A stretch of DNA of 64,000 nt, taken from NCBI RefSeq assembly GCF_024169315.1, contig NZ_JALJWR010000001.1:141001-205000 (forward strand). Direction: 5' to 3'. Source of the DNA: Pseudomonas migulae (GTDB lineage: Bacteria > Pseudomonadota > Gammaproteobacteria > Pseudomonadales > Pseudomonadaceae). Position 1 is the stretch's first letter. Every line of letters starts with the position of its first letter. Positions 1-64,000 of the stretch are shown here, piece by piece. A model generated the notes under the pieces. That model worked only from the letters and a program-made list of their open reading frames with translations, was not told the DNA's origin and did no database searches. The position numbers and the translations under genes are program-made.

Positions 1-596
1 GGCGCAATCGCTTCGGCGCGCAGGCCGGGCGCGAGGCGGTCGATGCCCTGGCTGTGAATTGAATTGACCCTGAACTCGGCCGGCAGCTCCAGTGCTTCGA
101 ACACACCTCCCGGTTGCACCGTCACCGCATGTGCCGGGGCATATTGCACCGCCAGCTCGGGACTGTCCGCTTCGCGGTGATCGAGCATGCCCGGCAGTTC
201 ATGCACCTTCTGGTGCAGGCTGCCGCCGAACGCCACGTTCATTTCCTGGAAGCCGCGGCAGATGCCGAGCACCGGAACGCCCGCCGCAATGGCTGCACGC
301 AATAAAGGAAGGGTCGTGGCGTCCCGCGCCGGATCGTGATCCGTGCCGGGAGCGCTGGCCGGGCCTTGATAGTGGAAAGGCTCCACATTCGACGGCGAGC
401 CGGTCAGCAACAGACCATCAAGGTGCGCGAGCACATCCTCGATTTCGGTCAGTTCGCCTAAGGAAGGAATGACCACAGGCAGCCCCAAAGCCGCGACGCT
501 GACAGCACGCAAGTACTTGTCACCGCTGATGTGGTAGGGGTGCAGGCCAATCTGTTTGACGCACGCTGTAACACCGATCAATGGCTTGAATGCCAT
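1..596 (-). CDS. pauD: gamma-glutamyl-GABA/polyamine hydrolase, class I GATase-like (partial)
   Basis: Peptidase C26 enzyme that removes the gamma-glutamyl group at the end of the gamma-glutamyl polyamine pathway (PuuD/PauD/SpuA family). The gene runs off the left edge, so 198 residues are visible and the C-terminus is missing. The nucleophile elbow GICRGFQ places the catalytic Cys at residue 113, and the NSIHSQGID motif places the catalytic His at about 181. The ATG at 594-596 gives the normal family N-terminus (MAFKPLIGVT). It is divergent from the synthetase gene at 877, as in other Pseudomonas pau/spu loci. The family is certain; which paralogue (pauD1, pauD2 or spuA) is not. Confidence 0.9.
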   Translation of the reverse strand, partial: MAFKPLIGVTACVKQIGLHPYHISGDKYLRAVSVAALGLPVVIPSLGELTEIEDVLAHLDGLLLTGSPSNVEPFHYQGPASAPGTDHDPARDATTLPLLRAAIAAGVPVLGICRGFQEMNVAFGGSLHQKVHELPGMLDHREADSPELAVQYAPAHAVTVQPGGVFEALELPAEFRVNSIHSQGIDRLAPGLRAEAIA

Positions 597-876
597 TTTT
601 ATCACCTCGAAGTTTCACACTTGAACGAGCTTTTCCGGAGCTTAGCCTTGTTGATTTTAATTAACAACTCTCATGTAAAAAATTCTAAACGCCGCACGTC
701 CGATCGCTAGTCTTTGCGTGGGGTTCAAGGCTCATTTGGCACTATCGTGCCCATAAAAGGCCCGAAAATAAAGGATGAGAGGCTGGGTGTTCGCTATTGA
801 CTTCACTTTGCCGTTCGGGTTGACTGGGCTCGCAACAAGGTAGTGAACATAATAATTAACAGCTAATAGGTGCATC
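597..876. promoter_or_regulatory. divergent control region of the polyamine genes
   Basis: 280 bp between the divergent hydrolase and synthetase genes, with no ORF. It is AT-rich at 640-690. Two dyads are visible: the near-palindrome GTTGATTTTAATTAAC (650-665) and the perfect inverted repeat GGCAC-TATC-GTGCC (738-751). A related AATTAAC half occurs again just before the synthetase start (about 854-860). These are candidate sites for the PuuR/PauR-type repressor encoded at 5669, but no site has been proven and no clear -35/-10 pair was identified. Confidence 0.4.
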
Positions 877-2253
877 ATGTCGGTCCCTCTGCGTACCGTT
901 CAACTCAACGAAGCAAACGCATTCCTTAAGAAATATCCTGAGGTTTTGTACGTCGACCTTCTGATTGCGGATATGAACGGTGTGGTGCGCGGCAAGCGCA
1001 TCGAACGCACCAGTCTTCATAAGGTTTACGAAAAAGGCATCAACCTCCCGGCGTCTCTGTTTGCCCTGGACATCAACGGTTCTACGGTGGAAAGCACCGG
1101 CCTGGGTCTGGACATCGGTGACTCGGATCGAATCTGCTACCCCATCCCGGGCACCCTGAGCATTGAGCCGTGGCAGAAGCGCCCAACCGCGCAATTGCTG
1201 ATGACCATGCACGAACTCGAAGGTCAGCCGTTCTTCGCCGATCCGCGTGAAGTGCTGGCGAATGTGGTGCGCAAATTCGACGAGATGGGCCTTACCATCT
1301 GCGCGGCATTCGAGCTGGAGTTCTACCTGATCGACCAGGACAACGTGAACGGTCGGCCGCAGTCGCCGCGTTCGCCGGTATCGGGCAAACGTCCGGTGTC
1401 GACTCAGGTGTACCTGATCGACGATCTCGACGAATACGTCGATTGCCTGCAAGACATCCTCGAAGGCGCGAAAGAGCAGGGCATTCCTGCCGACGCCATC
1501 GTCAAGGAAAGCGCCCCGGCGCAATTCGAAGTGAACCTGCATCACGTCAATGACCCGATCAAGGCCTGCGACTACGCGGTGTTGCTCAAGCGTCTGGTGA
1601 AGAACATCGCCTACGACCACGAGATGGACACCACGTTTATGGCCAAGCCGTATCCGGGCCAGGCGGGCAACGGTTTGCACGTGCACATTTCGATTCTCGA
1701 CAAAGAAGGCAACAACATCTTTGCCAGCGAGGATCCCGAGCAGAACGCCGCGCTGCGACACGCGATCGGCGGTGTGCTCGAGACCCTGCCGGCGCAGATG
1801 GCGTTCCTCTGCCCGAACGTCAACTCGTACCGCCGTTTCGGCGCGCAGTTCTACGTGCCGAACTCGCCGAGCTGGGGCATCGACAACCGCACTGTTGCGG
1901 TACGTGTGCCAACCGGTTCGCCGGACTCGGTGCGCATCGAACACCGCGTCGCCGGTGCGGATGCCAACCCGTACCTGCTGATGGCTTCGGTACTGGCCGG
2001 TATTCACCACGGCCTGACCAACCAGATCGAACCGGGTGCTCCGGTGGAAGGCAACAGCTACGAGCAAAACGAACAAAGCCTGCCGAACAACCTGCGCGAT
2101 GCACTGCGCGAGCTGGACGACAGCGAAGTCATGGCCAAATACATCGACCCGCTGTACATCGACGTGTTCGTGGCGTGCAAGGAAAGCGAGCTGGCCGAGT
2201 TCGAGAACTCCATCTCGGACCTTGAGTACAACTGGTACCTGCACACCGTTTGA
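877..2253 (+). CDS. pauA: glutamine synthetase family: gamma-glutamylpolyamine synthetase
   Basis: 458 residues, the usual length of PuuA/PauA/SpuB enzymes, which ligate glutamate to putrescine or other polyamines at the cost of ATP. The N-terminal beta-grasp part is followed by the GS catalytic domain, with the ELEFYL segment (about residue 148), the GLHVHIS metal/ATP motif, and the RIEHRVAGADANPY block near residue 350. The gene is the first of a plus-strand run with the aldehyde dehydrogenase and oxidase of the same pathway. That context favours polyamine rather than ammonia as substrate. The ribosome site ahead of the ATG is weak. Confidence 0.92.
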   Translation: MSVPLRTVQLNEANAFLKKYPEVLYVDLLIADMNGVVRGKRIERTSLHKVYEKGINLPASLFALDINGSTVESTGLGLDIGDSDRICYPIPGTLSIEPWQKRPTAQLLMTMHELEGQPFFADPREVLANVVRKFDEMGLTICAAFELEFYLIDQDNVNGRPQSPRSPVSGKRPVSTQVYLIDDLDEYVDCLQDILEGAKEQGIPADAIVKESAPAQFEVNLHHVNDPIKACDYAVLLKRLVKNIAYDHEMDTTFMAKPYPGQAGNGLHVHISILDKEGNNIFASEDPEQNAALRHAIGGVLETLPAQMAFLCPNVNSYRRFGAQFYVPNSPSWGIDNRTVAVRVPTGSPDSVRIEHRVAGADANPYLLMASVLAGIHHGLTNQIEPGAPVEGNSYEQNEQSLPNNLRDALRELDDSEVMAKYIDPLYIDVFVACKESELAEFENSISDLEYNWYLHTV

Positions 2254-2300
2254 TTGTTCCAAGTGGTGTTCGCATTTTCTGCGTACACCACCCATCAAAT

Positions 2301-2388
2301 GTGGGAGCGGGCTTGCTCGCGAAAGCGGTGGATCAGTCAGCACTGATGTTGCCTGACACACCGCTTTCGCGAGCAAGCCCGCTCCCAC
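2301..2388. repeat. REPIN: inverted pair of fluorescens-type REP palindromes
   Basis: Two 30 bp arms (2301-2330 and 2359-2388) starting GTGGGAGCGGGCTTGCTCGC are nearly perfect reverse complements around a 28 bp centre. The same unit recurs at 5311, 26068, 28056 and 30511, always between genes. This is the familiar REP doublet mobilised by RAYT transposases; no RAYT gene is in the window. Confidence 0.9.
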
Positions 2389-2463
2389 AGGGACCGCATT
2401 TCAATTTTGAATTGATGGGCATTCACCCAACGACCACCTATTCCTCTGCGTCGAGTCACAACC

Positions 2464-3954
2464 ATGACAAACACTCGCAGCGACTGGGAACAACGCTTCC
2501 AGTCCCTGACCATCGAAAGCCGCGCCTTCATCGATGGCCAATACCGCGCCGCACTCAGCGGTGACACCTTCGAATGCATCAGCCCGGTCGACGGTCGCTT
2601 CCTGGCCAACGTCGCCAGCACCGACGAAGCCGATGCCAACGAAGCCGTGGCCGTCGCGCGCCGCACCTTCGAATCCGGCATCTGGGCGCGGTTGGCGCCA
2701 GTGGAGCGCAAGCGCATCCTGATCCGCTTCGCCGACCTGATCCTGGCCAACCAGCAAGAACTCGCCCTGCTCGAAACCCTCGACATGGGCAAACCGATCA
2801 GCGACTCGATGAATGTCGACATCCCGGCGACCGCCAACGCGATCCGCTGGAGCGCCGAAGCCATCGACAAGATCTACGACGAAGTCGCCGCCACCCCGCA
2901 CGACCAACTCGGCCTCATCACCCGAGAACCTGCCGGTGTCGTCGCCGCCATCGTGCCGTGGAACTTCCCGTTGATCATGGCCAGCTGGAAGTTCGCCCCG
3001 GCCCTCGCAGCGGGCAACTCGTTCATCCTGAAGCCTTCGGAAAAGTCGCCACTGACCGCGATCCGCATCGCTCAACTGGCGCTGGACGCCGGCATTCCGA
3101 AAGGCGTGTTCAACGTCCTGCCGGGCTACGGCCACACCGTCGGCAAGGCGCTGGCGTTGCACATGGACGTCGACGTGCTGGCCTTCACCGGCTCGACCGC
3201 GATTGCCAAGCAACTGCTGATCTACGCCGGCCAAAGCAACATGAAACGCGTCTGGCTCGAAGCAGGGGGGAAGAGCCCGAACGTGGTGTTCGCCGACGCG
3301 CCGGACCTGCGCGCGGCCGCGCAAGCAGCGGCCAGCGGGATTGCCTTCAACCAGGGCGAAGTCTGCACCGCCGGTTCGCGATTGCTGGTGGAGCGCTCGA
3401 TTCGCGAGCAATTCATTCCGCTGCTGGTGGAAGCGCTGCAAGCCTGGAAACCGGGACATGCGCTGGACCCGGAAACCACCGTCGGCGCGGTCGTTGATCA
3501 GCGTCAACTGGACAACGTGCTGCGCTACATCCAGGTCGGCAAAGACCAGGGCGCGCAACTGATCGCGGGCGGCAGCCGCACCCTCGAAGCCACCGGTGGC
3601 CTGTACGTGGAACCGGCGATTTTCGACGGCGTGACCAACGCCATGACCATCGCCCGTGAAGAAATCTTCGGCCCGGTGCTGTCGCTGATCACCTTCGATA
3701 CCGAGGAAGAGGCCCTGGCCATCGCCAACGACAGCATCTTCGGCCTGGCCGCCGGCGTCTGGACCAGCAACCTGAGCAAGGCCCACACCTTCGCCCGCGG
3801 CTTGCGCGCCGGCAGCGTCTGGGTCAACCAGTACGACGGCGGCGACATGACCGCGCCGTTCGGCGGGTACAAGCAGTCGGGTAACGGTCGGGACAAATCG
3901 CTGCACGCGTTCGACAAATACACCGAACTCAAAGCGACCTGGATCAAGCTCTGA
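2464..3954 (+). CDS. pauC: NAD(P)+-dependent aldehyde dehydrogenase of polyamine catabolism
   Basis: 496 residues, full length for the ALDH superfamily, and close to PuuC/KauB-type enzymes that oxidise gamma-glutamyl-aminoaldehydes to the acids. The catalytic Cys301 lies in GEVCTAGSR, the general base Glu266 in LEAGGKS, and Asn167 in PWNFP. The C-terminus has the PFGGYKQSGNGRD motif. It sits between the synthetase and the oxidase of the pathway, 210 bp after the synthetase with a REPIN between, and 52 bp before the oxidase. The symbol kauB is also used for this enzyme in P. aeruginosa. Confidence 0.9.
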   Translation: MTNTRSDWEQRFQSLTIESRAFIDGQYRAALSGDTFECISPVDGRFLANVASTDEADANEAVAVARRTFESGIWARLAPVERKRILIRFADLILANQQELALLETLDMGKPISDSMNVDIPATANAIRWSAEAIDKIYDEVAATPHDQLGLITREPAGVVAAIVPWNFPLIMASWKFAPALAAGNSFILKPSEKSPLTAIRIAQLALDAGIPKGVFNVLPGYGHTVGKALALHMDVDVLAFTGSTAIAKQLLIYAGQSNMKRVWLEAGGKSPNVVFADAPDLRAAAQAAASGIAFNQGEVCTAGSRLLVERSIREQFIPLLVEALQAWKPGHALDPETTVGAVVDQRQLDNVLRYIQVGKDQGAQLIAGGSRTLEATGGLYVEPAIFDGVTNAMTIAREEIFGPVLSLITFDTEEEALAIANDSIFGLAAGVWTSNLSKAHTFARGLRAGSVWVNQYDGGDMTAPFGGYKQSGNGRDKSLHAFDKYTELKATWIKL

Positions 3955-3972
3955 CACTTCTACAACGGCGGT

Positions 3973-3990
3973 CGCCAGCACGTGCTGGCG
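3973..3990 (+). promoter_or_regulatory. 18 bp perfect palindrome before the oxidase ribosome site
   Basis: CGCCAGCACGTGCTGGCG lies between the dehydrogenase stop and the GGAG ribosome site (3996-3999) of the oxidase. In RNA it would fold into a short strong stem. There is no T-run, so a terminator is unlikely. An mRNA-processing or translation-tuning hairpin, or a DNA operator, are the alternatives. Confidence 0.4.
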
Positions 3991-4006
3991 GCCATCGGAG
4001 AAACGT

Positions 4007-5293
4007 ATGAAACAAACGACACATGTAAACAGCTACTACGCCGCCACCCGCAACTTCACTGGCGATTTCCCGGTGCTGGAACAAGCAGTGGACTGCGACG
4101 TCTGCATCATCGGCGCCGGCTACACCGGTCTGTCCTCGGCGCTGTTCCTCGCCGAAGCCGGCTACAGCGTGACCGTGCTCGAAGCCGCCAAAGTCGGTTT
4201 CGGCGCCAGCGGTCGCAACGGCGGCCAACTGGTCAACTCCTACAGCCGCGACGTCGATGTCATCGAAGAACGCTACGGTGACAAGACCGCCGAAGTGCTT
4301 GGCAGCATGATCTTCGAAGGCGCCGACATCATTCGTCAGCGCATACAGCACTACGACATCCAGTGCGACTACAAGCCGGGCGGCATCTTCGCCGCGCTGA
4401 ACAAAAAGCAACTCAAAGGCCTGGCCGAGCAGAAAAGCAGCTGGGAACGCTACGGCAACAAGAACCTGAAAATGCTCGACGCCGCCGACATCAAGCGCGA
4501 AGTCGGTTGCGACAATTACGTCGGCGGCCTGCTCGACATGCAGGGCGGCCACATCCATCCGCTGAACCTGGCCCTCGGCGAAGCCTCGGCCATCATCGGC
4601 CTGGGCGGCAAAATCTACGAACAATCGGCGGCGGTGGAAATCACCTACGGCGAACCGATCACCGTGCGCACCGCCAAAGGCCTGGTCCGCGCCAAATACC
4701 TGCTGATCGCCGGCAACGCCTACCTGCCGCAGGGCCTCGACAATCGCGTGACCAGCAAAAGCATGCCGTGCGGCTCGCAAATCGTCGTCACCGAACCGTT
4801 GTCCGAGAAGGTTGCGCGCAGCCTGATCAAAAACAACTACTGCGTCGAAGACTGCAACTACCTGCTCGACTACTACCGCCTCACCGCCGACAACCGCCTG
4901 CTCTACGGCGGTGGCGTGGTCTATGGCGCCCGTGAACCGGACGACATCGAGCAACTGATCAAACCGAAAATCCTCAAGACCTTCCCGCAACTGAAGGACG
5001 TGAAGATCGACTACCGCTGGACCGGCAACTTCCTGCTGACCATGTCCCGCATGCCGCAGTTCGGCCGCATCGAAAAGAATGCCTACTACATGCAAGGCTA
5101 CAGCGGCCACGGCGTCACCTGCTCACACCTGGCCGGCAAACTCATCTCGGAAATGATCCGCGGCGACGCCGAACGCTTCGACGCGTTCGCATCCTTGCCG
5201 CACATGCCAATGATTGGCGGCCGCACCTTCCAGGCCCCACTCACCGCCATGGGCGCCGCGTACTACGCGCTGCGCGATCGGTTCGGTATCTAA
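4007..5293 (+). CDS. pauB: FAD-dependent gamma-glutamylpolyamine oxidase
   Basis: 428 residues of the DAO/GlpO-type FAD oxidoreductase fold, matching PuuB/PauB, which oxidises gamma-glutamyl-putrescine to the aldehyde and H2O2. The dinucleotide-binding motif IIGAGYTGLSS begins near residue 31, followed by FGASGRNGGQ. The C-terminal YMQGYSGHGVT block is typical of the family. GGAG with a 7 bp gap supports the ATG at 4007. The neighbours supply the steps before and after it. Several pauB paralogues exist in pseudomonads, so substrate preference cannot be read here. Confidence 0.9.
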   Translation: MKQTTHVNSYYAATRNFTGDFPVLEQAVDCDVCIIGAGYTGLSSALFLAEAGYSVTVLEAAKVGFGASGRNGGQLVNSYSRDVDVIEERYGDKTAEVLGSMIFEGADIIRQRIQHYDIQCDYKPGGIFAALNKKQLKGLAEQKSSWERYGNKNLKMLDAADIKREVGCDNYVGGLLDMQGGHIHPLNLALGEASAIIGLGGKIYEQSAAVEITYGEPITVRTAKGLVRAKYLLIAGNAYLPQGLDNRVTSKSMPCGSQIVVTEPLSEKVARSLIKNNYCVEDCNYLLDYYRLTADNRLLYGGGVVYGAREPDDIEQLIKPKILKTFPQLKDVKIDYRWTGNFLLTMSRMPQFGRIEKNAYYMQGYSGHGVTCSHLAGKLISEMIRGDAERFDAFASLPHMPMIGGRTFQAPLTAMGAAYYALRDRFGI

Positions 5294-5310
5294 GCCCAAC
5301 GCAAATACCT

Positions 5311-5400
5311 GTAGGAGCAGAGATTGCTCGCGAAGACGGCAGCACATTCAACATTAATGTCGCCTGACACATCGCCTTCGCGAGCAAGCTCAGCTCCTAC
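5311..5400. repeat. REPIN (degenerate copy)
   Basis: Two arms, GTAGGAGCAGAGATTGCTCG and its imperfect reverse complement ending GAGCTCCTAC-like, enclose a centre similar to the REPIN at 2301. Mismatches in both arms mark it as an older copy. Confidence 0.8.
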
Positions 5401-5450
5401 ATTGGATCCATGGCAGGCACAAAATGTACGTGCAGCAGAGGTCAAAAACT

Positions 5451-5480
5451 GTGGGAGCGAGCCTGCTCGCGATGACGCCA
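5451..5480 (+). repeat. single REP half-element
   Basis: GTGGGAGCGAGCCTGCTCGC followed by GATGACGCC is one REP arm without an inverted partner. It lies about 50 bp after the REPIN at 5311. Confidence 0.7.
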
Positions 5481-5668
5481 TCCGGTTCACCATCAATGCC
5501 AACTGACCCACCACCATCACCAATAACCATGCGCCTACAGCAACACCACCAAACGTGATTTAATACCCGCCTTTCACAATTCCGGGACAGGGAAGCGGTA
5601 CTTTCGCGGCCAAAAGTCGCCCGCCATCCACCCCCATAACCCTTAAGTATTTCTCGCATAAGGCTGTC

Positions 5669-6217
5669 ATGGACACGGGCTCACGACTCAAACTAGTACG
5701 CGAAAGCTACAAACTCTCCCAGCGCGAGCTGGCCCGGCGTAGCGGCGTCACCAATGCCACCATCTCCCTGATCGAACAGAATCGCGTCAGTCCTTCCGTC
5801 AGCTCCCTGAAAAAACTGCTCGAAGGCATTCCCATGTCTTTGGCGGATTTCTTTACCTTCGATCAGCCGCCGCGTGAGCATCAATACGTGTTCCGCGCCA
5901 ATGAACAGCCGGATCTTGGGCGTCATGGGCTGCGGTTGCTGTTGATTGGCGCTTCGGTGCCGAGCCGGCAGATGCGTTTGTTGCGCGAGCAATACGCGCC
6001 GGGGGCGAGTTCGGGGGAAGAACCGATTGTGCATTCGGAAGGGGAGGAGTGTGGGCTGGTTACGCGGGGGACGGTTGAGTTGACGGTTGATGGGCAGATT
6101 AGTGTGTTGAATGCCGGGGATGGCTACTACTTCCCGACAACGCTGCCGCACAAGTTTCGCAATATTGGCCAGGATGAAGCGGAAATCATCAGCGCCAACA
6201 CTCCGGCAAATTTCTGA
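5669..6217 (+). CDS. pauR: XRE-cupin regulator of polyamine catabolism
   Basis: 182 residues: an N-terminal helix-turn-helix (about 7-61, with SQRELARRSGVTNATIS) and a C-terminal cupin (about 105-178, with PHKF near the end). PuuR/PauR proteins of this size repress gamma-glutamylpolyamine genes and are released by polyamines. The position directly after the pathway genes supports that role. The stretch 5995-6115 uses unusually G-rich codons for the region, but the frame is intact. Confidence 0.88.
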   Translation: MDTGSRLKLVRESYKLSQRELARRSGVTNATISLIEQNRVSPSVSSLKKLLEGIPMSLADFFTFDQPPREHQYVFRANEQPDLGRHGLRLLLIGASVPSRQMRLLREQYAPGASSGEEPIVHSEGEECGLVTRGTVELTVDGQISVLNAGDGYYFPTTLPHKFRNIGQDEAEIISANTPANF

Positions 6218-6246
6218 TTCCTCCGGAATTTGAATGCAATCCCAGA

Positions 6247-6687
6247 ATGGATCGTGTGCGTATGGATGCTCGAACGTTTCGCTACTACCTTTGGGCATGG
6301 CCGATGGTCTTTGCCAGTTCAGGTTTTTACTCCTTGATAGTGGTAGCGGGGCTGAAGCAGATTTTTGGTGTGGGTGACGCGTATCTCAAGGCGGTGGGAC
6401 TTGCCTCTTTCGTGGTCTTTTGCATTTTCGGCGTGTGTTACCTGGCGCCGAGGTTGAAACGGATTGAGTTCGGCGAAGAGGAGCGGTACACGAGTGTGTG
6501 GGGTTCGAGGATAGGGATTATCGTCGGGGCTTCGATTGGGACCGTTCTCAGTGTTCCGGTCATTGATAAAATCGGGTTTTTGAGTGACCTGCCGCGGTGG
6601 CTCGCGGTGAGTACGTTGTTTGTTGTCTTCGCAATGGCGGTCTTTGTTTTCAGCCACTATGTCTGGAAGCCCGGTCGCAGACATTGA
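6247..6687 (+). CDS. hypothetical four-helix membrane protein
   Basis: 146 residues that I do not recognise. Four hydrophobic segments (about 12-35, 47-66, 84-103, 118-139) alternate with short charged loops, and the C-terminus is basic (KPGRRH). It starts 29 bp after the regulator gene. There is no convincing ribosome site before the ATG at 6247; an in-frame ATG at 6262 is equally possible. A full-length frame with clear membrane periodicity argues for a real gene. The link to the polyamine genes is only positional. Confidence 0.6.
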   Translation: MDRVRMDARTFRYYLWAWPMVFASSGFYSLIVVAGLKQIFGVGDAYLKAVGLASFVVFCIFGVCYLAPRLKRIEFGEEERYTSVWGSRIGIIVGASIGTVLSVPVIDKIGFLSDLPRWLAVSTLFVVFAMAVFVFSHYVWKPGRRH

Positions 6688-6733
6688 TTAGCCGTGACCG
6701 TACACACTCTGCCAAGTAAATGGACTTAACCTC

Positions 6734-7180
6734 ATGACCACGCCACGCATCCGCCCCCTTGCACTCTGTGTCTTCCACCACGATGGCAAGATACTGGTCA
6801 ACGAAGCTCGCGACCCCATCACTGAACAGCCATTCTTTCGTCCGATCGGTGGCGGTATCGAATTCGGCGAAACCAGTGCACAAGCCGTCGTGCGAGAGGT
6901 GCAGGAAGAGCTCGGTTTGCCCATCACCGATGTTTGCTTGCTTGGCACTCTTGAAAGCCTCTTTATGTATAACGGCACACCAGGGCACGAAATCGTGCAG
7001 GTCTACGATGCGAGGTTTGTGGATGCCAGCGTCTATGCGTTGCCGTATTTGAACGGTCAAGAAAGCGATGGCGCAGCTTTCGTCGCGAAGTGGCTTCCGT
7101 GGGCAGGTTTTACTGAGGACGCGCCGCTGGTTCCTGATGGGCTTCACGAATTGCTAAAGAAAGTCGCAATATCGGGTTGA
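6734..7180 (+). CDS. Nudix hydrolase
   Basis: 148 residues with a canonical Nudix box: GGGIEFGET followed by REVQEELG at about residues 40-62, which supplies the Glu ligands for Mg2+. The family hydrolyses nucleoside diphosphates linked to other moieties; the substrate cannot be read from sequence. The gene stands alone and is followed by a strong hairpin terminator at 7234. Confidence 0.85.
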   Translation: MTTPRIRPLALCVFHHDGKILVNEARDPITEQPFFRPIGGGIEFGETSAQAVVREVQEELGLPITDVCLLGTLESLFMYNGTPGHEIVQVYDARFVDASVYALPYLNGQESDGAAFVAKWLPWAGFTEDAPLVPDGLHELLKKVAISG

Positions 7181-7233
7181 TGTCCGTTACCAACTACCTC
7201 GGACAATCAGCATAAGGCGTTATCGGAACTATA

Positions 7234-7267
7234 AAAAATCCGATGCCCATTCAGGCATCGGATTTTT
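7234..7267 (+). terminator. rho-independent terminator after the Nudix gene
   Basis: AAAAATCCGATGCC and GGCATCGGATTTTT pair perfectly (14 bp) around a 6 nt loop, with the T-run forming the end of the right arm. The A-run on the left makes it potentially bidirectional. Confidence 0.85.
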
Positions 7268-7307
7268 GTCATTCGCTCACGGGCTTGCAATGAAGTTTGG
7301 CTGACTG

Positions 7308-7350
7308 GGGTGGCAGATCCATTTGAATAAATAGATCTGCCACCCTTTTT
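7308..7350 (+). terminator. hairpin with T-run, founder of a three-copy family
   Basis: GGGTGGCAGATC (7308-7319) pairs with GATCTGCCACCC (7334-7345), followed by six Ts. The loop ATTTGAATAAATA and the arms resemble the hairpins at 7829 and 9169. It lies just beyond the read-through end of the antitoxin gene. Confidence 0.65.
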
Positions 7351-7458
7351 TGTCGAAACTGGCAACAACGAGACGGTTCAGGCTGGGACAGGTTTGGTAG
7401 CAGCTTTGGACGTCGGTTTGCCAGCAGTAGGCCGGGCCGCGGATTTTCCTGGCGCAGG

Positions 7459-7791
7459 TCAGGGCTTGCCTGGGGCTGCGACTGGCGCCGCTATCGGGCG
7501 TACGGTGAGTTCCAGACCACTCGCTGTCATCAGCTTCCTGATTGTCTCAAAGCGCGTTTTCGTTCCGCCTTTAAGCACCTTATAAAGGCTTTCGCGGTTG
7601 ACCCCTGCTGCCTGGGCGACTTTGTTTACGCCAATAGCTTTTGCAACCTCACCCAGCGCATGAACCAGCGCCGTGTCACCTGCCTTCATGCTTTCAGCAA
7701 TGTAAGCAGCCATTATTTCCGGGCTGTCGAGGAAGCGGGAGGCTTCGTGACGTGGTGGTTGCGCGAGTATCGACAATGCGAATGTGCGCAA
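7459..7791 (-). CDS. orphan HigA-like antidote (COG3636 type), altered at both ends
   Basis: 110 residues. The central part resembles the putative addiction-module antidote family, with SPEIMAAYIAESMKAGD, then an XRE-type helix-turn-helix (GVNKVAQAAGVNRESLYKVL). No HigB/RelE-type toxin lies next to it. The first ~19 residues come from the duplicated unit that starts at 7754, so the native start has been replaced. The stop at 7459-7461 is a TGA in the middle of a reading frame that continues for 27 Ala/Lys/Pro-rich residues to a second stop at 7378-7380. That tail looks like the natural C-terminus. Function as an antitoxin is doubtful. Confidence 0.6.
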   Translation of the reverse strand: MRTFALSILAQPPRHEASRFLDSPEIMAAYIAESMKAGDTALVHALGEVAKAIGVNKVAQAAGVNRESLYKVLKGGTKTRFETIRKLMTASGLELTVRPIAAPVAAPGKP

Positions 7792-7828
7792 TGAGTGTGA
7801 GAGCTATAAACGTTGAATCAGCTAAAAG

Positions 7829-7873
7829 AGTGATAGATCTATTTGAGTTAATTAGACCTGTCACCCTTTTTTT
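7829..7873 (+). terminator. T-run hairpin inside repeat copy 1
   Basis: GAGTGATAGATCT and AGACCTGTCACCC pair imperfectly, followed by seven Ts. It is related to the hairpins at 7308 and 9169. It lies just beyond the 3' end of the minus-strand gene at 7954, but its T-run is on the plus strand. Confidence 0.45.
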
Positions 7874-7953
7874 CAAATTTAGTTCCTCGGTATGCATTAT
7901 GAAGCGAGAAGAGAAGGTTTAAAGATGGCATAAGGGGATTTGAGAGGTTTTTA

Positions 7954-8412
7954 TCAAATGTGCGTAAGCCCTACCTCCTTCCAGAACGCCTTGCCGCCGT
8001 TAGGTCCATCAAAGTGCGTTAGTATTGCTAGTCTAATTAATTGAGGGGGCCAGCTACGACGGATAAAAAAAGTATATCTATAGTCATGCCACGTGCCATC
8101 CTGCCACATAGCATCTGGTGAAGGAAGATAATGTGAAAAGCCTCCATGCATGACTTTAATACCTAGATTGGCTCTATAATAAGAGCCATGAGGGCCAGAC
8201 ATGCAGTACTCGGTGGTTTGAATATACACATTTGTGTCGGTGTATCCATAATGGCCTTTCATATGCGATTCAAATCTTATATCAGTTTCACCTCTTGCGT
8301 GCATCCAAAAATCGCTCCAGATGATATTTTCTATACCATCAGATAGGCCTTCTTGACCGTCATTATGTGAGCCGTCTTGCAATTGTTTTTCTGGATCAAT
8401 TGGTTGGTTCAT
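7954..8412 (-). CDS. unknown 152-residue protein, paralogue A
   Basis: I recognise no family. The protein is soluble (no signal peptide or membrane segment), acidic at the N-terminus and rich in His, Tyr and Trp in the second half. The gene is much more AT-rich than its surroundings, which suggests transfer. It is preceded by a GGTGA ribosome site. Paralogue B (9294-9752) differs at 16 residues (54, 58, 72, 91, 92, 94, 105-107, 110, 112-114, 116, 117, 122). Thirteen of these fall between 91 and 122, while the flanking DNA is almost unchanged. Immunity or recognition proteins show this kind of pattern, but no toxin partner is visible. Confidence 0.75.
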   Translation of the reverse strand: MNQPIDPEKQLQDGSHNDGQEGLSDGIENIIWSDFWMHARGETDIRFESHMKGHYGYTDTNVYIQTTEYCMSGPHGSYYRANLGIKVMHGGFSHYLPSPDAMWQDGTWHDYRYTFFIRRSWPPQLIRLAILTHFDGPNGGKAFWKEVGLTHI

Positions 8413-8833
8413 GTGATCACCAGTCGAGGATTTTGTTGGTTATTAGTGCTTTATTTGTCGGTATCTGCGAGCTTTAAAATTAATCCACAACCATAATAGG
8501 TACCGAAAATGGATTGATCTACTGTCATAACTGACAGGTTTATAGTTTGATTTCGACTGGCCTGATACGTCTATGCAAACCTTTGGTTATATTTCCTTTT
8601 TTATGCCCTAATCACCGGTCGAGCATTCTGGTGGGGGTCGGGATCTTTAGGGAAAAAAGCGCTTACTAACAGGGGGTATAAAACAGTATTCCTTATTTTG
8701 ATCTTTATTCTTTGTGCCTTTTAAACCAATGTCCCGGTAAATCGGGTCATTGGTTTCTTCGTTTGAACAGGTAGTGTTCCCGGTCACCTTGGCGACACTA
8801 TTGTTGTGGGTGGTCACGATTCTTTATTGGACG
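8413..8833 (-). other. AT-rich non-coding DNA upstream of paralogue A
   Basis: No plausible gene. About 300 bp directly upstream of the gene is nearly identical in both repeat copies, so the promoter of the 152-residue gene was probably duplicated with it. An imperfect long hairpin (8723-8731 with 8748-8756, inner CCCG/CGGG) is present only in this copy. Confidence 0.5.
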
Positions 8834-9094
8834 CTTTCGCGTTTGATGTGACAAGGCTGAATGCCACTGTTTCGGGCTTGTCACGGTGATTAGGGGTGTG
8901 TGAAGACCACTTAGGAGTGGGGTGCAGGTTTTGGGGCCACTTCGTAGCCATACGGGGATAAATCCCCTCACCATAAAGGGTGAATTCCTACGAAATGATG
9001 TTCGCCGTACCTGCAATGCAGAGACGGGCCATGGCGGGTGTAACAGCATCGATAACCATGACCAGTGCTTATTGTGCGAAGCCAAAACGGTAGC
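8834..9094. other. spacer between repeat copies, with a diverged intergenic element
   Basis: The first ~170 bp (8828-9003) resemble 10586-10757, sharing GGACGCTTTCGCG, CAAGGCTGAATGCCACTG and GGGGATAAATCCCCTCACC. After GAATTCCTAC the two diverge. The remaining ~90 bp (9004-9094) match nothing else in the window and hold no supported gene. Confidence 0.6.
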
Positions 9095-9168
9095 GGTGGT
9101 TGCGCGAGTATCGACAATGCGAATGTGCGCAATGAGTGTGAGAGCTATAAACGTTAAATCAGCTAAAA

Positions 9169-9213
9169 GGGTGATAAATCTGTTTGAGTTAATTAGACCT
9201 GTCACCCTTTTTT
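9169..9213 (+). terminator. T-run hairpin inside repeat copy 2
   Basis: GGGTGATAAATCT and AGACCTGTCACCC pair over the outer six bases, followed by six Ts. It is the counterpart of the hairpin at 7829. Confidence 0.45.
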
Positions 9214-9293
9214 CAGATTTAGTTCCTCGGTATGCATTATGAAGCGAGAAGAGAAGGTTTAAAGATGGCATAAGGGGACTTGAGAGGTTTTTA

Positions 9294-9752
9294 TCAAATG
9301 TGCGTAAGCCCTACCTCCTTCCAGAACGCCTTGCCGCCGTTAGGTCCATCAAAGTGCGTTAGTATTGCTAGTCTAATTAATTGAGGGGACCAGCTACGAC
9401 GGCACCAAAAATAATGTTCATAGTTATGCCACGCGCGATTCTGCCACATGGCATCTGGTGAAGGAAGATAAAATGAATAGCTTCCATGCATGACTTTAAT
9501 ACCTAGATTGGCTCTATAATAAGAGCCATGAGGGCCAAGCATGCAGTACTCGGTGGTTTGAATATACACATTTGTGTCGTTGTATCCATAACGGCCTTTC
9601 ATATGCGATTCAAATCTTATATCAGTTTCACCTCTTGCGTGCATCCAAAAATCGCTCCAGATGATATTTTCTATACCATCAGATAGGCCTTCTTGACCGT
9701 CATTATGTGAGCCGTCTTGCAATTGTTTTTCTGGATCAATTGGTTGGTTCAT
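9294..9752 (-). CDS. unknown 152-residue protein, paralogue B
   Basis: Same length and start context as paralogue A, and no recognised family. At codon level I count 16 amino-acid-changing codons against one silent change (Ala101, GCT/GCC), with the first 53 codons identical. In the variable stretch this copy reads YEHYFWC where A reads YRYTFFI. Identical flanks together with changed residues point to selection for difference or to conversion from a third, unseen variant. It may form a transcription unit with the small gene at 10114, which lies upstream on the same strand. Confidence 0.75.
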   Translation of the reverse strand: MNQPIDPEKQLQDGSHNDGQEGLSDGIENIIWSDFWMHARGETDIRFESHMKGRYGYNDTNVYIQTTEYCMLGPHGSYYRANLGIKVMHGSYSFYLPSPDAMWQNRAWHNYEHYFWCRRSWSPQLIRLAILTHFDGPNGGKAFWKEVGLTHI

Positions 9753-10113
9753 GTGATCACCAGTCGAGGATTTTGTTGGTTATTAGTGCTTTATTTGTCG
9801 GTATCTGCGAGCTTTAAAATTAATCCACAACCATAATAGGTACCGAAAATGGATTGATCTACTGTCATAACTGACAGGTTTATAGTTTGATTTCGACTGG
9901 CCTGATACGTCTATGCAAACCTTTGGTTATATTTCCTTTTTTATGCCCTAATCACCGGTCGAGCATTCTGGTGGGGGTCGGGATCTTTAGGGAAAAAAGC
10001 GCTTACTAACAGGGGGTATAAAACAGTATTCCTTATTTTGATTTTTATTCTTTGTGCCTTTTAAACAGGCAGTGTTCCCCGGTCACTTTGGCGACACTAT
10101 TGTTGTGGGTTGG

Positions 10114-10410
10114 TCACGATTCTTTATTGGACGTTTCAAACCCACGCTGCTCAATCACCCGGAACACATCCCCTACATCCCGGAGCAGGATCAAGGCGAT
10201 GTTGGTGACGGTGTTGATGTCGTTTTCGGCGTAGTCCGGCAGGCTGGTGCAGGCCATGAGGTTGAGGTATTTGAGGACGGCGTTGAGGCGTTCGCTGACG
10301 CAGTTGTGCAGTTCGCGGATGGGGGCGTCGCTGTCGATGAGGAGGACGGGGTAGTCGGTGGCGAATTGGGACATGGGGGTGAAGCGGTGCGGCGGATGCT
10401 GAGTGTTCAT
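10114..10410 (-). CDS. small hypothetical protein, 3' end rewritten by the repeat
   Basis: 98 residues, predicted helical, with no signal peptide. It resembles the short, poorly characterised proteins common in P. fluorescens genomes, but I cannot assign a domain. The ATG at 10408-10410 (MNTQHPPH) is chosen over an upstream in-frame start at 10446, because the upstream part lies in a conserved leader. The last six residues (TSNKES) are encoded by the edge of repeat copy 2, so the native C-terminus has been replaced. Confidence 0.5.
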   Translation of the reverse strand: MNTQHPPHRFTPMSQFATDYPVLLIDSDAPIRELHNCVSERLNAVLKYLNLMACTSLPDYAENDINTVTNIALILLRDVGDVFRVIEQRGFETSNKES

Positions 10411-10872
10411 GGATGTAGTCCGGAAAAGATGAATCAAAATTGCCATTACTGGTTCACCGACGAAGGTCGGCTACGCGGGTCTGGCGGTCTTTGGTGTCTC
10501 CTCTTTTGGGCTGCGAATCCCGGTCACCGACAATGGCGGCGACGGAGGAAACTATAAGCGGCGATTTTGATGCTCACAACCGGGCTGTAGGACGCTTTCG
10601 CGGTTGTTGCGGCAAGGCTGAATGCCACTGTTTTAGGGCTTCTCGCGGTACTTCGGGCCGTGTGGAGGGCCTTGGGAAATGGTGTGCAGGGTTTGGGGCC
10701 GCTTCGCAGCCCAACGGGGATAAATCCCCTCACCACAAAGGGGGAATTCCTACACGTATTTCGGACGTCAGGTTTGAAAGTCGAGTGGCTAGAAATGACA
10801 AAGCCCCAATCATTGGGGCTTTGTCATTTCAAACTGTGGTGTTTTCCAATCGCTATCGCGGATCCCCCGACA
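10411..10872 (-). other. leader region and repeated intergenic element of the small gene
   Basis: 462 bp without a supported gene. Reading on the minus strand toward the small gene, it holds the hairpin at 10794, then the element 10586-10757 (also at 8828-9003), then a segment at 10441-10539 bounded by GCCATT and AATGGC inverted ends. The layout suggests a structured 5' leader or a repeat family of pseudomonads. A short frame here (10524-10736) is discussed under rejected items. Confidence 0.4.
10792..10830. terminator. long perfect hairpin, probably bidirectional
   Basis: AATGACAAAGCCCCAAT (10794-10810) and its exact reverse complement (10812-10828) form a 17 bp stem, extendable by two bases. 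It has no long T-run, but TTTGTCATTT follows the GC core. It separates the accessory patch from the PLDc_N gene at 10873. Confidence 0.65.
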
Positions 10873-11091
10873 TCATTGTCTAGCCTGCGGCGAATGCGGA
10901 TTGGGATCGGTGTGTTTCGGGCCGGCCACTGCCCACGCGATCAATCCGAACAGCGGCACAAACACGATCACCACCATCCATACGAGTTTGTTGCTGGATT
11001 TGCCTTCGGCTTTGCGCACTTTGTTGATTGCCCATAGCTCAACCAGCACAAGAATGGCGGCGAGTACGATCCAGATGGTTTCGGTTTGCAT
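10873..11091 (-). CDS. PLDc_N domain small membrane protein
   Basis: 72 residues with two membrane helices (about 5-24 and 37-59) separated by a short basic loop, then a Pro/His-rich tail. The second helix with FVPLFGLIAW matches the phospholipase D N-terminal membrane domain (PF13396). That domain occurs both on cardiolipin synthases and as stand-alone proteins. AGGAGG seven bases before the ATG fixes the start. The role of the stand-alone form is unknown. Confidence 0.75.
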   Translation of the reverse strand: MQTETIWIVLAAILVLVELWAINKVRKAEGKSSNKLVWMVVIVFVPLFGLIAWAVAGPKHTDPNPHSPQARQ

Positions 11092-11269
11092 AGATTGCCC
11101 TCCTGATGGTCTTTCAGTTAGGTGGGCAGGGGGCAGTGGGGTTCATTTAATTTTGAGGTTTTATGGAGGAGGCAGGCGGACGCACGTTCGCGCCCGTCTG
11201 TGATTCCTCCCTGCCGCTTGGCCAATCACTTCGCCTTCCCAGAGGGCATCCCGACACGTCCAGGCTGGC

Positions 11270-12691
11270 TCAACTCTTCACCTCCTGGTTCCTGCCGTAG
11301 ACATCTTCCAGACGCTTGATATCGTCCTCGCCCAGGTAGCTGCCGGTCTGCACTTCGATGACTTCCAACGGGATTTTTCCGGGGTTGGCCAAGCGATGTA
11401 CCGAGGCGATCGGGAGGTAGGTGGACTGGTTTTCAGTGAGCAGGAAGACTTTGTCGTTGCACGTCACCTGGGCGGTGCCGGAGACCACGATCCAGTGTTC
11501 GGCGCGGTGGTGATGCATTTGCAGGGACAGTTGCGCGCCGGGTTTCACGGTGATGTGCTTGACCTGGTGGCGGATGCCGTTGTCCACCGAATGGTAGCTG
11601 CCCCAGGGACGATACACCGCGCAGTTGTTCTGGGTTTCCGAGCGGTGTTGGGCGTCGAGCGCATTCACCAGTTTTTTCACGTCTTGCACGGTGTCGCGGT
11701 GCGCGACCATCAGTGCATCCTCGGTTTCTATCACGACCAGATTGTCCACCCCGAGCAGGGTCACCAGCTTGCTATTGCCATGCACGTAGCAACTGCGGCT
11801 GTTGTAGCTGATGACATCGCCCTTGAGCACATTTCCATCGGCGTCCTTGTCGTGCACATCCCACAGCGAAGACCAGCAACCGACATCACTCCAGCCAGCG
11901 CTGAGCGGGACAACCCAGGCGCGGTTGGTGTGCTCCATCACCGCATAGTCGATGGAGTTGTCCGGGCAGCATTCGAAGGTGGCCCGATCGATGCTGGTCA
12001 CGCCCTCGCTGCAGCGGCTGCGTTCCAGGGCCAGCACGCAGTTCTCGTAAATGTCCGGTTCGTGCGTGCGCAGCTCGTCGAGGTAGCGGCTGGCACGGAA
12101 CAGGAACATGCCGCTGTTCCAGAAGTATTCGCCGGAGCGGACAAATTCGGCGGCGGTTTGCGCGTCGGGTTTCTCGATGAATTTTTCGACCTTGAACGCA
12201 TTGGCGCCCGCATCACCGCAGTCGGCCTTGATATACCCGAAGCCGGTTTCCGGACGCATCGCCGGAATGCCGAACAGCACGAGGTTGCCTTTCAGCGCTT
12301 CTTCCTGCGCGTTTTTCAGTGTGGCACCCAAGGCGGTAACGTCGCTGATCACATGGTCGGCCGGCAGGACCAGCATGAGTTCGTCGCGGCCCTCGGCAAT
12401 CAGCTTGAGGGCCGCCAGCGCCACGGCCGGTGCGGTGTTGCGGCCGAAGGGTTCGAGCAGGATCGCTTGCGGCGTGCAGCCGATGGCGGCGAGTTGTTCA
12501 TTGACGATAAAGCGGTGTTCCTCGTTACAGACCACGATCGGCTTGCCGATGCCATCGAACGACAGGCGCTGCAGGGTTTGCTGGAACAGCGATCCTTCGC
12601 CGGCCAGACTCAGGAACTGCTTGGGAAACAACTTGCGCGACAGCGGCCACAACCGCGAACCGCTGCCGCCGGACAGAATGACTGGAATCAT
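11270..12691 (-). CDS. algA: bifunctional mannose-6-phosphate isomerase / GDP-mannose pyrophosphorylase
   Basis: 473 residues. The N-terminal nucleotidyltransferase domain opens with LSGGSGSRLWPLSR and has the KLFPKQFL signature. The C-terminal cupin isomerase domain (about 350-470) contains RPWGSY and QMHHHRAEHW. It makes mannose-6-phosphate and GDP-mannose, the precursor pool for alginate. GGGAGG before the ATG at 12689-12691 supports this start over longer in-frame options. It is the last gene of the alginate cluster but follows algL directly, across 135 bp, where algI, algJ and algF would be expected. Confidence 0.93.
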   Translation of the reverse strand: MIPVILSGGSGSRLWPLSRKLFPKQFLSLAGEGSLFQQTLQRLSFDGIGKPIVVCNEEHRFIVNEQLAAIGCTPQAILLEPFGRNTAPAVALAALKLIAEGRDELMLVLPADHVISDVTALGATLKNAQEEALKGNLVLFGIPAMRPETGFGYIKADCGDAGANAFKVEKFIEKPDAQTAAEFVRSGEYFWNSGMFLFRASRYLDELRTHEPDIYENCVLALERSRCSEGVTSIDRATFECCPDNSIDYAVMEHTNRAWVVPLSAGWSDVGCWSSLWDVHDKDADGNVLKGDVISYNSRSCYVHGNSKLVTLLGVDNLVVIETEDALMVAHRDTVQDVKKLVNALDAQHRSETQNNCAVYRPWGSYHSVDNGIRHQVKHITVKPGAQLSLQMHHHRAEHWIVVSGTAQVTCNDKVFLLTENQSTYLPIASVHRLANPGKIPLEVIEVQTGSYLGEDDIKRLEDVYGRNQEVKS

Positions 12692-12826
12692 TTCTCTTAC
12701 CTCCCGCACCTTCATCACTCGATATGAAGGCGCTTCGCATTGCGAAGGACTGCCTTCGATTATTTGAAACACAAGCTCGATTCTGAACGGCCTCACCGGG
12801 TATCCGGAGCGTGTCGGCCGATGCCT
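12692..12826 (-). other. algL-algA junction where algI-algJ-algF are absent
   Basis: 135 bp with no ORF and no recognisable remnant of the three acetylation genes. It contains the perfect inverted repeat CTTCGCA-T-TGCGAAG (12733-12747) and a good ribosome site for algA. Confidence 0.6.
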
Positions 12827-13915
12827 TTATTCTTTCTGGTCAGCAAAGAGCTGGGTGATGTCGCCGCCGAGGCGATAGTTTTTCATCGGTTCGACCGATT
12901 GGCGCCAGCGGTTGGTTTCCGCCGAGCAGTCGTACAGCGCGCAGTAAGGTTCCAGCCAGGCAAACTTGCCATCCTCGTTGAGATCCTCAAGTGCCTGCTT
13001 GTGGCCGGTCTTGCGTTCAAACAAGCCAGGGTCCTTGATCCCTTCCTCTACGCGCGCTGCCAGACGCCGCATGGCGCCGTTGTTTTCTTCGCGCAGGTCG
13101 ACGCCGTTGGCTTGGGCGAAGGAGGCGATCATCATCAGCGGCCCCATCGCGTAGTTGTGGTAAGCCAGTGCGCGGGTGTCGCGGCCCAGTTCGTTGGGCA
13201 GATAGCCGTCTGCATTGACCTGGGAAGCGCCGATGCGGAACTGCGATACCGACCAGTCGAACAGGTCGCGCCGATCCACCACGACAGAGGCCGCCATGAC
13301 GGACCACGCCGCCCAATACTGGTGATTGTTGAGCCGGTCCAGCGGCTGGTCGCGCCAATCGAGCACTACCTGTTCGGCCACCTTGCCGATCCAGGCTTCG
13401 ATCGGCCGGGTCTGCGCCTCGCGGCCCTTCAATGGTTGGGAGCGCGAAAACTTGAGCCGCAGATACGCCGAAGAAATACTGCCCAGCGCCCATTTGCGCA
13501 TCGACTTGCCGGTATGGGTGTAGGTGGTGCTCAGCAGCGCCTGCGCCTTGGCCCATTCGCCCAGCCAGCTCAGGGTGCAGTCCACATGTCCGGCGCGACC
13601 TTGGCGTAAATAGGCGGCGACCTGTTTGTTGACGCCTTTTTCCAGTTCGTTGATATCGCCCGACATTTCCTTGTAGCGTTTGTTGGATTCGGCGTTGAGC
13701 TGATCCCGTGCCTTGCCCGATCCTTCGTATTTGCTGGGGATCAACAGGTCACCGGTATAGGGTTTGGGTGTCGCCGGGCAGCTCGGCGCGTCGCCTTTCT
13801 TGTCCACGGCCGGCGCGTAATAGCCCTGCGGCGGACGAAGTTGAGCCGCCGCCTGTACCATCGGCCCCATCAGCATGAAGGCCACGCCAATGGCGGCCCA
13901 GTGTGCCTGTCGCAT
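12827..13915 (-). CDS. algL: periplasmic poly(beta-D-mannuronate) lyase
   Basis: 362 residues, close to the ~368 of P. aeruginosa AlgL. A signal peptide (about 1-24, ending QAAA) exports it. The (alpha/alpha) barrel carries the NNHQYW motif at residues 196-201, with the catalytic His198 and Tyr200. AlgL clears misdirected alginate from the periplasm during secretion. Its ATG overlaps the algX stop (TGATG), showing translational coupling. The sequence looks active. Confidence 0.93.
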   Translation of the reverse strand: MRQAHWAAIGVAFMLMGPMVQAAAQLRPPQGYYAPAVDKKGDAPSCPATPKPYTGDLLIPSKYEGSGKARDQLNAESNKRYKEMSGDINELEKGVNKQVAAYLRQGRAGHVDCTLSWLGEWAKAQALLSTTYTHTGKSMRKWALGSISSAYLRLKFSRSQPLKGREAQTRPIEAWIGKVAEQVVLDWRDQPLDRLNNHQYWAAWSVMAASVVVDRRDLFDWSVSQFRIGASQVNADGYLPNELGRDTRALAYHNYAMGPLMMIASFAQANGVDLREENNGAMRRLAARVEEGIKDPGLFERKTGHKQALEDLNEDGKFAWLEPYCALYDCSAETNRWRQSVEPMKNYRLGGDITQLFADQKE

Positions 13916-15312
13916 CAGTTGTCCTCCGTCTGCGCGGTGCGCAGGGACGGTGCCGCGGTGATGGCGGGTTTGACACACAGGCGGGTCGAGACCGACGTGG
14001 CGTTCATTCCCGGTGGAGGCTGCACGTCCATGGACAGAAAGGTCTGATCGCCCCAGTCGCCGTCGCCGCGCAGCTCGAAGGCGAAGCGGCCCTGGGTATT
14101 GACCGTCGGCGAGCGGCTCAGGCTGATGTTTTCCTGGCGGCCGTTCATGTAGGTCAGGGTCGCGTTCATGATGTGTACGTCGGGATCGTCGAACTTGAGG
14201 TCGACCTGATAGCGACTGCCCTTGATCGGATACACATTGCCGCCACCACCGTTGAACAACACCTGGTTGCGCCCGCCGTGCAGGGTCGTCTGGCTTCTGA
14301 GCAGCGGCGTCTGGTTTTCGCAGCCATCGCTCAGCGCCGCCATCGTCTGCCGGGAGAAGCTGGATTTAGCGAGGCTGTCGAGATTATCGGTTTCCCACAC
14401 CAGCACCGCCGGCGGGTCTTTCTGGAAGTCGTCGCCGAGCAGGTAGGCGATCAACGAATCATCGTAGCCACCGCCCGGCACGCTGAAGTTGCGCACCGGA
14501 GTCTGCAGATACTGTTCGAGGAAACCGGCAAAGTTGAACACTTCGCCGCTGGCGCTGGTACCGATCAAGGCGACCTTGGCGGGGCCTTTGGCGGTACCTT
14601 CAGCCCGGGTTTGATAACGGGTGACATATTGCGCCGCATAGCCGTTGCCGCAGATTTGCGCGGCGGCTTTTTGCAACGTACCCGAGCGACCCAACAGGCC
14701 CGCCGTCTGGCTGGTGAAGGTCTGGTGCGGCAACCCCTTGAGCACATCGTTGCCCTTGAGCGTCTGCGCTACCAACTGGGCACTGCGATCGGCGCCATAG
14801 GGCGTCCAGTTGTGGTCGCCCTTGAAGTAGAAGGGTTGCCCGGCGGGCTGGGGCGCACCCAGAACGTCGCTGAAGTCGGCGACCTGAATGCCCAGATCGC
14901 GCACCCGGTCCAGCGTTTGCAGGTAGTTCTGCCGGGCGCTAGCCTGATCGAAACTGGCCAGTTCCATCGGTGTCAGGCGGTCGGCGTGCAGCAAGCCGCG
15001 GCTGGGCGGCATCACCAGCACCAGTTCGACCCCGCGTTGGGCGAGCCCGTCGCGCAGGCGTTTCAGGGCTCTGTAACCGCTTTCATCGAGACCGAAGTCG
15101 GTGCGGAAATCGCTACGGGTGCGGAAGAGCCACTGCTCCTTGGCCTCCACCAGGGTCGCGTAATTTTTCAGTTCCGGTGGTTCGTAAAATGTCGCCTGTG
15201 CCGCTTGTGGGCACAGCTGGCAGCACGCCTCGGCCGTATACTGTGGCAGCGCCTGTGCCCACGCCGGCACCGACAGCAGGCACAAAGCGGCAAATCCATG
15301 AAGGGTGTTCAT
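13915..15312 (-). CDS. algX: alginate biosynthesis protein AlgX, SGNH-like acetyltransferase with altered catalytic site
   Basis: 465 residues with signal peptide (AWAQA, about residue 21), an N-terminal SGNH/GDSL-like domain and a C-terminal carbohydrate-binding module. AlgX acetylates mannuronate and is part of the secretion complex. The nucleophile Ser253 is present (GTSAS). In P. aeruginosa the Asp-x-His pair (D174, H176) lies in GDQHWTPYG. Here it reads GDHNWTPYG, so Asp166 is kept but the His position is Asn168. GAGGAG six bases before the ATG at 15310-15312 supports this start. Identity is clear from the CCxLCP and WLFRTRSD blocks. Confidence 0.9.
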   Translation of the reverse strand: MNTLHGFAALCLLSVPAWAQALPQYTAEACCQLCPQAAQATFYEPPELKNYATLVEAKEQWLFRTRSDFRTDFGLDESGYRALKRLRDGLAQRGVELVLVMPPSRGLLHADRLTPMELASFDQASARQNYLQTLDRVRDLGIQVADFSDVLGAPQPAGQPFYFKGDHNWTPYGADRSAQLVAQTLKGNDVLKGLPHQTFTSQTAGLLGRSGTLQKAAAQICGNGYAAQYVTRYQTRAEGTAKGPAKVALIGTSASGEVFNFAGFLEQYLQTPVRNFSVPGGGYDDSLIAYLLGDDFQKDPPAVLVWETDNLDSLAKSSFSRQTMAALSDGCENQTPLLRSQTTLHGGRNQVLFNGGGGNVYPIKGSRYQVDLKFDDPDVHIMNATLTYMNGRQENISLSRSPTVNTQGRFAFELRGDGDWGDQTFLSMDVQPPPGMNATSVSTRLCVKPAITAAPSLRTAQTEDN

Positions 15313-15323
15313 CGGCAGGCTCC

Positions 15324-16841
15324 TCACAGTGTGGCGGGCAGGATCAACGCGGCGGCACGGCGGCGCAGGAGGATGTCCATCAAGTCGCCCTGGACGTCCC
15401 CCAGCAAGCCGGTGAAGGCCAGGCCGTCCTGTTTCTGTGGCGCCAGAAAGGTCAGGTCATAGAGTTCCAGGCGCGAGGGTGAAAACACGGCGATGGGGCT
15501 GGAACCGTTGCCGATCAGCTTGCCGCCGACCACGGTGAGCGAGAGCTTTTCTTCGTAGGGGTCTTCCTTCAGGTCGCGGTCGCTGCCGCGCAAATCCTTG
15601 GTGTGGCCGTAGATCCCGGTCAGGGCATTGGCCATCAGCTCGTTTTCATAAAGCCGCACGCCGGTGCTGTTGCGCACGCGGATCCCGTGCCGGTCATTGT
15701 CGGCCGCGCGGTTGCGCCACATCAGGTTATTGCCGCTCTCATACAAGGTGATGCCGTCGGAGCGGTTTTTGTAGGTTTCGTTGTAGGCCAGCAGGTTATT
15801 GACACTGGAACGGTCCAGGACAATGCCGGAAAGCTGGTTGTTGTAGGTGCGGTTGTAGATGATCCAGCTGTCGTTGACCTCGCGCGAGAGGATGATGCCG
15901 TGCTTCTTGTGGGTATCGAAGACATCGTTATGGGCAATGATCAGCCGGCGCGATCGGTCGTGCGGGTCGATGCCATACACGATGTTTGCGCGATAGGTGT
16001 TGCGCAGAATCACCACGTCGTCGGCCTCGTAGCAATAGAAGCCGAAATAGTTGTCGATGAACTGCGAATTGATCAGCCAGCCGGTCGGCTTTTTGCGCTT
16101 CATCTTCGGCGCCATGCTCGGGCTGTACTGGGAAATACTCACCCCATAACTCTTGCTCTCGGTGTAGCCGAAGCTGGTGATGGTGCTGTTGACGATATAG
16201 GTCTCGGTGCCGCCCCAGGAGATCAGGAAGGGCCGGAACGCATCGTCTTTTTTGAACCAGGCCGGGCTGTCGTCTTTCTCGCTCCAGGCGGTAACTTTGG
16301 TATCGGTAATGAACAGCTTGCCGTCATTGACCAGGAAGGAACCGCCGTCCTGGGACAAGCGCAGTTCCTTGACCGACTTGTCGATATGCAGGGTTGCACC
16401 GGGACGAACGACGATCGGCAAGCGCGCCAGAAACACCCCCGGCGCGGTTTCGCGCAAGGCACTCTGCGGCAGGCTGCGGGCCAGTTGCGTCAGGCTCATG
16501 TAGCCACGGTCGATGAAGATCGCCACGGGCATTTGCTTCTGGCGCACCACCCATTCCTTGAAGCGATCTTCTCCGCCGATGAACTCGTCGAGCGCGTTTT
16601 CCTTGAGCATTGGCTGGATCAAGGCACGGCCGGCGGGCTTGTAGGCAATCTTCGCCGCGACGGCCTCGGCCGTATAGCCGGACAGGTCGGGCATTTTCGG
16701 CTCTTTGATCAGCAACGGCTTTCCTGGCGCCTCGCTGATGGTGTAGTGCGGTATCAGGATGTCACCCGCCGCATTGGCACCTGCTGTCTGCATCAACAGC
16801 ATCGCGGCGAGCAACAGTCCTATCTTGACGACACGGTCCAT
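15324..16841 (-). CDS. algG: mannuronan C5-epimerase
   Basis: About 505 residues: signal peptide (ending GANA), then a right-handed parallel beta-helix with carbohydrate-binding/sugar-hydrolase repeats. The catalytic motif DPHDRS is present and intact. The enzyme converts mannuronate to guluronate in the periplasm on the growing polymer. The ATG at 16841 is preferred; an in-frame GTG nine bases upstream is also possible. It is eleven bases upstream of the algX start and part of the long alginate operon. Confidence 0.93.
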   Translation of the reverse strand: MDRVVKIGLLLAAMLLMQTAGANAAGDILIPHYTISEAPGKPLLIKEPKMPDLSGYTAEAVAAKIAYKPAGRALIQPMLKENALDEFIGGEDRFKEWVVRQKQMPVAIFIDRGYMSLTQLARSLPQSALRETAPGVFLARLPIVVRPGATLHIDKSVKELRLSQDGGSFLVNDGKLFITDTKVTAWSEKDDSPAWFKKDDAFRPFLISWGGTETYIVNSTITSFGYTESKSYGVSISQYSPSMAPKMKRKKPTGWLINSQFIDNYFGFYCYEADDVVILRNTYRANIVYGIDPHDRSRRLIIAHNDVFDTHKKHGIILSREVNDSWIIYNRTYNNQLSGIVLDRSSVNNLLAYNETYKNRSDGITLYESGNNLMWRNRAADNDRHGIRVRNSTGVRLYENELMANALTGIYGHTKDLRGSDRDLKEDPYEEKLSLTVVGGKLIGNGSSPIAVFSPSRLELYDLTFLAPQKQDGLAFTGLLGDVQGDLMDILLRRRAAALILPATL

Positions 16842-16925
16842 AAGTCTCACTCATCAAAAACGCAAACGGGGGTGATTCAGTGGGTCGTTGCCCACGGCGG
16901 CATCACCGTGGGCAACGAGCTGTTT

Positions 16926-18359
16926 CTAGATTTTCCAGACAAAATCAATGAACGCCCGATGCATGCTCGAGTCGGTGTCATTGGCGTAGGCGTCACCCGG
17001 GAAGAACACGCCCAGGCGCAAGCGGATCAGCGCCGACGGTTCGTCGACCCAATCGACCATGCTCGCGGGCAACAGGCCTTGCTTGAAGTACTTGGTCATG
17101 ACCAGATCGACTTCCTGGCCCAGGTCCTTCTCGCCGTCCACCAGTGCCGCATTGACGATCCCGTCGTCGCCGGTTTGCTCCTCGTCGTCGACCCGCCAGA
17201 AGCGGTGGTAGACAAGGCTGGCGTCGTAGTCCTCGCGCATCTGCCAGGAGCCGAACAGCGTCGCGGTCTGGAGGTTGCTCAGTTCACCGCGGAAGGCTTC
17301 ACCGAAGCGGTGTACGCGCGAGCGTGTGCCGGTGAAGTTGGAGCGGTTGCTCTCCAGGCCGGTTTGCTGGTACTGGTTTTCCTGGTCGTGACCACCGCCG
17401 TCGCCGCGGGCGGCGGCAGCACCGACACGCCAGCTCTCATCGATGTTCCAGCGCAAGCCCAGGTCCGCGGCCCAGGCGTTGACGTCGCCACTGGTGTGGC
17501 CCGTCGCTATTCGATCGCCGACGGGGTCGATGACGCTGGTGAGGTTGTCGCGATCACCGGTCAGCCAGGTGGCGCTGGCCCAGTAATTGAGCGGCATCGT
17601 CGAACGATAGTTGTAGCCGTCACCATTGGCTTCGAGACCGACCCAGGTCAGGCTGCCGGTGTTGGTCTTGTCCAGAGTATCGACCTGCTCGCCAGGGTCG
17701 GGCAGGCTGCCGCTGTCCTCTGAGTGATGGACACGCAGGCCTACCCAGTTATTGGGTGTCCATTGTGTCGAGATGTCGGCGAAGACGTGGGAACGGTCTT
17801 CATCTTCAGGCGCCAGGTCGTCGAAATCGGTGCGATAGTCGGAAAAGCGTTGGGCGGCGCCGATGTGGGTGCGCAGCAGCGTGGTTTCGAAGGTCCAGTT
17901 GAGCGCTTCGATGTTGGTGTCCATCCACTGGCCACTGTCCTCACGCAGACGTTGGCGCCCCAGGCGCAGATGCTCGCCCGGATAGGCGGTGATGCCTTGA
18001 TAATCAACCCAGAACTCGCGCAGCGCCAGGTAGCTGTCATCCGCTTCACGGGTGTTGTTCTGGTCGGCGCCATTGTTCACCGTATCGGTGTCGATGGTAT
18101 CCGTCGCGGCCACTGCCTGCGCCATCGTATAGGCACTCCAGTTACCCCATTGGCCAAAGGCCCAAGGGCGCAAATCGATGCCTATATCGTTGAGGGTGCC
18201 ACCGGATGCCGTGCCAAGGTCCCGGTCGTCCTGCGACTCACCGGTAATCTTCACATCCAGGCCGAAATTCTTCGGCGCCTCGTCCGCCGCCAGCACCAGA
18301 CCGGCGCTGCACATCAGCGAAACTCCCAGACCATAACTAGCCAACAATGCTTGCTTCAT
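16926..18359 (-). CDS. algE: alginate outer-membrane export porin
   Basis: 477 residues with a signal peptide (cleavage near residue 24) and the alternating pattern of an 18-stranded beta-barrel, ending in an aromatic-basic terminal strand (FVWKI). AlgE exports alginate through the outer membrane. Its start codon overlaps the algK stop by ATGA, so the two are translationally coupled. Confidence 0.93.
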
Positions 18360-19756
18360 AGTAAGTCCTGTCCATTTTCCGGAGTTTGCAGCCTGGCTAA
18401 AGCAGCACCCGTCAGACGGGCCTGGGCTTCTTCCTCAAGCAAGGGCTGCGCGATTTTCTTTTCTGCCGGGGTCATCCCCGACTGCAAGGCCGATAGCACT
18501 GGTCCTGCATTGACCACGCCCTTGCGTTGCGCAAGTTGCGCAAAGACAAAAGCATTGATCCGATTGACCTTGACCCCGCGGGAGTCGGAAAACATGTGGG
18601 CCAGGGCCAGATCGGCGTTGGGCGAGCCATTGCGGGCCGCCAGCAACAAATGTAGCAGTGCTTTCTGAGGTTCGACCTGGCCGAGATAACCGCGACGGTA
18701 CAATTGGCCCAGATAGTAATTTGCGGCGACTTCACCGGCCGCGGCCGCCTTGAGCAAATGCTGTTCAGCGAGGCGCGGATCCTGCGGTAACCATTTGCCG
18801 AGGTAATACAGCCGCCCGGTCAGCAATTCCGCCCGTGGGTCGCCTGCTTCGCGTCCGCGCTGCAGGGCCGAAAGCAATTGCGGCGCGTCGCCTTGTGCGG
18901 GGTAGTCGTCGATCAACCGTGCCAGGCTGGTCCAGGCCGGCGGATAGACCGGTGCCAGTTCCTCGAGCAGGCGCTGGGCGCTTTGCGGATCGGCCGGGCC
19001 TTCGAGGGCTGGCGATGACAGCACGCGCGCCACTGACTCGACCCGCAAGGGTGCGACGCGTCCCTCACGCAAACCCTGGCGCAACTGCGCCAGCAGGTCC
19101 GCTTGCGCCTTGGGCTGGGCACGCAGCCGGTTGATGGTCGCCAGCTCCACATAACAGGCATCGAGTACCGCCAGCCGAGCCCGGCACAACTGTTCGATCT
19201 GCGGCAGGTGAGCGTTGTAGGTGCCCTGATTGCGGTAGATCAGAATCTGCGCCAGGTCAGCCTCGGCAATGCCCTGGGCCCGCCAGCTGTCGACTTTCTG
19301 CTGCGGATTCACCACCGGCGCCATTTGCGGGTAGCCCAGGTACAACAACGTCAGCGGCACCACCGCACTGAACTCGCCTTTATCCAGCGCGCCTTCCAGC
19401 AGTTGTCGGGCTTCGTGCACTTTCTGGGGATCATTCGGGCTCTGGCGCAACAACAAACGGCCCAGGCGTGACTGCGCCTTGACCGATTCCGGCGCGGCCT
19501 GGCGGTACAAGACTTCCGCCTCTTTCAGGCTCGCCGGGTCGCCCGCCGATGCGGTCAGGTCGCCCATTCCGGCCTGGGCATCGGCATAGCCGTCTTCGGC
19601 CAGCGCCGCGTAGTTCTTGCGTGCCGTTTCAAAATCGCCGCGCTCCATGGCCTCGCGCGCCAGCCCTTGATCGGGCAGGGTGCCGCAACCGTGGATCATC
19701 GTCAGCGCAGCGGCCAGCGCAGAAAGCCGCAGCCCCGATCGCCATACGCCGTTCAT
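18356..19756 (-). CDS. algK: alginate secretion lipoprotein with Sel1/TPR-like repeats
   Basis: 466 residues. The lipobox MIHGC places the acylated Cys at residue 24. The rest is alpha-helical repeats of Sel1/TPR type (for example the [20 protein letters not shown] segment). AlgK docks AlgE in the outer membrane and links it with AlgX. It overlaps both neighbours by 4 bp. Confidence 0.92.
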
Positions 19757-20967
19757 TTTCCGGCCGCCATGACTTTGTTATCCCAGGCGTTCTTCACCCA
19801 GGTGTTGGCCGCCGAGGCATTCTGCACCCAGACATTGCCCTGCAGGTCTTCGACACTGACCTCCACCGGGCGCCCGGCCAGCTCGGTGCGCAACGGGCTG
19901 TCGGGCTCGATGGTGACTCGCAGGTCGGAGGCCAGGCCGCCGTTGTCCAGCGCCACTGCGGTGATTTTGCCCGAGCGTGGTTGTTCTTCACCGATCAGCT
20001 GGAAGCTCACGGCCTTGCCAGGCTGGATCTTGGCGAAATTCTTGTAAGGGAAGCGCGCCTCGATGGTTGCCACGCCGTCGATCGGCATCAATTCGTACAC
20101 CGTGGTGCCCTTGCCGACGACCTGGCCGTCCGGCACCAGTTGCGACACCACCCGGCAATCGCATGGGCTGGTCAGCGAACCCTGGAGGGTCCGGCTGAAC
20201 AGGCGTTCGAGATTTTCCGGGGTCGCCTGTCCGGGCGGCAGGTTGCCTTTCATCACATCCAGCAGCGAGGCGGAAAAGGTCGCCAGCGGAGCGCCCTTGG
20301 ACACCACCGCGCCGACCTTGACCAGCGAATTGACGCTTCCGTCGCGCGGCAGGCCGATCAACTGGCCGGGCACATTGACCCGGGCCGATTCGGCATGAGT
20401 GACGAAATAAATGCCATACAACTGATGCGCCACGTAACCGAAAGCAGCCAGTCCCACCAGGAACATCAGCAGGCTCACGGTGGTCGCCCGCAAGCGAGCG
20501 AACATCCCCATGCCGTTGCCGCTTTCATGTTTTCGCGGTTTGGTGAAGTTGTCGCGTTGCTGGGTCGCGAGCATGTCGCCCAGGCTGATCACTCCTCCCG
20601 AGAGGTAAGAGGTGATCACGTAGCGCAAGGCGGAAATCGCACGAGGGCGCAGGTTGTGAAACTCACATCCTATTCGCTGCCCGTCGTCGTTGATCGAGCG
20701 CACGACAAACTCCACATCGATGGCAAACCCGAGCGCATCGACCTGGAACACCAGTTTGCCTTTGTGTTGTCGGCCCACGATCAGCGAGGTGCCCGGCTGA
20801 CTCAGGCTGAATCCACCGGCCGACAAGTCGAGCAGTTCGCAATCGAACGCCTCCCGGTCCGGCCCGTGGAACTTGATTCTCGCCGGCAGGGTCAGCCGCG
20901 CATGCTGACGCTGCACCTCTGACTCATGCACGACATTGTCATCAACAGCAACAAAAGCTGTGTTCAT
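19753..20967 (-). CDS. alg44: alginate polymerase co-factor with c-di-GMP PilZ domain
   Basis: 404 residues. The N-terminal PilZ domain has the RxxxR motif (Arg20, Arg24) and DLSAGG (Asp47-Gly52), the residues that bind c-di-GMP. One membrane helix follows (about 161-184), then a periplasmic membrane-fusion-like domain. c-di-GMP binding switches on the Alg8 polymerase. The ATG at 20965-20967 matches the known N-terminus better than the longer in-frame start at 21039. Confidence 0.92.
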   Translation of the reverse strand: MNTAFVAVDDNVVHESEVQRQHARLTLPARIKFHGPDREAFDCELLDLSAGGFSLSQPGTSLIVGRQHKGKLVFQVDALGFAIDVEFVVRSINDDGQRIGCEFHNLRPRAISALRYVITSYLSGGVISLGDMLATQQRDNFTKPRKHESGNGMGMFARLRATTVSLLMFLVGLAAFGYVAHQLYGIYFVTHAESARVNVPGQLIGLPRDGSVNSLVKVGAVVSKGAPLATFSASLLDVMKGNLPPGQATPENLERLFSRTLQGSLTSPCDCRVVSQLVPDGQVVGKGTTVYELMPIDGVATIEARFPYKNFAKIQPGKAVSFQLIGEEQPRSGKITAVALDNGGLASDLRVTIEPDSPLRTELAGRPVEVSVEDLQGNVWVQNASAANTWVKNAWDNKVMAAGK

Positions 20968-21031
20968 AACGCGTTCCTTCCCATCGATTGATACCGATCC
21001 GGCACGGTCTGCCGACTGCCTGACACCCGCA

Positions 21032-22513
21032 CTACACAATCCACATCAGCAGCGCGCAAAACACACTGCCAGCCGAAAACGTCATGGCCCGCGACGACCA
21101 GGTATTGAACCAGCGCTGATAATTGGCCAGCCCGCGGTCGAGTTTGGTTTTCTGGCGCGTCCACGATTGCTGGTCGAGACGGAAGAACACATAGATTTTC
21201 ACCATGGCGCCGACCAGCTGGTTGTAATAGAGAATCAATGGATAAGCCGGACCGACCGGGTGCCCCGAGGCCAGCAACAGCAGGCTGAGGATCAAGCGAG
21301 TCACGCCGATCCAGAGCACATAGATCATCAGGTAGGCCATGCTGTATTTGAGGCTGGCAATGATCGCCACTGAAGGCCCGAGCAGGCTGGCCCACATCGA
21401 TACGCGTTGGTCGAACAGCACCAGCGAAGTGAACCAGCCCAGCCGCCGCACGCCCAGGTGCAGGGCCCGCGAGTTCTGCCGCAGGTTGTTGCCATACCAG
21501 CGGAACATCAGTTTGCGGCTGGCCTTGATGAAGTTCTTTTCCGGTGGATGCTCGACGGTGTTGATCGCCGCATCAGGCACATAAAAGGTGTCGTAGCCCA
21601 GTCGCATCAGGCTGTACCAACTGGACTTGTCATCACCGGTCAGGAAGCGGAAGCGGCCCAGGCGCCAGTGCTGCAGATAGTCGCTCTCGACGTCCTGAAT
21701 AAAGCCGGGGTCGGTCACCACCTGGGCGCGGAACACCGACATCCGCCCGGTCATGGTCAGCACTCGTTTGCCCAGTGCCATCGAACACATATTGATGTGC
21801 CGCTGGGCGAACCGCAGCTTGTGCCATTCGCTCATCAGGTAGCTGCCGCGCACCTCGCAGAATTCGTTGGTGGTCAGCCCGCCGACGTTGGGAAACAGCC
21901 TGAACCAGGGCACGGTCTTGCGCACCAGTCCGGGCGAAAGCACGGTGTCGCCATCGACCACCGCCACCACCGCATCGGCGTCCGGCACATGCCGGGAGAT
22001 CGCCCGAAAACCGTGGGCCAGGCCATCGCGCTTCCCCGTGCCGGGAATCCGCACAAAGCTCAGCTTGACGTGCTCCGGCGGGGTGTAGCTGTTCCAGAGC
22101 GCTTTGATCAGCAGCTCATCGGCCAGCTCGACGATGGAACAGACCACCGTGGTCGGATAACCGCAATGGATGGCCTCTTCGATCACCGAGCGGTAGACCT
22201 GCGCCGTGGTCAACGCATCGATACGAAAACTGGTGACCAGCAAAAACACCTGCGACGGATCGGCACTGCTGCCGAGCCGGGTGACTTTGCGCCTGTAGTA
22301 AGGGAACACCAGATAAAGGAACAGTAATCCCCGAAGGTAATGGATAGCGCCCATCGAGTAACGCCAGATGCCGACCGCCCCCAGCAACAGGAGAAAGTCC
22401 CTGGATTGGGGGTCGAACACCGAGCGCGGCAGCAACAGTGCAAGCCCCATCAGCGCGGTGACGTAGAACAGCCAGCCCGCCGCTTCGCGCAGATAATTCC
22501 TGGAATCAGCCAT
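21032..22513 (-). CDS. alg8: alginate polymerase, GT2 family
   Basis: 493 residues of a membrane-embedded family 2 glycosyltransferase. The cytoplasmic catalytic domain lies between N-terminal and C-terminal membrane helices. VVDGDTVL carries the nucleotide/metal Asp residues, and GDDKSSW matches the acceptor-side motif. It polymerises GDP-mannuronate and moves the chain across the inner membrane with Alg44. It starts 63 bp after algD. Confidence 0.93.
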
Positions 22514-22576
22514 ACCTGTGACCCCTGTTCGATAAACCCGAGTTGCCCTGGGAACGGTTCGTCACCTCGCTTGCCC

Positions 22577-23887
22577 TTACCAACAGATACCCTCGACCCG
22601 ATCGCCACTGGCGTTTGGCATGAAACCCACCAGGTCGACCACTTGCTTGCCTTCGGGCGCGTCAAGCGCAAGCGCTTTGAAGGACTCGTCACCGTTACCC
22701 AGCACAATCACATCCGCCTCCTCGATGACCTTCGTCAGGTCTGCGCGCAGCAGCGAAGCCAGGTGCGGAATCTTCGACTCGATGTAGTCCTTGTTGGCCC
22801 CATAGATGCGCGCGTATTCAACGTTGCGGTCGAAGATGTGCAGGTCGTAACCCTTGCCGATCAACATTTCGGCCAACTCGACCAGCGGGCTTTCACGCAG
22901 GTCATCGGTGCCCGCCTTGAAGCTCAGGCCGAGCAGGGCGATACGCCGTTTGCCGTAACTGGTGATGATGTCGAAGGCTCGCTGTACCTGCGCCGCATTG
23001 CTGCGCATGATCGAGGCCAGCAGCGGGTGCTCGACATCCAGTTGCACGGCGCGATAATTCAGCGCGCGCACATCCTTGGGCAGGCAGGAACCGCCGAACG
23101 CGAAACCGGGACGCATGTAGTAACGCGACAGGTTGAGTTTGGTGTCCTGGCAGACCACGTCCATCACATCGCGGCCGTCCACGCCGACGGCCTTGGCGAT
23201 ATTGCCGATCTCATTGGCGAAGGTCACTTTGGTCGCGTGCCAGACGTTGCAGGTGTACTTGATCATTTCGGCCACTTCGATGCTCCTGCGCAGGAGCGGC
23301 GCGTCCAGCTCCTGGTAGAGCGCGACGAGCATGTCACCGCTGCGCTGGTCGAATTCACCGATCACCGTCATCGGCGGGCAGTTGTAATCCTTGATCGCGG
23401 TACTTTCACGCAGGAACTCCGGGTTGATCGCCACGCCGAAGTCGACCCCGGCCTTCTTGCCGGAACAGTCTTCAAGAATCGGGATCACCACGTTCTTCAC
23501 GGTGCCCGGCAGCACGGTGCTGCGCACCACCACCGTATGCCAACCGTCCTTGGCGTGCAGGGCTTCGCCGATCTCGCGGCAGACCGACTCTATGTAGACC
23601 AGATCCAGATCGCCGTTCTTCTTGCAGGGCGTAGCGACGGCGATGAACGACATATCCGTGTCCATCACGGAAGCTTTTACATCGCCGGTACCCCGCAACC
23701 GCCCAAAATGCACACCCTGCTCGAGCAGAGCCTCCAGGCCAGGCTCAACAATGGGCGACTTGCCCTGATTGATCAGGTCGATTTTTACCTGAGAGATATC
23801 CACCCCGATTACGTCATGACCGCGAGCACAGAGACAGCCCGCGCATACAGCGCCCACATACCCCAAACCAAATATGCTGATACGCAT
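22577..23887 (-). CDS. algD: GDP-mannose 6-dehydrogenase
   Basis: 436 residues, exactly the P. aeruginosa length. The NAD-binding motif GLGYVG is at residues 7-12 and the catalytic Cys268 lies in GGSCLPKD. The enzyme makes GDP-mannuronate in the committed step of alginate synthesis. It is the first gene of the cluster, after a 530 bp AT-rich control region. The ATG at 23885-23887 is chosen over a longer in-frame start because it gives the family N-terminus MRISIFGLG. Confidence 0.95.
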   Translation of the reverse strand: MRISIFGLGYVGAVCAGCLCARGHDVIGVDISQVKIDLINQGKSPIVEPGLEALLEQGVHFGRLRGTGDVKASVMDTDMSFIAVATPCKKNGDLDLVYIESVCREIGEALHAKDGWHTVVVRSTVLPGTVKNVVIPILEDCSGKKAGVDFGVAINPEFLRESTAIKDYNCPPMTVIGEFDQRSGDMLVALYQELDAPLLRRSIEVAEMIKYTCNVWHATKVTFANEIGNIAKAVGVDGRDVMDVVCQDTKLNLSRYYMRPGFAFGGSCLPKDVRALNYRAVQLDVEHPLLASIMRSNAAQVQRAFDIITSYGKRRIALLGLSFKAGTDDLRESPLVELAEMLIGKGYDLHIFDRNVEYARIYGANKDYIESKIPHLASLLRADLTKVIEEADVIVLGNGDESFKALALDAPEGKQVVDLVGFMPNASGDRVEGICW

Positions 23888-24421
23888 CGGTGAGTTCCCC
23901 GTATACCCTGATTCCGAAATGCCATCGACATGCCGCGCAGACCGACAGTTACTCTGTCGGACCAACTAAGCGGCTGTTTTGTATGGCGTGATACGCGACC
24001 TGCACTTGCAGAATTAGGAGTGTAGACAAACATATCAAAAGCACTGTCATTTTTTTTAACAGAAATTTCGAACACTTTGCGTGAGCAATAAAATTATTAG
24101 GATCCAATAAGAGTGTGCCAAAGTCTCAGCCGTTTATCATATTGATAAAAATCAATAAAAACAGACAGATAGGAAAGTTATTTCGATTGGTCATAAGAAT
24201 AGATGATGTGTTTTTGCACCAAAAACAGGCGGGTGATTACATTGGTTTTCGGACAAGGCACTGACGCGGTGCAACGCCAGCGTTACAACTTTTTTATCAC
24301 TTCAATTGAATTTCTTGTTTCGTGTAAAGTTGCTGAAACATGTCAAAATTTCAATGTATGTTTTATTGGCGGTTGTATGAGATGCGATAGTCAATACAGT
24401 GAAATTACAGAAAATGATCAG
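23888..24421 (-). promoter_or_regulatory. algD upstream control region
   Basis: 530 bp without a gene, markedly AT-rich between 24000 and 24300. Visible structure: a perfect hairpin CCGACAG-TTACT-CTGTCGG (23942-23960) in the algD leader and the inverted repeat ATTGAT-AAAA-ATCAAT (24141-24156). The long AT-rich upstream region fits the looped, multi-factor algD promoter of other pseudomonads. I did not find a convincing AlgU box (GAACTT/TCTGA) or AlgR site by eye. Confidence 0.5.
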
Positions 24422-24458
24422 GCAACAAAAAACCGCATCACTGCGGTTTTTTGTTTGC
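24422..24458 (-). terminator. rho-independent terminator of the permease operon
   Basis: AACAAAAAACCGCA and TGCGGTTTTTTGTTT form a long stem with a TCAC loop. A- and T-runs on both sides make it work in either direction. It lies 26 bp past the permease stop. Confidence 0.88.
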
Positions 24459-24483
24459 TCGCTTCTACAGCCGAATGAGGCGC

Positions 24484-25899
24484 TTAAAGGCTGTTGGCGA
24501 GTTTTCCGGTTGAGAGGCGGCGCTTGTACGCAGTGTCGCGGTTCGCCAGCCAGTAATAGAGCGGCGAGGTGATGATCAGGCCCACCAGCCAGGACAGGTC
24601 GGCGCCATTGATGTGCTCTGAAATCGGACCGACATACAGCGGCGTGTTCATGAACGGGATCTGCACCGCAATCCCGATCGCATACGCCAGCAGCGCCTGC
24701 GGGTTGTACCGGCCATAGATCCCGCCATCCACCTTGAAGATCGAGTTGATGTCGTACTGACCTTTGTGAATGGCGTAGAAGTCGATCAGGTTGATCGCAG
24801 TCCAGGGCACCAGCACCACGAGCAGCACCAGCACCATGTCGACGAAGTGGCCGATGAAGTTGGCGGACGCGCCGACGGCGGCGAAGCAGCAGGCGGCGAG
24901 GATGATGATCGAGAGGACGGCGCGGCTTTTTGCGGTCGGGATCCAGCGGTAGGCGAAGGTCTGCACCAGGGTGATCAGCGACAGCACGGCGCCATAGAGG
25001 TTTAGGGCGTTGTGGCTGATGACGCTGAGCAGGAACAGCACGAGCATCAACGGGCCGATGGAGCCGGTGGCGAGTTTGACGGCGTCCATCGTGTCCATGC
25101 CGACGGGTGTGGCGAGTACGGCCACGGCGCCGAAGATGAACGAGAGGCTGGAACCGAGCACCGTGCCCAGGTAAGTCGTCCAGAACGTGGCCGCCACGGG
25201 CACGTTGGCCGGCAGGTAGCGCGAGTAGTCGGAGACGTACGGTGCGAAGGCGATCTGCCAGAGCGCAGCGAGCGAAACGGTGGCGAGCCAGCCGGAGATG
25301 TTGAAGCTGCCACGGGTGAGGAAGTCGGCGGTCTGCACGTGGGTAAAGATGTAGCCGAAGCCGAGCACGATACCGGCGCCGAGCACCCAGGTGCCGATGC
25401 GGTTGAGCACGTGGATGAAGCGGTAGCCGATGATGCCGATGATGCCGGAACCCAGGGCGCCGATGACGATGCCCACCGGCACCGGCACGCTGTCGATCAC
25501 GCCGTGCAGTGACTTGCCGGCGAGGACGATGTTGGAGGCGAAGAAGCCGATGTACATGATGCCGGCGATCAGCACCACCAGCAGGGCGCCGAGGGAGCCG
25601 AACTGGGCGCGGCTCTGGATCATCTGCGGAATGCCCATCTGCGGGCCTTGGGCCGAGTGCAGCGCCATGAGCACGCCGCCGACCAGATGGCCGATGAGGA
25701 TGGCGACGATGCCCCATACCAGGTTGAGGTGGAACATCTGCACGCCGAGGGCGCCGGTGACGATCGGCAGCGGGGCGATGTTGCCGCCGAACCAGAGGGT
25801 GAACAGGTCACGGGTTTTGCCGTGGCGATCTTCGGGCGGCACGTAGCCGATGGTGTGTTTTTCGATGAGCGGGGCGGAGGTTGTTGCTGCGGTAACCAT
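24484..25899 (-). CDS. NCS1-family cytosine/purine-type permease
   Basis: 471 residues with about twelve hydrophobic helices. The N-terminus (IGYVPPEDRHGKTRDLFTLW, then GGNIAPLPIVTG) is diagnostic of the nucleobase:cation symporter-1 family, whose members import cytosine, purines, hydantoins, allantoin or thiamine. GGAG seven bases before the ATG at 25897-25899 supports this start. It lies downstream of an ArgE-like deacylase, DUF1028, RidA and a flavin monooxygenase on the same strand. It probably imports the substrate of that set. The exact ligand cannot be read. Confidence 0.85.
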   Translation of the reverse strand: MVTAATTSAPLIEKHTIGYVPPEDRHGKTRDLFTLWFGGNIAPLPIVTGALGVQMFHLNLVWGIVAILIGHLVGGVLMALHSAQGPQMGIPQMIQSRAQFGSLGALLVVLIAGIMYIGFFASNIVLAGKSLHGVIDSVPVPVGIVIGALGSGIIGIIGYRFIHVLNRIGTWVLGAGIVLGFGYIFTHVQTADFLTRGSFNISGWLATVSLAALWQIAFAPYVSDYSRYLPANVPVAATFWTTYLGTVLGSSLSFIFGAVAVLATPVGMDTMDAVKLATGSIGPLMLVLFLLSVISHNALNLYGAVLSLITLVQTFAYRWIPTAKSRAVLSIIILAACCFAAVGASANFIGHFVDMVLVLLVVLVPWTAINLIDFYAIHKGQYDINSIFKVDGGIYGRYNPQALLAYAIGIAVQIPFMNTPLYVGPISEHINGADLSWLVGLIITSPLYYWLANRDTAYKRRLSTGKLANSL

Positions 25900-26067
25900 G
25901 ACGGACTCCAAGGCAATTTGAGTACGTGGACGTACTTCGGTGAGCGCCGCACGGGGGCGGCGCTTTTCTTGTTGGAGTCGATGATGTGGGGTGGAGGGGG
26001 ATAGATAAATTACAAAGATTGTTGGTATAGACGTTAAAAAATGTAGGTCGCTGAGTCACCAAAAAAC

Positions 26068-26158
26068 CTGTGGGAGCGGGCTTGCTCGCGAAGGCGGGGT
26101 GTCAGGCAACACATTGTCGACTGATACTCCGCCTTCGCGAGCAAGCCCGCTCCCACAG
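26068..26158. repeat. REPIN (near-perfect copy)
   Basis: CTGTGGGAGCGGGCTTGCTC and its exact complement enclose a centre with GTCAGGCAACA, the same as the REPIN at 2301 in reverse orientation. The perfect arms suggest recent spread. It lies between the deacylase and permease genes. Confidence 0.9.
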
Positions 26159-26184
26159 GGATTTTGGGGTGTTCAAGATTTCTG

Positions 26185-27336
26185 TTATTCGCTGATCGAT
26201 AGCAGCATCCGTTGCAGCATGGCGTCGCAGTCGTGCAGTTGCTGGAGACTGACGAACTCGTCCGGTTTATGCCCCTGATCCATGCTGCCAGGGCCGCACA
26301 CAACGGTGGGAACACCTGCGGCGTCGAACAGGCCGCCCTCGGTGCCGAAGGCCACTGTGCCGAACGCTCGGGAGCCGCAGAATGCAGCGATCAGCTCAGC
26401 TGCTTCGCTGTGTGCATCCGTCGCTAATCCGGGGTATGCCGAGAGTTCACTGAAGCGAATTTCACTCTGGTCACTGACAGCCCGCATTCGCGGCAGTACG
26501 TGTTGCTCGGCGTAGGTTTTCAACTCCCGGGCGACGTCGCTCGGATCATGGGAGGGAAGGGCACGGACTTCGAAGTCGAAACGGCAATCGGCGGGGACGA
26601 TGTTCAAGGCTTTGCCGCCGCCAATCACGCCGGTTTGTACCGTGGAAAATGGCGGATCAAACCGCGCGTCGTGATGCTCGGGCGCTTTGAGCCTGTTGCC
26701 GATCCGTCCCAGTTCACCGATCAGTTCGGCGGCGTACTCAATGGCATTGACCCCAAGCGGCGCGTACGCCGAATGGCACGCGTGGCCCTGAATATCGCAG
26801 CGCATCGCCAGTTTGCCCTTATGCCCGAGCACCGGTTTCAGCTCGGTCGGCTCGCCAATAATGCACAGCATCGGTTTGACGGGCCGTTGTTCCAGCGCCG
26901 CCAGCAACGAGCGCACGCCGAGGCAGCCGACTTCTTCATCGTACGAGAGCGCGATGTGCACGGGCAGGCGCAGTTGTGCGCTCACCAGGGAAGGAACGAG
27001 CGCCAGCACGCAAGCAATGTAGCCCTTCATGTCCGCTGTACCGCGACCGTAGAGCTTGCCATCGCGCTCAGTGAGTTCGAACGGCGCAACGGTCCACGGC
27101 TGGCCATCGACGGGCACCACGTCGGTGTGCCCCGACAGGACGATGCCCGGCTTGTCCGCCGGGCCGAAGGTCGCGAACAGGTTGGCCTTGCTGCGCTGCT
27201 CGTTGTAGATCAGTTCGCACGGCACGTCGAAGCTCGCGAGGTAGTCGCGGACAAACTCGATGAGCTGCAGGTTTGATTCGCGACTCGTGGTGTCGAACGC
27301 CACCAGCGCCTTCAGCACCTCGCGGCTGGTGCTCAT
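26185..27336 (-). CDS. M20 family deacylase, acetylornithine deacetylase-like
   Basis: 383 residues, typical ArgE length. The metal-site motifs are GHTDVVPVDGQ and GRGTADMKG in the N-terminal catalytic part, DEEVGCLGVR further on, then a dimerisation domain and a C-terminal HKPDE. It hydrolyses N-acyl amino acids. Its start overlaps the DUF1028 stop (ATGA), so the two are coupled. Pseudomonads normally make ornithine through ArgJ, so a catabolic N-acyl amino acid substrate is more likely than arginine synthesis. Confidence 0.85.
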   Translation of the reverse strand: MSTSREVLKALVAFDTTSRESNLQLIEFVRDYLASFDVPCELIYNEQRSKANLFATFGPADKPGIVLSGHTDVVPVDGQPWTVAPFELTERDGKLYGRGTADMKGYIACVLALVPSLVSAQLRLPVHIALSYDEEVGCLGVRSLLAALEQRPVKPMLCIIGEPTELKPVLGHKGKLAMRCDIQGHACHSAYAPLGVNAIEYAAELIGELGRIGNRLKAPEHHDARFDPPFSTVQTGVIGGGKALNIVPADCRFDFEVRALPSHDPSDVARELKTYAEQHVLPRMRAVSDQSEIRFSELSAYPGLATDAHSEAAELIAAFCGSRAFGTVAFGTEGGLFDAAGVPTVVCGPGSMDQGHKPDEFVSLQQLHDCDAMLQRMLLSISE

Positions 27337-28010
27337 CGGTCGTCTCCGGCGACACCGTAGCCGGGGGATTTGTCCGGGGCGAGGGCGCGGTCGATGTAAT
27401 CCTGGACTTGCGGGCGATAGGCGTCCCACAGTTTTTCCAGCTGGCCGATGGGGTCTTTATCCGCCCAGTCGACCCGCAGGTTGATGATCGGCCAGGTCAG
27501 TTCGCCAACCACCACCATCGCCGCCGAATGCACTGGGCCGGCTTCGCCACCGGCGGCGATGGCGGCTTTCATCGCGGCGAGCAAGCGGTCGGCCAGTTGG
27601 CCTTCACCGTGCTCGAAGGCGTCAACCATGGCTTCGATGACCGAGCGGTCCGCGAGCATGTTGCCGGCGGCGACGCATTGTTCGCCGGACACGGCGTTGT
27701 GGTTGCCCAAGGTTTGCGCGCCGCTGAAATGCGCGGTCTGGCCCAGGTGGTCAATCGCCGTGATCTGCCGGTATTGGCTGTAGCCATTGCGCGTGAGGAC
27801 TTTGTCCAGCGCTTCGGCCGGGGCAAGGCCTTGCTCCATCAGGGCGAGGACGTCCGGGCCGAGGGACGGGAGGGTGATGTTCTGTGTGGAGACGGCACCG
27901 ACACCCGGCAACAGCCACGGGCAGCGGGCGCCGACGGCGATGCTGGAGGAACTGATCGCAATGCCGAACTGACCGGTTTCGGGGCAACGGGCGGCGATGG
28001 AGAAGGTCAT
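27333..28010 (-). CDS. DUF1028 family protein, Ntn-hydrolase fold
   Basis: 225 residues. The N-terminus MTFSIAARCPETGQFGIAISS, with VSTQNITLPSLG after it, is the hallmark of DUF1028 (PF06267), which structural genomics placed in the N-terminal-nucleophile hydrolase fold. No activity is established to my knowledge. Tight coupling with the M20 deacylase and nearness to RidA suggest hydrolysis of an amide or N-acyl bond in the same pathway. Confidence 0.85.
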   Translation of the reverse strand: MTFSIAARCPETGQFGIAISSSSIAVGARCPWLLPGVGAVSTQNITLPSLGPDVLALMEQGLAPAEALDKVLTRNGYSQYRQITAIDHLGQTAHFSGAQTLGNHNAVSGEQCVAAGNMLADRSVIEAMVDAFEHGEGQLADRLLAAMKAAIAAGGEAGPVHSAAMVVVGELTWPIINLRVDWADKDPIGQLEKLWDAYRPQVQDYIDRALAPDKSPGYGVAGDDR

Positions 28011-28055
28011 GGGGTTTGCTCCTGGGTTTGCCTGGGTGAAGTGGTTATCAGAACT

Positions 28056-28157
28056 GACGCCATCGCGGGCAAGCCCGCTCCCACAGGTCCGTCGTCGTGT
28101 ACAAAATGTGTGGTCACTGATGAACCTGTGGGAGCTGGCTTGCCAGCGATGGCCGCG
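28056..28157. repeat. two REP halves in inverted arrangement
   Basis: GACGCCATCGCGGGCAAGCC (28056 onward, ending CTCCCACAG) and CTGTGGGAGCTGGCTTGCCA (28126 onward) face each other across 39 bp. They belong to a slightly different REP subtype from the 2301 copy (GGCAAGCC instead of GAGCAAGCC). Confidence 0.8.
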
Positions 28158-28172
28158 ACTCGGTCTGTTTCC

Positions 28173-28589
28173 TTACTCAGGAATCACCGCAATCACATCA
28201 ATCTCCATCAACCACTGCGGCTGCCCCAGCGCCGACACCACCAACCCGGTCGAAATCGGAAACACGCCTTTGAGCCACTTGCCGACTTCCTGATACACCG
28301 GTTCGCGATACCGCGGATCGATCAGGTAAGTGGTGGTTTTGACGATGTGGCTCAGATCGCTGCCAGCCTCTTCCAGCAACAGCTTGACGTTGCGCATGGC
28401 CTGCTCGGCCTGGGCGCGCGGGTCACCGAGACCGACCAGTCGGCCTTCGAAATCCGTGCCGACCTGGCCACGAACATAAACCGTGTTGCCAGCGCGGACG
28501 GCTTGGCACAGGTCGTTGTCCAGGCTCTGGTTCGGGTAGGTTTCCTTGGTGTTGAACATGCGAATACGGGTATGGGTTGGCGTGGACAT
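28173..28589 (-). CDS. RidA family imine/enamine deaminase (copy 1)
   Basis: 138 residues of the YjgF/YER057c/UK114 family. RidA proteins hydrolyse reactive imines and enamines, and some subfamilies serve specific catabolic steps. The central VRGQVGTDFEG and the C-terminal DVIAVIPE strand fit the trimer fold; the equivalent of the RidA catalytic Arg was not confidently placed. AGGAG eight bases before the ATG fixes the start. It lies 24 bp downstream of the monooxygenase, so the pair is almost certainly co-transcribed. Confidence 0.88.
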   Translation of the reverse strand: MSTPTHTRIRMFNTKETYPNQSLDNDLCQAVRAGNTVYVRGQVGTDFEGRLVGLGDPRAQAEQAMRNVKLLLEEAGSDLSHIVKTTTYLIDPRYREPVYQEVGKWLKGVFPISTGLVVSALGQPQWLMEIDVIAVIPE

Positions 28590-28613
28590 TTGTTGCTCCT
28601 GGCAGAAAAAGGT

Positions 28614-29924
28614 TTAAGCACTGACCGTGGTTTTATGGGCGACCGGGGCTTTTTCAGCCTCGCGTTGCGCCGCGTCGTGGTAGTCGAGATAGGAACGCTG
28701 GATGGCGATGTGATCAGCCACGTATTTGGCATCGTGCCAAACGCCCCAGATGAACGAAGACCCGCGACGCGACTGCCATGGCAGCCCGAGGAAATACACC
28801 CCCGGTTCGCTCGATACGCCGCGCTGATGCCGTGGTTTGCCCTTGTCGTCGAAGGCGTCAACGTTGAGCCAGCTGTAATCCGTGGCAAACCCGGTGGCCC
28901 AGATGATCGAGGTCACGCCGGCCTTGGCCAGGTCGAGTTGAAGAATCGGGTGGGTCACGCATTCCGGATCGGGGAAGGTAATGCGCGCTTCAGGTTCTTC
29001 CGGCAGGTCGAGGCCATTGCGTTCGATGTAGGCATCGGCGGCATTGAGCAGCGCCAGATAGTTCTCGTCGCCACGGGCCAGGTTCTCGGCCAGATTGGGC
29101 TGGAACGTCGCCACGCCGCCGTTGAACGATTGGGTCAGGCCGACCAGTGTCATTCCGCGATGAGCGAGGCCTCGGAAGTCCACGGTGCGGCCGCCGTTCG
29201 CGCCACTCACCGCGATGGTGACGTGTTCACGCCCCGGCTTCATCGCCGCCTGGTCCCATTCGCCGAGCACGCCTAGCCACCAGCAGAAATCACGATTGCG
29301 GTACGCGCGAGGAGGGCGGTCGTGGGCGCCGACGGAGAGATAAACCTGCTTGCCGGAGCGCTGCAGTTCATCGGCGATCTGCACGCCCGACGAGCCGGCA
29401 CCGACCACCAGAACAGCGCCTTCAGGCAATTGTTGCGGGTTGCGATAGTCGGCGGAGTGGATCTGCAGGAATGGCTGATCCTGCGGGGCAATCGGCGGGA
29501 TGACCGCGCGCTGGAACGGCCCGGTGGCGGCGACCACGCGGTTGGCCTCGATCACACCTTCAGAGGTTTCAACGGTGAAGCCCGGACGACCGACGTTGCG
29601 TTCAACCTTCAGTACATCCACACCGGTGCGGATCGGTGCGTTGAATTTCTTCGCGTAGGCTTCGAAGTAATCGGCGACGCGTTCTTTGGGCGCAAATTCG
29701 TCGGGGCTGAGGTCGTCAAAATCAAGACCCGGAAAACGGTCATGCCACGCCGGACCATTGGCCACCAGCGAATCCCAACGCCCGGTGCGCCAGCGCTCGG
29801 CAATACGGTTACGCTCCAGCACCAGGTGCGGCACGCCCAGCTTGCTCAGGTGTTCACTCATGGCCACGCCAGCCTGACCGGCGCCAACAATCAGCGTATC
29901 TGTTTTTATTTTTTCAGTGGTCAT
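28614..29924 (-). CDS. flavin-containing monooxygenase
   Basis: 436 residues with two Rossmann motifs, GAGQAG (14-19, FAD) and GAGSSG (175-180, NADPH), and ATGFATDYSW near the C-terminus. This matches the FMO/YUC/CzcO-type NAD(P)-binding family, which oxidises N or S atoms or performs Baeyer-Villiger reactions. It is the first gene of a minus-strand run with RidA, DUF1028, an M20 deacylase and an NCS1 permease. N-oxidation of a substrate to an imine-type product that RidA resolves is a reasonable inference. Confidence 0.85.
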   Translation of the reverse strand: MTTEKIKTDTLIVGAGQAGVAMSEHLSKLGVPHLVLERNRIAERWRTGRWDSLVANGPAWHDRFPGLDFDDLSPDEFAPKERVADYFEAYAKKFNAPIRTGVDVLKVERNVGRPGFTVETSEGVIEANRVVAATGPFQRAVIPPIAPQDQPFLQIHSADYRNPQQLPEGAVLVVGAGSSGVQIADELQRSGKQVYLSVGAHDRPPRAYRNRDFCWWLGVLGEWDQAAMKPGREHVTIAVSGANGGRTVDFRGLAHRGMTLVGLTQSFNGGVATFQPNLAENLARGDENYLALLNAADAYIERNGLDLPEEPEARITFPDPECVTHPILQLDLAKAGVTSIIWATGFATDYSWLNVDAFDDKGKPRHQRGVSSEPGVYFLGLPWQSRRGSSFIWGVWHDAKYVADHIAIQRSYLDYHDAAQREAEKAPVAHKTTVSA

Positions 29925-30116
29925 CTCAATACCCTTCGACGTTGGAGTCAGGTCGCGAACGGCCTGCCATTTCTTGGGCTCAAGACTAGGGATGACCCTG
30001 GTATCGGTAAAATATTATTAAGCTGGCATTTGAGTATAAATAACTGAGGCAGAGCGTTTGATTCAGCAGGGCTGTAAACTGCCCGGCACCTTTATCACCT
30101 CGAACAAGAGAACCCC

Positions 30117-30497
30117 ATGGCCAATCAAGACATCACCTTCACCCCCGATCCCGACGCGGATTCCATCTCCTCCGATGTGGCCGGCTTCAACGGCATCCTG
30201 GTCTCCACGCAGATCCCGACTCGCGCCGACGGCAGCCTGGAACTGGGCGACATCACTTTGCAGAGCGAGTGCACGTTGCAGGCATTGAAGGTGGCGCTGG
30301 AGCGCGCCGGCAGTTCCATGGATCGGGTCATGCACCTGACCATCTACCTCACCGACATGGCCGACCGCGCCGCGTTCAATGAGGTTTACAAGCGTTTCTT
30401 CGCCAAGCCGTGGCCGGTTCGCGCCGCCGTTGGCGTGGCGTCGCTGGCAGTGGAAGGCATGCGTGTGGAAGTGACCGCGATGGCGGCCAAGGGCTGA
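30117..30497 (+). CDS. RidA family protein (copy 2, divergent)
   Basis: 126 residues of the RidA family, only distantly similar to the copy at 28173. The helix DRVMHLTIYLTDMADRAAFN is well conserved and the C-terminal strand VEVTAMAAKG fits. It is transcribed away from the monooxygenase across 192 bp and may share its control. A degenerate REP pair follows. Confidence 0.85.
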   Translation: MANQDITFTPDPDADSISSDVAGFNGILVSTQIPTRADGSLELGDITLQSECTLQALKVALERAGSSMDRVMHLTIYLTDMADRAAFNEVYKRFFAKPWPVRAAVGVASLAVEGMRVEVTAMAAKG

Positions 30498-30510
30498 ACC
30501 CACCACCAGA

Positions 30511-30590
30511 CCGTAGGAGCGAAGCTTGCTCGCGAAGAGGCCGGCACATCCAACATCAGTGTCGCCTGATGCACCGCCTTCGCGAGCAAA
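30511..30590. repeat. REPIN, decayed right arm
   Basis: The left arm CCGTAGGAGCGAAGCTTGCT is intact. The right arm keeps ACCGCCTTCGCGAGCAA but then diverges where GCTCCTAC is expected, so the element has lost part of its palindrome. Confidence 0.75.
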
Positions 30591-30650
30591 TTCCGGTTTA
30601 GTCTGGAATCGATCGATGTTCAACTGCTGGAACCTGACCGGGAGCCTTGC

Positions 30651-31109
30651 ATGAAAGTTGGCGTGATCTCCGATACACACGGTTTGCTCCGCCCTGAGGC
30701 CCTTGCCGCGCTGGAGGGGTGTGAACGGATCATTCATGCGGGCGACATCGGCAGTGTCGATATTCTCGACCAACTGGCGTTGATCGCCCCGCTGCATGTC
30801 GTGCGCGGGAACAATGACCTGGACGCCCCGTGGGCAGAACATATCGCCGATAGCTTGCATTTCGATCTCAACGGGTGGGAGACGTTGCTGGTGCATGACA
30901 TCGCCGATGTCCCGGTCGTACTCGATGCGTCCATCAAGCTGGTGGTCACCGGCCATTCGCACAAGCCACTCATGGAGTGGCGTGGCGAACGGCTCTACCT
31001 CAATCCCGGCAGCGCGGGACGGCGGCGTTTCAAACTGCCGGTGACGCTGGCGCTGCTGGAAGTGCATGAGGCCTCAATTGAGCCGCGTCTGGTCGCGCTG
31101 CTGGAGTGA
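30651..31109 (+). CDS. YfcE/MJ0936-type metallophosphoesterase
   Basis: 152 residues with the complete phosphodiesterase metal set: SDTH (Asp8, His10), GD (Asp32), GNND (Asn54), His82 and GHSH (102, 104). Members hydrolyse small phosphodiesters, with Mn2+ as the usual metal. GGGAG before the ATG supports the start. Its last 36 bases overlap the end of the ABC ATPase gene on the other strand. Confidence 0.85.
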   Translation: MKVGVISDTHGLLRPEALAALEGCERIIHAGDIGSVDILDQLALIAPLHVVRGNNDLDAPWAEHIADSLHFDLNGWETLLVHDIADVPVVLDASIKLVVTGHSHKPLMEWRGERLYLNPGSAGRRRFKLPVTLALLEVHEASIEPRLVALLE

Positions 31110-33167
31110 TTTTTCCGGGGGAAGACGCAGTTCGACCGGCGACAGATTTGCACCAGATCCAGTCCGTTTTTGGGACTCTTCAGTTTGAGGTGACAGCTCG
31201 GCGACCGGGATATGGCAGCGAATGAAACCGCTCTGTGTTTTCTGCGAGGGCGGGCTGCTCTCTGCACACAGGGCGCCGAGTTGCCGAGGGCAACGACCCG
31301 CCAGCGGGCATCCTTTGCCGGCCAAGGATTGCGAGCCCGGCATGGCGGGTGGTTGCGGCACGTAGTCATCCTTGCAAAGACCGGGTGCCGCGTGCAGGAG
31401 CATTTCGGTGTACGGATGCAAGGGCGAGGTGAAGAGCGCGTCCGTATCGACCATTTGCATCAATTCGCCGCGATACAGTACCGCGACCTTATCGGCCAGT
31501 TGCCGCACGACCGCCAGGTCGTGCGAGATAAACAGCATGGCGACGCGGTGCTGTTCCTTCAGCGCCAGGAGCAACTCGACGATTCTGGTCTGCACGGAGA
31601 CATCGAGCGCCGACAGAATTTCATCGCAGATCAACAGTTTTGGATTGACCAGCAACGCGCGTGCAATCGCGACCCGCTGGCGCTCGCCGCCGGACAGTTG
31701 TTCTGGATACCGGTTGAGATACCCCGCATGCAACCCGACACTTTCCAGCACCGTTTCAAGGGTGTCGGGTTTCAATTCCATCCCGAAATGCTGCAGCGGC
31801 CGCTGCAGAATCGCCTGGATGTTGCGGCGTGGATTGAGTGACGCATCCGGGTTCTGGAAAATGTATTGAATCTGCTTCAGCTGCTGGACGGATCTGCCGG
31901 CGAGGGTGGGTGCCAATACCTGGCCGTCGACGCTGATGCTGCCCGAAACCGGCGCGAGCCGGCCGCTGATGGCGCGGGCGATGGTGGATTTTCCGCTACC
32001 CGACTCGCCGACCAACGCCACGATCTCACCAGAATGCAGCTTAAGGTCGATATCCCGTGCGATGGGGACGGCTTTCTTGCCCAGCCATTCGGTGAACCAT
32101 CCCGACTGCGCGTAGGAAAGCGAAAGGTTGTCCACCGACAACAGCGTTTGCGCCTGCTTTTTTTTGCCGAGGGCGATCACCGGCGCAGGGGTAGGAGGTT
32201 GTGCGGCGGCCACGTCGGACCAGTGCATGCACGCCACGGATTGTGCGTCAGCCACACGGATCAGGTGCTGCGGTGTCGAGCGACAGGCTGGTGTCGCGAA
32301 GTCGCACCGTGGCTCGAACTTGCAGCCCTCGGCCATTTGATCGCGGCGCAGCATTCCACGTAAGCCGCGAGCGCCATTATGGCCGTGCTGTACCGACGGG
32401 ATCGATGCGATGAGTCCGCGCGAATAAGGATGAGCAGGGTGCGTCAACAATTGCTCACACGGCGCGACTTCGACGAGTTTGCCGGCATACATGACGCCAA
32501 TGCGATCGGCGATTTGCGCAAGCAACGCAAGGTCATGGGTCACGTAGAGCATCGCCATGCCGATACGGCTTCGCAGATCCGACAGCAGCTGGATGATCTG
32601 CCGCTGAGTGGTGACGTCCAGTCCCGTCGTGGGTTCGTCGAGCACCAGCAGGTCCGGATTGCACGCAACCGCCATGGCAATCGTCACACGTTGCTGCTGA
32701 CCGCCGGATAACTCGTGGGGATAGCGCCGGCTGACATCGGGCAGCCCGACCAGGGCGAACAGTTCGATGATGCGGTGCTCCATGGATCTCCCGTCCGGCA
32801 GTGCGCGGTGGGTCAGAATCATCTCGCGGATCTGCTGCCCGACGCGCATGCCAGGGCTTAACGCGGTCGTCGGATTCTGCGGGACCAGCGCAATGCGGTT
32901 GCCACGAAGCTTGGCCAGCGAACGGGCGTCGAGCGTGAGCAGGTCGGTGCCTTCAAACAACACCTGACCGGTCTGTACACGGCTGTTGGCGGCGCCATAG
33001 CCGAGCAGCCGATAGGCCACCGTGGACTTTCCGCAACCCGACTCCCCAACCAGGCCGAAGGTCTCGCCGCGGGCAATGTCAAAACAGACACCTTCCACCA
33101 CATCGGTCCATCCGGTGTGTCCGGCATAGGCGATGCCCAGGTTTTGAATCTCGATCAGCTTAGTCAT
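31074..33167 (-). CDS. fused double ATPase of a Dpp/Opp-type ABC importer
   Basis: 697 residues with two complete ABC domains in one chain. The first has [17 protein letters not shown] and [10 protein letters not shown]; the second has [17 protein letters not shown] and CDEILSALD. Each is followed by an oligopeptide-type C-terminal Fe-S-like Cys region ([23 protein letters not shown]). It is equivalent to DppD plus DppF fused. It ends the minus-strand operon that encodes the binding protein, a cupin and two permeases. The 3' end is convergent with and overlaps the phosphoesterase gene. Confidence 0.92.
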
Positions 33168-33190
33168 GGTTCAAACCTCTTTATTGTTAT

Positions 33191-34084
33191 TCACGCACCG
33201 ACGACTGACCGTTGGCCCAGCATTCTCGATAGCCCGTCGGTAAAGAGATTGAGTCCGACCACGAGGGAGGCGAAGCCGAGTCCGGGCCCGAATACCGTCA
33301 CCGGTGAAGCGATCAGCAGCCCGCGGTTCTCGCTGATCATCAAACCCCATTCAGGTGTCGGCGGCCGGATACCGAAACCGAGAAACCCCAGTGCACCGAT
33401 CAGGATGGGCGCATAGCTGATACGCAGCGAGAATTCGACCAGCAGGACGTTGGCGGTGTTGGGGAGGATTTCTCGCAGGACGATGGACCAGGTTCCCTCA
33501 CCCCGCAGTTGGGCCGCCGCGACGTACTCGCGAGTGGCAATTTCCATGGCGGCGGCCCGCGCAATCCGCGCAATCCGCGGTGTGTAGACCAAGCCGACCA
33601 CCAGTACGATTAGCGCAGGTTCGCCGGCGAGGGCAGGCCCGGCGGCAATGATCGTCACCAGCGCCAATGCCAGGAACGGGATGCTGATCATGGCTTCGAC
33701 AAGACGCTGCACGATCTCGTCGAACACCCCGCCGAGATAGCCGGACACCAGGCCCAGCGTCGTACCGGCGACCATGCCCAATGTCGTGCCGGCCAGGGCC
33801 AGCAGCAAAACAATGTGCGCGCCATGCATGAAACGGCTGAGCACATCACGGCCGATTTGATCGACGCCCATCGGGTGTAGCCACGACATGCCGGAGAGCG
33901 GCATGCCGGTGCCCATTTGCGCAAAACCATAGGGTGTCCAGAACGCACCGATGAGGGCAAACAGCAGGTGCGCCACGAGGATGATCGACCCGGCCTTGAA
34001 CGCGCCCGGCATCGCTTGCCAGCGTCTGAAATAAGCCGAGAAAGTGTGCGTCCGCGGCGCGGACATCGCATTGATAAGACTCAT
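33191..34084 (-). CDS. ABC permease, DppC-like
   Basis: 297 residues with a long N-terminus, a first helix (about 33-52) and five more helices. The EAA-type loop REYVAAAQLRGEGTWSIVLREI contacts the ATPase. It overlaps the upstream permease by ATGA. Part of the peptide/nickel/opine-type importer. Confidence 0.9.
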   Translation of the reverse strand: MSLINAMSAPRTHTFSAYFRRWQAMPGAFKAGSIILVAHLLFALIGAFWTPYGFAQMGTGMPLSGMSWLHPMGVDQIGRDVLSRFMHGAHIVLLLALAGTTLGMVAGTTLGLVSGYLGGVFDEIVQRLVEAMISIPFLALALVTIIAAGPALAGEPALIVLVVGLVYTPRIARIARAAAMEIATREYVAAAQLRGEGTWSIVLREILPNTANVLLVEFSLRISYAPILIGALGFLGFGIRPPTPEWGLMISENRGLLIASPVTVFGPGLGFASLVVGLNLFTDGLSRMLGQRSVVGA

Positions 34085-35034
34085 CGAGATGTCCTCAGGC
34101 GAGGTTGAAGGAGAACGGCGCAGATGTCGGCCACGAGATTGGCCGCGATGTAGACCGCCGCGCTGATCATCACCGTGGCCTTGATCAAGGGAAGATCACG
34201 CAGTTGCAAGGCATCGATCAGCAGCGTGCCAAACCCGGGGTAGGAGAAGACACGTTCGACAATGACCACGCCACCGATCAGGAACCCGAGGTTGAGCGCC
34301 GTGATGTTGAGTGCCGGAACAATTGCATTCGGCATCGCGTGTCGCCAGAGCACGGCGTGAGGCCGCAAGCCTTTCAGTTCGGCGAGGCGTACGTAGTCGG
34401 AGCGCAGCACCTCGATCAGGCTGTCGCGCAAGACGCGGATGGCGTACACCGCCATGATGATGGCGAGGGTCACGGCCGGCAGGATCATGGCACGCAGGTT
34501 GTCCAGCCAGGTGCCGGCATCGGACACCGTCGCCAGCGCGGGCAGGATGGGCATGGCCACGGCGAAGATAAACAACAGAATCGTCGCGAGCAGGAAGTCG
34601 GGCAGCGACAGCAGCACCAGCGTCACGACCGAAATGACGTGGTCGACCTTCGTGCCGCGGCGTGTGGCTTGAATCACCGCCGGTACGATCGCAAGTACCA
34701 GATACATGGCAAAGGCCAGCAGCGACAGCAGCAGCGTGTTGACGATGCGTGGGCCAAGCACGTCGGCAATCGGCCGGCCGGTGGCAATCGACACCCCAAG
34801 ATTGCCCTGGAGCAAATCGCCCAGCCAGTGCAGGTAACGGCTGAATGGCGGATCACCGAGGTGCAGTTGCGCACGCAGCACTTCCAGTGCCTTTGCGGTG
34901 GCGTCGCGGCCAAGGATCCGGGTGGCGACATCCCCCGGCAGGGCTTCGAGAATCAGGAAGATCAGTAGGGAGACGAGCAGCAGCGTAACGGCGGAAAGCA
35001 TGACCCTACTGATGACAAGCCGCAGAATCTTCAT
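34081..35034 (-). CDS. ABC permease, DppB-like
   Basis: 317 residues with six helices. The N-terminus has ALPGDVATRILG, a block typical of DppB proteins, and the EAA loop reads SDYVRLAELKGLRPHAVLWRH. The ATG at 35032-35034 overlaps the cupin stop, so translation is coupled to the cupin. An upstream in-frame start would run through the cupin gene and is rejected. Confidence 0.9.
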   Translation of the reverse strand: MKILRLVISRVMLSAVTLLLVSLLIFLILEALPGDVATRILGRDATAKALEVLRAQLHLGDPPFSRYLHWLGDLLQGNLGVSIATGRPIADVLGPRIVNTLLLSLLAFAMYLVLAIVPAVIQATRRGTKVDHVISVVTLVLLSLPDFLLATILLFIFAVAMPILPALATVSDAGTWLDNLRAMILPAVTLAIIMAVYAIRVLRDSLIEVLRSDYVRLAELKGLRPHAVLWRHAMPNAIVPALNITALNLGFLIGGVVIVERVFSYPGFGTLLIDALQLRDLPLIKATVMISAAVYIAANLVADICAVLLQPRLRTSR

Positions 35035-35702
35035 TTCGATTTTGCCCCTTGAGTCGTCAAGGTTGAGTGCAACGCCATCCAGTCGGGGATAAAGGCTGCA
35101 TCGGTGTCGAGATCGCCTTGCCAGACGTACAAGAGCACCAAAGGCCTGTCCGCTGCGAGCGTGGCATGGGGGATCCACGACGGATGATGAATGATTTCAC
35201 CGGTCTCCCGTGATGACCACGTGTCGGCGCCGGTTCGCCAGAACGACGGGCCGGTGACGGTGTAATAGATTTCGTCAGCCGGGTGGCTGTGCAAGGGGTA
35301 GTGGGTGGCGGGGCCGAGCAGCATCAGGCCGAAGGAGATTTCGGCATCCTTGATCAGCGCCGGTGGTCCGCTCTCGGGCCCGCATATAACGCTGTAGCCG
35401 TAGTTGTTGGCAAAGTCCGCGCTGGGCGGGGCGGCCAGGTAGCTTTCGCTGCGAGTCAGGTGGAGCGCGGGCATGAGATTCGACAGCGCTTCGGCCAAGG
35501 CGCAACCCGAGGCATAAGTGCTTAGCTCGGCCTCACAGGATGTCTGCACGGGTACTCGTGCGGCAGGCACGTCTTGAAGGGGCGGCAGGTTCGATTGCAA
35601 AAAGCGCAGGCGTTTTGCGTGCAACCTCGCGACGGGTTGATCATCGCGATCCAGCACATCGGCAAAGCATTGGAGAAATCTGGACAGATTTGAGCGTGTC
35701 AT
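35031..35702 (-). CDS. DMSP-lyase-like cupin protein
   Basis: 223 residues. The C-terminal cupin carries His138 and His140 (LHSH), Glu144 and Tyr146 (DEIYY) and His179 (IPHATL). This is the metal and catalytic set of the cupin-type dimethylsulfoniopropionate lyases DddQ/DddL/DddW. GGGGAGGAGG before the ATG at 35700-35702 makes this start much better than the longer frame to 35756. It lies between the binding-protein and permease genes of an ABC operon. Many members of this superfamily have unknown substrates, so DMSP is only one option. Confidence 0.75.
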   Translation of the reverse strand: MTRSNLSRFLQCFADVLDRDDQPVARLHAKRLRFLQSNLPPLQDVPAARVPVQTSCEAELSTYASGCALAEALSNLMPALHLTRSESYLAAPPSADFANNYGYSVICGPESGPPALIKDAEISFGLMLLGPATHYPLHSHPADEIYYTVTGPSFWRTGADTWSSRETGEIIHHPSWIPHATLAADRPLVLLYVWQGDLDTDAAFIPDWMALHSTLTTQGAKSK

Positions 35703-35778
35703 TCGCACAGCCTCCTCCCCGGAGCCTTCAGGCTCCGTGGACTGGATTGAATTCAAATGGGGCGAGTGGGGCGAGCGG

Positions 35779-37305
35779 CTACTTTGCGCAGCCTAGTTCC
35801 GCGTAGTCGATGCGGTTCACATCGACGTTCGGTGAATAGCCGGTACAGCCTTTGCGCAGGCCTGCCACCACCGATGAAAAGACCGGAAGAATCATGCCGC
35901 CTTCTTGCGCCACCATGCGTTGGGCGTCGCGGTAGAGCGTGTTGCGCTCTTGCTCATCCGGGGTTTGCCCGGCCTTGGCCACCAGCGCATCGAAATCAGC
36001 CCGTTTCCAGTGTGTCTCGTTCCATTCCGACTGACTGTTGAGCGACAGCGTCAATGCTTCTGCCGGCGGACGGGCACTGGTGTACGAAATGACCGCCGGT
36101 TTCTTCAACCAGATCGTGTCCCAGTAACCCTCGGCGGGCGAGGTGATGACGTTCACTTTGATACCGGCGGACGCTGCCATCTGGGCATAGACCTGTGCCA
36201 GCAACAGCATGCCGGGGTACGAGTCGGACGTATAAAGATCGAACGCGATGCCATCGGGATGACCGGCCTCGGCCAGCAAGGCTTTGGCCCGTTTGATGTC
36301 TTCTGCCGGTGGTGGGGTTTTCAGACTCAGCGGTGAGCTGGGCGGTATCGGTGTGTCACCACCGACTTCGCCATAGCTCAACAGCACGGTATTGAGAATG
36401 GTTTGACGATCCATGACCAGCTTCATCGCCTCACGCACCCTGACATCGTCGAAGGGCGGAGTGTCGGTCCAGACCGCGATGTAAAGTGAGGTCGCCCCTG
36501 GGGTAGAGACGAGGTCGACAGCCGGATTGCCTTTGAGCGTGATCAGGCTAGCCGGGTCGACGACCAGCGACAGGTCAATCGAGCCGGACAACAGCGCCGA
36601 CAGCCGCGACGTCGCTTCGAGACTGGTGGTGATCTCCAGGCAGTCCGCTTTTGGCAGACCGGCGCGCCAGTAATGCGGATTGCGCCGCATGACCCGCACC
36701 GGACCGTTGGTGGTGAAAGTCTCCTGCATGAACGGCCCGGTCCCGTCGCCTTTGGTCCGCAGGTCTGCGCCCTTGGCACCCTCGGGAACCATCAACGCGT
36801 ACTTGGTCGCGATCAGCATCGGCAGTTCGACGACCGGCGACTTGACCTTGAAGCGCACGGTGTTTTTGTCGACAGCGGTGATGCCGGCGGGGTCGAGGAA
36901 GGCGAGGGTGGAGAATCCACCGGGCGAAATGGCCGGGTCGAGCAGGCGACGATAGGAATAGACCACGTCCGCGGCATCGAAATCAGACCCGTCGTGGAAC
37001 TTCACACCTTGGCGCAAGTGAAACGTCCACTCGGTTGCATCGGCGTTGGATTCCCATGATTGCGCCAACACGGGAATGGGCATCATGGTGTTGCTGCGGT
37101 CGACCAGCGGTTCGTAGATGGCGCGAATGTGATAGACGCTGTCGGTGCCGATCAGCGCTGCGGGGTCCATCGTTTGTTTCTCGCCGTCCGATTCGTAGCC
37201 CAGCACGCGCACACACTGCTCGACGGCCGAGACCGTGGGTGCCGACAAAAAACAGGTTCCGACAGCCAGCGTAAAAACTGAGGATGCAAGCAATCTACGT
37301 TTCAT
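35779..37305 (-). CDS. ABC importer solute-binding protein, DppA/family 5
   Basis: 508 residues with a signal peptide (about 1-27, ending TVSA). The family 5 signature is visible (WTFHLRQGVKFHDGSDFDAADVVYS near residue 95). It delivers peptides, opines, glycosides or similar compounds to the permeases. It is the first gene of the operon. A GGAGCC-TTCA-GGCTCC hairpin (35721-35736) sits between it and the cupin ribosome site and may lower expression of the downstream genes relative to the binding protein. Confidence 0.92.
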   Translation of the reverse strand: MKRRLLASSVFTLAVGTCFLSAPTVSAVEQCVRVLGYESDGEKQTMDPAALIGTDSVYHIRAIYEPLVDRSNTMMPIPVLAQSWESNADATEWTFHLRQGVKFHDGSDFDAADVVYSYRRLLDPAISPGGFSTLAFLDPAGITAVDKNTVRFKVKSPVVELPMLIATKYALMVPEGAKGADLRTKGDGTGPFMQETFTTNGPVRVMRRNPHYWRAGLPKADCLEITTSLEATSRLSALLSGSIDLSLVVDPASLITLKGNPAVDLVSTPGATSLYIAVWTDTPPFDDVRVREAMKLVMDRQTILNTVLLSYGEVGGDTPIPPSSPLSLKTPPPAEDIKRAKALLAEAGHPDGIAFDLYTSDSYPGMLLLAQVYAQMAASAGIKVNVITSPAEGYWDTIWLKKPAVISYTSARPPAEALTLSLNSQSEWNETHWKRADFDALVAKAGQTPDEQERNTLYRDAQRMVAQEGGMILPVFSSVVAGLRKGCTGYSPNVDVNRIDYAELGCAK

Positions 37306-37414
37306 TTCTGTGCCCCTGATTTATTTTTATGGGACGAGTATGTGATTGCGTTCAACACCGGGCAAACGAGTATATTTAACCCCCGCTTGAATTTTTTTAA
37401 CGTCGCGAGCAAGC
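37306..37414. promoter_or_regulatory. divergent promoter between the ABC operon and its LysR
   Basis: 109 bp, AT-rich in the centre (TATATTTAACC, GAATTTTTTTAACG). The divergent layout is the classic arrangement for LysR control of the neighbouring operon. I could not fix a T-N11-A site with confidence. Confidence 0.5.
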
Positions 37415-38290
37415 ATGATTCCGAGATCGCTTCCCCCCCTGTCGACGCTGAAAGTCTTCGAATCCGCTGCGCGATTGCGCAGCTTCAAAGGCGCTGCCGA
37501 AGAATTGAGCCTTACCCAGTCGGCCATCAGTCACCAGATCGCTTCCCTTGAGCGCTACCTCGGGACACCGCTCTTCTGCCGCTTGCCCGGTCGGGTAGAA
37601 CTCAACGAAAAAGGTGAGCTTTATTTTCCTGTGATCCAGGATGCACTGGATCGCATTGCGCTCACTACGGACCTCATCCGTGAGAAGCAGACGCAAGCGT
37701 CCCTGACAGTGCAGGTCTATGTCACGGTGGCTGTTCGATGGCTCATTCCGAGACTGCAGAAATTCAAGCAAGCCTCGCCGGAGATTGCGGTCAGCCTGGA
37801 CGCGAGCCTGCTGGATTGGGAGTTCAATCCCGCCCGCGCCGACGTAGGGATCATCTACACGCGTACACCGGATCGACCGAACGTGACCTACACGCTCTTG
37901 AGACAGGAGCGCCTCGTGGCGGTGTGCTCAAAGGAGCTTGCCGGTGCCATTGCCACGCCAGAGGACCTGCGTAAGGTTCCGTTCCTGGCGATCTCGGGCA
38001 CCACTGAAGACACGGCGATGTGGGCGCAGAGCATCGGCCTTCCCAATCTTGCGCAAAAAAACGCGCCCCGATTCGACAGCAGTCTGCTGGCGATTGAAGC
38101 GGCGATCAGCGGACAAGGCGTGGTGGTGGTTCCCGAATTCCTGGTGGAGGCGGATCTGAACACGGGCAACCTGGTCATACCCGTGCAAACGGAGGTCATG
38201 CAGGCGGGGGGCTGGTATCTCGCGCATGTTGAACGGCGGGGCAATGAGCAACCGATCCGGCGTTTCCTTGAGTGGATACAGGCGCAGTAA
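37415..38290 (+). CDS. LysR-type regulator, GcvA-like
   Basis: 291 residues: an N-terminal winged helix-turn-helix (about 7-66, with SFKGAAEELSLTQSAISHQI) and a type 2 periplasmic-binding effector domain. It is divergent from the Dpp-like operon with the cupin and probably controls it. The effector is unknown. A strong hairpin at 38321 closes the gene. Confidence 0.9.
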   Translation: MIPRSLPPLSTLKVFESAARLRSFKGAAEELSLTQSAISHQIASLERYLGTPLFCRLPGRVELNEKGELYFPVIQDALDRIALTTDLIREKQTQASLTVQVYVTVAVRWLIPRLQKFKQASPEIAVSLDASLLDWEFNPARADVGIIYTRTPDRPNVTYTLLRQERLVAVCSKELAGAIATPEDLRKVPFLAISGTTEDTAMWAQSIGLPNLAQKNAPRFDSSLLAIEAAISGQGVVVVPEFLVEADLNTGNLVIPVQTEVMQAGGWYLAHVERRGNEQPIRRFLEWIQAQ

Positions 38291-38320
38291 CGGAAGGGAT
38301 GGATTTGCAGAGGCCAGGAA

Positions 38321-38346
38321 ATGCAGACCGATCACTCGGTCTGCAT
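38321..38346. terminator. convergent hairpin terminator
   Basis: ATGCAGACCGA and TCGGTCTGCAT pair perfectly (11 bp) around TCAC between two convergent genes. It lacks a T-run, so it may act as a weak or rho-aided terminator for both strands. Confidence 0.6.
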
Positions 38347-38377
38347 CGACAGGTTCAGGAAGCGAGTGAGTCAAGCC

Positions 38378-39442
38378 TCACAGGTGATCCGCATCAATCA
38401 CCGCTTTGGCGAACGCTTTTGGATCTTCCTGCGGCAGGTTGTGGCCGATGCCGCCATTGATCAGCCGGAACTCGTACTTGCCGGTGAAGCGCTTGGCGTA
38501 GTCCTCGGGGTTCGGGTGCGGCGCGCCGTTGGCGTCGCCTTCCATTGTGATGGTCGGCACGCTGATGGATGGCGCGGTGGCGAGTTTCTGCTCCAGCGCT
38601 TCGTATTGAGGCTCGCCCTGGACCATGCCCAGACGCCAGCGGTAATTGAACACGGTGATCTCGACGTGATCCGGGTTCTCCAGCGCCTTGGCGCTGCGGT
38701 CGAACGTGGCGTCATCGAACGCCCATTTCGGCGAAGCCAGTTGCCAGATCAGCTTGGCGAAGTCGTGGGTGTTCTTCTCGTACCCGGCACGACCGCGGTC
38801 GGTGGCGAAGTAGAACTGATACCACCATTGCAACTCAGCCTTGGGCGGCAGCGGGTTCTTGCCGGCTGCCTGGTTACCGATCAGATAACCGCTGACCGAG
38901 ACCAGTGCTTTGACCCGTTCTGGCCACAACGCGGAGACGATGTCGGCCGAGCGCGCACCCCAGTCATAGCCACCCAGCACGGCTTGTTTGATCTTCAGCG
39001 CATCCATGAAGTCGATGACGTCGCTGGCCAACGCAGCCGGTTGGCCGTTGCGCACGGTTTTCTCGGACAGGAAATGGGTATCGCCATAACCACGCGCATA
39101 CGGCATCAGCACTCGATAGCCCTTTGCGGCCAGCAGCGGTGCGACTTCGTCATAACTGTGAATGTCGTACGGCCAGCCGTGCAGGAGAATCACCACCGGC
39201 CCATCGGCCGGGCCGGTTTCGGCGTACGCCACGTTCAACAGTCCGGCCTTGATGTGCTTCAGTGGGCCGAACGGGGAGGGCGTCGTGTAAGTGGCATCGG
39301 CCTTGATCGCGGCTGGCTGTGCAGCGGTGGTCGATTGGGCGTTGGCTGCACCGATCGCGCCAAACAGGGCGAACGCGAGAATCGATGAGCCGACCAGACG
39401 GCGGTGGGTTTTAGCGTGTTTGTTCTGCAGTGCCATCTTCAT
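38378..39442 (-). CDS. exported alpha/beta hydrolase, epoxide hydrolase type
   Basis: 354 residues. A signal peptide with a basic N-region (THRRLV) and an ANA-Q cleavage site near residue 35 exports it. HGWP (89-92) forms the oxyanion hole. The nucleophile is Asp160 in GGYDWGAR, as in epoxide hydrolases and haloalkane dehalogenases, and the catalytic His is in GGIGHNL. The ATG at 39440-39442 follows GGAG; a longer in-frame start exists but lacks a ribosome site. Orientation is opposite to the amidohydrolase gene, across 330 bp with little else. Confidence 0.85.
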   Translation of the reverse strand: MKMALQNKHAKTHRRLVGSSILAFALFGAIGAANAQSTTAAQPAAIKADATYTTPSPFGPLKHIKAGLLNVAYAETGPADGPVVILLHGWPYDIHSYDEVAPLLAAKGYRVLMPYARGYGDTHFLSEKTVRNGQPAALASDVIDFMDALKIKQAVLGGYDWGARSADIVSALWPERVKALVSVSGYLIGNQAAGKNPLPPKAELQWWYQFYFATDRGRAGYEKNTHDFAKLIWQLASPKWAFDDATFDRSAKALENPDHVEITVFNYRWRLGMVQGEPQYEALEQKLATAPSISVPTITMEGDANGAPHPNPEDYAKRFTGKYEFRLINGGIGHNLPQEDPKAFAKAVIDADHL

Positions 39443-39739
39443 CCTGATGTCTCCGTTGCAAGCCGTTGGCCAGGGGGTCTGGCTGATCCCCTTGAAACCG
39501 TGTGTGCATTTGAACGCGGTGACGTATCTGGCCTGTGTCGATTCGCAGGCCGGGTGAAAATTCATGTATCAGGAGGATAGACAGATACACAGTGATACAA
39601 AGCGGCGCAGGAGCATCACGGCCATGAGCGCCGAATCTCCAAGACGTCACGACAACAAAATTTCGCCATCACACATCGCACATGTCGGAATTTTGATACT
39701 ACACGTCGGATTGGCGGGAGCGACGAAGCACTGACGACG

Positions 39740-39774
39740 ATTATTGTTTTCGCACAAAAGCAGGAAACAATAAT
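39740..39774 (+). promoter_or_regulatory. inverted repeat around the ribosome site of the amidohydrolase
   Basis: ATTATTGTTT (39740-39749) and AAACAATAAT (39765-39774) are perfect complements, and the AGGA ribosome site (39762-39765) lies in the 15-base gap and the edge of the right arm. The repeat ends one base before the ATG. It could be a DNA operator or an RNA hairpin that limits ribosome access. The rest of the 39443-39739 gap shows no gene. Confidence 0.5.
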
Positions 39775-39775
39775 C

Positions 39776-40669
39776 ATGCTGCCGTTGACCCAAAGAATAG
39801 ATAGCCACGTTCATTTTTACACTTCGGATGATCTTCGTCGGGTGGCTGGTTTATTGCCCTATACATTGCCCAAGCCGCATCCGCTCACGCTTTATCTGGA
39901 CAAACTTATTGATGCCGGAATTGCACCGACAGTCATTAATAATGTTCATCTAAGTATCCTGCCGGATTCGGAAAATGTGTTTGCCTCATTTGACGAACTG
40001 AAGAAACTCCAAGCAGCGAATCCTTTGCGTTATGGGGCCGTCAGGCTGGTAGGGACGATCAAGGCGGAACCTGCCTACGCCACGCAAGAACGTCTTTCTC
40101 ACCCGCAGGTAATTGGCGCCCGAATCGTTCTGCACGATGCAAGGCCGGAAACCGTATCTGACACGCGCTTCAGTGATGGGCCGTGGTTGGCGTTTTACAG
40201 TCGCCTGCTACCGCACCAGCATTTGCACATCTATGCCAAGGAAGCCGAGACGACTCTGCGCGTATTGCGCCAGATCCCTCGCGATGTGCGGGTCATTATC
40301 GATCACCTCGGCACTTGTCACAGCGAGCGTGGCATTACCGAGCCGGCCTACATCGCGCTGCTCACGGAAGCGAGAGAGCGAGGCAACGTGTGGTTCAAGG
40401 GCCCCGGCTATCGCACCTCCGTCTACCCCGAGGAAACCGCTCGTTTCGTGACGCAAATTGTTTACGCCGTCGGCGCGGACAAGATTCTTCTGGAAGCAAC
40501 GGATGCACCGCATGTTGGAACTGACAACAACGGTGTGCCGTATTCCGGGCACTTTGATTTGAACAACGTTTTTAACTTTGTTGATGCCGTTGCACAGCAT
40601 GTTTCTACCGAAACCCGAATTCCTGTTGGCCAACTTCTCCGAGGAGCATCTGGCCAATTGGTAAGTTGA
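39776..40669 (+). CDS. amidohydrolase 2 family (metal-dependent TIM-barrel hydrolase)
   Basis: 297 residues. The N-terminal metal motif DSHVHF (8-13), the strand VIIDHLG with its His, and the late Asp in EATDAPHV fit PF04909. Members hydrolyse lactones or decarboxylate aromatic acids. It is followed 35 bp later by an alpha/beta hydrolase, so both probably serve one catabolic route. The substrate is unknown. Confidence 0.82.
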   Translation: MLPLTQRIDSHVHFYTSDDLRRVAGLLPYTLPKPHPLTLYLDKLIDAGIAPTVINNVHLSILPDSENVFASFDELKKLQAANPLRYGAVRLVGTIKAEPAYATQERLSHPQVIGARIVLHDARPETVSDTRFSDGPWLAFYSRLLPHQHLHIYAKEAETTLRVLRQIPRDVRVIIDHLGTCHSERGITEPAYIALLTEARERGNVWFKGPGYRTSVYPEETARFVTQIVYAVGADKILLEATDAPHVGTDNNGVPYSGHFDLNNVFNFVDAVAQHVSTETRIPVGQLLRGASGQLVS

Positions 40670-40704
40670 TCTACGCCCACGCTCTAACTTCGAGATATTT
40701 AGCG

Positions 40705-41670
40705 ATGACGAACATTACAACAAAAGAAATCAACTTTACCGTCAAGTACGACGATGAAACCCTGAGCCTCAAAGGCACAGTGTTTCAGCCAGAAAAAATC
40801 GACGCGACACTGCCACCCGTCATCTTCAACTCCGGCTTCACCGGTGGGGTCACGATGTACGGCCAGCTGTTCGGTCGCGCCCTGGCAGCTCGCGGTTATC
40901 GCGTCATGACCTACGACGTGGCGGGTTTCTTTTCCAACAAGCACATCCGCAACACGATTCAGGCCGCAGGCATTGAGATCACCAATGTCATTCTGGAAGA
41001 CCAGAAGGATGAAGTCCTCGGTGCCGTTGAATGGGCTCGCGAGAATTTCGGTGAAATGCCCGTGGTCGCTTCGTGGGCGATGGGCTCGGTGGCGAGCCTC
41101 GGCGCTGTAGCTGAACTGGCTGCTGCTGGCGGTGAACAGATCCGCTTCTGGGTGCCGATGAGCTACACCAACATCCGCCAGCTGCAAACCTTGCGTGCCG
41201 ACAAGGATGCTGCCGACGCCGCGATTCTCAAACTTGCGGATGACGCGCCGATCCCGCCGTTCGATACCGGCACCGACGCGACCCGCCTCGGCTACTATCC
41301 GCTGGATCCGGAAACCCAGGCTTATGTTGATCAGCAACTGGGCGGCTACACCGAAGCCGGTGGCGCGGATCGCTGGCCTGGCTGCACTCACGTGACAGCA
41401 AAATCCTACAAGTCCTACGTGGCGTATGACCCGGAGCAGTCCATCGAAGGTGCAAAAGGCTTCCCACCTGCGCTGATCATCCACGGCGCCGACAACACGC
41501 TGCACATGCCTTCGGAGTCTGTGCGTCTGCACCAGAACTACCCTGGTGATGCAGGTTCGAGCGCGCTGATCATCCCGAACATGCAGCATGGCCAGCAGAA
41601 TCAGGTCGAGAGTCCTGTCTTCAAGTCGATGATCCAGAGCATCGATGAGGCCATCCGCGCGCGCGGCTGA
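40705..41670 (+). CDS. alpha/beta hydrolase-fold protein with altered nucleophile elbow
   Basis: 321 residues. The oxyanion region NSGFTGG (about 42-48), the acid in IIHGADN and the His in NMQHGQQ fit the fold. The elbow reads SWAMG (123-127), so Ala125 stands where the Ser of G-x-S-x-G is expected. It may be inactive, or Ser123 or Ser128 may act instead. The ATG at 40705 is preferred to the in-frame ATG at 40666, which overlaps the upstream gene. Confidence 0.75.
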   Translation: MTNITTKEINFTVKYDDETLSLKGTVFQPEKIDATLPPVIFNSGFTGGVTMYGQLFGRALAARGYRVMTYDVAGFFSNKHIRNTIQAAGIEITNVILEDQKDEVLGAVEWARENFGEMPVVASWAMGSVASLGAVAELAAAGGEQIRFWVPMSYTNIRQLQTLRADKDAADAAILKLADDAPIPPFDTGTDATRLGYYPLDPETQAYVDQQLGGYTEAGGADRWPGCTHVTAKSYKSYVAYDPEQSIEGAKGFPPALIIHGADNTLHMPSESVRLHQNYPGDAGSSALIIPNMQHGQQNQVESPVFKSMIQSIDEAIRARG

Positions 41671-41686
41671 TCCCCTCGCCATTATC

Positions 41687-41717
41687 CTGTGAGACCTCGG
41701 GCGACGAGGTCTCACAG
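41687..41717 (+). terminator. hairpin terminator after the hydrolase pair
   Basis: CTGTGAGACCTCG and CGAGGTCTCACAG form a perfect 13 bp stem around GGCGA, 16 bp past the stop. No T-run follows. Confidence 0.65.
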
Positions 41718-41916
41718 CGATTTCCAGCGTTGCGGGGCGCATTCCCCCGTCATTGCGAATGGTCACAACGCCTCGGCCTGGCTCGTTCGCTGTCGCAACG
41801 ATTCAATCTGGCTGAATGTGTGCCCAACCCCTAACATGGCGTGTCCAAAGCCACTCCCTCGGGCTGGCTTGAGCTGTTCACCTGAACGGCTGGAACCCCC
41901 ATGAAAGGATCTGGCA

Positions 41917-42912
41917 ATGACAGCCCCCGGCGAATCGGCGACGTCTGTGAACAGCTACACCACCAAGCGCATCGGACTGCTCATTCTTCCTCAGTTTTCC
42001 ATGATGGCGTTGGCTGGTGCCAGCGAGCCTTTACGGGCGGCGAATCGCCTGTCCGGCAAAACGCTGTATGAGTGGACGCTGCTCACCGAATCGGGTGGGC
42101 CGGTCAGTTCCAGCAGTGGCATCGAGATCCAGAGCGTGCCGATCGATCAAGCCCCCGATCTCGATCGCGTGTTTGTCCTGGCGAGCCTCGACATCGAACA
42201 CCAGAAACCGCCGAAGATGCTGCGTTTTCTACAACGCGCTGCGGCCCGGGGCACCACCGTTGGCGCGCTGAGCACCGGTACGTTCATCCTGGCACGCGCC
42301 GGGTTGCTGGAAGGAAAGCGGTGCACGTTGCACTGGGAGTCCATCGGTCAATTTTCCGAAGAATTTCCCACCATCGAAGTCACCCGCGAGCTCTACGTCA
42401 ACCATGGCAACCGCTGGACGTGTGCCGGGGGGACGGCGGCGATCGACCTGATGCTGGCGCAAATCGCCCTGGATTTCGGTAATCAGCTGGCCGCCAGCAT
42501 TGCCGAGCAATTTCTGCACGCACGGATCAGAGCCCCGGAAGAACATCAGCGAATGTCGATCCAGTGGCGGTTCGGGATTCACGACAAGCGTCTGACCGCA
42601 GCCATTGCCTTCATGGAAAACAACCTGGAGAACATTGTCGGCATCGAAGAAATCGCCGACCGCTGCAATCTGTCGCATCGCCAACTGGAGCGCTTGTGGC
42701 ATCAGCATTTCGGCATGACGCCCAAGCGGTTTTATCTGGAACTCAGGCTCAACGAAGCGCGCCGATTGCTGCGCGAGAGCACTCAGCCCATTGCGTCCAT
42801 CGCCTATAGCTGCGGGTTTGTCTCGGCGTCACATCTGGGCGCCGCTTACCGTCGAGTCTGGGGATGCACGCCCGGAGAAGAGCGGCGGAAATTTGATGAT
42901 GCGCATTCCTGA
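41917..42912 (+). CDS. GATase1-like AraC-family regulator (CdhR/GbdR/GlxA group)
   Basis: 331 residues: an N-terminal DJ-1/GATase1-like sensor (about 18-190) and a C-terminal AraC double helix-turn-helix (about 222-320, with IASIAYSCGFVSASHLGAAYRR). In Pseudomonas this architecture includes the regulators of carnitine, glycine betaine, sarcosine and arginine metabolism. AAGGA precedes the ATG. An osmolyte-type ABC importer begins 336 bp downstream, which fits control by a quaternary amine or related compound. Confidence 0.88.
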   Translation: MTAPGESATSVNSYTTKRIGLLILPQFSMMALAGASEPLRAANRLSGKTLYEWTLLTESGGPVSSSSGIEIQSVPIDQAPDLDRVFVLASLDIEHQKPPKMLRFLQRAAARGTTVGALSTGTFILARAGLLEGKRCTLHWESIGQFSEEFPTIEVTRELYVNHGNRWTCAGGTAAIDLMLAQIALDFGNQLAASIAEQFLHARIRAPEEHQRMSIQWRFGIHDKRLTAAIAFMENNLENIVGIEEIADRCNLSHRQLERLWHQHFGMTPKRFYLELRLNEARRLLRESTQPIASIAYSCGFVSASHLGAAYRRVWGCTPGEERRKFDDAHS

Positions 42913-43248
42913 TCGCTATCACTGAACGTCCCCGTCAACGACTCAACAAACCCCCGCGCCAATCTTCCCTGCAAAACCGCATAGCTAGCTAATGACTCGG
43001 CCCGACGGCTGGTGCGCATGGGCGGGCCTTGGGGATTTGGCGATCCTGTATTCTCATTCCTTTACTCGATGCTTCACCTCGCAGCGCGCACTTGCGGGTT
43101 TCGTGACGTCGGTTTTTTGATAGAAATCGTCGGGCTCGAAGCTCAGGCTCGGTTCGGGAGCGCGGTAAGGTTCATCTACAAATCCGGCGTCCACTTCCAG
43201 ATGCACAGCCGGCAAAAACAACAACGACGTACAGAAGGCACAACAACC
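42913..43248 (+). other. non-coding gap before the osmolyte importer
   Basis: 336 bp. The open frame into the first permease gene extends leftward to 43012, but that part lacks a ribosome site and membrane-protein character, so it is treated as leader. No clear promoter or hairpin was identified. Confidence 0.4.
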
Positions 43249-43938
43249 ATGGAAACCTTGAGTTTCATTCTGGAAAACGGCGGGCTGATCGGCCTGCTAC
43301 TCGGGCAGCACCTTCTCATCGTGGCGGTGGCGGTGGGCCTGGCGATTCTGACCGGCGTGCCTGTCGGGATCGCGATATCCCAGCACCCCAGAACTCGCCG
43401 TTGGGTCCTGGCGTTTGCCGCTGTGCTGATGACGATTCCTTCTGCCGCGCTGTTCGGGCTGATGATTCCGGCCCTGTCCCTGATCGGCTACGGGATCGGC
43501 GTCGTACCGGCGGTCATTGCGCTGTTTCTCTATTCCCAGCTGCCCATCATCCGCAACACCACCACCGCGATCTCCAACATCGACCCTGCGTTGCGCGAGG
43601 CGGCGATAGGGATGGGCATGTCCACCTGGCAACGACTGCGCAAGGTTGAACTGCCGATTGCGGTCCCGCTGATCATGGCGGGCGTCCGGATGGCGACCGT
43701 CATCAACATCGGCATCGCCGCCATCGCGGCTTACATCGGCGCCGGCGGCCTCGGCAGTCTGATCATTCGTGGCATCGCGCAATCGGATACCCGACAGCTG
43801 TTGGCCGGCGCGATCGTCATCAGCGTGATTGCCGTAGCGGCCGATTACGCGCTGTACGCCTTGCAACGCCTGCTGACGCCAAAAGGCCTGAACAAGAACA
43901 AAGTGGCCACTGGCCGAATGAAGGAAGCTACGACGTGA
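43249..43938 (+). CDS. OpuC/YehW-type ABC permease
   Basis: 229 residues with about five helices. The EAA loop reads LREAAIGMGMSTWQRLRKVELPIAVP, as in glycine betaine/carnitine/choline permeases. The ATG at 43249 (METLSF) is chosen because the family N-terminus starts here. It overlaps the ATPase gene by 4 bp. Confidence 0.88.
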   Translation: METLSFILENGGLIGLLLGQHLLIVAVAVGLAILTGVPVGIAISQHPRTRRWVLAFAAVLMTIPSAALFGLMIPALSLIGYGIGVVPAVIALFLYSQLPIIRNTTTAISNIDPALREAAIGMGMSTWQRLRKVELPIAVPLIMAGVRMATVINIGIAAIAAYIGAGGLGSLIIRGIAQSDTRQLLAGAIVISVIAVAADYALYALQRLLTPKGLNKNKVATGRMKEATT

Positions 43939-44933
43939 TCCAGATCGAAAATTTAAACAAGAAATTCGGCTCAATCACTGCAGTAGAAGATGTCTCATTC
44001 AATGTTGAAGAGGGGCAGATCTGCGTACTGCTTGGGCCGTCGGGCTGCGGTAAAACCACGACGCTGAAAATGATCAACCGACTGATCACGCCCACCTCAG
44101 GCACGATCCGCATCGGTGGTCGCGACACCTCAGAACTGGACAGCGTCACCCTCAAACGCTCCATCGGCTATGTGATTCAGCAAGTCGGCCTGTTCCCGAA
44201 CATGACCGTCGAGGAAAACATCTGCGTCGTTCCCAATCTTCTGGGATGGGATAAAACCAAAAGCCGCAAACGCGCTGCGGAGTTGCTGGAAGTGGTCGCG
44301 CTGGACCCGTCGAAATTCCTCAAGCGCTACCCGTGCGAACTCTCCGGCGGCCAGCAGCAGCGAGTCGGGGTGGCCCGTGCCTTGGCTGCGGATCCGCCCG
44401 TGATGTTGATGGATGAGCCGTTTGGCGCGATCGACCCGATCAACCGGGAAGTGATCCAGGACGAGTTCATGCGCATCCAGCGCCTCGTCAACAAGACCGT
44501 ACTGTTTGTCAGTCACGACATCGATGAAGCGGTGAAGATGGCGGACTGTGTCGCGCTCTTCCACAACGGGAAAATCCAGCAGTTCGGCAGCTCGGATGAT
44601 TTGCTGGCCCGGCCCAACAGCGAGTTCGTGGCGAACTTCATGGGCGGCGACCGGATCATGAAACGCTTGCGCCTGCTGCGCGCGGCTGACGTGGCGAGCA
44701 AGGTCCCGCCACGGGAACACATGCAGATCGTCGGCGGCAACAGCGGTGTTACTTCGCATACACACCTGATCGTCAAGCCCGGGGATGACCTGCGCCAGGT
44801 GCTCTCGCAACTGCTGGGTCGCGGCCAGGACTGGGCACTCTGCAACGACAGCGACGGGCGCTTTATCGGCTATGTCCACCAGGCCGACATCCTGGCGCGA
44901 CTGGTTGAAAACATTAATCCGGCGGTGCACTGA
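43935..44933 (+). CDS. OpuC/YehX-type ABC ATPase with CBS-like tail
   Basis: 332 residues. Walker A GPSGCGKTTT, signature LSGGQQQR and Walker B MLMDEPFGAID are intact. The C-terminal ~70 residues (from about 260) resemble a CBS-type regulatory part (DGRFIGYVHQADIL). It begins with GTG at the end of the permease gene. It powers an osmoprotectant/quaternary-amine importer. Confidence 0.9.
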   Translation: MIQIENLNKKFGSITAVEDVSFNVEEGQICVLLGPSGCGKTTTLKMINRLITPTSGTIRIGGRDTSELDSVTLKRSIGYVIQQVGLFPNMTVEENICVVPNLLGWDKTKSRKRAAELLEVVALDPSKFLKRYPCELSGGQQQRVGVARALAADPPVMLMDEPFGAIDPINREVIQDEFMRIQRLVNKTVLFVSHDIDEAVKMADCVALFHNGKIQQFGSSDDLLARPNSEFVANFMGGDRIMKRLRLLRAADVASKVPPREHMQIVGGNSGVTSHTHLIVKPGDDLRQVLSQLLGRGQDWALCNDSDGRFIGYVHQADILARLVENINPAVH

Positions 44934-44935
44934 CG

Positions 44936-45604
44936 ATGTCTGACTTACTGAGCAGATTTTGGGAAGGGCTGCAGTTTTACTGGGGCGACATCAGCTACCT
45001 GACGGTCCAGCATCTGCAGATCGTGGCAGTCAGCGGCGTGCTGGCCCTGGCCATCGCGCTGCCGTTGGGTGTCTGGATGAGCCGTCCGGCGAACCAGCGT
45101 TACGCCATGGCCAGTATGCAAGTCCTCAACGTCGGGCAGGCGATCCCCAAGCTCGCGTTGCTGGCGTTGGCCATGAGTTTCATTGGCGTTGGCAGCGGGG
45201 CGGCCATCATCGGCCTGTTTGTCGCGACGTTGTTGCCCGTCGCGGTCAACACCTATGAAGGCTTGCGCGCGGTGCCGCAGCACTTGGTCGAAGCCGCCGA
45301 AGCCATGGGCATGACGCCACGGGAGACGCTGTGGAAAGTCGAAATTCCGAATGCGATGAACGTGATTTTCGCGGGCATCCGCACGGCGCTGGCGATCAAC
45401 GTCGGTACCGCGCCGCTGGCTTTCCTGGTCGGTGGAGGAGGGCTGGGTGAGTTGATCTTTACCGGGATCGACCTGAACGACTTCGGCATGATGCTGGCCG
45501 GCGCCGTATCGACCGCACTCCTGGCGATTGCAGTCGATCTGGGCTGCGGCCTGATTCAAACCATTGCCGTGTCACGGGGCCTGAGGTTGGCCGGGCGCGA
45601 ATGA
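44936..45604 (+). CDS. OpuC/YehY-type ABC permease
   Basis: 222 residues with five to six helices and the EAA loop LVEAAEAMGMTPRETLWKVEIP. It starts two bases after the ATPase stop. With the permease at 43249 it forms the membrane heterodimer. Confidence 0.88.
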   Translation: MSDLLSRFWEGLQFYWGDISYLTVQHLQIVAVSGVLALAIALPLGVWMSRPANQRYAMASMQVLNVGQAIPKLALLALAMSFIGVGSGAAIIGLFVATLLPVAVNTYEGLRAVPQHLVEAAEAMGMTPRETLWKVEIPNAMNVIFAGIRTALAINVGTAPLAFLVGGGGLGELIFTGIDLNDFGMMLAGAVSTALLAIAVDLGCGLIQTIAVSRGLRLAGRE

Positions 45605-45646
45605 ATCTGAAGACCATAGACCTAAACCAATAATATGAGGTACATG

Positions 45647-46540
45647 ATGATTTATCGAATGCTGGCCAGTCTGATCGTTAGCCTTAGTCTTGTTACGGGT
45701 GTTGTGGGCAGCGCTTCTGCCAACAGCACGATTGTGGTCGGCGGCAAGAAGTTTACCGAGCAACAACTGGTGGCCGAGATGACCGCGCAACTCCTGCGCG
45801 CCAATGGCTACAGTGTCGATAAACGCCCGGACCTGGGTTCGTCGGTATTGCGCGCGGCGCAAGAGAACGGTCAGGTCGATGTGTATTGGGAATACACCGG
45901 CACTTCGCTGATCACTTACAACAAAGTCACGGACAAACTGGACGCTGACCAAACGTACAAGAAGATCAGCGAGCTTGATGCGCAGAAGGGCATCACCTGG
46001 CTGAACCCTTCCAAGGCCAACAACACCTATGCGTTTGCCATGCGCAAGGAAGAGGCCGAGAAGGACGGCGTCGTCACGATCAGCGATCTGGCCAAAAACA
46101 TCCAGGCGGGCAAATCCTATAAATTCGCCTCGAATGCCGAATTCTTTTCCCGGCCCGATGGCCTGCGTCCTCTTCAAGAGACGTACCAGTTTGAATTCGA
46201 GCGCAAGAACATCGTCCGCATGGACGGCGGGCTGACCTACCAGGCGCTCAGGGACGGTCAGGTCGATCTGGCCTTGGTCCTGTCGACCGACGGGCGAATC
46301 CCGGCCTTCGGTTTTGTGGTGCTGAAGGACGATAAAGGCTTCTTCCCCAGCTACGCGTTGACGCCTGTCATCCGCACTGAAGTCTTCAAAGAGAATCCGA
46401 AAATCGGCGAGTTGCTCAACGCCCTGTCTTCCAAACTGGACGACGACACCATTGCCGGTCTCAACTCTCGAGTCGACGTTGGCCGTGAATCGATCGAGAG
46501 CGTGTCCAAGGAATTTCTGCAAAAGAGCAAGTTGCTGTAG
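45647..46540 (+). CDS. OpuC/YehZ/OsmX-type solute-binding protein
   Basis: 297 residues with a signal peptide (ending SASA). STIVVGGKKFTEQQLVAEMTA and DVYWEYTGTSL are the typical substrate-pocket segments of PF04069 binding proteins. GAGG six bases before the ATG at 45647 favours this start; in-frame ATGs at 45635 and 45644 are alternatives. The family binds choline, carnitine, betaines or other osmolytes. It ends the importer operon, with a terminator 39 bp on. Confidence 0.88.
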   Translation: MIYRMLASLIVSLSLVTGVVGSASANSTIVVGGKKFTEQQLVAEMTAQLLRANGYSVDKRPDLGSSVLRAAQENGQVDVYWEYTGTSLITYNKVTDKLDADQTYKKISELDAQKGITWLNPSKANNTYAFAMRKEEAEKDGVVTISDLAKNIQAGKSYKFASNAEFFSRPDGLRPLQETYQFEFERKNIVRMDGGLTYQALRDGQVDLALVLSTDGRIPAFGFVVLKDDKGFFPSYALTPVIRTEVFKENPKIGELLNALSSKLDDDTIAGLNSRVDVGRESIESVSKEFLQKSKLL

Positions 46541-46578
46541 GCGCTGCCGAAGGCTGACGTTGTCTTCAGAACTTCCAG

Positions 46579-46606
46579 GGCCGGCAGAATAACGCCGGCC
46601 TTTTTT
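46579..46606 (+). terminator. rho-independent terminator of the osmolyte importer
   Basis: GGCCGGC and GCCGGCC pair around AGAATAAC, followed by six Ts. Confidence 0.9.
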
Positions 46607-46688
46607 ACCCCTGCCTCCCACCCATTCCCTTGCACCCCTATGAGGTGCGAGCTGGTTTCGTTCGCCTGTACCCACTCGGAGAATAAAA

Positions 46689-48233
46689 ATGCAGTTGAAT
46701 AAGAAATTCGTGGCGTGCTCGTTTTGGCTAATGGCAGCAAGTGCTCAGGCGGATGACGGTATCGACCGCATGACCCTCGCCGATATGCGTCATGCGTTGA
46801 ATAACGGGACCCTCAGTTCCGAGCAACTGGTCCGGCACTATCTGCATAACATTCAGGCGAACAATCACCAGGGCCAGAACATCAATGCGCTGGTGACGAT
46901 CAATGAACAGGCGATTAATCAGGCGCGGAAGTGGGATGCCGAACGGGCGAAAAATCCCGATGCCAAGTACGCACCACTGGCCGGCATTCCGTTCGTGGTG
47001 AAGGACAACTTTGACACCGCCGGTATCGTCACCTCCGGTGGGTCCTACGTGCTGCGCGAGTCCGTGCCGAGCCAGGATGCCTTCACCGTCAAGAAGCTGA
47101 TCGACGGGCAAGCGATCCTCCTCGGCAAAGCCAACCTGTCGGAACTGGCCGCGTCCTTTGGCTGGTTTGGCTACAGCTCGTTCGGCGGGCAGACGCTGAA
47201 TCCGCGCAACACCAAGCGTGACGCTTCGGGCTCCAGCAGCGGTTCTGCCGCCTCGGTGGCGGCAGCGTTCGCACCCTTTGCGCTGGGCTCGGATACCAGC
47301 GGATCGATCCGCGCCCCGGCCAGCGTCACCGGTACGGTGGGTTTTCGACCGTCGCTGGGGCTGATCAGTCGCAGCGGCATTATTCCGCTGTCGCTCGCGT
47401 TTGATACCGGCGGCGTCATTACCAACAGCGTGCTGGATCAGGCCATCGTGCTGGATGCGATCAAGGGCCAGGACAAAAACGACCCGGCGACCCTGGATCT
47501 GGTCGCAGAAAAAATACAGTTCGAGTCCGCGCTCAACTCTACCTCGCTGCAAGGCAAGACCATTGGCGTGATCACCAACTTCAAAGGCGCCAATCCAGAA
47601 GTGGATGCGGTGTTCAAGACTGCTCAGGAAACCCTCGGCAAGCGCGGTGCGCAGGTCGTCTCCATCGAACTGCCGAAGTCATTTGAAACCCTGTGGAGCG
47701 ATGTGCTCGGCCCAGTGGGAGAGAGCGAATTCAAACCGCAATTCGAACGCTACTTGGCCACCCTCAACCCGAGCCAACCGCGAACGCTCGCGCAGTTTCT
47801 CGATCTGGCGAAAAAAAATCAGGCTGAAAAGGGGCCGCACGGGATGAACCCGGCACGCCTGGCCGGGCTGGAAGCGGTATCGGCTGGCGCAAGCACCGAC
47901 TCGCCGCTGTACATCTCCATCCTCTCAAGAAAGATCCCGCAACTGCGCGCGCAACTGATGGGCATCATGAAGAAGAACAACGTGGACAGCCTGTTCTTCG
48001 CGACCATCAACTGCCCGGCGTCGGTGGTTCACGGTGTGACCGATGACAGTTACGTCTGCAAAACCGGCGACACCTACGCGTCGTCGTACATTGCCTCCGC
48101 GACAGGATTTCCCGAAATTACGGTTCCGGCCGGCACCATCAAGGGCAACCTGCCGGTCGGTGTGTCGTTCCTGGGCGGCTACGGTGACGACGCCAAGGTC
48201 GTGGGTTTTGGCTACGCGTTTCTCGGGCGCTGA
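46689..48233 (+). CDS. exported amidase-signature hydrolase
   Basis: 514 residues. A signal peptide (about 1-20, ASA-QA) exports it. The Ser-cisSer-Lys triad of the amidase signature family is present: Lys105 (VVKDN), Ser184 (GSSSGS) and Ser206 (SGSIR). It hydrolyses an amide in the periplasm; the substrate is unknown. It follows the osmolyte importer terminator by about 80 bp and converges with a LysR gene eight bases from its stop. Confidence 0.88.
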   Translation: MQLNKKFVACSFWLMAASAQADDGIDRMTLADMRHALNNGTLSSEQLVRHYLHNIQANNHQGQNINALVTINEQAINQARKWDAERAKNPDAKYAPLAGIPFVVKDNFDTAGIVTSGGSYVLRESVPSQDAFTVKKLIDGQAILLGKANLSELAASFGWFGYSSFGGQTLNPRNTKRDASGSSSGSAASVAAAFAPFALGSDTSGSIRAPASVTGTVGFRPSLGLISRSGIIPLSLAFDTGGVITNSVLDQAIVLDAIKGQDKNDPATLDLVAEKIQFESALNSTSLQGKTIGVITNFKGANPEVDAVFKTAQETLGKRGAQVVSIELPKSFETLWSDVLGPVGESEFKPQFERYLATLNPSQPRTLAQFLDLAKKNQAEKGPHGMNPARLAGLEAVSAGASTDSPLYISILSRKIPQLRAQLMGIMKKNNVDSLFFATINCPASVVHGVTDDSYVCKTGDTYASSYIASATGFPEITVPAGTIKGNLPVGVSFLGGYGDDAKVVGFGYAFLGR

Positions 48234-48241
48234 TCGGTCGT

Positions 48242-49126
48242 TCAGATCTGTTCCAGCAACCAGGTTCGGAACGCGACGAGCGATGGCAGCGTCTCGTTGC
48301 GCGGCGGGTAGGTCAGGTAGTAACTGCGTTGACTGGCGAAGGGCTGATCGAGGCTGATCAGCTCGGCGTTGGCCAGCTCGTCGGCCACCAGGATACGCGG
48401 CACCAGACCGATGCCGATGCCGGCCCTGACGGCCTGGATCAAGTGCGAGGTGAGTTCGAAACTCGGCCCCAGGCGCATCATTCGATGGGGCAGGCCATGG
48501 TGGCTGAACCACTCGCCCCAGACATTGGCATTGTTCGCGACGTTGAGCAGCGTCTGTCCGCCAATGTGCTCCGGGGTCCAGGTGTCATGGGCCTCGGCCG
48601 CTTGCGGGGACATGATCACCATCAATTCTTCCGTGTGCAGACGATGACTGATCAGGCCCGGCAAGTCGGCACTGCCGACGACGATGGCGGCATCGATGCC
48701 GCTGGTTTCGAAGTCGATGGCATCGATCCGGGAATTGATGTGCACCAGCATGCCGGTATGGGTTTTGTAGAAGTCGTGAAGACGCGGCAATAGCCACTTC
48801 GAGCCGAACGTCGGCAGTGTCGCAAGGCGCAAGGTTCCGCTGCCCGATTGATACGCCATCGCCTGTAACGTGGCGCTGCGGATGCGTCCGAGCGCTTCAC
48901 TCATTTCCCGCTGATACAGACGACCGACATCGGTCAACTGCACTTGCCGGCCTTCACGGCGAAACAGCGTCAGGCCCAGTTGCTGCTCCAGCGCCTGGAC
49001 TTGTCGGCTGACGGCGCTTTGGGTCAGTGACAGCTCCATCGCGGCGCGGGTGTAGCTTTCATGCCTCGCGGCGGCCTCAAAGGCCAGCAGCAATGACATG
49101 GAGGGGGTGAGGTGGCGGTAATTCAT
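48242..49126 (-). CDS. LysR-type regulator, GcvA-like
   Basis: 294 residues: winged helix-turn-helix (about 6-65, with SYTRAAMELSLTQSAVSRQV) and an effector domain. It is divergent from the YdiJ-type dehydrogenase across 158 bp and convergent with the amidase. Either could be its target; the divergent dehydrogenase is the more usual choice. Confidence 0.88.
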   Translation of the reverse strand: MNYRHLTPSMSLLLAFEAAARHESYTRAAMELSLTQSAVSRQVQALEQQLGLTLFRREGRQVQLTDVGRLYQREMSEALGRIRSATLQAMAYQSGSGTLRLATLPTFGSKWLLPRLHDFYKTHTGMLVHINSRIDAIDFETSGIDAAIVVGSADLPGLISHRLHTEELMVIMSPQAAEAHDTWTPEHIGGQTLLNVANNANVWGEWFSHHGLPHRMMRLGPSFELTSHLIQAVRAGIGIGLVPRILVADELANAELISLDQPFASQRSYYLTYPPRNETLPSLVAFRTWLLEQI

Positions 49127-49284
49127 TCGTAAAAGTCATCGATAGCGGCAGGATTATCCGTTTGTCCGGCGCCACAGCCTGCAGGATCATTGGCGCAGCC
49201 GACGACCTGAGGCTGACCGATTAATGCTCAGGCGACAAGTGTTTTGATTTTTCCGTGATTAGACCTACAAGAGAACATTTTGCG

Positions 49285-52200
49285 ATGATCGCCCAGCTGC
49301 CTACGGATGCCCTCGCGGCACAGTACCCGGAATTTCTTCAAGCCCTGCGTGCCAGCGGCTTCCGCGGTCAGCTCAGCGCCGACTACGCCACCCGTACCGT
49401 GCTGGCAACCGACAACTCGATTTACCAGCGCCTGCCGCAAGCGGCGGTGTTCCCGCTGGACGCCGACGACATCGTGCGCATCGCTGCATTGATGGCCGAA
49501 CCGCGCTTTCGCCAGATCAGGCTGACCCCGCGCGGCGGCGGTACCGGCACCAACGGCCAGTCATTGACCGATGGCATCGTGGTCGACCTGTCGCGGCACA
49601 TGAACACGATCCTCGAAATCAACGTCGCCGAGCGTTGGGTGCGGGTGCAGGCGGGCGTGGTCAAGGACCAGCTCAATGCCGCGCTCAAGCCCCATGGGCT
49701 GTTCTTCGCGCCGGAGCTGTCGACGTCGAACCGCGCCACCGTTGGCGGCATGATCAACACGGACGCCAGTGGCCAGGGCAGTTGCACCTATGGCAAGACA
49801 CGCGATCATGTGCTGGAACTGCACAGCGTGTTGCTCGGTGGTGAGCGTCTGCACAGCCATCCGCTGTCCGACTCTGAGTTGGTGGCAGCATGCGCACAGC
49901 CCGGCCGCATCGGCGAGGTGTACCGCACAGCGTGGCAGATTCAGGAAACCCAGGCTGATTTGATCGAGGCGATATTCCCCAAACTCAATCGTTGCCTGAC
50001 CGGTTACGACCTGGCGCACCTGCGCGACGAGCACGGGCGATTCAATCTCAATAGCGTGCTGTGCGGTGCGGAAGGTTCGTTGGGTTATATCGTCGAGGCC
50101 AAGCTCAACGTGCTGCCGATTCCCAAGTATTCGGTGCTGGTGAACGTGCGCTACAGCAGCTTCATGGATGCGCTGCGCGACGCCAACGCGTTGCTGGCGC
50201 ACAAGCCGCTGTCCATCGAGACCGTGGACTCCCGGGTACTGATGCTGGCGATGAAAGACATCGTCTGGCACAGCGTCGCCGAGTATTTTCCGGCTGATGC
50301 CGAGCGCCCGACATTGGGCATCAATCTGGTGGAGTTCAGCGGGGAAGACCTGACGGAGGTGAACGGGCGCGTGGCGTCGTTTGTCGAGCATCTGCAGGCC
50401 GACACGACCATCGAGCGGCTGGGTCACACGCTGGCCGAGGGGGCCGAGGCGGTGACCCGTGTGTACGCCATGCGTAAACGCTCCGTCGGGCTGTTGGGCA
50501 ATGTCGAAGGCGAGATTCGGCCGCAACCGTTTGTTGAAGACACCGCCGTGCCGCCAGAGAAACTGGCTGACTACATCACCGAGTTCCGTGCATTGCTCGA
50601 CAGCTATGGCCTGACCTACGGCATGTTCGGTCACGTCGATGCCGGCGTGTTGCATGTGCGCCCGGCGCTGGACATGAAAGACCCGGCCCAGGCTGCACTG
50701 GTCAAACCGATTTCCGATGCCGTGGCCGAGCTGACGCGGCGTTATGGCGGACTGCTGTGGGGCGAGCACGGCAAGGGCTTGCGTTCGGAATATGTTCCCG
50801 AGTTTTTTGGCGAACTGTACCCGGCGCTGCAATCGCTCAAGGGCGCGTTCGACCCGCACAATCAGCTCAACCCCGGCAAGATCTGCACACCACCGGATGC
50901 CGCCCAAGGCTTGCTGAAAGTCAACGAAGTGACGCTGCGCGGTGATCTGGATCGGCAAATCGACGAGCGCGTCTGGCAAAGTTTCGGCACCGCCATGCAC
51001 TGCAACGGTAACGGCGCCTGCTACAACTACGATCCCAACGATGCGATGTGCCCATCGTGGAAAGCCACCCGTGAACGCCAGCATTCGCCGAAGGGCAGGG
51101 CGTCATTGATTCGCGAATGGTTGCGCCTGCAAGGTGCGGCCAATATTGATGTGCTGGAAGCGGCCCGGGGCAAGTTGTCGTGGTTGAGCGGGTTGCCGGC
51201 GCGGTTGCGCAATAATCTGGCGCGCTCGCGGGGCGAGGCGGATTTCTCCCACGAGGTGTACGACGCGATGGCCGGTTGTCTGGCTTGTAAATCCTGTGCG
51301 GGACAATGCCCGGTCAAGGTCAACGTCCCGGAATTCCGCTCGCGTTTTCTCGAGCTGTACCACGGTCGTTATCAGCGTCCGCTTCGCGATTACCTGATCG
51401 GCTCGCTGGAGTTCACCATTCCTTACATGGCCTACGCACCGGGCTTGTACAACGCGGTGATGGGCGCGAAATGGATGAGCCGCTTGCTCGAGCGACGCGT
51501 CGGCATGCTCGACAGCCCGCTGATCAACCGCTACGACTTGCAGGCCACGTTGACCCGCTGCAACGTCGTTGTCGCCAGCGTGCCAGCCCTGCGCGCACTG
51601 ACCGTCGAGCAACGTCAGCGCAGCGTGGTGTTGGTGCAGGATGCCTTCACCCGTTACTTCGAAACCCCGTTACTGGCGAGTTTTATCGAGTTGGCGCATC
51701 AGTTGGGCTATCGGGTGTTTCTGGCACCCTACAGTGCCAACGGCAAGCCTTTGCATGTACAGGGCTTCCTAGGCGCATTCGCCAAAGCAGCGATCCGCAA
51801 CGCCAGTCAGCTCAAGGCGCTGGCCGACTGCGACGTGCCGCTGGTTGGCCTGGACCCGGCGATGACGCTGGTCTACCGCCAGGAGTATCAGAAAGTGCCG
51901 GGGCTCGATGCGTGCCCGAAGGTTCTGCTGCCCCAGGAGTGGCTCTCGGATGTGCTGCCTGAAAACCCTCGTCCCGCCACGCAGACATTCCGTTTGCTGG
52001 CGCACTGCACCGAGAAGACCAACGTCCCGGCCAGTACTTCGCAATGGGAAGCCGTGTTTGCCCGGCTCGGGCTCAAGCTGGTGACTGAGGCGACCGGCTG
52101 TTGCGGCATGTCCGGCACCTACGGCCATGAAGCGCGAAACCAGGACACTTCGCGGACCATTTTCGAGCAGTCATGGGCCGGCAAGCTGGACAAGGCGGGT

Positions 52201-52305
52201 GAAGCGCTGGCGACGGGGTACTCGTGCCGCAGTCAGGTAAAGCGTCTGGCCAGCAAGCAACTGCGCCATCCGCTGGAAGTGGTGTTGGAGCATGCGCGGG
52301 CATAA
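49285..52305 (+). CDS. ydiJ: YdiJ-type FAD/4Fe-4S D-2-hydroxyacid dehydrogenase
   Basis: 1006 residues, very close in length and sequence to E. coli YdiJ, which oxidises D-2-hydroxyglutarate. The FAD-binding domain (PRGGGTGTNGQ near 85, NRATVGGMINTDASGQGS near 155), the FAD-linked C-terminal domain, and a ferredoxin-type cluster (CLACKSCAGQCP near 670) are followed by Cys-rich CCG-like segments (LLAHC, TGCCGMSG). The ATG at 49285 (MIAQLP) matches YdiJ better than the in-frame ATT/ATG start ten codons upstream. Confidence 0.9.
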   Translation: MIAQLPTDALAAQYPEFLQALRASGFRGQLSADYATRTVLATDNSIYQRLPQAAVFPLDADDIVRIAALMAEPRFRQIRLTPRGGGTGTNGQSLTDGIVVDLSRHMNTILEINVAERWVRVQAGVVKDQLNAALKPHGLFFAPELSTSNRATVGGMINTDASGQGSCTYGKTRDHVLELHSVLLGGERLHSHPLSDSELVAACAQPGRIGEVYRTAWQIQETQADLIEAIFPKLNRCLTGYDLAHLRDEHGRFNLNSVLCGAEGSLGYIVEAKLNVLPIPKYSVLVNVRYSSFMDALRDANALLAHKPLSIETVDSRVLMLAMKDIVWHSVAEYFPADAERPTLGINLVEFSGEDLTEVNGRVASFVEHLQADTTIERLGHTLAEGAEAVTRVYAMRKRSVGLLGNVEGEIRPQPFVEDTAVPPEKLADYITEFRALLDSYGLTYGMFGHVDAGVLHVRPALDMKDPAQAALVKPISDAVAELTRRYGGLLWGEHGKGLRSEYVPEFFGELYPALQSLKGAFDPHNQLNPGKICTPPDAAQGLLKVNEVTLRGDLDRQIDERVWQSFGTAMHCNGNGACYNYDPNDAMCPSWKATRERQHSPKGRASLIREWLRLQGAANIDVLEAARGKLSWLSGLPARLRNNLARSRGEADFSHEVYDAMAGCLACKSCAGQCPVKVNVPEFRSRFLELYHGRYQRPLRDYLIGSLEFTIPYMAYAPGLYNAVMGAKWMSRLLERRVGMLDSPLINRYDLQATLTRCNVVVASVPALRALTVEQRQRSVVLVQDAFTRYFETPLLASFIELAHQLGYRVFLAPYSANGKPLHVQGFLGAFAKAAIRNASQLKALADCDVPLVGLDPAMTLVYRQEYQKVPGLDACPKVLLPQEWLSDVLPENPRPATQTFRLLAHCTEKTNVPASTSQWEAVFARLGLKLVTEATGCCGMSGTYGHEARNQDTSRTIFEQSWAGKLDKAGEALATGYSCRSQVKRLASKQLRHPLEVVLEHARA

Positions 52306-52348
52306 TCCTGTGGGCGTCGATAAAATCGTCGTTCGATGATGATCGAAG

Positions 52349-54511
52349 TTACTGATTGCCGTTAATCAATGAATGCACACGTGCGCTGAGTTCATTCAGG
52401 CTGAAGGGTTTGGTTAATATCTGGGTGGTTGCATCGGTCGAGACCATCCTTGAACCGCCAGCGAAGCCGGTGATAAAAAGCGTCCTGAGTTGCGGATACT
52501 TCGCCTTCAGTTCGGCAGCCAGACTGATTCCGTTCATGAATCCAGGCAAGCCGATATCCGTCAGCAATAAATCCAGGCACTCCAGTTTTTCAGCCTGTTT
52601 CATTGCAGAAACGCTGTCGACGGCCTCAACGACGTGATAGCCGCCTTCGGACAAAATCTCCGACACCATTTGCCGCACAGCGGCTTCGTCATCCACCAGT
52701 AATATGGTTTCGTTATGGCCGTTTGAAACCGCTTGATCCGTTTCGCTGGACCTCGTTTCGACCTTGCCCGGCTGCGAATTATCGACTGGAAAGTACAGAG
52801 TCACAGTAGTACCCGCGCCCAGGGCGCTGTGAACCCTGACTTGCCCACCGGATTGCTGGGTAAAGCCATAGATCATCGAGAGGCCGAGGCCGGTCCCTTC
52901 GCCGATTTTCTTGGTGGTGAAAAAAGGGTCGAATATACGCGACAGGATTTCCGGACTGATCCCGGTGCCTGTGTCCGTCACGGAGATGCTCACGTAGGCG
53001 CCGGGCGGCATCATTTTTTCAGAGGACTCTGTTTGATCGATGACGCATCGATCCACCTCAAGCTCGAGCCTGCCCCCATTGGGCATGGCATCACGTGCGT
53101 TGATGGCAAGGTTGAGCAACGCATTTTCCAATTGGTTGATGTCACACCGGATGCGATCGTTGGCTCTGAACGAGCATTCGACACTGATGCTCGGGCCGAC
53201 CGATCTGCGGATCATCTCTTCAAGATCTGCCACCACTTTCCTGGGCTCGAGCAGTTCGGGTTCCAGTGACTGCTGTCTGGAGAACGCCAATAGACGTTGC
53301 GTCAACGCCGCCGCACGCGATGCAGAGGTCATGGCGACGGAGTTGTAGCGAGTCAGGTCGGTATAGCGCCCGGCGTCGATACGACGTTGCATAAGTTCCA
53401 GACTGCCGATGATGCCAGCCAACAGGTTGTTGAAGTCGTGAGCTATTCCGCCCGTCAGCTGGCCGACCGCTTCCATTTTCTGGCTTTGCCGAAGTTTGGA
53501 CTCCGCGACAGCGCGTTCATGTTGTTCGGCCTCAAGCTGCCGAGTACGTTGGGCGATCCGATCCTCAAGCAGATCATTCCAGTCCCGAAGCGCATTTTCC
53601 AACTGCACCCGATCGTCTATATCCTCGACGGTGCCGTACCATTGCTCGCATTGTTCGTTGGGGTCGAGACTGCACAGCGCACGAATTCTGAACCATCGAT
53701 AATCGCCAGTCTGTTTTCTCAAGCGGATGTGCAAGTCGAAGGGTTGCAATGTGAGTATTGACTGATCCCACCGCTTCGCAATTGATTCCTGATCCTCCGG
53801 GTGAGCAGCTTGGGTCCACTGGCGTCCTAAAGTCTCCGCGGGTGACAGGCCGGTATATTCATACCAGCGCATATCTATGGACGTCAGTTCGCCTGCCTTG
53901 TCTGCGGTCCAGGGCCAAAGCAGATTCAGCTCGGCGGCTATGCGGTAATGCCGTTCACTTTCACGCAGTTTTTTTTCTGTGCCTCGTATGACTCGAAGGG
54001 TTCTGGAGCGCTTTAAAACAGCACCGAGCAGGTTGCTGTATACCCTGAGGAAGTCGATATCGCTTTCCGTAAACTGTCGAGGACGACGACTGTCCACCTC
54101 GAAAATGCCGAAGGGGCGTTCCTCGTTGGCGCCGTGGACCAAGACATTTACAAAGGCTTTTACGCCGTTTTCCACTTGGAAATCGTGATAGCGGAATCGG
54201 GTTTCGGTTGAAATGTCAGTCGAAATGACGGGCGCGTTTGTCTCCAGCGAGTACAGTTCGGGGCTACCTTCAGTCGCTTTTACGTGAACCTTTCCGACCA
54301 CATCCGGCTTCCAGCCCACGCCGTTTCGCACCACGAACGTGATGCCGTCTTCCTGTAACTGCATGAACTTGGCCAGGTTGGTTTCGAGTGCTTCACCGAC
54401 CAATCGACATGCCTCATCGAGGATGTGCTCGAGGTCATCCGAGGCCAAGGCCAGCTCGCCAAATTCGGCAAGCACTTTGCGTTGGCGCAGTAGCGTTTCC
54501 TCGATTGCCAT
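52349..54511 (-). CDS. hybrid sensor histidine kinase with GAF and PAS domains
   Basis: 720 residues in the order GAF (about 20-165), PAS (about 185-310), a coiled linker, HisKA with phospho-His358 (GGIAHDFNN), HATPase (N-box [11 protein letters not shown]-boxes DTGTGIS and GEGTGLGLS) and a receiver with Asp652 ([10 protein letters not shown]) and acidic pocket Asp607/608. No membrane segments, so it senses a cytoplasmic signal, perhaps through a GAF/PAS-bound ligand. No partner regulator is adjacent. A ClpP-like gene lies 103 bp upstream on the same strand. Confidence 0.92.
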
Positions 54512-54614
54512 GGGGTCACCAAAGTAGGCTTTTAATATCCGAGGGGCGTGCTGACGCTAGGTTCAATCAAGATGATCAGTGTGCTTCGTATATGCCTTTA
54601 GGATCCGGATCTGC

Positions 54615-55172
54615 TCATCCGCCACTGACTTTCCAGTGTTTGACATTATCGGCGAATACCATCTGCTTCATTTCATGGGCAATGCCGTAGGCCAGCGACT
54701 CATGGGCAGCGATGACTTTTTCTTCCGCAGACAGGCAATGGAAAATATCGAGTTTGGTCGCCGCTTCGACGGTTTCGAGCGTGAAGATTTGCACGTAGCG
54801 CGCGAGGTCATTGTCGAGGCTGGAGAGGTATTCCCGAAGTCGTTGATGGTCGACTGATTTCTGGCTGAAGTACCAGTTCATCGGATGAATCAGGAATCTG
54901 GCATGAGGCGAAGTGATGCGACGGCCCGCCGCCAGGAACATGATGATCCCCATGGATTCGATATTGCCGGCGTTGATTGCGCACAGCGGTACGGGCAACG
55001 ACTTCAGGAAGGTGTAGAGGGTGAAACCAAAGCTCGTGCTACCGCCACACGTAGACAGGTTCAAGAGCAGCGAGGTGGCACCCTGGTCAATGGCTTCGAG
55101 GCAACAATCCCTGAAACGCTCAGTCGTTGCCTGATCGATCTGGCAGTGAAAATGCACGATGTGTTCGGTCAT
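54615..55172 (-). CDS. ClpP-like serine protease homologue
   Basis: 185 residues of the ClpP/crotonase fold. Ser73 in IESMG and His96 in FLIHP correspond to the ClpP catalytic Ser and His; the third residue is not obvious. GGGAGG seven bases before the ATG at 55170-55172 fixes the start and rejects a longer frame. It is shorter and more diverged than housekeeping ClpP. The neighbours (hybrid kinase, KGG-repeat stress protein) suggest a stress role. Confidence 0.78.
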   Translation of the reverse strand: MTEHIVHFHCQIDQATTERFRDCCLEAIDQGATSLLLNLSTCGGSTSFGFTLYTFLKSLPVPLCAINAGNIESMGIIMFLAAGRRITSPHARFLIHPMNWYFSQKSVDHQRLREYLSSLDNDLARYVQIFTLETVEAATKLDIFHCLSAEEKVIAAHESLAYGIAHEMKQMVFADNVKHWKVSGG

Positions 55173-55436
55173 CGACTGGCCTCCCGCGTCTGATGTTTGG
55201 AGGGCGTCCTGCGAATTATTCATTCTAGTAAACATTGACACTGTGTTCGAGAAATCCGGCGCCAGGTGGTTCTCCAGGGCGTCCCTACCGCCAGTCGAAT
55301 CAACGTATTTTCGATGGAACCAAACAGGCCGATCCACTCGTCGTGAGCTCGGTATTTCATTTCAAACTTTCGATTTTCTGCGTCCTCCGAATTAAACGAG
55401 CCCATGCTCGTGCTAACGATGTAGAGGTGAATAGAA

Positions 55437-55868
55437 ATGGCCAATACAGGAAACAACAATCCAGGCAATTTTTCTAAGGACCGGGACAAGGCTTCTGAAG
55501 CCGGCAAGAAAGGTGGAGAAGCCTCTGGCGGAAATTTTGCCGACGATCCACAACGAGCGTCTGAAGCCGGCCAGAAAGGTGGTCAAGCTTCGGGCGGACA
55601 ACAGAACCGCGACAGGGACCGCATGTCCGGAGGCGGGCAGGGCACGAATCGCGGAGGCGAATTCGCCGACGATAAAGAAAACCTGTCCAAACCAGGCCAA
55701 AAAGGCGGCCAGGCTTCGGGCGGACGGCAATCCACTCAGGCTGATCAATCGACCAGCGGTGGGCAAGGAAGCGGACGCGGCAGCAATGTGACTGATGACC
55801 GCGACAAAAAATCGGATATGGGACGCGAAGATGGTGGGATGAGCGGAGGGGGAGGACGCAAGCCCTGA
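55437..55868 (+). CDS. KGG-repeat stress-induced protein
   Basis: 143 residues, highly hydrophilic, with no predicted fold. Three intact copies of the KGG motif (AGKKGGEASGG, AGQKGGQASGG, PGQKGGQASGG) are followed by a degenerate one (GREDGGMSGG). This is the GsiB/general-stress repeat family seen in starved or desiccated bacteria. GAGGTG before the ATG supports the start. It is divergent from the ClpP-like gene across 264 bp. Confidence 0.85.
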   Translation: MANTGNNNPGNFSKDRDKASEAGKKGGEASGGNFADDPQRASEAGQKGGQASGGQQNRDRDRMSGGGQGTNRGGEFADDKENLSKPGQKGGQASGGRQSTQADQSTSGGQGSGRGSNVTDDRDKKSDMGREDGGMSGGGGRKP

Positions 55869-55962
55869 TGCCGCGCGATCCTGATCAAGCCCCGATTTCT
55901 TCGGAGCTTGATGCCTCTTGGTAGATGGCTGCCTGTCGGCAAGGGTGGCTTTAGACCGACAT

Positions 55963-56565
55963 TTACGCTTCATCCTGAGAGCGGCGCTTGATAGGCCGCT
56001 CTTTTTTTGCGGGAACAGCAGGCCATGCATTGATGACCGACTGCAGGAACTGCTGAGATAACTCAGGGTTATCCAGCGCCCTGGCAATCAGCATCGCCCC
56101 CGCGATCGACGACAGGACACGCAGCGATTCCTGGTACTTCTCGTCATGGCTTTCACCCTCGACCAGCGCCATCAGCGTGTCGATCAATTGCTCGATGCCC
56201 TTGGTGAAGGAGCTGCTGACGGAACCGCCCGCGCGGGCAACATCGGCGGCCAATGCCGGAATGGGACAGCCCTCGGTCCAGTTGTTCATATGCCCTTGCG
56301 TCAGGTAACGCTTGATGAGGTCGGGAATCGACTTGGCGTCTTGCCATTCGTGGATATTGGACTCGAACGTCCGGGTCACAGCCTCTGATGCCAGCTGTTC
56401 CTTGCCCCCCGGAAACTGACCGTAGAAACCGCCATGGGTCAGGCCGACGGAACGCGACAGCTCGCCGATGCCGATGCCATCGATTCCTTTTTCCCGGTAC
56501 ATCCGCGACGCGGCCGTGAGGATTGCCTCTTTGTTCGCGGCGGCCTGGTCTTTCGTGACTTTCAT
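55963..56565 (-). CDS. TetR-family repressor
   Basis: 200 residues: an N-terminal helix-turn-helix (about 10-56, with SRSVGLTHGGFYGQFPGGKE) and an all-alpha ligand domain. AGGAG before the ATG at 56563-56565 fixes the start. It is divergent from the MexT-like stub and the efflux operon. A near-palindrome ATGATGCGCGTCAT (56629-56642) lies in the gap. It may control itself and the efflux genes. Confidence 0.88.
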   Translation of the reverse strand: MKVTKDQAAANKEAILTAASRMYREKGIDGIGIGELSRSVGLTHGGFYGQFPGGKEQLASEAVTRTFESNIHEWQDAKSIPDLIKRYLTQGHMNNWTEGCPIPALAADVARAGGSVSSSFTKGIEQLIDTLMALVEGESHDEKYQESLRVLSSIAGAMLIARALDNPELSQQFLQSVINAWPAVPAKKERPIKRRSQDEA

Positions 56566-56628
56566 GAGTCTGCTCCTGTAGCCCGTTTGGCTTCGCTTGC
56601 GCAAAGCTTCGCTGAGAGGCTGGCATTG

Positions 56629-56642
56629 ATGATGCGCGTCAT
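56629..56642. promoter_or_regulatory. candidate TetR operator
   Basis: ATGATGCGCGTCAT matches its own reverse complement at 12 of 14 positions and sits 63 bp upstream of the TetR start and 95 bp before the LysR stub. Position and symmetry fit an autorepressor site. Not proven. Confidence 0.35.
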
Positions 56643-56737
56643 ATAAGGTTGCTGCAACGGCTTTGTCGGCATCGACACCAGTCTGGCGATCCCGAGCCGG
56701 TGGCTCAAGTCAAAAAATCTCTACGTGGACCTGTCCC

Positions 56738-57016
56738 ATGAAACGTAATGATCTGCGCAGTATCGATCTGAATTTGCTGGTGGTATTCGAAGCGCTCATC
56801 CAGGAACGCAACCTCACTCGCGCCGCTAAGCAGTTATCGCTGGGCCAGCCGGCTGTCAGTGCGGCGCTCGTGCGTTTGCGCAGGCTGTTCAACGATCCCT
56901 TGTTCGAACGCATCGGTCGCCGGATGGTGCCCACCGCGCGGGCATTGAGTGCCGCACAGACGCTCGGGCCGGCGCTGGATTCCGTTTGTACTGCGATCAC
57001 CAATACCAAGGTTTAG
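56738..57016 (+). pseudogene. MexT-like LysR regulator reduced to its DNA-binding domain
   Basis: 92 residues. The sequence MKRNDLRSIDLNLLVVFEAL, then LTRAAKQLSLGQPAVSAAL and LFNDPLFERIGR, closely follows the winged-helix domain of MexT, the activator of mexEF-oprN. A full MexT is about 300-350 residues. Here the frame ends at ITNTKV, and the DNA that follows shows no effector-domain sequence in any frame I examined. Its position just upstream of the efflux genes is where mexT belongs. A functional stand-alone helix-turn-helix is possible but less likely. Confidence 0.7.
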
Positions 57017-57055
57017 CCGGGCCGATCCCTTTTTTTGCTCTTAAACATGATAGTC

Positions 57056-57070
57056 ATCATTATTGATGAT
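57056..57070. promoter_or_regulatory. nod-box-like site before the efflux operon
   Basis: ATC-N9-GAT (57056-57070) lies within the inverted repeat TCATCA-TTAT-TGATGA (57054-57069). ATC-N9-GAT is the half-site recognised by NodD/MexT-type LysR proteins. It lies 90 bp before the mexE-like start, in an AT-rich gap that probably contains the promoter. Confidence 0.4.
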
Positions 57071-57159
57071 ATCCAACTTCACTCCGTTCGATTCGTCGTG
57101 ACCTCGCGCGAGGCTGAGAATCCGGAAAATTCATAAATCGTCTGGCGGACACCCCCCCC

Positions 57160-58404
57160 ATGGAACAGTCACTCAAACCTTTGCGTTATCCCCTTGCCGC
57201 GTTGGCGCTGGTGGCACTTGCCGCGTGTGAACGCGCACCCAGTGCCGCGCAGGCTCCGGGGGCGCCGCACGTCACCGTCGCCAAGGTGCTCGAGCAGCCC
57301 ATTACCGAATGGGATGAAGTCACCGCTCGCCTGGAAGCGCCGGAAACCGTAGAGGTTCGTCCACGGGTATCGGGCCAGATCGAACGCGTTGCCTTTACTG
57401 ATGGCGCGCTGGTGAAGAAGGGCGACTTGCTGTTCCAGATCGATCCACGTCCGTTCGAACATGAGGTGCATCGCATCGAGGCGCAGCTGCAACAGGCACG
57501 CGCTACCCTGGTTCGCACCGGCAACGAAGCGCAACGCGGCCAGCGGTTGTTGAGCAGCAACGCGATCTCCGCCGAGCTGGCCGACACTCGCACCACCACT
57601 GCGCAAGAAGCCCGGGCCGGTGTCGATGCCATTCAGGCGCAGCTGGATCTCGCGCGATTGAACCTCAGCTTCACCCGCGTCACCGCACCGATCAGCGGCC
57701 GCGTCAGCCGGGCGGAAATCACCGCGGGCAACATCGTGACCGCCGACACCACACCACTGACCAGCGTGGTCTCCACCGACAAGGTCTACGCCTATTTCGA
57801 TGCGGACGAACGCATGTTCCTCAAGTACAGCCAGCTTTCCCGCCAGGGCCAGCGTGGTCAAGCCACCCCGGTGTACATGGGCCTGTCGAACGAGGAGGGC
57901 AACAGCCACCTCGGGCAGATGAACTTTGTCGACAATCAGGTCAATCCGAAGACCGGCACCATCCGTGGTCGCGCGGTGTTCGATAACGCGGACGGCCAGT
58001 ACACCCCCGGTCTGTATGCCCGGTTGAAACTAGTGGGCAGCGCTGCCTATCCCGGCCTGCTGATCAAAGATGAAGCGGTAGGTACGGACCTCGGCAAGAA
58101 ATTCGTGCTGGTCGTCGATCAGGACAACAAGGCCGTCTATCGCAGCGTCGATCTGGGGCCAAAGCTTGAAGGCTTGCGCATCGTGTGCAGTGGCTTGCAG
58201 AAAGAAGACCGTATCGTCATCAACGGCCTGCAACGGGTACGGCCCGGCGCGCTGATCGATCCTCAGGATGCCCCGATGGCCAGCCCGGAAACGGTCGCCA
58301 CACTGGCCCGCCAGCGTCAGGCAATCGATGCCTCCAATCAGCCGGCTTCCGCTAAATCACCCGCTCTGGTGAAAGCGGAAACCGCCGCTGCGCCTCGCGG
58401 ATAA
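57160..58404 (+). CDS. mexE: RND efflux membrane-fusion lipoprotein, MexE-like
   Basis: 414 residues with lipobox LAAC (Cys23). The barrel-sandwich and hairpin parts are visible (RVSGQIERVAFTDGALVKKGD, then an alpha-helical hairpin around 105-160, LNLSFTRVTAPISGRV). It bridges the inner-membrane pump and the outer-membrane channel. It is the first gene of a three-gene operon typical of mexEF-oprN. Confidence 0.9.
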   Translation: MEQSLKPLRYPLAALALVALAACERAPSAAQAPGAPHVTVAKVLEQPITEWDEVTARLEAPETVEVRPRVSGQIERVAFTDGALVKKGDLLFQIDPRPFEHEVHRIEAQLQQARATLVRTGNEAQRGQRLLSSNAISAELADTRTTTAQEARAGVDAIQAQLDLARLNLSFTRVTAPISGRVSRAEITAGNIVTADTTPLTSVVSTDKVYAYFDADERMFLKYSQLSRQGQRGQATPVYMGLSNEEGNSHLGQMNFVDNQVNPKTGTIRGRAVFDNADGQYTPGLYARLKLVGSAAYPGLLIKDEAVGTDLGKKFVLVVDQDNKAVYRSVDLGPKLEGLRIVCSGLQKEDRIVINGLQRVRPGALIDPQDAPMASPETVATLARQRQAIDASNQPASAKSPALVKAETAAAPRG

Positions 58405-58415
58405 GGAGCCTCGAC

Positions 58416-61400
58416 ATGAAGTTCTCCCAGTTCTTTATCACGCGGCCGATCTTCGCAGCGGTGCTGTCGTTGCTGATCCTGATCGCCGGCGCCATCTCGC
58501 TGTTCCAGTTGCCGATCAGCGAATACCCCGAAGTGGTTCCACCGACCGTCGTGGTCCACGCCAACTATCCCGGCGCCAACCCGAAAGTCATCGGCGAAAC
58601 CGTGGCCGCGCCTTTGGAGCAAGCCATCACCGGTGTCGAGAACATGCTGTACATGTCCTCGCAATCCACGGCTGACGGTCGGCTCACCCTCACCGTGACG
58701 TTCGCGTTGGGCACCGATCTGGACAACGCCCAGGTTCAAGTCCAGAACCGCGTGACCCGCACCGAACCGAAGCTGCCCGAAGAAGTGACGCGCATCGGCA
58801 TCACCGTCGACAAGGCGTCACCCGAGCTGACGATGGTTGTGCACTTGACCTCGCCGGACAAGCGCTACGACATGCTGTACCTGTCCAACTACGCGATCCT
58901 CAACGTCAAGGATGAGCTGACTCGCCTGAACGGTATCGGTGACGTAAAGATGTTCGGTATCGGCGACTACTCGCTGCGTATCTGGCTCGATCCGAACAAG
59001 ACCGCGTCACGCAACCTGACCGCGACAGACGTCGTCAACGCGGTGCGTGAGCAGAACCGTCAAGTTGCGGCGGGGCAGCTGGGTTCACCTCCTGCACCCA
59101 ATGCCACGAGCTTTCAGATGTCGATCAACTCCCAAGGGCGGTTGGTCAGCGAAGAAGAGTTTGAAAACGTGATCGTCCGCAGTGGCCCGGACGGCGAGAT
59201 CACTCGGCTCAAAGACATTGCCCGGATTGAGCTGGGTTCCAACCAATACGCGTTGCGCGCCTTGCTCAACAACCAGGAAGCGGTCGCGATGCCGATCTTC
59301 CAGCGCCCCGGTTCCAATGCGATCGACGTCTCCGACCAGGTACGGGAGACGATGGCCAGGCTCAAGCATAACTTCCCGGAAGGCATGGACTACGAGATCG
59401 TCTATGACCCGACCATCTTCGTCCGCAGTTCGATTGAAGCGGTGGTCCATACGCTGTTCGAAGCGTTGGTCCTGGTGGTGCTGGTGGTGATCCTGTTCCT
59501 GCAAACCTGGCGCGCCTCGATCATTCCGTTGGTGGCGGTGCCGGTGTCGCTGATCGGTACGTTTGCAGTGATGCATTTATTCGGCTTCTCGCTGAATGCC
59601 TTGTCGCTGTTCGGTCTGGTGCTGGCCATCGGCATCGTGGTCGACGATGCGATTGTGGTGGTGGAGAACGTCGAGCGAAACATCGAGTTGGGCCTCGATC
59701 CCATGGAGGCCACCAAAAAAGCCATGGGCGAAGTGACCGGGCCGATCATCGCCACGGCGTTGGTGCTTTGCGCGGTGTTCGTGCCGGCGGCGTTCATTTC
59801 CGGGCTGACAGGGCAGTTCTATAAACAGTTCGCGTTGACCATCGCCATCTCCACGGTGATCTCGGCGTTCAACTCCCTGACCTTGTCGCCAGCCTTGGCG
59901 GCGGTGCTACTCAAGGCTCATGGCGCGCCGAAAGACCGTTTCTCCAAAGTGCTGGATCGCCTGCTGGGCGGTTGGCTGTTCAAGCCATTCAACCGCGTCT
60001 TCGAAAAGGCCAGCCATGGCTATGTGATTGGCGTGGCCAAAGTGATTCGCGGCAGCAGCGTGGCCTTGCTGGTGTACGCCGGTCTGATCGCCATGACCTA
60101 CATGGGTTTCAGCACCACGCCGACCGGCTTCGTACCGACCCAGGACAAAAAGTACCTGGTGACCTTCGCGCAACTGCCGGATGCCGCGAGTCTTGATCGC
60201 ACGGAATCGGTGATTCGCCGCATGAGCACCATCGCCATGAACGAACCGGGTTTTGATAGCGCGGTCGCATTCCCCGGGCTGTCGATCAATGGTTTCACCA
60301 ACAGCCCCAACGCTGGTATCGCCTTCATAGGGTTGAGTTCTTTCGATGAGCGCAAAGACCCAAGCCTGTCGGCCCGCGCGATTTCCGCCTCCCTCAACGG
60401 CAAGTTCGGTGGCATTCAGGACGCCTACATCGCGGTTTTCCCGCCACCGCCGGTGCAAGGCCTGGGCACGATCGGCGGCTTCCGTCTGCAGATCGAAGAC
60501 CGCGGCAACCTGGGTTATGACGAGCTGTATAAAGAGACGATGAACATCATCGCCAAGAGCCGTAGCGTTCCGGAACTGGCCAACCTGTTCACCAGTTACA
60601 CCGTCAACGTGCCGCAGGTCGAAGCCGCCATTGACCGGGAAAAAGCCAAGACTCATGGCGTGAAGATCAACGATATCTTCGACACCTTGCAGGTGTACCT
60701 GGGCTCGCTGTATGCCAACGACTTCAACCGTTTTGGCCGGACCTATCAGGTCAACGTGCAGGCCGAGCAACAGTTCCGCCAGGAGCCTGAACAGATCGGC
60801 CAGTTGAAGGTGCGCAATGATCGCGGCGAGATGATCCCGCTGGCCACGTTCGTCAAGGTCAGCCCGACATCAGGCCCTGACCGGGTTTCACACTACAACG
60901 GTTTCCTCACCGCGGAAATCAACGGCAGTGCAGCACCCGGCTACAGCTCTGGCCAGGCACAGGCCGCCATTGAAAAGCTGCTGAAGGCAGAATTGCCCAA
61001 CGGCATGACCTACGAGTGGACCGACCTGACCTACCAGCAGATCCTGTCGGGCAACACGGCCCTGCTGGTGTTCCCGCTCTGCGTGCTGTTGGCGTTCCTG
61101 GTGCTGGCTGCGTTGTATGAAAGCTGGAGCCTGCCGTTGGCGGTGATCCTGATCGTGCCGATGACCCTGCTGTCGGCGATTGCCGGGGTGATCATTTCCC
61201 AGGGCGACAACAACATCTTCACTCAGATCGGCCTGATCGTGCTGGTCGGCCTGGCTTGCAAGAACGCGATCCTGATCGTCGAGTTCGCCAAGGACAAACA
61301 GGATCAGGGCCTGTCGCCACTGGAGGCGGTGCTGGAAGCCTGTCGCCTGCGTCTGCGGCCGATTCTGATGACGTCCTTCGCCTTCATCATGGGTGTGATT

Positions 61401-61610
61401 CCATTGGTGACGTCGACGGGTGCCGGTTCGGAAATGCGCCGTGCGATGGGGGTTGCGGTGTTCTCCGGAATGCTCGGCGTAACCTTCTTCGGGTTGCTGC
61501 TGACGCCAGTGTTCTTCGTTCTGATTCGTCGCTACATCGAGCGCAAAAACGCGCGCAACGTCAACAAGGCTCATCAGGCAAACGCAATCAACCAGGAGGC
61601 ACATTCATGA
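58416..61610 (+). CDS. mexF: RND multidrug efflux pump, MexF-like
   Basis: 1064 residues of the HAE-1 family with twelve helices and two large periplasmic loops. The proton-relay region LAIGIVVDDAIVVVENVER (helix 4) is intact. It starts eleven bases after the mexE-like gene with a GGAG site. MexF pumps export chloramphenicol, quinolones, trimethoprim and quorum-sensing precursors in P. aeruginosa; specificity here is inferred only. Confidence 0.93.
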   Translation: MKFSQFFITRPIFAAVLSLLILIAGAISLFQLPISEYPEVVPPTVVVHANYPGANPKVIGETVAAPLEQAITGVENMLYMSSQSTADGRLTLTVTFALGTDLDNAQVQVQNRVTRTEPKLPEEVTRIGITVDKASPELTMVVHLTSPDKRYDMLYLSNYAILNVKDELTRLNGIGDVKMFGIGDYSLRIWLDPNKTASRNLTATDVVNAVREQNRQVAAGQLGSPPAPNATSFQMSINSQGRLVSEEEFENVIVRSGPDGEITRLKDIARIELGSNQYALRALLNNQEAVAMPIFQRPGSNAIDVSDQVRETMARLKHNFPEGMDYEIVYDPTIFVRSSIEAVVHTLFEALVLVVLVVILFLQTWRASIIPLVAVPVSLIGTFAVMHLFGFSLNALSLFGLVLAIGIVVDDAIVVVENVERNIELGLDPMEATKKAMGEVTGPIIATALVLCAVFVPAAFISGLTGQFYKQFALTIAISTVISAFNSLTLSPALAAVLLKAHGAPKDRFSKVLDRLLGGWLFKPFNRVFEKASHGYVIGVAKVIRGSSVALLVYAGLIAMTYMGFSTTPTGFVPTQDKKYLVTFAQLPDAASLDRTESVIRRMSTIAMNEPGFDSAVAFPGLSINGFTNSPNAGIAFIGLSSFDERKDPSLSARAISASLNGKFGGIQDAYIAVFPPPPVQGLGTIGGFRLQIEDRGNLGYDELYKETMNIIAKSRSVPELANLFTSYTVNVPQVEAAIDREKAKTHGVKINDIFDTLQVYLGSLYANDFNRFGRTYQVNVQAEQQFRQEPEQIGQLKVRNDRGEMIPLATFVKVSPTSGPDRVSHYNGFLTAEINGSAAPGYSSGQAQAAIEKLLKAELPNGMTYEWTDLTYQQILSGNTALLVFPLCVLLAFLVLAALYESWSLPLAVILIVPMTLLSAIAGVIISQGDNNIFTQIGLIVLVGLACKNAILIVEFAKDKQDQGLSPLEAVLEACRLRLRPILMTSFAFIMGVIPLVTSTGAGSEMRRAMGVAVFSGMLGVTFFGLLLTPVFFVLIRRYIERKNARNVNKAHQANAINQEAHS

Positions 61611-63025
61611 GCACCTTGAAGCTTTTTTTACCCAGCCTTCTGGTCGTGGCGCTCGCTGCCTGCACGGTGGGCCCCGACTACAAAACGCCCGACACCGCGC
61701 CTGCCACTCTCGTGTCGGCGCAAGCCGGCCAGTACGATCAATCGCGTTTTGAAACGGTGTGGTGGCAGCAGTTTGATGACCCCACGCTCAACCAGTTGGT
61801 GAGCAAATCCCTGGAAGGCAACCGCGACTTGCGCGTCGCGTTTGCCCGCTGGAAAGCGGCTCGTGCGATTCGTGACGACATCAGCAACGACAACTTGCCG
61901 GTCGTCACCAGCCGGGTCAGCAGTCAGCAGGGCAAGTCGCAAGTGCCCGGGCAGACCGACAGTCGAGTCAATATCGAGCGTTACGATCTGGGCCTGGACA
62001 TGGCGTGGGAAGTCGATCTGTTTGGGCGGATCCAGCGTCAACTGGAATCCAGCGACGCACAGCAAGACGCTGCGGCAGCAGATTTGTATGAGCTTCGCGT
62101 GACGATGATTGCCGAGCTGGTGGATGCCTACGGCCAATTGCGCGGCGCGCAGCTGCGGGAAAGAATTGCCCTGGCTAACCTGAAGAATCAGCAGGACTCG
62201 CGCACCGTGACTGTCAGCCTGCGCGATGCGGGCGTGGGCAATGAGCTCGACGTGGTGCGAGCCGATGCGCGTTTAGCCGCCGTCGAGGCGACTGTCCCGC
62301 AGCTGCAAGCGGAGCAGGTGCGGCAGAAAAACCGCATCGCCACACTCCTGGGTGAACGCCCGGATACATTAAGTGTGTCGTTGAGCCCCGCCGAGTTGCC
62401 AGCCATCGCCAAAGCGCTGCCGATCGGTGATCCCGCCGAGTTGTTGCGCCGGCGTCCCGATGTGCTCGCCGCCGAACGCAGACTGGCTTCCGCGACGGCA
62501 GATATTGGCGTGGCCACCGCCGACCTTTTCCCGAGGGTGAGCTTGAGCGGATTCCTCGGTTTCACCGCCGGCCGTGGTTCGCAGATTGGCTCCAGCGCAG
62601 CCAGGGCCTGGGGATTGGGGCCGAGCATTACCTGGGCGGCCTTTGACCTGGGCAGCGTGCGGGCGCGCATCCGTGGCGCCGACGCCAATGCCGAAGGCGC
62701 ATTGGCCACCTATGAACAGCAAGTGCTGCTGGCACTGGAAGAGTCGGAAAACGCCTTCAGCGACTACGGCAAGCGTCAGCAGCGGTTGCTGTCGCTGATC
62801 AAGCAAAGTGAGTCGAGCCGCGCCGCGGCGGACCTGGCGGCTATCCAGTATAAGGAAGGCACGGTGGATTATCTGGTGCTGCTGGATGCACAGCGTGAAC
62901 GGCTGAACGCCGAGGATGCGCAGGCACTGGGTGAAATTGATCAGTACCGGGGAATCGTCGCGATCTATAAAGCGCTGGGAGGAGGGTGGGACAGTGGGGG
63001 CAAAAAGGTTGTAGCGGCGAACTGA
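61607..63025 (+). CDS. oprN: outer-membrane efflux channel lipoprotein, OprN-like
   Basis: 472 residues with lipobox LAAC (Cys19) and two TolC-type repeats (for example LRRRPDVLAAERRLASATADIGVATADLFP). AGGAGG before the ATG, which overlaps the pump stop (ATGA), fixes the start and rejects a much longer overlapping frame. Completes the tripartite pump. Confidence 0.92.
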   Translation: MSTLKLFLPSLLVVALAACTVGPDYKTPDTAPATLVSAQAGQYDQSRFETVWWQQFDDPTLNQLVSKSLEGNRDLRVAFARWKAARAIRDDISNDNLPVVTSRVSSQQGKSQVPGQTDSRVNIERYDLGLDMAWEVDLFGRIQRQLESSDAQQDAAAADLYELRVTMIAELVDAYGQLRGAQLRERIALANLKNQQDSRTVTVSLRDAGVGNELDVVRADARLAAVEATVPQLQAEQVRQKNRIATLLGERPDTLSVSLSPAELPAIAKALPIGDPAELLRRRPDVLAAERRLASATADIGVATADLFPRVSLSGFLGFTAGRGSQIGSSAARAWGLGPSITWAAFDLGSVRARIRGADANAEGALATYEQQVLLALEESENAFSDYGKRQQRLLSLIKQSESSRAAADLAAIQYKEGTVDYLVLLDAQRERLNAEDAQALGEIDQYRGIVAIYKALGGGWDSGGKKVVAAN

Positions 63026-63076
63026 TGCCGGCTGGGCTTGGGTTCTTTGCTAAGGAAAAGAATTTTTCGGCGGGGG

Positions 63077-63104
63077 TTGACCACGTATTTTAATCCTGTA
63101 CTAT
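63077..63104 (+). promoter_or_regulatory. rRNA operon promoter P1
   Basis: TTGACC, 16 bp, TACTAT, followed by a GC-rich discriminator (TCGCCTCCCGC). An A/T-rich stretch (AAAAGAATTTTT) upstream could serve as UP element. This layout is typical of growth-rate-regulated rRNA promoters. Confidence 0.75.
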
Positions 63105-63184
63105 TCGCCTCCCGCTAGCGAGCAACTCAATGTTTGCCTAGTTTAAGTAATTGATTTCATTGGTGAAATCAGAAACTTTTAAGG

Positions 63185-63213
63185 TTGCTACATGAGGTCG
63201 CTTGCTGTAGGAT
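63185..63213 (+). promoter_or_regulatory. rRNA operon promoter P2
   Basis: TTGCTA, 17 bp, TAGGAT, then the GC-rich discriminator GCGCACC. It is downstream of a small hairpin (TGATTTCA-TTGG-TGAAATCA, 63152-63171). Confidence 0.6.
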
Positions 63214-63248
63214 GCGCACCTCGGTTGAGACGAAGGTCTTAACCAACC

Positions 63249-63259
63249 GCTCTTTAACA
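63249..63259 (+). promoter_or_regulatory. boxA antitermination site
   Basis: GCTCTTTAACA in the rRNA leader matches the conserved boxA used by the Nus antitermination complex. It lies about 150 bp before 16S rRNA. Confidence 0.8.
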
Positions 63260-63409
63260 ACTGAATCAAGCAATTCGTGTGGGTGCTTGTGGAGTCAGAC
63301 TGATAGTCAACAAGATTATCAGCATCACAAGTTACTCCGCGAGAAATCAAAGATGTAACCAACGATTGCTGAGCCAAGTTTAGGGTTTCTTAAAAACCCA
63401 AAGATGTTT

Positions 63410-64000
<591 letters not shown>

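What the first reader, a model, noticed from the sequence alone, without database searches (positions are those of the whole stretch)
7954..9752. Twin 152-residue genes differ almost only at amino-acid-changing sites
Two copies of an unknown gene lie in a recent direct repeat. Their shared ~290 bp upstream DNA differs at about one base and the first 53 codons are identical. Yet I count 16 amino-acid-changing codons and only one silent change, and 13 changed residues cluster between 91 and 122. Drift in a fresh duplicate cannot easily give that ratio. It suggests selection for new specificity, or patch conversion from a third variant, as known for immunity, recognition and receptor-like proteins. 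The AT-rich composition points to horizontal origin.
Basis: partly seen in the sequence, partly recalled or inferred. Interest (0 to 1): 0.78.

Follow-up and report, generated by a model that had tools for sequence, protein, structure and literature searches.

The report
Twin genes differing in one patch
A Pseudomonas genome carries two neighbouring copies of a small gene of unknown function that are almost identical except in one 32-residue patch, the same patch that changes fastest across a little-known protein family also found at insect-toxin-type loci, so the pair may give the cell two versions of one recognition protein.

Summary
The counts are right: 17 of 152 codons differ, 16 by replacement and 1 silently; 13 of the 16 lie in codons 91-122. 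"Fresh duplicate" is not supported. The repeat is a mosaic: upstream DNA plus codons 1-53 differ at 1 of 459 bases, the gene's end at 0 of 93, the patch at 19 of 96, part of the repeated spacer by 21%. Copy 1's spacer is nearer to genome G382 (15%) than to copy 2's; G382 has no twin gene there. Replacement excess is likely, not proven: Fisher p 0.014 (codons 54-122), 0.051 (91-122); neutral simulation P 0.035-0.088. Independent support: over 18 disjoint pairs of relatives the most diverged 32-residue window starts at residue 91, rank 1 of 91. The proteins belong to an unnamed Pseudomonas beta-sandwich family that also forms the N-terminal module of roughly 1,100-residue Ig-repeat proteins; in 4 of 4 such loci scanned the next gene is of Tc VRP1 type. 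Best account: two versions of a recognition module, uniform outside the contact patch. Neutral mosaic is not excluded. Ligand unknown.

The parts
7954..8412 (-). Twin gene, copy 1 (152 aa)
   Evidence: ORF; relative in G128 at the same site, 37% identical
9294..9752 (-). Twin gene, copy 2 (152 aa)
   Evidence: ORF; 89% identical to copy 1
8047..8142 (-). Patch, codons 91-122 of copy 1
   Evidence: 19 of 96 bases differ from copy 2
9387..9482 (-). Patch, codons 91-122 of copy 2
   Evidence: Same comparison
8413..8712 (-). Upstream DNA of copy 1, nearly identical in copy 2
   Evidence: 1 of 300 bases differs
9753..10053 (-). Upstream DNA of copy 2
   Evidence: 1 of 300 bases differs
7754..7953 (-). 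Downstream DNA of copy 1; array end
   Evidence: 6 of 199 aligned bases differ, all transitions, plus a gap
9095..9293 (-). Downstream DNA of copy 2
   Evidence: Direct repeat D2/D1
8829..8996 (.). Spacer of copy 1, old part
   Evidence: 21% from copy 2 spacer, 15% from G382 on 168 columns
10590..10758 (.). Spacer of copy 2, old part
   Evidence: Part of it (10585-10690) searched: only these two places in the genome
10114..10446 (-). 110-aa ORF that borders the variable site; missing beside copy 1
   Evidence: 123 of 398 genus genomes have a relative; gap in copy 1
7459..7791 (-). Antidote-like ORF whose start is lost where the array begins
   Evidence: PF21716 from profile position 5; intact in G382 and G262

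Best explanation
The twins are two versions of one small beta-sandwich protein from an unnamed Pseudomonas family. The family occurs as stand-alone proteins (114-193 aa) and as the N-terminal module of 1,076-1,397-aa Ig-repeat proteins. They sit in a chromosomal site whose cargo differs between genomes. Upstream DNA, N-terminus and C-terminus are nearly identical, either by gene conversion or because both derive recently from one cassette; residues 91-122 form an island of divergence. The same segment changes fastest in the family. The likely reason is that it contacts a variable partner and that having different versions is favoured. Shown: the mosaic, the family, the coincidence of island and fastest segment, the empty site. 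Inferred: that the protein binds a partner through this segment and that selection keeps the copies different. Open: ligand, export, and whether the pair arose by old duplication plus conversion or by capture of a second cassette from another lineage (the spacer tree leans to capture).
For: Mosaic divergence; spacer unique to the two copies and copy 1 spacer grouping with G382, support 0.853; empty site in G382 and G262. Family's most diverged 32-residue window starts at residue 91, rank 1 of 91; patch more diverged than the rest in 13 of 18 disjoint pairs, Wilcoxon p 0.005. Changed positions inside 91-122 are the more variable ones in 58 relatives (mean entropy 2.38 against 1.46, one-sided p 0.005). 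22 replacement against 1 silent change in codons 54-122, p 0.014; 2 of 23 at third positions, p 0.007. Both frames intact.
Against: Patch divergence equals that of the old spacer (19 of 96 against 38 of 182, p 0.88; the 182 include a poorly aligned stretch), so an unconverted neutral remnant fits. Silent-site tests are marginal (0.051; 0.035-0.088). 5 of 18 family pairs show no excess in the patch. One changed position, 105, is well conserved (D in 50 of 58). No ligand, no export route, no functional annotation.
Confidence: 0.45

Rival explanations
1. Neutral mosaic: two diverged cassettes came together; conversion or recent shared descent made most of the gene alike and the patch is merely the stretch left unconverted. 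No selection for difference is needed.
For: Patch and old spacer are equally diverged (p 0.88); neutral simulation gives the observed silent count in 3.5-8.8% of runs.
Against: The unconverted stretch coincides with the family's fastest window; changes favour family-variable positions and avoid third positions (2 of 23).
Confidence: 0.3
2. Fresh tandem duplication in this genome followed by strong positive selection on the patch in place.
For: 1 of 300 differences upstream, 0 of 159 in codons 1-53; dN/dS above 1.
Against: The spacer of the repeated unit is 21% diverged, and copy 1's is nearer to G382 than to copy 2's.
Confidence: 0.08
3. The twins are immunity or decoy proteins against a polymorphic effector, and the patch matches different attackers.
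For: Two neighbouring near-identical variants with a variable patch would fit; relatives occur stand-alone and as modules of large proteins.
Against: No effector gene was recognised beside the twins and the relatives form part of the large protein itself.
Confidence: 0.1
4. Targeted hypermutation by a diversity-generating retroelement.
For: 21 of 23 changes at codon positions 1 and 2.
Against: One reverse-transcriptase match in the genome, 6.3 Mb off in contig coordinates or about 0.2 Mb if the contig is a closed circle; the patch matches only the two genes, 12 other hits being short with E 0.7 or more, so no template repeat was seen.
Confidence: 0.02

Closest known systems
Duplicated genes under gene conversion with a peak of divergence (red and green opsins; review PMC3924837, passages read; PMC3728101, abstract seen in the listing)
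   Same: Near-identity over most of the pair with one diverged island
   Different: Here the island is about as diverged as the old spacer, the function is unknown, and capture from another lineage is as likely as duplication
N-terminal module of Ig-repeat proteins beside Tc VRP1-type genes in Pseudomonas (L013-L016)
   Same: Same domain by sequence, 26-30% identity over the matched part, same conserved positions
   Different: The twins are stand-alone, have no Ig repeats and do not lie at a Tc locus; the own genome's Tc locus lacks a recognised copy of the domain
Diversity-generating retroelement targets
   Same: A short variable segment in an otherwise constant protein
   Different: No template repeat seen and no nearby reverse transcriptase

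Membership tests
Unnamed Pseudomonas beta-sandwich module family (defined here) | Sequence match to the family profile over most of the domain | tested here: met
   Both twins match profile positions 19-170 of 172 (E 3e-41 and 6e-41); the profile was built with them, so the independent test is: G128 E 3e-12, 37% identity
Unnamed Pseudomonas beta-sandwich module family (defined here) | Conserved positions Y69, R80-N82, S98, D100, W108-H109, D135-G136 | tested here: met
   Present in both twins; invariant or nearly so in 29 rows
Tc-locus Ig-repeat protein | Ig-like repeats after the module and a VRP1-type gene next door | tested here: not met
   The ORFs are 152 aa; the genome's one VRP1 match is at 4.94 Mb, far from the window
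Paralogues under gene conversion with a selected island | Low divergence flanking a peak | tested here: met
Paralogues under gene conversion with a selected island | Selection on the peak | tested here: inconclusive
   p 0.014, 0.051, 0.035-0.088
Paralogues under gene conversion with a selected island | Duplication in the same lineage before conversion | tested here: inconclusive
   Spacer tree joins copy 1 with G382, support 0.853, 168 columns
Diversity-generating retroelement target | Template repeat and linked reverse transcriptase | tested here: not met
Known fold family | Clear structural match | tested here: inconclusive

The most novel reading that the evidence does not exclude
Pseudomonas keeps a family of fast-changing recognition modules, used both as heads of Tc-associated Ig-repeat proteins and as stand-alone cassettes in a variable chromosomal site; the twins are a two-member repertoire in which selection for two specificities keeps one 32-residue segment different while the rest is held alike.
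Probability: 0.3. Interest if true: 0.68.

Novelty: new variant of a known kind. Interest (0 to 1): 0.5.

Why it matters
It gives an unannotated protein family, found at Tc-type loci, a concrete handle: the segment that changes fastest in the family is also what separates two otherwise almost identical neighbours, so comparing the two natural proteins isolates what that segment does. It would also be a compact bacterial case of divergence persisting while the rest of a gene pair stays alike.

Tried and rejected
Retroelement hypermutation: no template repeat seen. Third genomic copy as donor: none. Compensating frameshifts in the patch: the gapped alignment stays ungapped. Phage or plasmid record with a relative: no match by tblastn of one twin in 50,697 phage and 72,556 plasmid records. 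The array's DNA in 37 other genomes: 5 had matches, all 64 bases or shorter, mostly an interspersed repeat. The 110-aa ORF as a dedicated partner: it is in 123 of 398 genomes, and of 29 loci inspected 2 (G046, G128) have a family member downstream, so it rather marks the site. Close DNA pairs in the family for dN/dS: not obtained (0 and 5 relatives). One search's pair count (patch more diverged in 122 of 135) reuses sequences and holds some proteins twice; one search replaces it. P0010 and P0023, which look frameshifted or cut, were dropped from the alignment before structure and divergence work. The forced alignment of 7754-10123 is not used. Fold searches gave only common beta-sandwich matches. 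Surface location of the patch: no coordinates available. Papers: searches on Tc clusters with Ig-like terms listed none that I recognised as describing the module; of these I opened only PMC5006985, by term search ('Ig-like', 'immunoglobulin', 'hypothetical': 0 occurrences). One search (gene conversion and immunity genes) listed 4 papers, none on bacterial gene pairs by title.

Full report
Observation. The ORFs are real and as described. Of 152 codons 17 differ, 16 by replacement and 1 silently; 13 replacements are at residues 91, 92, 94, 105, 106, 107, 110, 112, 113, 114, 116, 117 and 122, the other 3 at 54, 58 and 72. dN/dS by Nei-Gojobori is 0.063/0.011 over codons 1-151 and 0.223/0.050 for codons 88-125.

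Strength of the ratio. Codons 54-122 hold 22 replacement changes on 159 sites and 1 silent on 48 (one-sided Fisher p 0.014); codons 91-122 hold 18 on 76 and 1 on 20 (p 0.051). Random placement of 23 changes gives at most one silent codon in 3.5-8.8% of runs. Third positions take 2 of 23 changes (p 0.007). So dN/dS above 1 is likely, not firm, and the region was picked after seeing the data.

A mosaic. From copy 1's downstream end to its spacer the differences are: downstream 6 of 199 (all transitions) and a gap; codons 123-152 with stop 0 of 93; 91-122 19 of 96; 54-90 4 of 111; 1-53 0 of 159; upstream 1 of 300; spacer a 2 of 71, b 19 of 77, c 10 of 78, d 9 of 27, the last poorly aligned. A search with 10585-10690 finds only the two places in the 6.5-Mb genome, so the spacer belongs to the repeat. 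Copy 1 lacks the stretch of about 460 bases that holds most of the 110-aa ORF beside copy 2. Of 11 other loci tried 7 yielded the spacer, 4 did not; copy 1's spacer groups with genome G382 (0.15) and not with copy 2's (0.21), support 0.853, 168 columns; copy 2 to G382 is 0.11. Outside the array own and G382 differ by 6-9% in 5 segments and 2.5% in the 110-aa ORF. The whole unit is therefore no fresh in-situ duplicate: either old copies were made alike by conversion, or a second cassette was captured from another lineage. The tree rests on few columns and copy 1's branch is long.

Site. In G382 and G262 the 110-aa ORF is followed by an intact antidote-like gene and no twin. In the window the match to that gene stops at 7752, within two bases of the array's end at 7754, and its N-terminal part is missing. 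G128 has one relative, 37% identical, between the same XRE-cupin regulator and the 110-aa ORF. Several other loci with the 110-aa ORF show other genes downstream. The twins' GC is 0.43 and GC3 0.38-0.39, against GC3 0.59-0.83 in 5 neighbours.

Family. The single sequence finds only its own paralogue in the protein collection, yet 7 loci in 6 other genomes of 398 searched. The profile finds 29 of 398 genomes, own included: 8 with strong matches (E below 1e-39) and 21 with weak ones (E 2e-10 to 2e-5); 23 small proteins, one of them the paralogue; and, with a long member as query, 31 proteins of 1,076-1,397 aa. No curated family covered the domain in the proteins scanned, and the only solved-structure match by sequence had E 1.7. 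In 4 of 4 long-protein loci scanned the next gene encodes a VRP1 protein; that this is the Tc A-component type is recalled knowledge. Two weak-match genomes, G107 (two members in tandem) and G244, have members whose N-termini look like signal peptides by eye, followed by ORFs that look like an ABC exporter; MacB_PCD and FtsX were confirmed in G107 and OEP in G244.

The patch in the family. Among 58 relatives, positions changed within 91-122 are more variable than unchanged ones (entropy 2.38 against 1.46, one-sided p 0.005), though position 105 is conserved. In 18 disjoint pairs of relatives with 70-99.5% identity the patch is more diverged than the rest in 13 and not in 5 (means 0.181 and 0.110, p 0.005), and of 91 windows of 32 residues the one starting at 91 is the most diverged. 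The pairs are disjoint but share ancestry. They played no part in choosing the patch, which makes this the best independent support.

Structure. Two AlphaFold2 models (mean pLDDT 76.9 and 79.3, pTM 0.71 and 0.73) show an all-beta fold; the patch covers the turn and strand 90-97, the loop 105-107 and the strand 108/109-118. On that last strand the even positions 110, 112, 114 and 116 are all changed, and so are 113 and 117, which by alternation face the other way. Fold matches are weak.

Mechanism. I favour a recognition protein whose variable segment meets a changing partner, with two versions side by side. A review describes such divergence peaks in duplicated genes under conversion (PMC3924837, passages). 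The neutral mosaic is the main rival and is not excluded, since the patch is as diverged as the old spacer (p 0.88).

Noticed in passing
7459-7791: Antidote-like gene (PF21716) whose start is lost at the array end; intact in G382 and G262.
   Followed up: partly
10114-10446; L114-L142: A 110-aa ORF family in 123 of 398 genus genomes that borders a site with differing gene content; no Pfam or NCBIfam match.
   Followed up: partly
L093:6181-7210, L099:5806-6276: Weak relatives with signal-peptide-like N-termini, in tandem in L093, upstream of MacB-type and outer-membrane efflux ORFs; possible export cargo.
   Followed up: partly
L102:5964-10579: In G112 a stand-alone 139-aa member lies next to a 1062-aa Ig-repeat protein with a similar N-terminal module.
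   Followed up: no
L086:1351-1824: A weak relative whose N-terminus resembles, by recall, a leader of exported peptides.
   Followed up: no
L090:2077-8601: A 2174-aa Ig-repeat ORF beside the own genome's single VRP1 gene, on the opposite strand.
   Followed up: no
L020:1123-2421: The genome's single reverse-transcriptase match, a 432-aa ORF far from the window; type not determined.
   Followed up: no
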